Source: Hysterium pulicare CBS 123377 (Eukaryota; Ascomycota; Dothideomycetes; Hysteriales; Hysteriaceae). Taken from it: 50,853 bases of DNA. Below the pieces are notes generated by a model. It worked only from the letters and a program-made list of their open reading frames with translations. It was not told where the DNA came from and made no database searches. Made by a program: the position numbers and the translations under genes. Of this stretch, positions 1 to 50,853 are shown piece by piece. Positions within the stretch are counted from its first letter, which is position 1, and each line of letters opens with the position of its first letter. Where the stretch lies: positions 1 through 50,853 of the forward strand of contig AJFK01000178.1 in assembly GCA_000467715.1 (NCBI GenBank), given 5' to 3'.

Positions 1-855
1 AGGTTTTCTATGGGATAGTCAAACCCTGGATGAGGACCAGGCATGGCTGTTATGGTTTACTTCCTGCAGGGTTGCACTTGGTATGCTTAAGTCTGCTGCC
101 TTCTCAATAAAAGGGTAGCGTTGTTCTGGTGTTGCGGCTTTTCGGTGGTGTTGGGGTGATGACTCTAACACCCGAAACCGACACTTTTTCATTCTCCTTC
201 CTAATTAGGCACTCGGCTTTATGAATGCATTAGAAAGGAAAGGAAATGAAACAAAAGAAACATCAAAGAGTAGAACATAATGTAATGATATTCTGATCGT
301 GATGTTCTCGTTGCCAAGTAGGGAAGTATGTTCCCTGGAAATCTTAGTTCGCTATTCTGGTATTCTGGGATGGAATGCTGAGAGGAGATAATATCAGCGA
401 AAAATTACGACACGATAATTATGTTGCTGAGGCCTTGGTCTATACGACATACACACAAGCAAGCACCAAGTCATTAAGGGCATATCTCTTATTGAAACTA
501 TCTCAGAAGATACCACATGCAGGCGATCTCCAGCCCTTCACATCAGCTATCCCAAAAAGCCTTAGCTAGCCGACACTTCAACTATAGATCGACCGCCATA
601 TGCCCTTAACAAGCCGATGCTGTTCTCATGACACCAAAGCCAACACGCTCACGAACCATCCATGGACAATAGCTGGAACTATTAGCCGGGTGATGAGAGC
701 AACAACTTCCATCGGGGTATAAGCCGCCCAACATCCTCCACTTCCCGAAACCAAACCTCCAACTCCAAAGCTACGTTACGATTGTGAGAGCAAGAGAGTG
801 GAGATATCGGCATCCTTGGAGAGAACATCAGACAGCATCACCCACTCCGGTTGTC
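1..855. other. Left-edge intergenic region, downstream of the RRM gene
   Basis: I see no convincing gene here. The longest open frame (375-569, +) is 64 codons of unremarkable composition with no family resemblance. The stretch contains the 3' flank of the RRM gene that ends at 856 on the minus strand. The first few hundred bases could belong to the untranslated region of a gene outside the window. No tRNA-like T-arm, terminator or repeat stands out. Confidence 0.5.
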
Positions 856-3800
856 TCATTTCCCAATGCCCTTCTCGGAACGATCCATGACCTCCTTCGA
901 GACCGGCTGTTTGTCCACCGCCTGTTGCTCCGATTTGCCGCCCCCGAGGAAGGCTGGGATGTAGTCGTTCTTCTTGACCTTAAGAAATTCGGACCAGCCA
1001 CGTTTACCCCTCGCATCTGCTGCTCCTGGGGAACCAGGCTGCACAGTTAAGGTCAGCTAAAAGTCCGTTCAAAAGTAGGGAAGGAGTAATAAAGCTGGAG
1101 ACTTACCTGCTCAGAACCTTCCTCAATGGTGGCGTTCCCTTTTGCAGCAGCGGCTGCATACTCAGCAAAGGCATCCTTATCATAATACGACACTGAAGAC
1201 TTACGACGACCCCTTACTCCATCAATGTGCATGATCTGCTCGCTGAATTCTGGCGCACCTTCCGGAATGGCATTGGCTCCACCCACGGATGGTCGACGAA
1301 CATCGGCAGGTCCGCCTTCGGCCTTATTCTTGTTCTTCTTTCTCTTCGACTTCTTGGATTTGGGTTTAGAGGATTCCGCAGCCCCTTCAACGGGAGGAAT
1401 GGCTCCAGTCGTTGGTTGGGGAGGGGGTGGCATCTTCTTCACTGCGGTCGGAGATGGGAGGGTGCTATCAGAGCTCACGCTCGCTGCTTTCTCAATGATG
1501 ATTTGCTTTTGCGGAGAGGGTGGGGCTAAAATTCACATGTCAGTTCTGGAAGGGATCGCTTAGGTGAGGGTAATGCTACCATTGTATATCTCTGGCTGGG
1601 TCCTCGCAGTGAACATGGGTGGTGAAAGCGTACAAGGAGTGTCTGGATGAGACACCCCTCGAGACCCTTTCCAATCGCCGAACTGTATCTGGGACAACGC
1701 AGCCCGACTATCGCCTCCTTCGCTCTTGCCAGATGACACACGAGTGTGTGCTCGTAGATTCAGATTTGGGATGGCCACTCTGGCCGAAATCGATTTCTGG
1801 CGCGTTTTTTCTTGGTTCTCTTTCATTCTGAATGGCGCAGCATTAGGCGAGATGCTATCTTTTCTGGGTTCTGCAGACGTAGGAGTTTCCTCTTCCTGAG
1901 GCTTACGAGACTGTGCATCTGTTGACTCTAGGGTCACTGTTGGCTTGATGAGTGAGCTTTCCTGAGTTTCTGTGGTGATTGGCTGTGTCTTGCTTTGGAT
2001 TGGGGTTACAGAAGAATCTTTACCTCCGACTTGAGGGGATGGCACAAGCTGAGATTCCTCATGCTCCGTTTCCTGCCTCTCTAATACCTGCAAATGATCG
2101 GCTCTCGCGTCTTGAACTGCCTCGCTAGATGTCTCCATTACAATGGACTCCTCTGCTTTACCTTGAACTAGTTCCGCTTTGCGTGCGTCGTCATCGCCCT
2201 GGCTTGACTTGGACAGTGCTGACCCAGCATCTTTTCCTTTGCCTTTCTTTTTTGGCTTCTTCGTTTGCTTCTTAGGCTGTTTTGGCTTGGCGAAAGGATG
2301 AAGGGACTCCGTTTGCTTGGCTCCTGGCTTGGGTTTCTCTTTCATCGTAGGTACCTTTTCCGGTATTTGGATCGGCTCATTTGATTCTGGTTGCGGGGGT
2401 TCTGTACGATCGGATACTGCCATGACCGCAGTAGATGTTTGAGGTTGTTCAACGCCTTCGCCTTCGGCAGACTTCTCCAATGTAACAGTAGTCTCTGATT
2501 CACTCTTTCGCCAAGTGATACCATCACCTTCTGATAGAGATTCTTTAGCTGAATGGAAACTAGTGTCATGCTGTCCATCGTCCGAAGGCATCCCTGGATC
2601 TAAGGATGGTGCAGCAGTCGGAGGCTCAGCGGGCACCGCATCTTGGACCGTGACCTCAGCCTCTAAAGGTTTTCCTTCGGCAGTATCAGTCGCGACAGAG
2701 TCCGTACGTTCAGTCTCCAATGATGGAGTCTCCACAACTGCAGTAGCTTCGAGAACAGGAATAACCAAGTCATGGGGTTCTTTGCTCTCGATCTCTGGCG
2801 GTACAGTAGATATTTGTGCTTCGATTGTGGACTTGTCGCTGACAGCATGGGCTTCGTGCTCCGGGGAAACTTCACTTCGAGCTTTAGCGGGAGTGCCACA
2901 CTTCTTCTTCGATTTTTCAGGTGCAGACTTCTGAGGTTTCTCCATATGTGGAGTAGGCGCATCTTTTATCTTGTCATCAAACACAGGAGCGATTGAATCT
3001 TTCCCCTGCTCGGTGGGTGGCAACTCAGCCGCTGTTTCTTCTGTACCCTTTACGGGAGACTTCGACACACCCTCCTTAGTATCCGATTTGCTGGATTTGC
3101 TAGGCGTGAGCGTAACTGTGCTGGTGCGTCTTGAAGAATCGGTATTTTCTCGTTGCACTTGGGTCTTCTTTTGCGGTGACTTTCTTCTTGGCTTCTTGGC
3201 CTCAGGACTACCTCGCACGGTAGGATCATCCTGGATGGACTTGCGCTGAAAGCCGCTCCGCGCATCCTGTGGAGAATACAGTGGACCTACTAACTCCCCT
3301 TCTTCATGGACCACGTCATAAACGACGGGGCGATTCTGTGATGTATTAGTAGAATCTTGTTGATTGTACGTTGGTCGACGATTGGCATTCTCGGGTTGCA
3401 CCATACTATCCCGCGCAGTAGCGGGTGATGTGTATGTTGGTGCAGCTGCATATCCCTGATAGCTTCCACCACTCACTTCACGATGACCACCCATAGGGAG
3501 GCTGGTTCGGCGGGAATACGAAGGATGTCTATGGTGGTGTGGGGACAGTTTTGGTTCGTACCATTTGTAGGAAACTTGGACAGGAAGAGGACGTCCCTTG
3601 AACTCTAGGCCATTGAGGGTAAGCGCCTTTCTGGCGTCATCAACTGACGAAAAACTGTTTCGAATTAGAACTGCTAAAATCCCAGTACAGTCAAGGGCTC
3701 ACTTACTCAACATATCCGATTGGCATTCCGCGTTTGTCTAGATAACGTCTGAATCCCGCAATGGTAACACCTGCGTGCTCTTTGAAGTGCGGTGCGATAT

Positions 3801-5838
3801 CATCATATTCAGTGTCGCGAGGCACCTCACAGATCCACAGTTGGTTGACGAAGTCATTCTTCGGCCCGATCCAGCTCTTGCCACAACCACGCTCGGGATC
3901 TTGCGCAAACACACTGTAGTCTGGAGGCGAGTACGAGTGCGGCTGGACATGTGTCTGGACTGGTGTACGCTGCGGATAGGATTCAAATTGAGGGAATGGT
4001 TCCGTCTCATTGTTCCTCCCAGTATCGATATGGGCAGATCTATACGCCTGCACAGGAGGTGGTCTATGATGCACTGGATCTTGTTGACGCGCGTTGCCAT
4101 AGCCACCTTGGTAGTTGCCCGTATCATTGGCATACTGTCCATAGTTATTACGACCATGTGAGCCGGACGACCACTTGCGTCTAGCACCATTGCCATTGTT
4201 GGAGAAACTACCCCTGCCTTTACCCTTCCCACGTGGTGGGCCATGTGAGAAACCTGTGTTGTCAGGGCCGTAGGGATTGTAGAGCTTTTGACCTTGTTTG
4301 TCGCCGTACTCTGTGGCCCAACTCTCACGTCGCAAATTTCCAGGACGGTGATCCACCCTACCTGAGGGAGCATTTTGTGGATATTGAAAATTGGTAACTT
4401 CCATCATTTGACGAGCACTAGCCATATGATTGACCATATAAGGTTGGTTTGGATCCATAGGAGTACCACCCATCATAGCAGAGGGGACCATCACAGCTTG
4501 ATATGGCATCGGAGAAGCGCCAGGGTAGTTTCCCATGGTTTGAGCTGCCATGTATGGATTCATCATCGGATTATGAGCGAGATGAACCATGCCTTGCGTG
4601 GGAGAAGCCATCATTTGAGGCTGATTAGGGTATTGTGGCGATTGCATAGCTTGCACAGCTTGCACAGCGTGCATTGGTGGATACGGGCGGGAATCTTGAA
4701 TAGGTACGCTGCGCGGGCCAGCGATCTCAAGGTATGGAGCGACAATCTGACGATTCGACATGCGTGGTGTATTGTTGTAAGAGCCTGAGACCGGGCGTGA
4801 GGTACGTGAAGCAATGTTCATAACGGCAGGGTTCATGCTTGGTGTCTGTGGTACGCTCACAGAGACTGGTAAATGTGGACCACTCGGTACCTTGTGTGGA
4901 ACAACAGGTGCTCGTTCAACTCCTATTGGTGTTTGGCCTATGGGGACGACATCGGCAGAGGCTGTCCGCCTGGGGTCAACATTCGTGGGTATCGCCTGTA
5001 CTTGAGGTGTTTGATTAGGCTTTCCGCCTTTGTCGCGCTTGGGAATTGTGATTTCTGGACGAGAAAAATTATTAGCGAGATTGACGAACTGAGACTCGGG
5101 AATAACTGAAGCAAACAGCCTGAAAGATTGAAACTTACGTGGAGGTCCGTTCTCATGGGCAACGGTCGGCTGGCTCTGTTCGGATTGAGAAGCGCCGGAT
5201 ACAATAGCGAGAGGAGCTTTGGTAGCTGATTCAATTCGCTTTGCACCTCCAGTCGCTGCGACTTCCTTGGTCTTGCCCCCTCGCTGTTGAAGTTCGAAGG
5301 TGGCGGTCATGCTCTGTCGAATGAGATTGAGTGTGTGCCAAAGAAACACACGACCATAGGTTGCGATGACATCTTGACCAAACACCTCGTCGACAACAGA
5401 TTCAGGGTTTTCCGGATCATATCGAGACTCGACCCGAGCGACAAATTCCAACCGGTCGCGGTTCTCCAGCGACCATTGGCAAGCAAATGCTCTAATGTGG
5501 TTGATGTTCTCATTCTGTATATGGAGAAGGACTTCGGTGAGAAACTGAGGGGATTCGATGTGGATGTCGTATTCATCCCACAGATCCATCAGAACGGTGC
5601 CAGGGAAGACGGAGTTATACTGCAGGGGAAATTTCTGGCGGCAGCGTGAGGCAAAGTCCCGAATTCCGACGGCCTTGTCGCTGCGGACGATGACTGGGGG
5701 AAAGGGAGGCTTCATCTCGTTACGCGGCTTGCGCTGGCCGAGATCAGTAGAGAAGATGCACATGTATCGGGGTGCCAGGTTTGGCGTGTTCATGTCCATG
5801 GCGTATGGAGGGAGAGCCATCGTGCGGCACCCGTACAA
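856..5838 (-). CDS. Large RRM-domain RNA-binding protein with prion-like/RGG segment
   Basis: Five exons on the minus strand: 5838-5139, 5054-3707, 3654-1580, 1525-1107 and 1038-856, giving about 1574 residues with no frame break. Introns are 84, 52, 54 and 68 nt. Three have GTAAGT donors; the third has a weaker GTAGCA donor but a good CTGAC branch and TTTTAG acceptor. Residues ~1-190 form a globular N-terminal region I do not recognise. Residues ~400-500 are Met/Pro/Asn/Gln-rich. They are followed by a Gly/Arg/Asn/Tyr-rich stretch (motifs PPRGKGKGRG and GGYGN). One RRM lies at ~634-712 (LWICEV as RNP2-like strand, then GMPIGYVDF as RNP1-like), and intron 2 cuts the RNP1 strand. The remaining ~860 residues are low-complexity, Ser/Thr/Pro/Lys-rich with basic clusters such as KKQTKKPKKKGKGK. 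A role in mRNA binding or granules is inferred. The start is the first ATG of the open frame; a second in-frame ATG lies six codons later. Confidence 0.85.
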
Positions 5839-6507
5839 GTGAGGAAGGCGATTGCCGTCAACAAGACAATCTGGGAAGGAGGGAAGGAGTAAAGAAACAG
5901 GAAGCCGCCCGCGAAATCCAGAAGGAAAGCGTGCGACCGCGAAGATGTTGGCGACTTGCAGTTGTCAACAGGAGAGGGAGTTACAGAGAGAGTGGAAAGA
6001 GAGACGAAGGGCAGAAATCTGGGTTGAAGAAGGTCGCGGTGAATCACGACGTCAAAATAACGGCGAAGATGGCCTGACCGACAATGGCAGCAACGTAATT
6101 TCACCGCCGCTCATTCACCAAACTCGCCGAGCACGAGTGAATGGCGGTTACGCATATGCCATGTTTATCACACCATCAAGAAAATAAGATGGCAAAGATT
6201 TATCGTACAAAGAGTTCTACCCACCGCAGAAGAAGAGGTTTTCAGCTTGCTAGGACAATGCCATTGTGACTCTCAGCAGCAGTTGAAGGCAAGTTAGAGC
6301 ACCGTCGGATTCGGAGGCTTGTTGTCTCTTAACAGCACATTCAATCGTTGACAGGGGACGTTGTTTGCACAGGTCACCGTTTGTCTCACCACGGGCCATT
6401 GCATCATCATCGTGAAGTTAGAGGGCTTACTTTGCATCTCCAAGTATCTTTACATACAACACCAAGTCCACATGTAGTCGGCCGTGAATGCTGCCATGCG
6501 CACGCAT
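5839..6507. other. Intergenic region between FMP46-like and RRM genes
   Basis: This 669-nt stretch separates the 3' end of the FMP46-like gene from the start of the RRM gene, both on the minus strand, so it should hold the promoter and 5' leader of the RRM gene. On the minus strand, ATG triplets upstream of the chosen start could act as uORFs. The open frames here (5790-6104 minus, 5852-6187 plus) have no recognisable features and are treated as chance. Confidence 0.5.
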
Positions 6508-7122
6508 TTACACAGACTCCGTTTCCTCCGGGATGGATTTGATCAGTGCTAGAATCTCAGATTCATTGTCGCCAACGACTAAACCACATTAGTTATCAGA
6601 TTTGCATTCGATGAAGCAAGTGCCTTACCAGCTTTGCCTTTATGCCAGTCCACAACCTAATTAGGACGAAGTCAATGTCTGTATGCCATCAAAATCCACC
6701 GTAACACTCACCACTGGCGGTTGGAAGAGCTTCGCGTCTTCCTTGAGTTTCCTCAAAGCATCCGCCTCATCTTTCGCCCCCCTTATCACCTTCCCAGCCG
6801 CTGCACCCCCTCCCAAGTACTCAAGTATGCTTTTCAACTGGTCCCCAGTTGGTGGTTCTTCGGTAACATCGAGTTTGAACTCTGCTTTTTCTAATTTGTC
6901 CTGGGTATGATGACTGCTAGCTTGGTCTTCTGTCGAATGCGATAGAGAATGAGCATGAGCTTGTTTGAGGAGAGTATGGACACGGGTTGAGGCAGCGATG
7001 TTGTGACTGTGAAAGAGCGTCACAACGTCTTTGGCGCCGTGCTGGAGAATCAATTAGCGGAGCACATGAATGCGAAGAGGGGATGAATGTACCTCTCCGA
7101 AAAGCTTCTTAAACATCGACAT
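6508..7122 (-). CDS. FMP46-like mitochondrial redox-family protein (DUF1687, thioredoxin fold)
   Basis: Four exons: 7122-7093, 7041-6712, 6656-6629 and 6578-6508. Introns are 51, 55 and 50 nt, and the product is 152 residues, close to the size of yeast Fmp46. Family signs are the N-terminal strand-turn DVVTLFHS...STRVH, a central PTGDQL segment, and the C-terminal VVDWHKGKAVVGDNESEI, which matches the family's conserved VDW..(K)LVG pattern. Fmp46 proteins are placed in mitochondria and share a thioredoxin-like fold, but their reaction is not well established. No cysteine is present in this protein, so a thiol-disulfide mechanism is not possible with its own residues. The exon 1 product MSMFKKLFGE is not a strong presequence, so localisation is inferred from the family only. 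The 28-nt third exon makes this gene easy to miss. Confidence 0.8.
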
Positions 7123-8238
7123 TTTCCAGTATGTCCTTCGTATGTTGAATGGAGTCGTTCACATGGAAAATGGGGGTGAGGGTAGAAGCTAGGAAGCTTC
7201 ATGCAAGATAAAGCTATCGAGTGACGTCTTCGCGTCGTTCCCAAAACGACTTAGCGAACAGCTACTCCGCCAATCTGCACTCCACATCCTCGGAAGAAGT
7301 AATGACAGACGAGAAAAGAAAATCAATTCGAGATATCGAGTTACGATTTCATGGACTTTTCGCTGGCTCTCTCTCTCAGCGCAGCTGGTCCAGATTTGAA
7401 AGGCAAAGAATTAATCTCTGGCGGAAATGGGTGCGGTGGTGGGGTTAATTGGCTCCAACAATTTCAGCATCTTGATATTCCAAGGCATGCATAGCAATAA
7501 GAAGGAGAAAACAGGCGACAGACTCCTACGAAATGAGAATGGTTAGTGAGTGCGACCGAAGCTGATGCTAGTTAAATAGGTTTCAGGTTCAACAAAAGCA
7601 TTTCATTTAATGCTCTAAAAGCAGTCGCCTCTGCTATCTAACACTGCCTGCACTAGGTATACTTGGTCCCTCTTAGGTAGTTCCCTTTCGTACCGAAACC
7701 ATGCAATCTATGTACTTTGTTGTTCATACTCGAGAAGTGGTTACCTAGTCATAATTCTAGCAGACGGTAGTTCCATTCGAACTGAATGGTTCTCCTTTGA
7801 GAGAGGTTGGGTTGCTTCGAGTTTCGCTAACCGGGTCTCACGGATTGTAAATTGAACTTTAGCAGTCGCATAGGGGAGTTCCAGCCTTCATTCAGGTTAT
7901 TAGGTACGCAAAACATGTGCCGAAGAGTGCCATAATCCGATTTCAACAGGTTCAGTGGCCACACGGAATTCGGAGCACAGAAAGCCTTGATTTTATAGAA
8001 AATCCATGTAAAAGCCGAATATACATCATACGCCATGAATATGCCCCTTTCCTCCCAAAGATCGGGATCCGTCAGGCGTCGAGTGTGAACTCGGTAGCAT
8101 CCGCGTTCATCTCATTGCCACGAATCCCAATTGCCTCTGATCCAGAGTCATAGCCATCCAGGAAAACAAAATCCCATGAAAGCACCTCCGAGCTGATTGT
8201 GTCCATGCCAACCCGTCTCCTCATCACCGATTGTTCGC
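7123..8238. other. Intergenic region, FMP46-like promoter side and eS30 3' flank
   Basis: This 1.1-kb stretch lies between the start of the FMP46-like gene and the stop of eS30 (both minus strand). It should contain the FMP46-like promoter and the eS30 3'UTR. Open frames of 60-80 codons (7221-7448 plus, 7827-8036 minus, 7917-8153 plus) have no family features and no splice partners. I see no tRNA or obvious repeat. A small ncRNA cannot be excluded. Confidence 0.45.
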
Positions 8239-8643
8239 CTATGACGTTGGGTTGGGGTTCATCTATTCTGGGATCAGTATACGGCTAGCGATGGAAGTGC
8301 GCATTGAAGGAGTGCGACATACCTTTCGCTTGCCTCCGGTCATGGTGACATTTACGAATCGTCGGGTGTAAGTTATTCTCTTCTTAGCACGGCCCTTGGC
8401 TACGAAATCCTTTAGTATAATATAACCGTGTAGAGACGATGAGCTTACGGGTCTTCTTTTTCTGTTGTGAAATCTAAGTTAGCCTCGGAAATGTATGCGG
8501 AATGGATGAACAACGTACCTCTTGTGGCTCTACTTTCGGGGTTTGCGACTTGACTTTGCCCTGGTTCATGATTTAGCAAATTCCTCCTTGATTCGGATCG
8601 AAGAACGTACTGCACGGGCAAGAGATCCGTGAACCTTTCCCAT
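8239..8643 (-). CDS. rps30: 40S ribosomal protein eS30
   Basis: Five tiny exons on the minus strand: 8643-8611, 8560-8519, 8461-8449 (13 nt), 8399-8323 and 8262-8239, separated by introns of 50, 57, 49 and 60 nt, give a 62-residue protein. It starts MGKVHGSLARAGKVKSQTPK, contains TPKGRAKKR, YTRRFVNV and GGKRKMNPNP, and ends TS-stop. These are the highly conserved eS30 motifs, and the length equals the fungal free-standing form without the N-terminal ubiquitin-like fusion of animals. eS30 is a small basic protein of the 40S subunit head near the mRNA entry channel. The gene was not visible as a single frame and was assembled from splice sites. A further intron lies in the 5'UTR, and the gene is divergent from the CREG-like gene. 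Confidence 0.95.
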
Positions 8644-9397
8644 ATTTGCGACTGCGGGTTTCGCGGTATTTGAAAATGAGAGTCTTTTGAAGGTGGTAGT
8701 CTGCAAGAAGTGGCGAATACGTGGTCAGTCAGGTTCCTGGTTAGGGGTTTGGCCGATGCAACGGGAAATATCGCAAGTGTAGCTCTTGATGAGATATATA
8801 GGGTTGTGGAACTCACAGATCGAAGGCGTTGTTGTCGTCGATGAATGACTCTGAAGTTCACGGCGATGAGGTTCAAATTTGGATGTGGTCGGAGTCACTA
8901 AGCGAGAGAGTTACTCAGCAATCACGTGGATGTGCTTACACCAAGACGAAAATCAGAATGTCAGCACCAACAAACAATAAACCGTGACACTTTCCTGGGA
9001 ATGAACTTCTTGTGGTATCTTTTGATTCATTCCATCCACATTGCCAGCATCTGTCATATGTGCCTTTCCCGTAGGCTAGATCAGTAATACCTACCTATCT
9101 ATTCTGCATCCCACTTCCTCGGCCTACGGAATGATCCGCGTGAGGCACCTCTTGAGACAATCACCACGTTCACTCTTACAGTTGCCGCAACACCCTTTAC
9201 CACTACTAACACAGCTCACTAATTGTAGATACATGTAATACTTTGACTGGAGCTGAGCTTCAAACACATCTCTTCTTTCAATTCTGACGTTCACCTTTCA
9301 CGCATTCTAAGCTCCTGCCGATACCTTTAACCACTTCCTCAGTTGCGTCGCACTCGATAACACACTCCCTCAATTCGACAATTGAACATCTTCCACA
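8644..9397. promoter_or_regulatory. Divergent promoter region, eS30 / CREG-like gene
   Basis: This 754-nt interval lies head-to-head between eS30 (minus) and the CREG-like gene (plus) and must hold both promoters and leaders. The right half (about 9240-9395) is very C+T-rich on the plus strand, a common feature just upstream of strongly transcribed fungal genes. I do not see a clear TATA box or a motif I would name with confidence. Confidence 0.5.
8701..8816 (-). other. rps30: Probable 5'UTR intron of the eS30 gene
   Basis: On the minus strand a GTGAGT donor begins at 8816. A CTGAC-type branch (CTGACTGACC) and a pyrimidine-rich TTCTTGCAG acceptor end at 8701, 57 nt before the eS30 ATG at 8643. 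The 116-nt element lies wholly in the leader. Leader introns are common in fungal ribosomal protein genes, which fits, but only cDNA would confirm it. Confidence 0.6.
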
Positions 9398-10183
9398 ATG
9401 CGCCTCTCAGTATCCTCAGTATCAACCCTTCCTCTTCTCCTCTCCCTCACTGGCGCGACCAATCCACCTCCACCTCAACACCTCTTCTCGAACCCACCAT
9501 CTTCCAATGTCAAGATCCCCACCATCCACGAATCTGCCGTCCAAGCCCGCCGCATCCTACACCTCTCCTCCATCGGCACACTCAGCACCGTCTTTCCCAC
9601 CACCTCCTCTCCATCTGCCACCGAAAACCGCCCTTCCGACGTCGGCGGCGCCCCTATCGGTTTGATGGACTACTTCGGTGATTGCGAGCCATCCACCGGA
9701 AACCCCACTATCCTTGCCATTACTATCGCGACCTCGTTCAAGAATGTAGATGCAGGGAGTAACATCACCCTTTCGCTGCGATGGGTACCCCCGCACCAAA
9801 AGTTATTCAGTCCAGCTGCTCTACCGCGCTTCTCGCTCGTGGGCTCTCTCGAAGATCTCACTGAGAAGGAGGTTGACGATGGAGAGGCGGCTAAGTGCTA
9901 TACAAAGTATCATCCGGATGCTAAATGGTGGTTACCTGGGAATCCGATCCATGAATCCAAGTTCGTAAGACTCGTCGTGAAGGAGGTGTATTGGATAGGT
10001 GGATTCGGAGATCGTGCTTATATTGGTTGGATTCCGGTTGAAGAGTGGAAGAGTGTGAATATGTCGGAAATTGAGAGCGTGAGGTTGCCGGGGGAGAAAG
10101 AGAGCCGGGTGTGGGGAGCTTGGTTATGGAGTTGGTTTGATGCGGATGCCACACTTAAGGGCGATGAAGGGGTGGAATTGTGA
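9398..10183 (+). CDS. Secreted CREG-like FMN-binding split-barrel protein
   Basis: Single exon, 261 residues. Residues 1-21 (MRLSVSSVSTLPLLLSLTGA) look like a signal peptide. The body follows the CREG/pyridoxamine-oxidase-like beta-barrel pattern: HESAVQARRILHLSSIGTLS near residues 48-67, then PIGLMDYFGDC, an ILAITIATSFKN strand, and the late KEVYWIGGFGDRAYIGWIP region typical of the heme/FMN split-barrel fold. CREG family proteins are secreted or lysosomal glycoproteins that keep the barrel but usually lack the oxidase activity. N-glycosylation sequons (NIT, NMS) are present, and no KDEL/HDEL-type retention signal is seen at the end. The ATG is chosen because it gives the signal peptide. An overlapping frame from 9382 is a shadow. 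Function in fungi is unknown. Confidence 0.85.
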   Translation: MRLSVSSVSTLPLLLSLTGATNPPPPQHLFSNPPSSNVKIPTIHESAVQARRILHLSSIGTLSTVFPTTSSPSATENRPSDVGGAPIGLMDYFGDCEPSTGNPTILAITIATSFKNVDAGSNITLSLRWVPPHQKLFSPAALPRFSLVGSLEDLTEKEVDDGEAAKCYTKYHPDAKWWLPGNPIHESKFVRLVVKEVYWIGGFGDRAYIGWIPVEEWKSVNMSEIESVRLPGEKESRVWGAWLWSWFDADATLKGDEGVEL

Positions 10184-10197
10184 GCGAGGAAGAAGTC

Positions 10198-10203
10198 AAT
10201 AAA
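10198..10203 (+). terminator. Possible polyadenylation signal of the CREG-like gene
   Basis: A canonical AATAAA hexamer begins 14 nt after the TGA stop (10181-10183) of the CREG-like gene. Fungal poly(A) sites are loosely defined, so this is a position-based suggestion. Confidence 0.35.
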
Positions 10204-11474
10204 GGCTAAACAACTTATAAACTGTCACATAAGAAGTTTATATGAGTAAGCTCAGTAGGCGACCATGCGAAATCTTCTCACGATGGTTCGCAGAAGTTTA
10301 ACCACTAGTTTATAACTTTCTTTTTGTGTTGAGGTCCTTGACAAACATGCGAACTGTTCGCCTTTTTGTCAATAGCATGCAACTATTGTTTTTAACATTT
10401 ACAAATAGAGATATATCCTCCATTGCCAATTCCGCATATTATATCCATCCTTCTCCACCTCTTCATCATCTCATCGCCTTCTGGAACAACTCTCCTACCA
10501 TCTCTCCATTTCACTCCAAACTGTTCTCTCCACAATCTTATGACACCAATCGCTTACCTGCCCTTCGTTTAAACACACCTACCCATCTCATCTCCACATG
10601 CCTCCTCCCCTCCTGTTTCACGAACCAGGATCGACCAGTTACATATCCTTTCTATCATCATCCCCTTTCTCCTCTTTTTTTTTTTTACCATGCCATGCCA
10701 TCCCAGTTTCGCGCCTCTCATCACCCTGGGAGCGGCTCACAGCTCTATCGAAGGTGAAGGGAGGGACGGGGTCGTGAATGTTAAGAAGGGTGCGTTGAGT
10801 CCTAGCTACCTCATTCTCGCATCTTCTCGCTAAAGTCTGCACCACAGCACCAGAGATTCTACTAGCTATGAAGCATCTCAACGCAGGATGACCACACAGG
10901 TAGTCCACAGGGAGTCATCGAACATAATAAATAGCTATATCTTATTCGAGAAGGCCAATCCCATAGTGAGAGTGCGGTATGTGGGATACCGGTGTGAGCC
11001 CTGAGCCATAACGCGACCATAGACATAATCTCAAGAGAGAAAGAATATGAAGGGTGACATTTGCTTCGCTAGATCGGGGTTGTGGACGAGGTGCGTGCCA
11101 GGATGCGTGCGACACCTTCCTGTGCAGCGCAAGGATAGTTGAAGGTGCTGTCTCCTTCAATGAGTAATGATGCTCAGTATTGATTCAGATGGCTCGTTTC
11201 TGTATCGCGGATAAGTCGGCCACATGGTCGACGACAAGTATCGTCCCTCTTGGGCATCGCGAGCATGCTGTAACAGGCTTTGGGCATCTACGAAAAGGCC
11301 AAATCAGTATGATCTAGAGTCCGCGGCTCCTTGGCAAAGCTTCTCAGCTGCTGGTAGACATTTTCCTTGGCAAAGTTCCCTAGCTTTTGGCTAGAACCGA
11401 GCGTCCTGACGTCTGCTCCAGGAGTCTTTTCATAGGAGTCACGAGGAATACCAAGATGCGTCCATCAAATTGCC

Positions 11475-11700
11475 CTAAACTTAAAAGTCAGTATTAAAAA
11501 AGAACATCAGGACTTACCTCATCTCCTGGCCGTCATTAGCATATCTCAGGGCAAGCTTACCCCAACTTACCGTCTCTGGAGACTTGACACGATTTCCTCC
11601 GCCCAATCCATGTCCGGATTGAGTAGTGTTCAATAATAGCTCCATCTCATTTCGGAACATGGCCCTATGGTGCATATGCAATCATGCCCTACCCTATCCA
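11475..11700 (-). ncRNA. Candidate spliced non-coding or micro-ORF transcript
   Basis: On the minus strand a GTAAGT donor (11570) leads through a GCTAATG branch to a GGCCAG acceptor (11526), a 45-nt intron. After an 8-nt block (11525-11518) a second GTAAGT donor (11517) leads through TACTGAC to a TTTAG acceptor (11475), a 43-nt intron. The alternative is a single intron from 11570 to 11475 that skips the 8-nt block. Both introns match those of the real genes in this window. Upstream, an ATG-headed frame runs into the first donor (peptide ending RVKSPET). After joining, the frame stops within a few codons, so only a ~40-residue peptide would be made. I therefore suggest a spliced ncRNA or a small unrecognised gene; transcript ends are unknown. 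Confidence 0.3.
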
Positions 11701-14700
11701 CTTTCGAAATATGTTCCTTCCTCGGCGAATTTGTTGCGTCAAGGAACATCGATGTGCGATATCCGCCACCTGGTGAGATGTGCCAACATTTAACCCTGTA
11801 CTTCCCGTTACGCGATGTCGTACGGCAAACCGTGAACCGTTAGCTTTTTCGTGCAGCAGGCTCGCTCCTGCATCATCCTGACTTCATTGTGGTCGAGGAT
11901 ATGCTTTCCATGATCCCCGAAGCACCTTGTTCACGCAAGCCCCATGATCAGCGACGCATCTGCAATACGTACAGTGTGCTGACGCGGACGTCACACAGCA
12001 TTTGGAGTCATGCACCGTATCCCAAGCCGACGCCATGTCGCTCGTTTAGTATTTTTCAATGCATGCATGGATTTGATTCTCGTTTCCCCTGCGTTGAGGC
12101 GGCGTAGCACGAAGCTCTGGAAGACTCTCATTTCGGCGACCACATCAGTATCAGTATGATTGTCGTTTCCGGGCTTGAACAACATCGCCGCTGCTTCAGT
12201 GCTTGGGAAACGATAGTAACGACGAAGTCTCTCCGAGATGCAGGGCAGATGCAAGCCTGGCGACGATCGGCACTTTAGTGCTTTGGAGCCTCGGTTCAGC
12301 GATTCCGCCCTATACAGCCATGATCCCTGCGACAAGGAGAATGGGCTTGACAAGCACGTTGTGAGTGGGTACGAAATGCATGTCCGAAGCAGAGTGATGG
12401 ATGAGGCCGGCTCAACGGTAACGGAAGTCGTCGTTGTCACACAGTTGTCAGTGGGATGTGGAGAAGGGCATGCAGTAGGCCCGCCCTTCAATCACATGCG
12501 GAGCACGAGGAGAGTTGCAAAGCGTGCATTTGGCAGACGATCGGTCGAATGAGTTGAGACTTGTTTGGGGTAGTCGATATCCCGGGATTGAACGCAGTGG
12601 GAGAGCTCAAAGGTGTTAGGTGAACAACGTGTCGCCTCCACACAACAACTTTACTCGAGAACCTTAACGGCCCTTCTCGCATCCGCACGCGACGGCGTCT
12701 TGTTCGAGAGACAACCACGGTTTCTTTTTTTCGGCACGGAACGGAGGACCGTACCTCCTTCGCCATCGAGAATTAGGCTCGAGTGCTACGTACGTACATC
12801 ATTTGTTGTTCGCTCGCTTCGATGTTTAAGGGATAGAAATGGCACTCTTCCCGCGCGCCTCGTGGAGGTGACAAGATTGCTTTTTGGACGCCGTTGCTTC
12901 GAACTGGACGAGCTACCCGCGGGATTCCACCATCTTCCCGTTGCTTTTTCGCAACGGCCGCGGTTCGTAAGCGAGGGGGTTGGAACGCATTTTTGACCTC
13001 ATGCGATACCGGAAGAAGCTCGACATGGGTGCCTCAAATGTTCCTAGCAATATGCCGATGTGGTGGGAGATGTGCAGTGAACAGCTCAGGGTTACCCCTT
13101 CTCACAGTGAGCATTCTGTGGTGAGCGATGGCTCTGGGCTCGGAAAGTGAATGTTAGGGCTCTTGAACATCGCTTATGCACAAGGCTTCGATAGGCCATT
13201 TCATCGCAATAGAGGCAGCTGTAGGCGCATACGAGGATACTCAAAGATAGTCGCTCGTCCTCGATAAATGGAATGAAGCACCTTACACGGGTGGCGCGAT
13301 AACTCTCACGGCGGCATGCTAGTCAAAGCCAGACGATGGCCATGCTATGGGGCAATAGCAGAGATTTGCTCATTTGAAAGCAATGAATCGCTACGGTCTG
13401 TTGTTTCGTCTCCGACAATGCAAGTGTACGCGGATGTCTTCTGGTGTTCATGGTGATGCATGCCAGTCAGCTTTGAAATGTGAAATTCGCACCAGGCTTT
13501 GTGAAGCTCAAACGCAGACGGTCGACAATACGGAAGTTGTTGGTGACCATCCATGGCTAGTCCGCTGCGACATACAAGTCGATCTCCAGCTCGTAGGGAA
13601 GTAAGCACTCCAATGATGGGAGTATGTGTAAAGTCGAGCATTCGCTACTAATTTCGACCATGGCATTCAAGTAAGGTGTAGATTCGTCGCGCTGTGGTTG
13701 ATACACTTCTTGTTGTTTGACAGAAAGCCGTTTATGGCGGGTCTGGGTGACAACTGCGATATTCATCGATGCGTCGAAGCGGGACGAGCGAGAGGTTGTC
13801 TGATTATGGCATGCGACGTGATGGTGACGATAGGCTGGTGCGATTTATCATTTACAAGAGGAAGTGGTAGCAAGGTTTGGAAGGAACGAGGGGAGAGATG
13901 GGCCCACCCTCTCTGCTGATTTTCTAATCACGTAGTCTTGACGTCTCAGTTTCCACTGACGAAATGTGAGCGAGACAAGTCCACGGAGTAGAGATGGAGT
14001 TGGCTTACCAGCAGATACCTAAGATATCATCATGCCACGGTGCCACATTTTCCATCGACGTGGAGATGAATCTCGTAATAAGCCGGGCTGTCCAAGCGAA
14101 AGAGGTGACGGGCATCTGCATGGCGGGTTTTCTCGAGAAACATTCATCTTGCCAGTTTACAGTGAAGAATTCTATGATTTTGCTTTTCACGCGGTTGAGA
14201 TGAGAGGCATGCATATTCCAACATTAGTAGGGTATCAATAGAAGTAAAATGAACAAGTTGTTATTGTTGCCCTGCTGGTCTAGAATCTGAGGTGCATGTT
14301 CACGATGGTGAACTCTGAAGGGGTCATTGGAGGTGTACCAGAGCTTCCGGGATCGAGATCCTGTCCCAAGCATCGTGAACATTGCATCCCAAAACCCAGG
14401 TAGCCAAGGATATAAGTCATCACCTAAGGTGATTCGGGCAAGAATTGCTCAGGGAGAGGTCCCGAGAGAGGGGGATCTATTTTCGTAAGCGTAATAAAAT
14501 CTCAAACTTAATCACCCGTCTGTTATACCTCGCTTTCCAAAAACTAGGGACTCACCAATCATGCAGAGCAAATCTCCCTCATTTCACCGAGTCAGCAAGG
14601 AGGAACCTGTAAAAGGTTGGAGGTTTCAACATAGATTGGTTTTCTGTTCATACACGTTGTGAAGCATTGAAGCAAGCAAATTGCTCATGCGCAAGAGGGA

Positions 14701-15151
14701 TCCCTAGTGTACACCAAGAATAGAATGTAGTAGCTGTTGACGTCCTCTGCCGCTTTCCCTTCTAACCAGGAACGTCGCAATTCCTCTAGGATCATCGTCT
14801 TGCAAGTGACTATGAGTTTGGTATGAAAGCAGGGTGATCACGGCACTGCTCCGCCGTGGGGAAGCCAGTTTGTAAAGCAGTAAAATCAAGGTTATTGGGA
14901 AACAACGCCGATGGAGATGCAGAAAGAGAATGGTATGCAGTACAGGAACGCCTTCTCCCACGCAGTAAAGAAAAGGCCGACCACAGTGCGGAGCAGATGG
15001 TATAGAACTGGGCACCAAGTGCCGAAAATCAAAACGAATGACATCCGTCCTTTAGAGTCCGACGCCATATTTACGCCGTTTAACGCCGGTTCAAGTGGTA
15101 TCCGCCTTTTTAGCAATCCTCTCGTTTGGTAGTTACAGTACGCTCGTTAGG

Positions 15152-16313
15152 TCATGATGGAGACATCGCAGCACCGGTGGCTCCGTGACAGCCCCTCTCG
15201 TGACGTTTCATGTTGCTTCGCACACTAAAGGCTTTCCCGCATCCGGGCTGAGGGCATTTGTAGGGCTTCTCACCAGTGTGGCTATGGCTGTGGATGCGGA
15301 GACTGCTTGGTCGAGAAAATGCCTTGTTGCAGGTTTGGCAGATGTAACGATCCTGTGACTGAGGAAATGCTGCCTGGCTGGAAGCACTGATATAGTGATG
15401 ATGCTGCCAGACATTGGATGCATTCGGTGAATTGGCAGGGACCGGCATCGGCATGGATTGCGGTGGGAAGTTCGAAGGTAGAGGTCGTTGCTGGTACATG
15501 CCGGCGGATGGGTAAGCGTGCGTTTCGGGTGAGTAAAAGGATGCTGTCGATGCTCCACCGGGAGAGGAGGCGTACGGTGATTGAGAGTAGGGTGAAGTGT
15601 TGTACGGCGAGATATTTGGTTGAGAGTGGATTGAGTGGCGCTTTAACACGGGGGCTGACGCAACATTTTGGCGCTGTTGGTGAGGCTCCATATTGTTCAG
15701 AGACTGGCCGAGATAATACGGTGTCGCTGAAATCGAAGACTGAGTAGACGTGGCAGACGGCGACTGATTCCCGTCAACCACGGAGTCCGGATGCATTGGT
15801 GGCGTGGGTGGAAGGGTCATTCTGGGGTTGCTCACGATCGCTGGACCGAAAACGTGCGTCACTTGGTCGGGACGGCCTTCTGAATGCTGCACAGCTAACA
15901 CGTTCTTTTGCCGTGACTGCTGCTGAAACTTCGGTGACTGCTGCGCTTGAGATGGGGTTGGACTCTGACCGGCTGGTCACAAATGTCAGCTTAGTCCAGT
16001 ATGAGTTGGGAGAGATGTAATTACCAGTCTCGGTGCTTGCACGCTCACCATCCGCAATTCCAAGAAGGCTTGATATGGATGGCAGAGAAGGTTTGTTCAC
16101 CTCTTCCACGGGTGGGGATGGTGGTGACTGAGGGGCGCGCTGATATTGATATTCAATCGATTGCGGGGTGGAGTAATGATTCGAGACAAGACCAGGTGCT
16201 ACCTCGTAACCTCGACTTTGAGGTTGAGAGTAGAAGTTGGAGTGGTGAAGTTGGCGATGGTCGTGCGCCTCGCGATCCCTCCCGCTGCCGTGTACCATAC
16301 TAGCAAGCTGCAT
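15152..16313 (-). CDS. mtfA: MtfA-like C2H2 zinc-finger transcription factor
   Basis: Two exons, 16313-16025 and 15972-15152, joined over a 52-nt intron (GTAATT donor, GCTGAC branch, ACCAG acceptor), give 369 residues. Two C2H2 fingers lie at the C-terminus: C308/C311/H324/H328 in a [18 protein letters not shown] context, the linker TGEKPYKC, then C336/C341/H354/H359 in [19 protein letters not shown]. This pair closely matches the aspergillus regulator MtfA, as does the start MQLASMV (MtfA begins similarly). The rest is Pro/Ser/Gln/Tyr-rich and probably disordered, with [17 protein letters not shown]-type repeats. MtfA is a nuclear regulator of secondary metabolism, conidiation and, in pathogens, virulence. 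A large gene-free region lies upstream, as often seen for developmental regulators. A six-codon uORF overlaps the start codon. Confidence 0.85.
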
Positions 16314-16320
16314 CGCTCAT
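16300..16320 (-). promoter_or_regulatory. uORF overlapping the mtfA-like start codon
   Basis: On the minus strand an ATG at 16320 opens a six-codon frame (MSDAAC-stop) that ends at 16300, overlapping the main ATG at 16313 in a different frame. Its context has T at -3, weaker than the main start, which has G at -3. Most ribosomes would be expected to scan past it, but it could damp or condition translation. Confidence 0.45.
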
Positions 16321-19300
16321 ACAAAAGGGTCACAACAGGGCCTGCGTAACAGAACTACAACGGCGCTGCAGACGAAAGACGTTGTCGATAGTGGTCGATG
16401 AGCAAGGAGGACGAGGTGAGGTCGAGGGGACAGGTACTATGTACAGCAAGCAACGGCACCAGGACTCGAGGCTTGGGCGAGCAAGCGGAAAAGGATGCCT
16501 TCGGGCCTCTCGACTGTTCTTGTATGTAGGGAAGCAAGCGCGGTGACCAAACGGTTGCCAGCTGGGTGGGTCAGACAGCGGGCGAGGACCCCCGGTCTTT
16601 GTAATGACGGGCAACGTCCTAGGGAGGCGGACCGTTATTCACCAGCGAGATAGCTGGTGGAGCCGACGGTGCTAAATGAGCCCACTTGTTCGCAACGGTA
16701 CTGCAGATGCTCCAGTCGAGTTGCGCGAGGCCGAGAGCCCTGCACAGCGTTAACCCTCGTCGGGATGGCACGCTGATCCGCCCACAGATCCTGTCCTGCC
16801 AATCTATACTGCACCGGCTATCGAGCGATTTGGGGAAAAGAGGCGCGCAGGGGTGAATGCCCAAGGACAGGCTATGATGCACCGCAGATCGCCTACCGCG
16901 CTGACTGCACCCTTTCCAGCTCCCAGCGCTGGAGTCCAGCGTGACGGATAAATTCCTCGGCTACAAGTGGTCCCCCTCGATACCCTGGTGCACGCCCGGG
17001 GGGGACGGCAGCAGCACGAATGGTCCCGTCGTGGCCCAGTTTTTGTTTGAGGCTGCCAGGAGGTGACAATGAAAATGAAGATGCGCAATGCTAGACGGTG
17101 AACATCAGATCCAGACTGCTCTTAGGCTGTGGTCACTGCGACAGCAATGCGTTCCTAGAGCGGCGCCTCAGGGACACGGGAGGATCGATCGACGACGGCG
17201 GCAAGCACTTGACTGCCCTCTGCTCTGTGGGCGGGCCGAGAATCTGATATGCGTGCCTATCTGCCTGAGGCTGCCACTCTGTGCTTCGACGCCAGCAGGA
17301 GGGCAAGCCGCAGAGCAGCACCAGCGACGTCGAGACAGCGCGGAGCTGATGGCCAGAAAGGAATAGCCTCAGCCAGGATTGGCACGGGGAAGAAGATGGG
17401 TCGTGACGGCGGAATGGCTCCAAAGACGAAACCACAGCAGTTTGCAAAGGACTGATACAGACTGCGCACGCTTGGAGCACCCTGGCTTTTCTCCCTGCCA
17501 TATCGCCTCCGCAACGTACAAGAGCGCGGGGAGACGACGAAGCTGTTTTGATGGCTTCTCGCCGAGTTGGGCTAGGAGCACTATCGTCCCGCTCTCACGG
17601 TGCCAGAAGGCGAAGAAGGCGTGCGGGCGTTCTGCTACGGAAACTAACTAATTCCACGGCTCGCACCCTCGCCAGCCTCGACGCCCTCGTTGGCTGAGCT
17701 TCAAATTCTGGGTGCAGCCGAGTGCGGTGATCGACTAGTCGCCAGGGCTTCTGGGAATGCCCCAACCAGGTGTCTAGACAGTTCTTGTGCTGATGATGCG
17801 CATGGCTGATCGTGGAAGTTGCGCTTCTTTTCCCTCGGGCCACCAGTCACCGTCCGTTGGGACTCGACAACTGCTGCTGGCTGATCTCGAGCTCGACTGT
17901 TGTCGTTCATCTATCGGATCACATTATGCCGCAATCGTCACGAGCGTCTTCAGCGGTGCCAGTTTCCCCGAGCGACTTGCGCATGTCCACCGCACCAAGG
18001 CACTCCGCTAATAAAGCAACAGGCAGGAAGCAGTAGTGGCTTTTCCCACCAGGTCGTGTCGGTTCGGAGAGAACTGACTCGTTCTTTGGGTAGAGTTTCC
18101 AGCGATGGATCCGGTGGCGGCCGTCGAACATCCTTTGCACATGGGGCATCTCTCTGGCTTCTGGTTGTGAGCGAACAGCACAAGTGACAACTACACAAGC
18201 GTTTCAGACAGCAGGCAAGCGCGGGAAGAAGAAAAGATGCGTGGCTCAGGACTAAGCCCCAGTTCAGCACCCTTCTCCGTTCGTATTAGCGAGGCCCACG
18301 ACGGGTCCGTGAGAGCGGATAGCGGGCGTTTCTGTCGCCATGTCTTGGCTTCGGCCGTCTGTGGAGGATCTCTCAACGAAGGCGGGTCGATCAGGACACC
18401 AAGCGCATGCAGTTCAACCCTGGGGCCACGTTGAGACTACGGTCACTTTCACTCTCTGTAGCCGACCTGCCATGAACGAGGCCGTCTTGGCTTGGCGCAT
18501 CACATCCAGCAGTCCCTGATGCACGTCTGGGATGTTACGAGAAGGCAGCCCCGAATGTGGGTGCAGCCCGGCAGACGAGAAGACGTCGAGTTTCCCAATG
18601 AAGGCCAGTAGTCAAGAGTATTATTGATAGCACTCGATATTTATTCAAGGGTCACAATCCCAAAGCCCACCCCACTATTGATGGAGTTGCCCGCTGATGG
18701 GTTCGGCGATCGAAGTTTTAACATGTCCCGGAGAAGACGCCAGTTCCGGGTCCATGTCCTCGCCTCTAATTATTTCTCCATCAATAATCGAGCGACGTCG
18801 CTCTTCTAAGACTTTGTGGCTACTTACTAATACCTCACCCCTCGAAATAATTGGACGTTTACGAGATGACCTTCACCAGCAGGGACAAATTCGCTTTCGA
18901 ATAGGAGCCTCAACCTCGTCTTAACGATATAATTATGTCAACAGGGGCGCGGGTCCAAGTGCAAGACGAGAATAGTCAGATCCTTAAGATGGAGCAAAAT
19001 CCCTAAGACATGGGATGGTTGTCGCACTATTGCAGAGCATGTTCCGGTCGCTCGGATCCTGCGTGTGTCTGTGGAGATGACAGCATCAATGCAGCCACAG
19101 CTTCGGAGCGAATCTGAAGCAACCCGCGCATATACTTGCCGTGGCTGGCAGCAAATCCGAGTACTGGACGCAGCAGACGCATGCAGAATTCTTCAGGGCA
19201 CCAATTTCCCCCAGGGCTGAGTCGAGCAGCAAAGAGACGAAGGCAAGCAAAGAAGTTAGAACGCCCCAACGCAACGGACATTTGTTGTGCAAGGTTCTAT

Positions 19301-22300
19301 GCATGATCTTCCGGGAGACGGAACAAGGCCGTGGTGCGAATGAGTACCAGCAAGGATAGCCTTGAATGGCTTGTCCACCTTGATGTCCTTGACGGGTCAA
19401 ACTTAATTCCACGCGGATTCTTCGCTGCGGCACTCGACGATCACTCGGCTGCCAAAAGGGCGGAAGCCGACAGAATTTCGCAAGCCTCTTGTCCAACCAC
19501 AAAGCAACACCGATGGAGGCCTTATGCTTATAATTCCTCCCTGATTCCTCACTAATCCCAGTAATCCAGCATCTGTGACGTTTGGGCGGGAGAGTGTCAA
19601 TGCCATAGCTCCGCAGGGTGGACCCTTCTCTATGCCGTTTCCAGAGTGGTTCCTTTCCGTCGATACGACTCCCACGGAAGTTCCGCTGGCATGGCGCAGG
19701 TCTACTCATTTGGCCATCCTGCCAGCACTGAGAGTCTGCTATCTTTGAATCTGCATGACTAGAAACCCATGGGAGCGGCATAAGAACCATAACATGAGAC
19801 GGCTAAATTGATAACTTTAGTTTTTCGTGCGATGCCGCTGCGAAGGTTTCCCCGGGGTTGGAAAAGCGTGATTGGTGTCGCTACCCAAAATCTCTTTTAT
19901 GATCTGCATCCCCTCAAATACTGCACACGCTACACTGCTTCCAGACTCGGTCAAGGATGTTCAATCCCGCCAGAGCAACTCGCTTACACGCACGTTGTGC
20001 CCAATGCTGTTGATCATCCCGGCAACACTTTGCTGAGGATTTTGCCGTCCCTTTGTCTGCCTCCCGTGCCGACGCGGCGCTGCTGTGAAGCTTCGAAAAG
20101 CATCGTCAAGTAACAAGATGGAGGGAAAGAGTTGACACAAGTATATGGCAATGCTCGATGGTCCCTCACAGCTGGGTTCCCACTTTGGTCCCTCCTTTCT
20201 CCTAACCTCACCGCTTGTTCATCCCTTTTGACGTCTTCGGCACGATATCGGCATTGCCCGACGACCCGATATGGAGAAACATATACCCGTCCTGCCAGCC
20301 TCACCCTGTGATTCTGCGAGCCGAAACGCCCAACTGTGATTGCGCACGGCTAGCACAAAGTATCGACCCCTTGCCAAGAGGTACACTCCGCGTCTTTTCA
20401 TTCCTGAAACCCATTCGTGTGATCAAGGATATCGTGCGGAGAAGCACGCATTGAAAGAAGGAAAATGAGGCTGACATCTCATAGAATCGCTCGCCATGTT
20501 GGGGAGGCCTCCAAGGCAAGCAGGGCAAGCAACACGCATGCATAGCAATTTCGACAGCGATATTGAATCCACGTCACGACCATGTTCGCATCCTCGAGCT
20601 TCCCGTTTTGATTCAATGCGACGTATGTCTCAGCCGCAGCCAATTATAATATATCCTAGTCGCCGATTAAGGCTGCCATGTGAGTTCTATCCATGTGTCC
20701 GCTGCCTTGCCAAAATTACTTCTATTTCTAACCAGCATTCTAGGACCAGGCGCCCAAGAGATCCGAGCGCCACATTCTTGTCTCTTGACAAGTCCGCTTC
20801 GCACATGTGCGGAACGAGGTTAGAAAACCTCTCGCAAGGTTACTCCAAATCGCATGAATCATTGCTATTACGGTACAATAGCTATTGACAGTGTCGCATG
20901 TCATGCCCTGAGCTGCATCGTTTAGCGACCCCATGTGCCCGATAACACGATATCCCACTCTGGCAATATATTTTATCGAGATCAAACCCTGCAAGACCAA
21001 TTTTCGACCACGGGCGAAAAGTCCATTTCTAGCTGGTTGCGTCACTTTACTCCGAGAAGTGGTCAGCAATTCACACCTACTGCTGTACCCTTGAATGATC
21101 AACTGAGTCTAACCAATCCCACGGATTTCTTGTCATGTTGGCCAGGAGCATGAACCTGTGATCCCAATTGCCCAAATCGACAATAATGTTGAAAGTACGA
21201 ATGCAACTTGTACCGAGTGGTATCTCATCCAGAAAAGGGAAGTGCAAGGCTGGCAAGCTTTCGATGAATCCAATGCAACTCGTGCGATCTCCAACAGACG
21301 GGAGCGGAAGTGATCTCTCCAACCATGAGTAGCCGTCAATAATAGGGTTAGCCGAAGGACGGCGCATAATGGTGATACTGGCGACTCATATCTGGCTTCA
21401 TCACATACGACACGCTGGTTCATGGTGAGGTTACACAAAATCTTTGCTCTACATCCCATGCAAGGATAGCGGTGGAGGAAAAGGGCAAGATGCCTCCAAA
21501 AGAAATCACCGTGTGGCCCGAACGGGAGCCGTAGCGTCAACGGCTGACGAACTGGGAATGACAGTGCCGAGCAGAGTTAAGTGGCGTCCAACGGTGTAGG
21601 GGTGAACGTGCACCCTTGTTATGCGAAACTGTTTCGAGCCTTCTCTCCGCTGGCTGTATCCCGCTTTACAAGGGCCTCGGGGCGGCTGACGAAGATCCAT
21701 CATCCCACGAGTGAAGGCTCGAACTCGGTTGGCCAAACGACTTCATGGATCCCTTTTTGATGCTGCGCCAAGTCTCAGATCAGCCGGAATGATTGAGGCA
21801 TCTTTCCGTTTCTTTTCGGGGTCTGGGGTGACATTTTGCCTGGTCTTCGAATCAAATCGACCTAGCAGCTGGGTTCCAACGCCGAAGTGATGTGCCGTCA
21901 ATACATGGCTCCGTTGCAGCGCCGCCCGGTAGAGTGCAGACGAGAGACGGGGTGTTCCCTCTTGAACATGATTCAGGAGGGGGTGTAAAGGGTAAAATAT
22001 TGTTTCTCAACGGCTAACGCGTTCACTAAGCAAAAGCGAATTCAACACTTGCAACCACTCCGCTGTCAATTTTACTTCGTACTTTTGAAGTGAGGTTCCA
22101 TGCGCGAAAACGAACCATAAAACTGGGTAATCTTGGAGCGATCGTGATTTCTAGCCATGATTTGCGATTTCCTTGTCCCGTTTGTCAGGGTGCTGGCTCG
22201 GCGAATCCATAAACCCCCATGAGAACCTCAGATTTCCTCATGGCATGTGTCAGACGTCTCACCTTAGCTTCTGTGCTTCGAGGGCGGTCAAATTCTGGAG

Positions 22301-25300
22301 TCCGCGTCATCTTGCCATGCCACCTCTCTCAACCCTAGATATTTTCTAGTGTAGTCCAAGTGGTCGTCAAGTCCAGACGCACCTATCGACAAAATGCGCC
22401 CAATTAAAGAAGTAGCTCTGTAAAGGCAAAAGCCCACCATTGGGAAATGCGGGTGCAATGAAATGCATCCCGATCTCTCTACGCTGCACTTTCGAATCTA
22501 ATCGCCGAATAATTTGAAAGAGACTTTACAGACTGTTGGATGCTTAGTCCTTCCAGGACTTTCCGCCATTAGAACGGCAGAAGTGGTAGTTTCCCGACTG
22601 GACGGCTCCACCGCCAGCATCTGTAACATCTGACGAGTTATCCAGTCGTCTTTGTGAAGGCGCTCACCGCGGCAATGCAGGACAAGCTTTCCTGCGAGCA
22701 ACAACCAGCATGTCCAAACATCATACGAGGTTAACATCAATTTTGCCGAATATTCGGTCAATAAATCATCATCTGCGCTGCTATGAGATCTGCAACCCGT
22801 TCAAAACCGTCAACACCTGCCTGATGGATATGACCCTGGTTCTGGGCGCAGGAATGATCTGGTCGAAGCTGTCTATTATCGCACGTGCGTGAGTGTTAGA
22901 ACCCGCAAAGCGTCGTCACCCACAATTTCTAAACTAAAAAGCATGCTGCATACCTTTCCCCTTTGGCAAATCATTGCATCTGGCACCAACCACCCTGTTG
23001 GTCTGCCAGTTAGCAAAGCACTTACCGGACACTACTAAAGAGATCGACCGAGCACATTGGACCCAGGTCAATAACCCTCTATCACCATCTGCAGGTGACT
23101 CTGTAGCTTGCATCAGAGAGGGTCTCAGAGATCATTTCGATGTGTGAATATTAAACCTTTGTGTCACCGAGACATCTTCTATCTGACGCCAAGGTCTATT
23201 TTCACTGTCCTCAGCCTATTCTCGGAAATAACGCCCCGGTGTAACGGGGAAGCTCATGTCAAAGCCGGGCCAGGACATGGACTGGCCGTTGTCTGCATAA
23301 AACCAGAAACAAAAGTCGATCATCGTGGATCATGAGTCCGTGACAGCGAAACCAGGCCTTCCCTTCTCGCCTCGCGGGCATTTCCCTGGTGCACCTTGCC
23401 GCTATGAGCGTGGTCTCTTATGCGTTGCGTCTCAGTCCCCTGTGAAACGGCTTTCCGGACTATCATTTTTGCCTGTTTGGCTCCTAGCCGCAGCGTCGGT
23501 AAAGGCTTTTTGATGCTTCAGTGACCAATTTCGGCGTCATTCTGTTGACTCGCGAGAGTGCATGTCCCAACAACGGATGGCTCCGTTACTGGCATTCCAG
23601 CAGTTCAAATTAGCTCATATTAGCTCCTGGTTCTTGGCGCTTTGGCACTCCGCTTCGAAGGACGTGCGGCATCGACCGTTTTATTGCCGATTTGAGATTG
23701 AGTGGTGGGCGCATACTGAGACCTGGCCTCCGGGTGCGTTTGTCGTCTGACTCTTTACAGCTTCATTGGATTTCTCCTTAACGAGTCATGTTGATGCTAG
23801 GACTGTAAGAGCTGCAAAGAGTTCGAGAGATTTGCGACGGTCCTGTCTGTACTTGCTAAACACTAACTCCTGACCATACCTACAGTGATAGACTGGGATT
23901 TGTTGTTTCGTAGTCACGACATTGCAATTTGCTCATCTTCGTCTGTGTACTCATGCGGACCTTCTAAATAAAAACTTGAATAGGTACCAGAAATGAGCCT
24001 ATCAACTATTCTTCCAGGTGAGCTCAAAATGGTTACGCAGCGGAAAATATAGTAAGCAACACCGCCTGAATTGGTACTTTCATCTTCACACCCTACTCCA
24101 TTGCGCGAGTTTCAGATATCGTGCGAAGTCGCTACAAGCAGCTTCTAAACATCCACCCGCGTCGGAGCTTCAGTCAGCCCAACTCAAGACATGGTCCAAC
24201 TGGACAAGGCTGCACAACAAACTGGGATGGACAGGAGACCCAGTAAGTTTGTGTGTTTCCTTGATAGACTTTGTCCCTTCTCGCAGCACTCTATATCGAC
24301 GATCCCGTGGTCGATTGTGGCTATTTTGGGCATGATGAAAACAAATACACTGCTATGATGATCTTCTTCCTTTCTTGTCCGCCTTTTTGAAATCGATTTC
24401 AGGGATTCAATGAGCGGCTTAGATTGAAAGGATATTCTAAGCTCATGTAAACATACATCCACCTGTTTCTACGATATCACAACGTTGACATAGCCTCAAT
24501 GAGAATACGTCCACGATGTAACGTCGATTCATCCTTGCGACTATGAAAAGAAGTCGTTCACTTTTTGTACGACATGTGGGTGGAAAGGGAGCTTCGACAG
24601 ATGCACCTCCGCCCCTCATGCGATCGGATTTACCCACTCACTGGCTGTGGGAATGCGTGGCCTCCTGAGCTTCCAATCTACATGCTTGACGTGAACCCGC
24701 CCCAAGGATGTCATTCAGCTATCATCTTTCTTCCTGGCCAGCAGGTCATTACGAAGTTCCAGAGAAGGCACTGCAAGAGCAAAGCAAGTAATATGTTTCA
24801 TCCATTGTATGGCCATACACGTCACTTTGCTTCTTCCACTGCTCTCTCCTGCCTAAGGCCGACCTCGCACCTATCCGCTCGCCGTCTTTCACTCGTGCCG
24901 AAGACGACCAACTGAAACACACTCCCCTCCATGAACTTCATGAGATAAGACTTGCTTTAATGGTAGGCACCGAATTCGGGCTGGTCTCAAGACATCTGCG
25001 GCTGTAGCAAACCAGATGCTGAAACCGGTAGCAGTTATACCTCAATACACGCCCTTGTCATATCCCTCGATGCACCTAGAATGACCCAACTCTGCCCCAA
25101 TTTCAATCTCGGATCTCAATTGACTATCTCCCTTTAACAAACTACCCCTACAAAAGGGCGTCCGTTCCCTCGATCCATTACATCCATAAACAAGATTCTG
25201 GTGATCATGCAGTTCAGTAAAAGGTCTTATAGAACGTAGCCAAGGGTAATGTAATGGCAGCATGTAGGAACCACCTGCATATCCAGGACTAGATCCTATT

Positions 25301-26720
25301 CCATTGACCTCTTTCATCTACTTCACTGGAGACATGTCATGCGATCTTCTAGAATGAGACCCCGAAAAGCTCACATCGAAGCCATAGCTTACAAAATTCT
25401 CCAGAATCTAGGCCATCTAGCATACCTTGTTCCTCAGCTTTCGCCTTTTTCCAACTTCTCCTTCACGGAAAAGCCTATGTCAAAGCATTCATCCTCCACT
25501 CCTGCGGCACGATAGCCTCTCAAGGAAGCATCCCTTCTATATCGGTGCCTCATATAACGTCTAGCTTTGGATACACGTCATACACAGCGTTCTGTCTTCA
25601 GCTCTTCCGACTCTATGGATCTCCAATACCCCGGTACTAGGCCATGTAGCCATTCTCGAATCTGGCTTCACTCCGAGGGGTGTGGCGATATTGAATTAGT
25701 GTTCAGCTTCAGGTTCTTGACTTCGTCGGCTATTTTCTTTACGATTGATGTCTTGTATTCTCTCTCCTCGCACGCAATACCTAGCTTTGGATTCAGAGTT
25801 GCATTTCCTGATTCCAAAGCGCTCTTGTGGGCGTCGGACATTGCTTCCTTTCACACCGCATGCGAGCAGAACTTCGTTTCCAGATCCCCCGAAAGGCTAC
25901 GAGAGTCATCCAACATGCCATCTATATATTACTATAATTTTGCCCTACGGTCCCGTTTGCTTCCGAGAAGCAATTGTCGCGCTGACTTTCTTCCAGAAAA
26001 GCCTGGAAACGTTGACCGGAGCATTCATTGTTGCTAACACACTCCTTTTAAGTATCAATTGAGTATCTACTCTCTTCCCCCCCGTAACTCCTTTCTTATG
26101 CCTCATATATCCCCGCATCCTGCGTGGAAGACGACCCATGACTCCATGGGATGGAGTTCGATACTGTGGCATGAGAATTAAAGTCTCCTGGTCCCCAAAA
26201 AGACGAAATACCCGAGAGATCAAAGCTAGTAAAGACAGTCCTCTCGCTGCATGTACTGCAAGTCCCTTCGAAGAGGTTAGAGGATGTGGGAATGGTGAGT
26301 TGATATTGAGCGTACATTAGGTCATGTTTGAGGTATATTTCAGAATTTGCATTACTGGGTGTATTTCTGACCATTTCGTTCGGATATGTTTTCTGGTTCC
26401 ATGTCTCTCCTAGCCTAGTTCGAGTTTACTCTGGTCCTATGATACGACGAATATACTCACATGACACTATTTTCAGGTAAGCGGAGAGAAATGGGTGGTG
26501 AGGACGATATCCGTTTTATCCAATGCTAAGAGAGGTAGGACACGGTCTTCGGTCAGTATGTCTAAAGGGCCATGGCATGACCAATCCCACACACCCCAGG
26601 AGCAGAAGTCGACCCAGCTGCAAAGGTAAAGCATGGCACCAGCAATCACTAAATCTCGAGGCAAGAAGATGCAAGTCAAAGGATCAATTCCATTACATCA
26701 TTAACACAACATACTATTCA
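16314..26720. other. 10.4-kb gene desert upstream of the mtfA-like gene
   Basis: No gene is supported here. From ~16.4 to ~18.5 kb the DNA is G+C-rich, so stop codons are rare and overlapping frames of 60-120 codons occur in most frames (for example 17133-17501 minus, 17900-18187 plus). They have no domains. Elsewhere composition is mixed. The longest frame (19086-19790 minus, 234 codons) reads as random composition, rich in Arg, Cys and Trp and without domain order. No tRNA, long repeat, transposase or reverse-transcriptase motif was recognised. The region may be an extended cis-regulatory region and/or long leader of the mtfA-like gene, or hold non-coding transcripts. Confidence 0.45.
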
Positions 26721-28668
26721 TTATTCATCATCATCACCGCCCATTCCTTCCCGATCGTCGAACTCCATAAATTCTCCCGCGTCATCACCCATAATCTTCT
26801 GCCACATTTGCTTGACCTCGTCCAGTATGGAATCATCGAAAGCCAGGTCGGGAATTTGGGGTGAGAACGCTAAAACTTGTTCGTCAAGTAAGGTCGGGTC
26901 GACTGATGATAAATTGGAGGGTATGCGGATTGAGAATGGCCGTTGTTTTTGATCGTACTTGAGCGACCATAGGATCGCTTGATTGGGTAGGACGTCAATG
27001 GAAAGAAGTAACGACTCGACAGCTTTGGTGAGAAGCTCGAAGGCTCTCGTCCCTCCGAGAGCTATAGACGCGTAAAGTACACCTAACATATTAATTAGTC
27101 AAGACTCGAAGTAGGAATTGAAGATCTAACGGAGGAACAGAATAGCCCAAATCAGGTTGTCAGAGGATATGTATCGTCAATGAAGTTCAGACAATGTAGA
27201 TAAGTATTCGATTGATCATTCATCATATAGGCAAAGGTAAAAAGGGACAAATGGAGATGATGACTTACACTGTCCAGTTGGGCACTCTCCAGTATCGCTC
27301 GAGTGCACGATTACGTGAATAGGAGGTAATTCCGCCTGCTCTTTGGGATGATCTCCAAGAGAGATACTACCGGAAGGAAAGACGACCACGGCGCCGGCGG
27401 GTGATGGTGCGCCTTCTGCGAGCGAGGGAAAGAGAGATTCCAGCGGCGCCGACACTATCGTGATCGACTTGCTGAAAAAGGTTGACACCTTAGAGTCCTT
27501 GGGAATAGTAGAGGGTCGGGCGAGGAAATGATGTCCTGCGCCCGCAATCCAGCGAGTGGTGACAATTTCGCCATCCTTCAGACGAATCCTCATGCCCTCT
27601 GAAGCTTGCCCGCCAGCCTTCTCCTCGTGTTGAGACTGTTTGTCACCTGTGAGACTCGAAAGCCCTTTTCCAAGAACGTAGACAGCACCTCCTACAGCAG
27701 CAGCTCGACAAGCAACTTGCGTAATCTCCGACAAGCCTCCCCATTTCGGCACCACGGCACCAAAGCCCGGACCAAACATCCCAATAGATCGTAAGTGTCG
27801 TGCTATTCGAGGCAGAGCGAATTCGGTCGTCGTTTGACTCGAAGACGAGGGAGAAAGGGTGAGTGCAAGAAGTGGACCATGGAGTGCGGGAGGGATCTTG
27901 AACTTTTGGGAAAGGAACTCAGGGAAGGCTTGCTGTCGATAGTCTTCCCAGGCCTCCGACTGTTCTTCATATTCCGCGATGAATCGGAGGAACTTCATCA
28001 AAGCTCGCTTTGCTTTGAAATCTAGATCTTCATCTGCGAATATGTCTTCTCTACCGTTGGGTACTTTGAACACGCGACCCTTCCGATCTGGTCCTCCGCC
28101 CGAGTTCGAAGTACCTGGTGTAGTAGACGAATCTGACCCGGGTGTATATACCCACCAGCTCCCCACAGCTAGGAAATCAAGCTGTCTATGCACCTTTGAC
28201 GAGACCAATATCTGAAGGAGGCGAGATCGGGTATAAATCAACTGCGGAGCCAACGCTAAGCTATAAGCTCGTGAGAAGGACAGCTTCGGCGCATCGGAAT
28301 CGGATTCGGCCTCTGAAGGACGCGATATGGAGACATTTGAGAAAATCGACGGCTCTTCATCTAAACAAATCAGTAAGGCCGTTTGAACATCAGGAAAGCT
28401 CTCGCGAACCTTCATCTACCCTCTTCTCAAACCCCTCCGCTTCCTGCAAGCTAAATGCAGCCTCAGCGCCGCCATAGTAATCATTGCTATCGATGTGGAG
28501 AATTTTCTTTCCCGAGCGTGACAAGGCTCTTTCACATTTTGCTGCGTCAGTCAGAAAGTGCCAGAGACTCGCATGTAACCAAAGCAGAACCTACAAAGCT
28601 AGAAGAGATTGCTGAAGATCGGTGCCGACAATGAGGACATCCCAGTCTGTTCCATGGAGGGTTTCCAT
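26721..28668 (-). CDS. mrs6: Rab escort protein (Rab geranylgeranyltransferase component A, GDI superfamily)
   Basis: Four exons: 28668-28595, 28528-28410, 28360-27269 and 27082-26721; introns are 66, 49, 186 and (within this set) no others, and the product is 548 residues. The N-terminus has the GDI/REP dinucleotide-fold signature: DVLIVGTDLQQSLLALALSR followed by SGKKILHIDSNDYYGG. SYSLALAPQLIY-like (RAYSLALAPQLIYTRS) and the later SIGMFGPGFGAVVPKWGG and AAVGGAVYVLG segments match conserved REP/GDI regions. The length fits fungal Mrs6 better than GDI (~450). REP presents newly made Rab GTPases to the prenyl transferase in the cytosol. The C-terminus is acidic (GGDDDE). The second intron uses a weak GTTCGC donor but is needed to keep frame, with a TACTGAT branch and TTTAG acceptor. 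The first acceptor is AAAG, chosen because it restores the conserved motif. Confidence 0.9.
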
Positions 28669-30022
28669 GGTGGTTCAAAGAGCAGAAGTTGAAGCGGATA
28701 GGCAGCCGAAGACTTTGAGGTGAGAAGCTCCCGGCAAGCCCCGCATGACTAAGCCTCCAAGAAATTTCACGACCACTTTCAACTTCGAGAAGAAGTTTCT
28801 GTCTCTTCACATCGCGCACGCTGACAGCAACACCTTTCTCGCATGGGTTTTTCGACAAAGCAAGAAGACTTCATTGCCTTCCCGAGTGCGCGTGAGACCG
28901 ATCTTCGTCCATGTATCTACTGCTCTGGATTTTATGTGATAGGGCGGTTCGTTTGAGACGTACATTCTTATGATGGGACATTCCGAGATTTGAAAATCTT
29001 CAAATGATCCAGCGCGTCAGGGTGTTTCGCCATGAGTTGCTCTGGGACTGTCGGAGAAGACCTTCTGAATCGATTTGACGGAGGTCTCGCGATGTGATTG
29101 TTTCATAGCCTTTCGAAGCTTATAAGTATCTAACGTGAGTATCTAACTTGAAGTTCTATTCTAAAAGTATGTCTTGTAGAACTTTCTTAAAAAAGTATTC
29201 GAAAAAGAGTTATCCATACAAGGCTATTCACAAAATGGTATCCACCAAAGGCTGCTTACAAAATTACTCTCTAGCTATACTCCCTTCCCTCGTTCAAAAC
29301 GAGTCTCGATCTGGGTAAGTGTAAGTAGATTCGGAGGAAAGCTACATGCTCAGACTAGACATCGCTATTGCCCAGGCCCCTTTAGAACACCTGTGATTTT
29401 CTAACCCCGGTATATCTGGAGGAGAAATCGACGGTTATATGCAATATACACATCTCATAATTGCCTTTAGCTCGCATTCTTCTCGGTCCCAATAAGAAAT
29501 CTTTGGCAAGGATGTTCGTTATTTGTTACAGCTTCGGCTTTGTTGAATAGGGTGATAGAAGCGGTGGTAATAGCTTGTTTGGACATCACTTGCAGCGCTG
29601 TACGTGAGATCACAGTTGAAGTGGGAATTTGTCAGATTGTTCTGGATGAGAGATGCCAGATTCATAGTGGCGGATGCTGGTCGCTTCAGATGGGCTGCCG
29701 GAACACAGCGTATCAAATCAACTATCGAACTCTGGGTGGCCTCAAAAATGGCCCAGACTTAGTGCCTGTATAGTTACTGCCTTGATAGAACTTCTCATCG
29801 ATCGGATTAGTATATTGATAGAAATGCGAACAGTTGCATATTTGTCGATAACTAAAAGACTGTTGGAGACTGAAAACTTGTGCCGGCCCTTGGAGGCGCT
29901 TTCTTTATTTTCTTTAAGTTGAATGCAGTATTCGACCAACAGAAATCTATGCCATCTATGTATCCGATTGCCTGATAGTCCCATCACGCCCGGAATCGAA
30001 TCATCTTGCCATCAAGGCACGT
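28669..30022. other. Intergenic region between Rab escort and peroxiredoxin genes
   Basis: This 1.35-kb stretch contains the promoter of the Rab escort gene (minus) on its left and the 3' flank of the peroxiredoxin gene (minus) on its right. About 29.10-29.28 kb is A+T-rich with several TATC/GTAT-type near-repeats. Frames of 60-100 codons (28547-28858 minus is mostly the escort gene's first intron and leader; 29540-29773 plus; 29742-29987 minus) show no family signs. Confidence 0.45.
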
Positions 30023-30857
30023 CTATAACTTCGAGAGCACCGCTTCGGCACCCGAGACCTAGAGTCTTCGTTAGCACGGTCCATTGCTTGGGGAAGTCTC
30101 ACATACCGAAACCTCGCCAGGACTCTTCTCGTTCTCTGCATAGACGATCTTGCCATCGTCGATGATCATAGCCCAGCGACCATTGCGATCACCCATTCCC
30201 GCAGGCCATCCATGGTTCTTGGAGAAGAAGGACTTAGTATCGCTGAAGAAAAGCTATCATGATCCCAGATCAGTTATGTCCAAACTCATCTATGATTTCA
30301 ACGCTCTTACGATGCCATCTCCCTTCACACCATTGACCTTGCCCCAAGCATTCATGACCCAGGCATCATTGGAAGCAATTACAGCCACGACATCCACACC
30401 CTTCGACTTGAACTGACTCAGCTTCTCAATGTATGGAGGAAGATGTCGAGCTTGACAACCAGGGGTGAAGGCACCTATCGACTCGACATATGAGTCTCTT
30501 TCCAAGTCCCCAATCGGAAAGCCAGGGGGAGTATAGACGCACCAGGAACGCTGAACAAGACTACTTTCTTGCCCTTCCACTCCTTGCTCGCATCGTATGC
30601 TTGAGGGCGGCCGCAGGCGGTTGGATCATCGTCTTCAATAGGAGCCCATCTGCATATCACCAAAATTAGCAAATGAAGACTCCTTCAACATAAACCGCCC
30701 CCTGCTTCGCTAATGCCATCCATCCCAGTGTCGTTCACTGCAAGCCACGGCGATTACAGGCAGATGAGTGATAACCCCGCTTTCACCGAACAGAGGAAGT
30801 GACTTACTCGAATTGGACGCCGTCTGGGAAGCTGTCGCCGACTTTAAGGGGGGCCAT
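30023..30857 (-). CDS. Peroxisomal 2-Cys peroxiredoxin (Asp f 3/PMP20, Prx5 type)
   Basis: Five exons: 30857-30808, 30649-30543, 30474-30311, 30253-30107 and 30058-30023; introns are 158, 68, 57 and 48 nt, and the product is 167 residues. It starts [18 protein letters not shown]. The peroxidatic cysteine is C59 in the PGAFTPGC motif, and a second cysteine C29 (TACGRP) sits where the Asp f 3 group has its resolving cysteine. [31 protein letters not shown] and the late [16 protein letters not shown] strand are all family-typical. The last exon, only 36 nt, ends in SKL-stop, a canonical PTS1 peroxisomal targeting signal. The enzyme would reduce H2O2 and alkyl hydroperoxides using thioredoxin or glutathione. 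The gene is divergent from the DUF1348 gene, with a CRE-like site between them. Confidence 0.93.
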
Positions 30858-31437
30858 GGTTAATCAATTGTAATATTCGAAGCTGTTACTGCTGAGAATC
30901 GAAGTTTGCGTTTGCTGAATGTAAGTATATTTAGTCGTTGATCTAGGAGAAGATCTAGGCGGGGCAGTTTACAAAGCTCATCAGGGTCCTAAATTACGTC
31001 ATCCTGCTAACCTCCGAAGATTGCTCCGAGGCATCCGCAACAGTGTTAGTTGGGAGTAGTGGCCCATATCTGCGTTCTGGTGATTCATGCCGTCGGCATT
31101 TTGGTCTTCACGCTGGATTCAGCGGGTTGGTTATAAGGAATGGTCTTCAAAGGAGCAGTGAAGAGTGGCTCCGGACGTCCCGCGGAGATGTGCTATTATT
31201 GTGGAAGAAGCTGAATCCTCACCCGAGCTTGAGCCGCGTTAATAATGGTTTCAAAGTCTGACTATCATCCTCAGGATCATAGCATAACGCGCCCTATTGC
31301 CTATGAGATCGACTCATAACCTGATCAGTTGCATGTACGGACGGAAATAAGACAGAAAATCCTGCCGACTGTGATCCATTCTCACAGCATAAGAAGTGAA
31401 TCCCCTTCAATAATCTCAACTTAATAATCCTATCAAC
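30858..31437. promoter_or_regulatory. Divergent promoter region, peroxiredoxin / DUF1348 gene
   Basis: This 580-nt interval separates two head-to-head starts and so serves the peroxiredoxin (minus) and the DUF1348 gene (plus). It contains a CRE/ATF-like octamer at 30994-31001, listed separately. I see no coding potential beyond a 72-codon chance frame at 31043-31261. Confidence 0.5.
30994..31001 (+). promoter_or_regulatory. CRE/ATF-like bZIP site
   Basis: The octamer TTACGTCA (reverse TGACGTAA) matches the binding consensus of fungal Atf1/AtfA-type bZIP factors, which drive oxidative and osmotic stress genes. It lies about 137 nt upstream of the peroxiredoxin ATG. Placement and gene function agree, but a single octamer can occur by chance. 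Confidence 0.35.
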
Positions 31438-31939
31438 ATGTCTCTTGCACCTCCCTTTACCGCCGAAACCGCGCACCTAAAAGTCAAAAAGGGCCAAGAC
31501 CTCTGGAACACACAGTCAGACATCCAGTTGTTGAATCCTTTGCCCTCCTAACTCCGTCAGGGACCCCAAGACTATCGCCAAAGCCTACACACCCGACAGC
31601 ATCTGGCGCAATCGCTCGAGCTTCTTATCCGGCACCGCAGCCATTGAAGACTTTTTGGCCAAGAAATGGCAGAAGGAGAAGAACTACAGGCTTCGCAAAG
31701 AGCTCTTCGCCTTCACCGACAACAAGATCGCTGTCCAGTTCTGGTATGAGTATCAGGACGCCCATGATGGGATGAAATGGAAGCGTTGTTACGGTTTGGA
31801 GGATTGGACGTTTGCGGAGGATGGCAGGATGCGGAAGAGGCAGATGAGTGGGAATGATGTGGAGATTACGGAGACGGAACGGTGGTATCAAGAGGGTGTT
31901 GACGTTAATAAGGTGCCGATCAGTGAAGCGCACTGGTAG
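31438..31939 (+). CDS. DUF1348 / SnoaL-like (NTF2-fold) protein
   Basis: Two exons, 31438-31514 and 31561-31939, give 151 residues. The 46-nt intron has an unusual GTCAGA donor, a CCTAACT branch and a CGTCAG acceptor, and it restores the typical family sequence across the junction (DLWNTQ|DPKTIAKAYTPDS). Strong family features follow: WRNRSSFLSGTAAIEDFLAKKW, LRKELFAFTDNKIAVQFWYE, and WKRCYGLEDWTFAEDGRMRK. DUF1348 proteins have the NTF2-like cone fold and are widespread in bacteria and fungi. Their reaction is unknown, and the fold only suggests a small-molecule pocket. The gene runs divergently from the peroxiredoxin gene and converges on the roadblock gene 151 nt downstream. Confidence 0.88.
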
Positions 31940-32090
31940 AGATCCATCGTCGGCAGCAGGATATTGAGCCATAAAAGAACGCTCAGAGTCTAGGAGGTGG
32001 CAAGGGTCTTGCATTCCTGTATTCTAATCGAGGGGTATCTTGCAAATTGCCAGACTAATGTTGTGATGAAACTTTCGGATACGACGGGGA

Positions 32091-32619
32091 TCAGGCTGGA
32101 GGGGTATCATGTATGACGACCAGAAGAAATTTGACGTCTACGTGATTGTTAGCTCCTTCTACAAAATCATCGAATCTGCAATGTCCAAACACTTGGACGT
32201 ACCTGGCACAATGACCAGCTCGTTCTTCTTGGTCCTCAACCTCAGTAGCTTGACCTCATCCTCCTTGTCCAAGCCTTCCACTAATGCTCCAGCAGATGTG
32301 ACAAATGCCCACACCATTCTTGCCACGTCTTCCGCACTGTGTATACCGCCTTCCTTTCGCCCATTCGTATAACCTTCTGCTGCATTGTCGAGCGACGCGG
32401 GGAGGGTACTGTTTGGATTTGCGGAGGAGCTGTTGGAGATGAGGCCGGAGGTTCGAACAATTGCCCCATTCTCGCGAGAGAGAATTAAAGTACTTTGTAC
32501 ACCTGGCTTTTGGCTGAGCCTTGTGAGAAGGGAGAGCGATTCATCGGGCTGTTCAACAGTTAGTTTGTTTACTTTCCCAGAGTTTTTCACACTCGAGATC
32601 TTACAGCGCTTTGGGCCAT
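32091..32619 (-). CDS. Roadblock/LC7-domain protein (dynein light chain type)
   Basis: Three exons: 32619-32605 (15 nt), 32548-32203 and 32137-32091; introns are 56 and 65 nt, and the product is 135 residues. The core matches the roadblock/LC7 fold: an N-terminal helix SLSLLTRLSQKPGVQS, strand TLILSRENGAIVRTSG, then a variable Ser/Asn-rich loop, a long helix around EDVARMVWAFVTSAGALVEG, and strands VKLLRLRTKKNELVIVP and DVKFLLVVIHDTPPA. Such proteins are small light chains of cytoplasmic dynein or scaffolds of GTPase regulators. The insertion after strand 2 makes this copy longer than the ~100-residue animal proteins, as in other filamentous fungi. The gene is divergent from ipi1 across a 329-nt shared promoter. 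Dynein association is an inference from the family. Confidence 0.88.
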
Positions 32620-32948
32620 GATAGAGGGCGTCTGTCCGGAAGATAAACAGTAAGTCGAATGTATCAAGGGCAACAGAGTCGGTCATGAAAATAAAAACGG
32701 AGAAGAATATTTAAGTAGTAAACTTCAAGCTTCACGAGCAAGGTTGTGAAGTTCACTGTTATTCTCATCTAACCTGATTCAGAATGGCGCAAACTTCCTA
32801 GCAGCTTTTGCCGAGAATATTCAAAGCAAAATGATTTTCATATTTGCTTCATTAACTGATCAAGTGTGACCATATGCTTCTCATAACGCACGACCCCCTA
32901 TATATCCGTTGTCGTAGGCATCTGGATAGAGGTTGAGAGGTTGAAGCT
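32620..32948. promoter_or_regulatory. Short divergent promoter, roadblock / ipi1
   Basis: Only 329 nt separate the two head-to-head start codons, so transcription start regions must nearly abut. A CTATATATCC block at about 32899-32908 lies ~40 nt before the ipi1 ATG; it is too close for a standard TATA box unless the leader is very short. No other motif is named. Confidence 0.45.
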
Positions 32949-34068
32949 ATGGGTTCTAGCTCCAAGAAGAAGAAGGAGAAGAAGAAAGATTTCCAAGTAT
33001 GCAAATCCAGCGCCCAGACCCAGGTTCATACTGATCAAGGTGCTGTAGAAAACCAAACTGAGAGTTGGTAAAACAAAGCCGAAGGCAAATAACCTTACGG
33101 ATACTAGTTTCAAAGCCAAATGTAAAAAGCGTCTCTTTGCTCCCCTATTTATATCTAATTTTTGACTAGCTATTGTCCTAAACCAACAATCTCTCTCCAC
33201 GAATGCGCCCTCAGCTGCATCACAGTTTTCACATCATTTGTCGTTGCTGTCTCACAAATCCGACACCCAAAGACGCGATTCTCTAGCTTATCTAACATCA
33301 AGCATCTTGAATACACCCTCAAACTCGCCATTGCCCCAACCAGTATCGGTCATTGTGCCCGCAGTACAGCGTTTGATTCTTGATGGATCAAACGGAGTGC
33401 GAACTCAACTTCTAAAGCTCCTACAGAGTTTGCCGGGCACCGAAATCGCGAGCCATGTCGACCAGCTTTTGCTTTACACTCGAGCTGGCATAACTCACCT
33501 AGCTGCCGATATCCGCATTTTCGCACTCGATGTGCTCGAATGGCTACTGCAAGTCGCTGGAGATGAAGTCGTTAGCTGTGCTGGCGGATGGGTGAAAACG
33601 CTTAAATGCTTTCTGGGACTTTTGAGCTGGCAACCGGATGAATCTACGAAGTGGTCCGCTTCAAGAGTATCTATCGGTAAAGCTGCCGATAGCAAGGTTC
33701 AAGTGAAACAGATGAGTGCGCTCGTTGTGTTCTTGAAAGCGGGACTTTTGCCACCCTCGCAAAATGATCAAGTCCAACTCTCAGAATCATCATGTTTCCC
33801 GCTTTGGCATCTGGAACACCACGTGTTGCCGCAGAGATCGCATGCTTACGCACACCTCAACCTGTTCGGAGCTCCAAGAGATGAGGAGACGGAAATGTAT
33901 GAGGATAGAGAGGATAGGCAAAGGGTTTTCCATGAAAAGGCGGAAGCGGCTATATTAGCTGGTCTTGAGCAAGCGAAGAAAGGAGGAGGCGAGCTGGGGC
34001 GTGCGGCTGCTCAGCTTCGGAAGGTCGTAGTAGACGGCATGGCGGATTTCCGCGGGGAGGAAATCTAA
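32949..34068 (+). CDS. ipi1: Pre-rRNA-processing protein Ipi1 (Rix1 complex)
   Basis: Three exons: 32949-32996, 33049-33121 and 33170-34068; introns are 52 and 48 nt, and the product is 339 residues. The start MGSSSKKKKEKKKDFQ is a basic leader, followed by LRVGKTKPKANNLTDTSFKAKSIVLNQQSL, of which TDTSFKAKSIVLNQQ-type residues are the hallmark of Ipi1/TEX10 N-termini. An alpha-helical repeat region (IVPAVQRLILDGSNGVRTQLLKLLQSL, then ADIRIFALDVLEWLL) follows. Ipi1 works with Rix1 and Ipi3 in the nucleolus and nucleoplasm to remodel pre-60S particles and process ITS2. Length fits ascomycete Ipi1. The first exon is very short and was recovered by splice consensus. The gene is divergent from the roadblock gene. 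Confidence 0.92.
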
Positions 34069-34752
34069 AACTCGGCGGTGTACATGCCTATTGATATGAA
34101 GGTCATCGCGGTATACCGAACTATTTGAGCTTTGTGACAAGTCTTGAGTGGATTTCACGACCAGGAGACCATTCCGTGGAATGCATTGGGGTCGCGCTTG
34201 GTTGAGGATAAAGGCAAGGTGCTTAGGCTCACGATGCAGCTCCATTGTGCCGCTCAAGCACCATCAACTTTAGAGTATCGATGATCACAGAAACCTTTTG
34301 GTGGAAAGTTATTCTTCAATACAATAGTTATTAGCTTTTTATTTACAGTGTGGCAAGATGGGCAGCCTGCAGCCTTCTGAGGGGAGTCATGAGATCAGTA
34401 ACAAGGAGCTGATGCAACCTGCAACACAATACTACAAGCTAGCAGTACTAGCCTCCAATCAAACAGCCTAATCTTACAACCAAGTTATTTGCCCCACTTT
34501 TCTGTCCCTATTATAAGTAGATAAGAGTTCTTAACATCTCTAAGCTTTCTACTTTAATCTACTTTCCTCTCCTTTATCTAAAGTAGGCAAAGTAAGCTGA
34601 AGTAAAAAGTTCAAAGTACTCTAAAGCTCTTGCTATATTTACTAGCATAACTACACTTTACTATCTATTAGTAAACAAACTTTTAAATTTCTTGGCATTT
34701 GACACGTAACGGCTCAAAGCCCGGCCAATCTATAGGATCAATAAGCGTGCAG
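34069..34752. other. Intergenic region with A+T-rich CpG-free islet
   Basis: This 684-nt region lies between two plus-strand genes. Its left part is the ipi1 3' flank. From 34281 to 34704 there is no CpG dinucleotide, and from about 34440 to 34695 the sequence is rich in A+T with many TA steps. The DUF262 promoter must lie in or right after this block. No coding potential is seen. Confidence 0.6.
34281..34704. repeat. Possible RIP-mutated repeat relic
   Basis: A 424-nt run without a single CpG, in a window where CpG is frequent, combined with A+T richness and many TA steps (CTAAAG, TTAGTA, TACTATCTATTAG), resembles the outcome of repeat-induced point mutation or cytosine deamination of an old repeat. 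No transposon coding sequence, terminal repeats or target-site duplication can be recognised, so the identity of any parent element is unknown. It could also be an A+T-rich promoter or matrix-attachment element. Confidence 0.35.
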
Positions 34753-37276
34753 ATGGATTCTGAAGTAAGCGCCTACTTTTCCTTGCTTTTACTTTCACTT
34801 TTGACAATTCTCCAATCCAATCTATTTAGACTTCTGACTTTCATTAGTCACGATTGCCAGTGAAGACAGATGCGAAGGATGAAATATTCGATGATGATGA
34901 GCCCTATGAAAGCGGCGAACCAGAAGAAGACGGAAGTCTTCAATTCGAAACGAATACGAAGCTCTCTGGTGCTTCAGTCATTAAACGCCACTTGGGCCAA
35001 TACATGAGTGAGTCTTTATACCAAGTATAATCTCCCACACTAATGCTATGAGGCAAGATTCTCTGAATGATGGATCAATTGACCTGAACCCAAACTATCA
35101 AAGAGAAGTTGTATGGCCAGGTGAGAGCATCTTCCCAACCTTATATCCTCAAGCCTAATGGTACCTCTCACAGCATACAAAATGACCAATTTGGTCAACT
35201 CCGTTATGGGTAAGTAGATCTCTTGTTCCCGTTACATTAGCATTAGAGCGGAATACTAACAAAGCACTAGAAAACTTCTACATTCCTCCAATCATCTTCA
35301 ACGTTACCCAAGCACCAAATGGGAATGGCTCAGGCATGTACAGACGCACATGTGTCGATGGAAAGCAGAGATTATCGTCCGTAAAAGCATTCATCGAGGG
35401 CAAGATCCCATGCAATGACAAACATGGCAAAAAATGGTATGAACAAGGGCCTCCTTTGCTTTTCCCGACTAACCCTCGCAGGTACTTTTGCGACGCATCT
35501 GGCAATACTGACCCGAGCAGATCCAAGCGTCTGATACTTCCTAAGTCGATCCGAGATGACTTCCTCGCCAATAAAGAGTTCGTCGCGTGGGAGTTCCACG
35601 GCTTATCCCCCGAACAAGAGGAAGACCTCTTCGCTCGAGTCCAAATGGGAGTGCCCTTGACCCCGGCCGAAAAGATGAAAGCATCAACAGGCCCCTGGCA
35701 AGATTTCGCCAAAATGTTTGAGGACGACTTCCCTTCCGTTCTCAAGACATTGCGCACTAATCAACGGTCGGCTGGCTTCCGGATTATCCTCTCTTGCTTC
35801 AGCCAGATCATTGAGTCGCTTTTTCCTTCGATGGCCAACGGCAAGCCTGCCTTCAAAGTTTCGGCAAAGGCATTGCCGTTATTTCTACAGAACAGGACGG
35901 CTCTGGATGATGCGATGAAGTCTCATCTTGCTGCAGTATTTACGAGGTTTAAGGAGCTCATTGAGGAAGACCCGCAGACGTTCAGGAACAACGGATATCG
36001 CAACGTTCAAACTTTTGCTCCTGTCGAATTGGTTGGGGTTGCCGTCTTGATCTCTCAATATGGAGAAAGTCGAAACAACAAGATGTTGCTGGGGGATATC
36101 CGTGCCATGAGGCTTGCACTCCGCCAGCACTTCATCGACTTAAGATTGAACTCACAGGTCTGGATCGCCATCTGGGAATTCATCGATTCTCTTGAACAAT
36201 ACCGAGGAGCGGTAGATGGAAGTACTTCCAAATCCAAAGGAACAAAACGTGATCCTCCTCCAATAGCCTCTGGGTCGATTTCAATGGAAATCGAGAGGCT
36301 CAAAGCCAGAATTGCGGAACAAAGGGGAACGGCAACGACAGCGAAGGCAAGGTCAAGCCCTCTTAAAAAGAATACTGGTAATAAGGCACCAAAAACACGT
36401 CCACCTCCCCACGCTCAAGCGCACACGGCTCCGCTCCAGCGTCCTAGTGACACCCCAATCTATGCTTGGGATCATTCATCATCAAGAACTAGCGAATCAA
36501 TTATTGTGGATGCTGAAACCGAGTCGGCGAACGAAACATCCCCAGAGAGGCCACTCGGCAAGAAACTCGTCTCTCGTCGCTCGCCATCTGTCGACTCCGT
36601 GTTCGAAGAAGAGCAAACTCAAGTCTCCCAAACGCCACCAATCCGAGAACAAAGACGTACACCGCCGACATACAGCGACAGGTCGAATGGAGGCAATACA
36701 GGCCTAGTTCAAACTACCTACATAAACGAACAAACCGCGAACAGAGCACCAGTCGCCATGATGGCACCAGTAGCATTAATGGCACCTAGAATAATGCCGG
36801 TAGCCCAAATGGGCCCCAGATCTAGGCCGTCCAATCCCTCAGAACATACCTCATCCCACATCCCAGCCATCGTCTCACCAACAGTAATCCAAACCGAAGA
36901 ACAGCTCCAAGCAACCCTCAATGCTACCCGCTCCAGCTCCCCGCCAGACCTGAATACACCACCCGCTGACCCCCAACCCAATGTCCTACAAGAACATCCC
37001 ACTGTTTCTAAACCCAGTCCATCACCAGCGCTTCTCAGACCCCCACCTTCGAATCCCACCGACGACGATATCGAGGACCCGGAAGTCGCTCGCCAGATAC
37101 TGCTCTCAAGCTTCCGGTCTACAAAAGCAGCTACTCATGGCCCCGGTACTGATACCAGTGCTGGAGCTAGTGAAGGTATTGGTGTTGGGAGTGGGCGTGA
37201 GCTTACTGTACGGGGGAATAAGAGGGCGAGGAGTGAGAGTGGGAGTTCTAGATCGACTTCTAAGAGGAGGGGTTAG
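34753..37276 (+). CDS. DUF262 (GmrSD N-terminal / ParB-like) protein with disordered tail
   Basis: Six exons: 34753-34764 (12 nt), 34848-35007, 35058-35120, 35174-35209, 35271-35436 and 35482-37276, giving 743 residues. Introns are 83, 50, 53, 61 and 45 nt. The last intron is in frame and stop-free; it is called from its GTATGA donor, GACTAAC branch, CGCAG acceptor and the restored KKWYFCD motif. Residues ~45-330 form a DUF262 domain: YQREVVW at 71-77, FYIPPIIFNV at 93-102, the signature VDGKQRL at 119-125 (DGQQR in bacteria), and later ARVQMGVPLTPAEKM. The remaining ~400 residues are Pro/Ser/Thr-rich and disordered, with a Met/Ala/Pro repeat (APVAMMAPVALMAPR) and a basic end SKRRG that may be a nuclear signal. 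The bacterial domain acts in DNA-modification-dependent defence as an NTP-binding/hydrolysing module. The fungal role is unknown. Confidence 0.87.
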
Positions 37277-37658
37277 TTAAGGGGAGGCTTTCAGACTTCA
37301 TGACGTCTTTTCAGTCTACTTCTCTTTGGATTGGGGTTTTTCTCTTTTATGATGACTTTGTGGCAATCATGTCACTTAACTCGACTTCAAGAAAACGGCA
37401 ATAGCGGAGTATGGCGTTTCGTTTTATTCTTTGGATTTGGCTAATTTTCTCTATGGCAATACATATAGTACAGGGGACATACCATAACCCTTAATACAAG
37501 ACGTCTCAGCGCGGAAAAGCAAGGAATCATGTTGATTATATTGAAAGAGATCCAACATACAAAGTGATATATGATATACAAGCACAGAAACAAAACTCTC
37601 CCAACCGAACCATGGTATCATGAATTCCTCCACCTATCTCCTCCCACAATCACCATCC
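37277..37658. other. Convergent 3' region between DUF262 and SDR genes
   Basis: This 382-nt stretch lies between two gene ends that face each other and should contain both 3'UTRs. It is A+T-rich towards 37560. No gene or strong poly(A) consensus stands out. Confidence 0.5.
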
Positions 37659-38805
37659 CTAAACCCCATGCCTCCCAAACTCTTCCTCCGTATACTCCCA
37701 AAGCTTCTTCGCCAGCCCCTGATCCCTGGAATACCCACTCCCCCCATGCAACTTCCCGATCGGAACATAATACGCTCCATTCTTAACCTCACTCTTTGGC
37801 GCCGTAGCCGCCCACACCTGATTTTTCGCCCCCTCGAACGTATTCGGCAGCACACCCGGTAAAATCGGCGCCAGAAACTTGAAGATCCGCGTCGCGAATC
37901 TCAAGAACCAGTTCGTCTGATATGGGGTATACAGCTCCGTGAGGATAACGCCTGGATGCACGGCTACCGAGGTGATGTTGGGATAGCGCGCGACGAGTTC
38001 CTTGGTAAACAGGATATTCGACAATTTCGATTGTCCGTAGCGCTGCCACGTCGATTTCGCCTCCAGCGCTTTCTGGTCGAAGATCACACCGCCGCTCGGA
38101 GCCATCTGATGGCCCATACTCGTGACATTGACGATGCGCACATCTGCACCCGGCTCCTCGGCCGTCTTCAGCAAGACCGGCATGAGTAGTTTCGTGAGCA
38201 GCGCATGGCCCATGTGGTTCGTCCCGAACTGGTTCTCGTATCCTTCTTTCGTGAGACTGTAGGGTGTTGCCATGACGCCGGCATTGTTTATCAGGAGGTC
38301 GAGGCGCTGGGATTGCGATTTGAATGTGGAAGCGGCGGACTGGATCGAGGAGAAGGATTGCAAGTCTAGGGGGAGATGCTCGACTATGGCGTTGGGGACG
38401 CTCTTGTGGATCTCGGCGATTGCGCTTTCGGCTTTCGAGGCTGTGCGGGCTGCGAGGTAGATTTTGGAGGGGTTGTGAGGGGCGAGTTGGAGGATTGTTG
38501 AGAGGCCTAGGCCTGTGTTGCCTGTAATTCAACGAGATTAGCTTGTGGTCCTCTAAGAAGAAATGGGGAATGATGTTCGTGTATAGAAATCAATTGCGGC
38601 GAGGAATGTCAGTAAGCTGCAGTTCTTCGGGGTTGGCATCCTTTTGGCCACTGGTGAGGAGGTAGAGGTAGAGATAGATGCAGCTGAAGTTGAAAATGAT
38701 AATGATATAGATCGCAACAAACATACCTCCTGTAACCAATACGACCTTCCCACTCAAATCTGGGATGTCCTTCGTAGGGTCAAACTTTACTCCTCCGCCA
38801 AACAT
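37659..38805 (-). CDS. Short-chain dehydrogenase/reductase (retinol-dehydrogenase-like)
   Basis: Two exons, 38805-38727 and 38521-37659, joined over a 205-nt intron (GTATGT donor, GCTAATC branch, TTACAG acceptor), give 313 residues. The classical SDR Rossmann signature T25-G-G-N-T-G-L-G32 is split by the intron. The adenine-site NNAG lies at ~105-108, the catalytic Ser in VNVTSMG at ~161, and Tyr188/Lys192 in YGQSKLSN. The substrate loop after SVAVHPGVILTELY is typical of the retinol dehydrogenase/WWOX-like group that reduces or oxidises lipophilic alcohols with NADP(H). The ATG at 38805 is used because the longer upstream frame would start at GTG. There is no clear signal or membrane segment at the N-terminus. 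Substrate cannot be deduced. Confidence 0.88.
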
Positions 38806-39641
38806 ATTTAAAAAACTCTTTATACAGGCCCAGAAGAGTAGAGTTACGAGGTCGAAGTAGAAGCGCACGAGCTTGATAGAGGATTGCGATTGAAGGGTTC
38901 AAAGTGGCGAGTGATGATAAGAAGGGAATCTGAAGTCGACGATGTTTGTATCTGAGTTGCGGATTGCTGTTGAGATGTGAATGCAGACGTTGACAATGGT
39001 TATTCTTATATCCAGCATTCTCAAGCCTCGTCGGCCGATCTGCAGGCTTGGCTCGGAAGGGCATCGTCCCGGCGCAACGGCCGAAGGCCTGCTGTGCCGG
39101 CCCACTGTCGCCGCTTTGATGGGAAAAGTGCAACTTTTGCTCAGCGGATTCGGATTCTAATCACACCGTCCAGTGAAACTGCCTTCTTAGTGAGTTGTTG
39201 GATCATTTTGCAGAATCTAATGTGCAAAAAGTGGCTTAGGTTTGTGCAAAATTTAGCGTCATCGATGGGATTTAATCCCGCCGACTTGGTAGGACGGTCA
39301 GCACTTTATCGAGCGGTACCTGGATTGGGAAACCCACAACAGCCTCACTCACCATGCAAGATGCCAGGCAAATTCTACATTCTCTGCGTACTTGAAAGTC
39401 AGCCCAACTCTGGGCAAATAGTGCCCACCCCTCTGAACAGAGTCGACAGACTATCCAGGTAAAACCGAATGTTTCTCCTCGTGCAGCCGATGATACTTCT
39501 CACTTCAAAGTTGTGAAATTCCACTCAGACCTGGATACCTTACACGTATATACATTTTTCCAATAAGGGCTCCAAAACCCATTCTACCCAGAAAGCTTCT
39601 CAGCTACAAAAACACAAACTCCTCTATCTGACACCTAAGTA
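38806..39641. other. Intergenic region, SDR promoter and acid phosphatase 3' flank
   Basis: This 836-nt region holds the SDR promoter (minus) and the 3' flank of the acid phosphatase gene. A 161-codon plus-strand frame (38977-39462) spans much of it but shows no domain, signal or splice signals and is treated as chance. No RNA gene is seen. Confidence 0.45.
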
Positions 39642-41507
39642 TCATTGATGCAAAAAGGTGATCCTCTCCGGCGCATCCTCACCCAACCCACAAACCCTCC
39701 TAAAATCCCCCAACTCTCTTCCCCTCTTCTCCACCCTGTCCTTAAATTGCATCAATGGACAACTCTGCCCTGGTCCGCTCTCACACCCAGGGATGGCAAT
39801 GACGCCGTCGTTGATATTGATCCGGACGAAATGCTCCGGGTGGCTAGGTTTGGAGGATTCGCAAGAGAGTCGTTCGAAGATGATACGACCACCCATTGGA
39901 CTCACTTGCGACTTGCGCCATTTGCGGTGGGGAGGGATATGTGTGATCGGGAGGTGTTCGTCATCATTTATGATATCGAGAGCTGTGATCATGGGCGCGA
40001 TATCACCATCGTGGACGCTGTATCTGATTAGCAAAGACCTCCCTTCCTAGATGAATCCAAAGGAAACTAGAAGCCTTACAAACTGAAATAAAACGGTCCT
40101 GCCCCAGGCCCCTCCATGAGCAAATTCAGAGTAGCATTCACCCATAACCATCCCATAGCCCCTGCATACTTCGTCCCAGGCCCAGCACGATAATAATGCA
40201 TAACATCCCTCGCATATTCGAAATGCAGAAACTCGTCTTGCGTAAACACATCGCACCAATGGCTACTTCCGCGTATGGTCGTCTCGAACCCACACATCTC
40301 TTGCATGGCATAAATCTCAACATCCGAGAACTCAATCCCGGAGTTCTGCGTAAGTAGACGTTGACGAATGGGTTCGAGATACGTCGCGCGGTATTTAGCC
40401 ATCATAGCGGGGCCCTTGTCATGGCCTTCTTCGACGTCTTCGAGGTAAGCTAGACAGGTATCACCCGGTGTCAAAGTATCGCCGCCTCGTTCGAAGGTTT
40501 CGGGAATGATGTGGAGAGTTGTCGTATCGTTCCAATTCAGACCGAAGAAGCCGGATGCAAAGTATCGCGCCGTGTCGATTACGCGCTGGGAGTCGCTGGC
40601 CCAGAAACTGGTCTTTTGGCGGTTGGAGAGACGGTGGGGGAAGAGGTGATGGTAGCGGGTGCGCAGTTTCACGCCTGTAGTGAAGGAGCCTAGAGTTCCG
40701 GAGAAGGGACCAGTGGTTGTGAGTTGTGCGAACTGCGCTTGCGGGTCTAGTAGCTGTCAGTTCCAGGAGTCGACGAAAGATAGCAGTTTATATCCCCTCA
40801 AAGGCGGAATCGCAACTTACCATCCGAGAAGAACTCCCAAGTATTAACGAACTCCAAGTCGCCTTGAAAGGTTATACCGGATTCCTTCATCCTCTGCAGA
40901 AGATCAAGGATTCCTTCAAATGGAAATCAGCACTCATCTCTCTAAAGCCTACTCCTTTGCCCACGTAGATTAATGAAAGGGAGATGCACCCACGATTTCC
41001 AACCCTAATAGTAGGATACCTCTCCGCATGTCTAGACATCTTCACCCATCAGCATACCCGGCCCTTCAAACTACCTCTACCCCTTTCTAAAAGACGCACC
41101 ATATGTACCATCTCAACCTCACACCCCCTTGGCACTGCAATCCCCCCCTCAACAACCCCCTCTACCTTTTCAACCCAAGGCCCATTTCCTCCCAAATGAT
41201 ATAGAATATTCCAATCCTTAGTCAATGCGCCCCCGCCCTGTCCTTGCTGCTTCAGGCTTTCCGGTGCGCCAATTCCTAGGCCAGAGGATGGGTGGAAGAG
41301 TCGCTGTGGATGGAACCAGCTCTGCCATGAGGACTGGTGCGGTTTCCCGGCGCACTCGTACTCGAAGTATCCGGAGTGGTGATGCATGGCATAATCGCGG
41401 TTGGGCGGGTTCGTTGTAGCAGTTAATTGATTGTTTAGTACGTAGGCGAGGAGGACTGAGAGCAAGAGGGTGGAGAAGGAGAGGATGGCTATCGCTGTAG
41501 ATGGCAT
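39642..41507 (-). CDS. Membrane-anchored histidine acid phosphatase (phytase/PHO family)
   Basis: Five exons: 41507-41100, 41039-40994, 40913-40821, 40746-40080 and 40023-39642; introns are 60, 80, 74 and 56 nt, and the product is 531 residues. A hydrophobic segment at ~5-26 (AIAILSFSTLLLSVLLAYV) after a very short cytosolic start suggests a signal-anchor. NILYHLGGNGPWVEKVEGV and PRGCEVEMVHM precede the catalytic motif RHAERYP with nucleophilic His140, which is split from exon 1 by an intron. VGNRILDLLQ, ASDSQRVIDTARYF and the proton-donor motif HDGDIAP (His409-Asp410) complete a branch-2 histidine phosphatase. Family enzymes are secreted or wall-bound and release phosphate from phytate or other esters under phosphate limitation. 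The RHA variant in place of RHG also occurs in fungal relatives. All junctions restore conserved blocks. Confidence 0.92.
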
Positions 41508-42759
41508 TGAGGTGGCTGATGGGAGGCAAGCGGGTAAGGTTGGAGGTTAGAGTTTTCAGCGATGGAGTGATGGGTTAGGCAATGCTATCGCAAGAATGGC
41601 ATCGTGTCCATAGTGATTGTGGTGGTTGTTGACTCCATTTTCGAAAGATATTGATTAAGGTTAAGGTTACAGATTGACAGCCGCAGATCTCGATGATGCA
41701 ACCTTGGCACATAGACCCCTGCCAAGCATCTAGCACAATCTGACTAACCCAATATGGTGAACATTCACAACTTGCGTTGGAAATGAAGATACAATGCCAA
41801 TACTTGTATCCTTGTATGCTACTAACGCGATGTTTGGAGTTGATATCGAGATTTGAGTTGATAAAGTGCGGAAATAACTAGTCACAGACTGCATACATGC
41901 CAGAAGGATTAGATATTCTGGGGCTAAGTTAGAAGCTATTGGGTTGGCATAGAGCTTTGCGTCCGAACGTGAAGGATCCAAGCCAACACGTTCGAGGCTC
42001 CGGAAAATCTTAGATCCGCGATTCAACCACATAGGTACCGTAGTAAGCAGCGCATTACACGTCAGATATCAGAAGTTTCCCAACATCCCGGTTTTATTTC
42101 ACTCTGAGTCTGTCAACCCTCAACCCCTTTTCTGCCTGTTTCTCCCCGTGTGCAGCAGAGCCGTGCCCGCTACCCTACTTCAGCGTCAGCACGAAGGTAT
42201 GTATACCCACGCAATGCTCCTTGTGCACGTTCTTCATACCGATGGGAACTTCAGCAAGCGTCACTTACGGTGTCAAATGGATTGCACTTCTATCCTGTCG
42301 AAGCTTTGACGATTGTCATTCCCACGGCCTTTCAACCATCTCTACCCGAGCATTCCCAGTATGTGACGAAGCTCAATCACTCCCGTCTTCGCTCCCGAAC
42401 CGATGACGCGAGAGACTACACTACATAGATATAAGACTGGAGTTTATCATTGGTACATCTTAGTATAACAGGGAGGAGATAAACAGTAAAAGAGTAGATC
42501 AAAAAAGGTCTAATACACGCCAGCATATATAGAGATCGCGGTCTAGGTAGTCAAGACATAACGGAAGCAGAAATGAAGGTGTCTAAAAAGATAATGCATT
42601 GCCATTAGATCTCTCTGATTATTCGTTTATAAACCCGTAGCCTTCTTGCGGGCCCTCAGACCGTTGAAACTCCTACCACCATTCAACCGAGGCACGAACT
42701 CGCCATCGCGCAGCAGAAGCATGTGAAGGGTCCGTTCCCACTTATACCTTTGAGATACT
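41508..42759. other. Upstream region of the acid phosphatase gene
   Basis: This 1.25-kb region contains the promoter of the acid phosphatase (minus) and the 3' flank of the MFS gene (minus). It carries several CACGTT-type hexamers (41966-41971 reverse, 41987-41992, 42226-42231), which resemble weak PHO4/NUC-1 sites. Frames at 41730-42032 (minus) and 42150-42428 (plus) show no domain. The stretch 42420-42600 is A+T-rich. Confidence 0.45.
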
Positions 42760-44593
42760 TTACTCGTTGTCCTTAACGTCAATGGCAGTCGTCTTGAACT
42801 TCCTGGCGGGAACCTTGCGGTTGAACAAGATGTCAACTTCGCGGTAAGAGCGATGCTTGAGCTCAGGAAGGAAGAAGTAGGCCGAGATCCAGCAGACGGC
42901 AGCGGTACTTCCCCAGATGTAACCGCACTTGCCTGCGAGGTTCCATCCGGTCGGGTTCAGCATCCTCGAGGCTAGGTAGATCATGGGAATCTCTGCGACA
43001 TAGTAGGCGGCACGACCGACACCAGTGCTCAAAGCGCGAAGACGGACCGACGATGTCTCGGCAATGATAGAATATGAGATCGGTCCGAGGGTACCGGCAT
43101 AGACGAAGGAGATGATCACACCTAGGCATGCCTGGGCGTAATTGGTCGAAGTGTTCTGTTTGATAGAAGCGCAGATACCGAGAAGCATGAGCATAGTGAA
43201 GTTGAAGGCTGTGCCCCATAGATAGATGGTACGACGACCGAACCAGCCGCTGAGGAACCAGGAGCCAACATTGGCGACGAATTGAAGACACGAATTGATC
43301 AAGTTGAGCTGAAAAGAAAAGTTGGTCGACATTCCGGCCTCTAAGCGGGAGTCAGTCGTGCACGCTTGGAACTTGTCAGTGGAGAGCTACTCACGCTCAA
43401 AGAAGAAAGTCGCTTGGTTGGCAATTAGGTTGCCGGCGAAATTCTGCGACGCGTAGATCAGGCACGTGATGATTGTCCGCCTCAAATCGGTGCCTTTGAC
43501 AAGGTCGAGAAGTGTGGGGGCTCCACCCATCTTAGCTTCGATCTCAACGGTTCGTTCCATCATGGCAAGTGTCTCTTCAGCGTTCTCTGTGGAGGATTTA
43601 CGACCGAGGCGCCGGATCGAGCGAAGGGCCTCCTCCTTGCGTCCGCGGCGAATCAGCCACCATGGCGATTCGGGCGCGAAGAAAATGAGGATCAAAAGTG
43701 GGGTCTGGACGGGTTAGCTCTCGTAGGTAGAAGGTAGGTAAGGAAGGCCTCACGGGGAAGAGCCACTGCAAGGCAAGAGGCACTCGCCAAGACCACTGAT
43801 CATCTCGCTTATTGTAGCCATAGGTGGCGCCGGCGACAATGATACTGCCGATAGACCAGCTCATCTGAAGAGTACCCGTTAAGGCACCTCGAAGGACGAG
43901 AGGGACAACCTCGCTGGCGTAGGCGGGAGAATTCGCAATGAAGATCCCCCAAGGGACACCTTCAAACGCTTGTCCAATGGTAAGGACGGCGAGTGAGTCA
44001 GCCTAAGTGGACCCCGTCAGATGATAAGCTCAACAGCGGACCTAGATTACTCACAAAGAAGGAGATGAAGATGGTGGCGTTCATGAGAATCAGGGCCAAG
44101 ATGGTAGTCCAGCGGTAGCCCAGACGGGTGGTGATTGGTCCCGCAAGAAAGACGCCAATAAAAGCACCACATTGGCCGGATTGGAAGAGGGCACTCTGCC
44201 ATTTGGTGGGGATAGCATAACCAGATCCTTCAACGTAGACGCCGTACTTCTTCTTAAACGCGGCAAGCGCGACGAAGTTACCGTTCAGAAACATGTCGAA
44301 GGACTCCATGACCTGGCGGGCATCAGCTATAGTTCAGCGCAAAGTGGGCGAGTTTTCGTGCGAAGAAATGCCCATCGAAAACTAGGGCTCACAATAGTGA
44401 AGCAGAAGATGAACGCCCAAAAGCAAGCCATGGGATGAGTCTTGACCGCCTCCCAGACGCCCATCTCGTGCTCGCGGTTCTCAGCGTCGAAGGCATTGCT
44501 CATGAGATTTTGGTCGGCCAAGATCTCGGACTGATGAATATTGTGCTTCTGGAGTTCATCAGCGTCATACTTCGGCTCGACGGTGCCTGACAT
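42760..44593 (-). CDS. MFS sugar transporter, alpha-glucoside/maltose permease type
   Basis: Five exons: 44593-44393, 44312-44055, 44002-43754, 43704-43395 and 43340-42760; introns are 80, 52, 49 and 54 nt, and the product is 532 residues. About twelve membrane segments are seen, in two halves separated by a cytosolic loop rich in charged residues (RGRKEEALRSIRRLGRK). Sugar-porter hallmarks are GQCGAFIGVFLAGPI with LGYRWT after TM2, PESPWWLIRRGRKEEA after TM6 (PWW rather than the PRW of hexose carriers points to disaccharide permeases), GWFGRRTIYLWG after TM8, and PELKHRSYREVDILF after TM12. These proteins import maltose or related alpha-glucosides with H+ at the plasma membrane. The promoter carries CreA-like sites, including a 12-bp palindrome, consistent with glucose repression. 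The exact sugar is not deducible. Confidence 0.92.
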
Positions 44594-44685
44594 TTTCGGT
44601 TGATCTGCCGGATGTGTGCCTATGCGCGAAGATAAAGTCGAGCAATGCAAATGAAAAAGCCAGGAGGGACGAGTCGGAATCTTAG

Positions 44686-44692
44686 ATATATA
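44686..44692 (-). promoter_or_regulatory. TATA-like element of the MFS permease gene
   Basis: The minus strand reads GTATATATC at about 44685-44693, roughly 95 nt upstream of the permease ATG at 44593. Position and sequence fit a TATA box with a short leader. Confidence 0.4.
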
Positions 44693-44752
44693 CTGTGATA
44701 CCACCTCTCGCACGACACTTACCCAGCACAGTTAGATAGCCGACGCCTGCCC

Positions 44753-44764
44753 GCGGGGCCCCGC
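44753..44764. promoter_or_regulatory. Palindromic pair of CreA-type sites
   Basis: GCGGGGCCCCGC is a perfect 12-bp inverted repeat made of two GCGGGG hexamers, each matching the SYGGRG consensus of the carbon-catabolite repressor CreA. It lies about 160 nt upstream of the sugar permease start. A third match, CTGGGG on the minus strand, is at 44854-44859. Paired CreA sites are the functional arrangement in known fungal targets. Binding is inferred. Confidence 0.5.
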
Positions 44765-45133
44765 AGCAAGCTTTGTGGTGTGGGTGCACGGTGGTGGTTT
44801 GCGTTGCACCTCGCTGCTCATTGGGGGAAACATCTGGTTACATCCTTCCGTGCCCCCAGCAACACCTCGGTCCACTCTTTACCCCGAGATGAGCAAGCAT
44901 CACGCCTGGCCATTGGTGCAAAACCCGTCACCAGCTCAGTTGCTGTAACACCGTTGGCCCAGGCTAGTGGTCAATACGCTGTTTTCTGAGAAAGAAGGGC
45001 GGCCTTGTCGGGAGCGATGCCTCAAGCACACCCGGTTGTCATCGCGGTCGCAGAGGACGAAGAGGGTAGTTAACAAGGATGTTAACAAGGATGCGCTGCG
45101 AGGCAGGGGTACAAGGCGGGGCGAGAGCGAGTG

Positions 45134-45170
45134 GTGACGGGTGCCGGGTGCCGGGTGGCGGTGACGGGTG
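45134..45170. repeat. Short G+C-rich imperfect tandem repeat
   Basis: The plus strand reads GTGACGG, GTGCCGG, GTGCCGG, GTGGCG, GTGACGG, i.e. five imperfect copies of a ~7-bp GTGNCGG unit. Just upstream, TTAACAAGGATG occurs twice in direct succession (about 45069-45092). Both are small local duplications without a recognised role. Confidence 0.5.
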
Positions 45171-45984
45171 AGGGAAGACGCGTGGAAAGCAAGATGTTGA
45201 TAACCATGCGGTTGGAGACAGCCTTGGAATGCATTCCAAGATGGATAGATAGGTACAGGACGGTTAGATTTCGAGGGGCGGACGCGGAAGAACCGGGAGG
45301 CCGAAGTGGGCTTGGCGGCCCGCCACAACGCCTACTGTAAGATGCTTTCACCTCCAAGATAGATAGAACACTTCCAAGACCGTTGCTGAGGTAAATAAAT
45401 CTCGTCTCTTGCAGCATATATACTACTTGAATGTCCATGATTCTTCTTGCTCTCATCGCTCGTTTGACCATTCCTTTTTATGCCCACAGCAATGTTTGTC
45501 GATGGATATATCTACGTGATCTGACGCTCCCTCCTCTCTTCTCTTCGTTAGCTTTAAGGCTCTTCAATAATCAGCACTAGCAATGACAATCCCCTCAGGC
45601 TATCTACTTCCGTATTAACAGCGGGGGCCTTGGAATGGGCCACCTCATGATATAGCCCAAAAGATTGGAGATCATAGCCGGCCGCTGCACAGGCTCATAG
45701 CCGGAGACGATCCCGTAGAACAACTCGTAATAAAGTAGATGGTGTACAGCCCCAAGCATGGCAATAATGTTGTAATGGCAATCGACATCACGGGCTCACC
45801 CTTGGATTTCCTGGGTCATACCACTCCCAAGGTATCTGCGTCTTATTCCAACATTCCACCCCAATGATTTCGTATCGGCTCCAGGAGCTCCTTCTCGGTA
45901 CCAACCAATGCTAAGCTTTTGCATCGTAATGGAGGAGGTAAGGTGTTAACAGTTTGATGGCAGTTCTTGAAGACATAGCATTCA

Positions 45985-46972
45985 TCAATACTTCCTCGGC
46001 ACGGGGCATTCCGCTTCAGAAAACAGAATATACCAGCGAGCAGGCTTGTTCTTGTACACCCTTGCAATGAAGGTGTTTTCGGCGATGGTGTCGAGGTCAG
46101 CATCTGGAGGGACCTTGAACCATGGAGACCAAGTTTCTCGCTTGAATACAGCTGTGCCGCGATCTTTCATGACTCTGACGATGTTAATTGGTAGAATGAG
46201 GATGCGGCGGGTAGCTGGATGTACTATGATGACCCAGAACGCGTACAAACCGCTAAGTCCACCGATAACGATTTCAGCAATCCTAAGAGAGTTGGTTGGT
46301 AGATCGCCTCCTTGAGGAGCCTCTATGGCTGCACGTCCATCTATCTCCAGACTAAAAAGGCCAAATTCCTCCACACAGTAGCTCCAATGAGTTGCGCAAT
46401 TTCCGCCAACAACAACTGCGTTGCTGTAGAAGTTGTCGGCTGATCCTCCGGCAAAATTCATAACAGAAACCACAGAAGCGAATAGGAAGCCAGAATGTAC
46501 AAGGTAGGAAAAGAAAGGCTACAGAAAAGAATTCGTGAAAGAAATATGCAAAGATGCCATGAGTACCATTAAAGCTGAATGGTGCGGAGTTTCTCCCATG
46601 TTTCGTGGCTATGAGCTTTACGGCAAGAACGAAAGCAGCAATAGCGCGAATAGTTGAAACGCTAACACCAAAAGCTGCCATTATCGCAAGTGTGCGGTTC
46701 CATCTCTGTGCTTTGAGCTTCTCGGTGGGTGATTTATTCGTCGCTGTCGGCGAATGTAGCTTTTTCCAGCTTGTCCACACAGAGATCGAACCGAGAATGA
46801 CAGAGGTGAGAATGCTCAAGAGAACCCAAGGCCAGGGTATCGGAAGAGCCCCTGGTTTGTAGATCATGGCGAGACTTGTCGTATGGCTGGCATTAATAAG
46901 GCCATGGGAGGGCCAATCTGCTGGTTCAAATGGTGAATATTGTCCATGCGCATTGTTTCCGTCGTCGACCAT
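45985..46972 (-). CDS. Multi-TM membrane protein of unknown function (uncertain gene model)
   Basis: Two overlapping open frames clearly belong together. Frame A (from 46972) encodes an N-terminal polar stretch with sequons, TM1 (PWPWVLLSILTSVILGSISV) and TM2 (LAIMAAFGVSVSTIRAIAAF). Frame B (to 45985) encodes FLFASVVSVMNFAGGSADNF, another TM (IVIGGLSGLYAFWVIIVHPA) and a polar tail. A 103-nt intron 46621-46519 (GTAAAG donor, TTTTCTGTAG acceptor) joins them in frame to 294 residues. A 78-nt GTACAT...AACGCAG intron or a real frameshift are alternatives. The start is also unsure: an in-frame ATG at 47056 gives a signal-peptide-like start (MEFQCPLLFFALVCD) but is followed at once by TGA (47011-47009). 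No family is recognised, and a decayed gene is possible. Confidence 0.5.
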
Positions 46973-47751
46973 GTTGACGGTTGTGCAGCTACTTTCATCA
47001 GGGAGAATTCAGTCGCAGACGAGAGCGAAAAATAGAAGAGGGCACTGGAACTCCATAGATGATCGGATTGCTCGTGTTCATCCTTGGCTGTGTAAATTGA
47101 ATTCTTCGAGATCACCAATCATGAAATGGAAATGCAGCCACAGTAGAGATCTGCGGCGCGGGCGAACATACAACCTCATACAACTGATCAATATACAGAC
47201 ATGATGAAGCGAGAAGCTCTCGTAAGTATCAACGAGTGCTGAATGGTTAGCAATGATACGAAGAAGACTCGACTCGACTTGATGGAGAAGCAATGGAAAT
47301 GACGTTGGGGAGGAAAAGGTACGTTTCGAGCAACTCCAGCTCGAGTACAGATACATTATGATCCGTTGAGTCCATTTTTTCCTTCGGTCGCAGTTAAAAA
47401 CTCTTTTTCAATGGAAGAACGATGAGGTGGTTGAGAGAAGATGAATGAGGTTGAACTAAACAGAGTCAGAGTTCAACAACTTCCCCCACCCCCACTGGTC
47501 AGTGCCGCGGGCCGAGGCGCTTACGTTGAAGGAATCGCGTCTCCCCGCTCTCAGCGCCAGTCCATCTCAGCATCGACAACTATGCATCCCCTTATTACCT
47601 CTCCATCTTTATATTGTCTAGATTGATTCCTATCAAAAAGGGGCTCTTTGAGGTCATTACCCATTCTAATCTCGTGATATCGTCCCCTTTCAACGCCCAT
47701 TCATCTTCAACGAAGCCCGCCTTCGCCAAAGGACGCAGAAGCCTTCACATC
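46973..47751. promoter_or_regulatory. Divergent region, membrane-protein gene / flavoenzyme gene
   Basis: About 780 nt lie between the two head-to-head starts. Its left end contains the signal-peptide-like frame with an in-frame TGA described for the membrane-protein gene. Its right end (47614-47751) is an open frame continuous with the flavoenzyme but without an ATG, ending in the basic stretch FAKGRRSLH just before the chosen start. Confidence 0.4.
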
Positions 47752-49089
47752 ATGGGATACAAAGAGCCAGATTCAAGTGTCAATCAATCGTACACCGAGC
47801 CAGATCCTCTTGCATTCACCAATTTGCAGCGGGAGCTTTACGGCAGCCTCCGAAAGCCCACCATCTCAACGAAACCATCAGAATGGGAAGCACAGGCTAG
47901 AAAAGTCCTTCCCCGTCCCAACTTCTTGTATATCTACGGCTCAGCCAGCTCCGGTTCTACACACACTGCCAATGTGACTGCTTTTGATCGCTACCGCCTC
48001 CGGCCGTCGATGCTGGTTAATGCCACTAGACGGGACTTATCCGTCGAATTGTTTGGCACTCGCTATCAAAGTCCTCTGATCGTAGCCCCAATTGGGGTGC
48101 AAGAGATTGCTCACCCAGATGCCGAAGAGGCCACTGCACGTGCTGCATCGTCCATCAAGGTTCCTATGATCTTGTCGACAGCAGCTACTCGATCAATCGA
48201 GCAAATTGCGAAAGCGAATGGCGATGGTGACCGATGGTATCAGCTGTATTGGCCGAAACCCCAGGCTGATGAGATCACCGTGAGTTTGCTGCGACGTGCC
48301 AAGGCCAATGGCTTCAAGGTGCTTGTGGTAACCTTGGATACCTTCATGATTGGATGGCGGCCGAACGACCTCGATGAGTCATATCTCCCTTTCATATATG
48401 GACAGGGTTGCCAGGTTGGGTTCAGTGATCCCGTATTCAACCGCATCTACGATGAGATGCAGAAAAATGACAAACGAACTGCACGCGAGAAGGTTGCAGA
48501 GGCCTGGGGCCTGCTCGGCCGTCCGGATTCCCTTGCAGGAAGTGCGAAAGTCCTAGCAAATGCAAATAACATGGCCAAGGCAGCTGCTTGGATGGACCTA
48601 CTCAATACCGGCACTTACCGAGAATGGAAACACCTCGAGATTCTCAGGCAGAATTGGGACGGTCCAATTGTCCTCAAAGGTATTCAGACCGTTGAGGACG
48701 CTCATCGAGCCATTGACAATGGCATGGATGGAATAATTGTTTCGAACCATGGTGGGAGACAGCTTGATGGTGGAATCGGTTCTCTTGATGCCCTCGCTGA
48801 GATCGGCGCCGATGAGAAGGTCAAGAACTCTGGATTAACGGTGCTTTTTGACAGTGGAATTCGCACCGGCAGTGATGTTCTGAAGGCGATGGCTTTGGGA
48901 GCGAAGGCGGTGCTGGTGGGAAGGCCCTACATCTACGGTCTAAGCATCGGAGGTGAAGCCGGAGTCAAACACGTGATACGATCAATTCTGGCGGACACGG
49001 ACAATTCCCTGGCAAACCTGGGAAAGACAAGCTTGTCAGAGCTCAGTCGGGATGACTTAAGAGTCATGCAACAGCCGGCCAAACTGTAA
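47752..49089 (+). CDS. FMN-dependent 2-hydroxy acid oxidase, lactate 2-monooxygenase-like, PTS1 end
   Basis: Single exon from the first ATG, 445 residues. The frame is open for 138 nt upstream but has only a TTG there, so the ATG at 47752 is used; a spliced upstream start is possible. The TIM-barrel of the L-lactate oxidase/glycolate oxidase family is clear: SPLIVAPIGVQEIAHPDAE, WYQLYWPK, LVVTLDTFMIGWRPNDLD (a pattern of the lactate monooxygenase branch), VLKGIQ with Lys309, SNHGGRQLDGG with catalytic His333 and Arg336, FDSGIRTGSDVLKA and GAKAVLVGRP. The Lys-to-His spacing of 24 equals that of glycolate oxidase. The enzyme would oxidise a 2-hydroxy acid with O2. The last residues are AKL, an accepted PTS1 variant, so a peroxisomal location is likely. 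Confidence 0.9.
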   Translation: MGYKEPDSSVNQSYTEPDPLAFTNLQRELYGSLRKPTISTKPSEWEAQARKVLPRPNFLYIYGSASSGSTHTANVTAFDRYRLRPSMLVNATRRDLSVELFGTRYQSPLIVAPIGVQEIAHPDAEEATARAASSIKVPMILSTAATRSIEQIAKANGDGDRWYQLYWPKPQADEITVSLLRRAKANGFKVLVVTLDTFMIGWRPNDLDESYLPFIYGQGCQVGFSDPVFNRIYDEMQKNDKRTAREKVAEAWGLLGRPDSLAGSAKVLANANNMAKAAAWMDLLNTGTYREWKHLEILRQNWDGPIVLKGIQTVEDAHRAIDNGMDGIIVSNHGGRQLDGGIGSLDALAEIGADEKVKNSGLTVLFDSGIRTGSDVLKAMALGAKAVLVGRPYIYGLSIGGEAGVKHVIRSILADTDNSLANLGKTSLSELSRDDLRVMQQPAKL

Positions 49090-49687
49090 TTTCAGCTGGT
49101 ATAAGAGGTGCCGGGCGATGTCGAGCATATAGGTTCTCGTATAGCTCAGCAAATTGAGTCGCACGCCCCGTCATTCGAATTCTACGCCTCCTTATTGTCT
49201 CCCATGATCTAAATCGGCCACATGAGTATGACTGCCACTTTTGTAGGAGGCGCGTGACAGGGCAACCCATCGCACTTGCCATGTATGCTCACACGCAGTG
49301 TCCAATGCCTCTTCCTGCATATGAGCTTCCCCCGCTTTCGGCCTGCCAAGCTGCACAGAGCTCCCAAATCAGGCAATCGACGATAAAAAGGAGAACTTCA
49401 ACAGGGTGTTCTACTAGTTCTGGGTACTCATCTGACCATATTCCAGCTCGTCATCATGTCGTGCTCGAAACCATCCTGAGATCAAAGGGTACTTCCACTG
49501 GTATAGATCATTGCAGAGATTGCCCCTTACCCGACCCTCCTAAGGCTATATAAACTACGATTTAGTCGCTCCATTGTACACCACCCTCAACTTCAATTCA
49601 GTATACCACCGTCTTCTGGCATAACATGCCTAAATACAGCCAATCTACCCCCGTCAACTTCGAAAACCCGAGGTTGTTAAGATAACC
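49090..49687. promoter_or_regulatory. Intergenic region with Bys1-gene promoter
   Basis: This 598-nt region lies between two plus-strand genes. A clear TATA box is at 49547-49554, followed by a C+T-rich leader. The 99-codon plus-strand frame at 49254-49553 has no features and is considered chance. Confidence 0.5.
49547..49554 (+). promoter_or_regulatory. TATA box of the Bys1-like gene
   Basis: TATATAAA lies 134 nt upstream of the ATG at 49688 and is followed by a pyrimidine-rich stretch and ACACCACC-type initiator region. This is a textbook arrangement for a strongly regulated fungal gene. Confidence 0.55.
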
Positions 49688-50275
49688 ATGCTCTTCACAC
49701 ACACATGTAAGTAGATCTCCAGTATCAATTCAGAAGCCCAAGCTCATCCTATTCAGTCTTCCTATTTGTCCTTTTCGTTCTCAACATGATCTCTCGCGTC
49801 GCCGCCGTTGGCGGTTACGTGAAAAACAACTGCAACTTTCCGATCTGGATCTCCTCCGCCAAATGTGGAGGTGTCTATACTATGCCTACCAAGCTCAACG
49901 CTGGCGGCGAATACTGGGCTCCATACGACACCATCGCAAATGAATGCTCCATGACAATCAAGATTGATAACAACCCGGGCTTTACCCACGTCTACCAAAT
50001 CGAGTACTCAATCAAGGGTACATACAACTCGGCAATGAAATCGAGAACCGTTCTGCTGACACAGCAACATAGATTCCGGTGGCGTTGATACCATATGGTA
50101 TGATCTCTCACCTGTGGATGGCCGGCCATTCTCAGCGAACCAACGGTTCCTTCAAATTGGAAACAACCCAAATACATGTCCCCACATCTGGTGCGGTGTC
50201 GGTGCGACTAGCTGCGAGTGGCCTGCCATTCTCAATTGCAGCCCTCCACGGGATGTCAAGTTCTGGCTCTGCTGA
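49688..50275 (+). CDS. Secreted Bys1-type, thaumatin-like cysteine-rich protein
   Basis: Three exons: 49688-49706 (19 nt), 49757-50017 and 50073-50275; introns are 50 and 55 nt, and the product is 160 residues. The first exon joins to give a signal peptide (MLFTHTFFLFVLFVL...) cleaved near RVAA. The mature protein starts GGYVKNNCNFPIWISS and shows the Bys1 pattern: a Gly-containing loop before TMPTKLNAGGEYWAPY, a central basic strand MTIKIDNN, EYSIK, then DTIWYDLSPVDGRPF, and a C-terminal half with paired cysteines ending FWLC-stop. Eight cysteines are present, consistent with disulfides. Bys1 proteins are small secreted beta-sandwich proteins, first described as a yeast-phase-specific product of a dimorphic fungus. 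Biochemical function is unknown. Confidence 0.87.
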
Positions 50276-50853
50276 TGGCAGCAACTTCGGTTTCCTCAAG
50301 TGTGTATCCCATTCTACTGCTTACTTTTCTCAAATGCTTACCACTCCTGCAGGTCAGCCAACAACTTCATCTTCATTTTCCCTTTTCTTATCTTAATCGA
50401 TGGCACGGCATGGTAGGCGTTCCGAGCGGTCGGACAATGTCAGTTCATCAATGGGCATGGTGTTAGCATCTGTGATTTCTTGCGTGACGCAGTGTCCATC
50501 TAGTATCCATGTATGATTAGTGGGGTAGAGGGGGATCGGTGTCATCCAAACAAATGCATCAATGAAAACGGATCAATAAACTCTCTTGTCTCCTGATGTG
50601 ATGAGAAGCCCTAGATTTAGATCATATACTTGAAGCTAAGTGATCGCATTCCGCCCTCATCACCACTCCCTTCCTACGCTTATTATTCTCCCTCATTATC
50701 GTCTAAGCTCTGCCTCCCTTGATCAGCCATGACTGCGATTCTCACTCTCTATTGAGTATATATTCTACAGGTGCCTTCTTTTCCTTGCACGCATCTTGGT
50801 ATTTTTTATAGTTACTATCTCTTCAGTTACTATCTTCTCCAGTTACTATCTTC
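50276..50853. other. Right-edge region downstream of the Bys1-like gene
   Basis: No further gene is supported. The first part is the Bys1-like 3'UTR, with a possible AATAAA poly(A) hexamer at 50575-50580. The last 44 nt form a short tandem repeat that continues to the window edge. Confidence 0.5.
50810..50853. repeat. Short tandem repeat at the window edge
   Basis: AGTTACTATCT occurs three times with 15-16-nt spacing (units AGTTACTATCTCTTC, AGTTACTATCTTCTCC, AGTTACTATCTTC) and the last copy is cut by the end of the window. The array may extend further. Confidence 0.7.

Follow-up and report, generated by a model that had tools for sequence, protein, structure and literature searches.

A nuclear gene of the fungus Hysterium pulicare encodes a DUF262 protein that resembles prokaryotic defence proteins

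The ascomycete Hysterium pulicare encodes, in a 50,853-nucleotide stretch of contig AJFK01000178.1 that we analysed as a whole (the window), a protein with a DUF262 domain that appears, by alignment, to keep the active-site pattern of its family. This pattern speaks to the prokaryotic rows with which the protein was compared, not to selection in fungi. With somewhat less than even confidence, we tentatively favour the reading that this ParB/Srx-like DUF262 protein has no nuclease activity and acts in the nucleus as a sensor or regulator that is switched by NTP; the uncertainty of this reading lies in the sensor-switch mechanism. In the main rival, the ParB/Srx-like fold has been repurposed as a scaffold for protein interaction or regulation that does not sense DNA modification and perhaps does not hydrolyse NTP; we regard this as a substantial possibility, although a minority one.

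Gene model and DUF262 domain

Rebuilt from the sequence, the gene spans positions 34753-37276 of the forward strand, as a preliminary description of this DNA had proposed, and gives one open protein of 758 residues. The splice model, made from the sequence alone, has five coding exons rather than the six that were described earlier, separated by four GT-AG introns of 83, 50, 53 and 61 nt, one of which has an AAG acceptor. Coding exon 1 (34753..34764, forward strand as for all five), which encodes MDSE, is supported by its frame and splice sites (donor GTAAGC) and, being short, is the least certain. Exon 2 (34848..35007) carries the acidic N-terminus and the stretch preceding the DUF262 match, in a frame that is open from a TTAG acceptor to a GTGAGT donor. 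Exon 3 (35058..35120), behind the AAG acceptor, encodes NPNYQREVVW (residues 68-77), and exon 4 (35174..35209) encodes AYKMTNLVNSVM, which contains K81; its in-frame join gives one unbroken match to PF03235. Exon 5 (35271..37276), delimited by its open frame, Pfam and the composition of the tail, holds the remaining part of the domain with VDGKQR (119-124) and FARVQMG (211-217), the region to about residue 405, a low-complexity tail and the stop codon. The motifs YQREVVW (71-77) and VDGKQRL (119-125) that had been read from the DNA, together with ARVQMGVPLTPAEKM from residue 212, are all present in the spliced protein.

The gene lies between an upstream frame for Ipi1, of the Rix1 complex (33238..34068, forward strand; PF12333, E = 4.2e-28), and a downstream short-chain dehydrogenase (SDR) frame (37659..38363, reverse strand; PF00106, E = 2.9e-12), both of which we treat as context only. 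Other neighbouring genes in the window are a GDI-domain gene, an FMN-dependent dehydrogenase and a C2H2 zinc finger. Because of the introns and the flanking genes on the same contig, contamination is excluded: the DUF262 gene is a nuclear gene, as had been claimed. The ease with which bacterial and phage relatives are found might suggest a bacterial contaminant, or a recently transferred gene in decay, rather than a working fungal gene. This reading is made extremely improbable by the four GT-AG introns and intact 758-codon frame, by the Ipi1 and SDR frames and by low identity to bacterial relatives (30% over approximately 178 residues for the protein of bacterial locus L013, and at most 40% over fewer than 90 residues). 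The composition argues in the same direction, as GC and GC3 (both 0.50) are within or close to the range of six neighbouring frames (0.50-0.56 and 0.44-0.72, respectively).

The spliced protein matches Pfam family PF03235 (GmrSD_N, DUF262) over residues 60-228 with 53.8 bits (E = 3.5e-14), compared with a curated cut-off of 33.2 bits, and covers profile positions 8-196 of 199. The earlier DUF262 assignment is thereby confirmed, and we consider the identity of the domain to be near certain. Exon 5 alone scores 21.1 bits, which is under the cut-off, so the spliced model matters for the domain score; on the unspliced genome the profile reaches 32.9 bits, or 37.8 bits with in-frame neighbours. A single DUF262 place was found in the 37.2-Mb assembly (596 contigs), whether the query was PF03235, the protein itself or the bacterial L013 protein. 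No family was matched in an NCBIfam search with the fungal core.

The I/V-D-G-x-Q-R motif of the PF03235 family is present as VDGKQR, and the QR motif as P69-N-Y71-Q72-R73. In place of the FxxxN motif, which is named for GmrS (PMC4619093), the fungal protein has FARVQ (FxxxQ). Glutamine at this position also occurs in 7 of the 58 other rows of our larger alignment (L004, L013, L014, L016, L057, L112 and L113); to judge from these rows, the motif appears to vary within the DUF262 family, and the glutamine variant is not decisive.

A structure model was computed from 16 sequences with the read-through frame of the window, in which two introns are read as codons and exon 4 is out of frame; for this input the mean pLDDT was 52 and the pTM 0.47. 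Higher values, of 66-86, are reached in nine ten-residue blocks (71-110 and 161-210 in the numbering of the model). These blocks form two strands, the helix that follows DGKQR and then a further strand and helices; we take this order to be compatible with a ParB/Srx-like domain. The model thus lends weak support to a predicted ParB/Srx-like fold of the fungal protein.

Residues aligned with SspE, DndI and BrxU

When the fungal sequence alone was compared with the PDB, we found no DUF262 chain and chance matches only. A family profile, made from 15 bacterial or viral relatives and the read-through window frame and dominated by the relatives, matched DndI (9jfl, E = 1.3e-8), an 818-residue DUF262 protein (E = 9.7e-6), BrxU (7p9k, E = 1.9e-5) and, weakly, SspE (6jiv, E = 0.011). 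In the alignment, fungal Y71-Q72-R73, encoded by exon 3, falls on Y30-Q31-R32 of SspE and Y25-Q26-R27 of DndI, and D120-G-K-Q-R124 falls on D96-R100 of SspE and D83-R87 of DndI. By ungapped count from W77, K81 falls on K40 of SspE.

Mutants are available for several of these positions. In SspE, the response to phosphorothioate DNA is lost in Y30A and Q31A, and NTP hydrolysis is lost in R100A (PMC9646914); in DndI, Y25A loses the phosphorothioate response and R87A loses NTP hydrolysis (PMC11662687). The contact between SspE D96 and GTP comes from a docking model and not from a mutant (PMC9646914). The preliminary description had suggested an NTPase that perhaps senses DNA; this suggestion gains from the alignment, in which residues for NTP hydrolysis and for sensing are retained. 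A pure scaffold would not need the positions that were mutated in SspE and DndI, and their retention therefore argues against the scaffold.

P69, Q72, R73, W77, D120, G121, Q123 and R124 are identical in 42 of 42 distinct prokaryotic and phage rows. Position 71 is aromatic in every one of these rows (F in 23, Y in 14 and W in 5), and the residue aligned with K81 is lysine in 12 of them. In the 58-row set, Q72, R73, D120, G121, Q123 and R124 match in all rows, W77 in 57 and P69 in 56, with an aromatic residue at position 71 in 57. The rows were collected by similarity, and the invariance is therefore partly a selection of rows.

The fungal protein resembles SspE and DndI in the aligned Y-Q-R sensor and D-G-x-Q-R residues, but differs in that these proteins have a C-terminal HNH nickase part, to which their nicking activity is assigned (PMC9646914), and none was detected in the fungal protein. 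The SspE models of PADLOC did not match the fungal core at E <= 0.1. The likeness to GmrSD and BrxU lies in the N-terminal DUF262 domain; these proteins carry DUF1524, whereas Pfam found none in the fungal protein, as the preliminary description had also held, and GmrS has FxxxN where the fungal protein has FxxxQ. DUF1524 was also not found in a six-frame search of the 37.2-Mb genome, which an intron-split domain could escape and for which the control was positive in 6 of 14 genomes. Membership of GmrSD was rejected, because DUF1524 is absent from the protein and was not found in the genome.

The same observations bear on a Type IV-like restriction or genome-defence nuclease, in which DUF262, alone or with an unrecognised partner, would cut modified or foreign DNA. 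GmrS has been proposed to have both nuclease and NTPase activity (PMC4619093), and the H. pulicare genome has matches to cytosine-5 DNA methyltransferases, including one with a BAH domain, which would suit such an enzyme. With DUF1524 neither fused nor found elsewhere in the six-frame search of the genome, and with the nicking of SspE and DndI assigned to the HNH part, we consider a fungal nuclease to be very unlikely.

Stand-alone relatives and placement of the fungal protein

Relatives were collected from 398 genomes of one bacterial phylum, 38 of which had a match, from 385 genomes of one class in that phylum, 14 of which had a match at E <= 1e-12, and from plasmid, phage and viral collections; a scan of genome contigs gave at least five loci, and other phyla were hardly sampled. 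DUF262 relatives occur in 96 phage and 627 plasmid records. Forty of the 44 prokaryotic or phage relative frames are 330-450 aa in length (the others have 163, 184, 257 and 576 aa), and the two relatives examined by Pfam (L018 and L020) have no second Pfam domain, including DUF1524. Absence of DUF1524 is also known for the DUF262 proteins of PD-T4-2, Menshen and Dazbog (PMC10952713).

In PADLOC, the fungal core scores highest with NsnA of Menshen (49.4 bits, E = 9.7e-14), in a match limited to profile positions 51-131 of 385 and core residues 8-95, and next highest with PD-T4-2_A (34 bits, E = 4e-9). These matches bear out the proposed link to bacterial defence modules. The fused proteins GmrSD, SspE and BrxU, which the preliminary description had named as kin, do share the domain, but stand-alone DUF262 proteins compare better, given the NsnA match and the lengths of the relative frames. 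Most of the closest prokaryotic kin in our sample are DUF262 proteins that have the size of a stand-alone protein. NsnA is likewise a DUF262 protein of 350-400 aa without a nuclease; however, its gene adjoins NsnB (DUF3696), whereas the flanks of the fungal gene are Ipi1 and SDR. We do not claim membership of Menshen for the fungal protein, as the NsnA match is partial and the six-frame search for DUF3696, although without a match in the fungal genome, had a silent control (positive in 0 genomes).

The genes beside these relatives vary. In four alphaproteobacterial loci (L013, L014, L016 and L004, the last on a Sinorhizobium plasmid), the DUF262 gene is followed by a SIR2 gene. The two-gene units lie at L013:3950-5886, L014:3944-5868, L016:3797-5865 and L004:3941-5843. 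Neighbours score as SspA (with DndA close behind) and SspB in L014, as SspC and SspD in L016 and as PbeC/DndD in L013; neither of the two neighbour genes compared in L004 matched any model. Three of the four units thus lie near phosphorothioation genes of the Ssp/Pbe type. The DUF262-SIR2 unit is possibly a phosphorothioate-sensing NADase defence pair; our literature searches returned no paper with a title on this pair.

Four other loci (L005, L006, L008 and L012) combine DUF262 with a DUF3696/NsnB-type gene, and phmmer identified similar frames in eight more. An FRG gene is directly upstream of DUF262 in L127:5375-7251, L129:5157-6976 and L130:5219-7023, and in L129 a cytosine-5 methyltransferase and a Vsr endonuclease gene are close to this pair. 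The downstream gene in L010 had no family match, and no effector-type partner was recognised in L125 or L126. Because the relatives adjoin differing effector-type genes, the stand-alone DUF262 branch looks like a portable sensor that is coupled to varied outputs.

Some further loci are described here for their own sake. On a Rhizobium plasmid (L009:2929-6492), DUF262 is followed by a RelA/SpoT-like gene, and the unit adjoins a gene annotated as an N-6 DNA methylase. A short T4-like protein of phage RB49 (RB49ORF187c, L011:1926-2444), annotated as hypothetical, matches the N-terminal DUF262 motifs; our guess is that this phage copy of a defence sensor domain could be a decoy. One viral-contig DUF262 frame (L048:646-1725) has a C-terminal end that is HNH-like by eye, unlike the other viral-contig relatives.

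Within this set, the fungal protein has features of the SIR2-linked group. The motif RxQMG is a marker for this group that was defined in our analysis and is not a published one: Q215 and M216 of the fungal protein are common to the four SIR2-linked rows only (4 of 42), and in the 58-row set Q also occurs in L057, L112 and L113, with M in the four SIR2-linked rows only. The proteins of this group have approximately 350 aa, with no other Pfam domain seen. They differ from the fungal protein in that tryptophan replaces the sensor tyrosine and the disordered tail is absent. Their loci differ as well, as a SIR2 gene is beside DUF262, whereas the six-frame search of the fungal genome gave no SIR2_2 match (the search could miss an intron-split domain, and its control was positive in 2 of 14 genomes).

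These comparisons raise the possibility that the fungal DUF262 protein controls a toxic effector encoded by a separate gene, in a two-component module like those of Menshen or SIR2. The match to NsnA, over core residues 8-95 only, and the RxQMG motif point towards this arrangement; the lack of a SIR2_2 match in the six-frame search of the genome and of an effector-type gene on either flank points away from it, and we regard it as improbable. The same flanking genes, Ipi1 and SDR, are in keeping with the scaffold.

Three trees were used to place the fungal protein, all made without fused GmrSD, BrxU or SspE; the C-terminal end of L048 was trimmed from two of the alignments. In the whole-protein tree of 40 rows the fungal protein falls in a clade of 8 rows (support 82/67), and in the domain tree of 40 rows it is sister to the SIR2-linked group (91/75). 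In the 59-row tree it falls in the Q-type clade (89/74), where the sister relation to the SIR2-linked group is weak (64/61). With 3.48, 2.26 and 2.31 changes per column in the respective trees, the fungal branch is very long next to those of the sampled relatives, as might be expected of a fold repurposed as a scaffold. NsnA stands apart from the fungal protein in the tree. Forcing the fungal protein into one clade with the NsnA group lowers the likelihood by 13.6 log units (p-AU 0.104), and into one with the FRG-linked group by 0.73 log units (p-AU 0.442); neither arrangement is rejected. We claim no donor lineage, because of the long branch, the NsnA and FRG joins that are not rejected, the sampling of one phylum and the fused enzymes that stand outside the trees.

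A viral origin was considered and rejected after six scans of viral contigs. No relative came from the single-protein scan or from the two-row alignment scan. Three further scans, for which bacterial alignments were used, led to 10 loci; the best locus scored 34.1 bits to the fungal core, compared with 48.6 bits for the best bacterial frame. Among the 48 stretches that a pattern scan returned, no frame of 50 aa or more matched at E <= 1.

Remainder of the protein and possible function

For the region 229-405 no relative was found, as the profile-profile alignments stop where DUF262 is nearly complete (core residues 185-198). Beyond this region, the low-complexity tail (residues 406-758) is rich in Ser, Pro, Thr, Ala and Arg, lacks Cys and is almost without aromatic residues. 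By a charge and hydropathy rule, 6 of 8 forty-residue windows over residues 401-720 scored as disordered, compared with 1 of 9 over residues 41-400. The disordered tail of approximately 400 residues noted in the preliminary description is thus 353 residues long, with its disorder upheld for most of the windows scored. A long tail of low complexity would also fit the scaffold. The NLS-like end that had been attributed to the tail fares less well: a single K-[KR]-x-[KR] match is found, at 741-744, and such a match occurs in 419 of 2,000 shuffles of the tail. As this is near chance, the nuclear location of the protein is a guess.

For the reading that we favour, an NTP-switched sensor or regulator, a mechanism can be outlined from the aligned residues. 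NTP would be bound and hydrolysed at D120-G-K-Q-R124, an aromatic patch around Y71-Q72 would touch DNA or another ligand beside the NTP pocket, and contact with the ligand would alter both hydrolysis and conformation. As no nuclease domain is detectable in the protein and the genome search gave no SIR2_2 partner, the output would pass through the rest of the protein: partner proteins may be recruited or released by the region to approximately residue 405 and the disordered tail, probably in the nucleus. Sensing of modified DNA by the fungal protein is possible.

A more specific proposal is that fungi took over a bacterial stand-alone DUF262 sensor of modified DNA of the phosphorothioate type, retained the NTP switch and the sensor patch, lost the toxic partner and connected the protein through its disordered tail to nuclear chromatin. 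It would then read the state of DNA, for example 5-methylcytosine from the methyltransferases of the fungus itself, or foreign or damaged DNA. We consider this proposal unlikely, although still credible.

Genes annotated as 'GmrSD restriction endonucleases N-terminal domain' are common in fungal genomes. Fungal DUF262 genes have already been annotated in print, and the existence of such a gene is not new. Three eukaryotes are among 613 sequenced organisms with GmrSD homologues (PMC4619093), and a marker of shiitake (Lentinula edodes) is annotated as 'Protein of unknown function DUF262' (PMC5406856); the likeness of these entries to the H. pulicare protein is by annotation only, and they are listed there without a function. 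Our literature search, which took in few subscription papers and no bioRxiv preprints, found no functional study of any fungal DUF262 protein.

Should the H. pulicare protein act as its bacterial relatives do, an NTP-driven sensor of DNA state that is related to prokaryotic antiviral proteins would be present in a eukaryotic nucleus, and the retained catalytic and sensor residues offer exact mutants for testing. Even if its role is an ordinary one, the protein speaks against a literal reading of the family name 'restriction endonuclease', because it has no detectable cutting domain and most of its closest kin in our sample have the size of stand-alone proteins.

Matches to cytosine-5 DNA methyltransferases lie at three places in the H. 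pulicare genome and, because of them, methylated DNA is plausible in this fungus. Two of the methyltransferase frames, L059:1-3159 (the frame with the BAH domain, which also has DUF7893) and L058:7-2205, bear on any role of the DUF262 protein in reading modified DNA.
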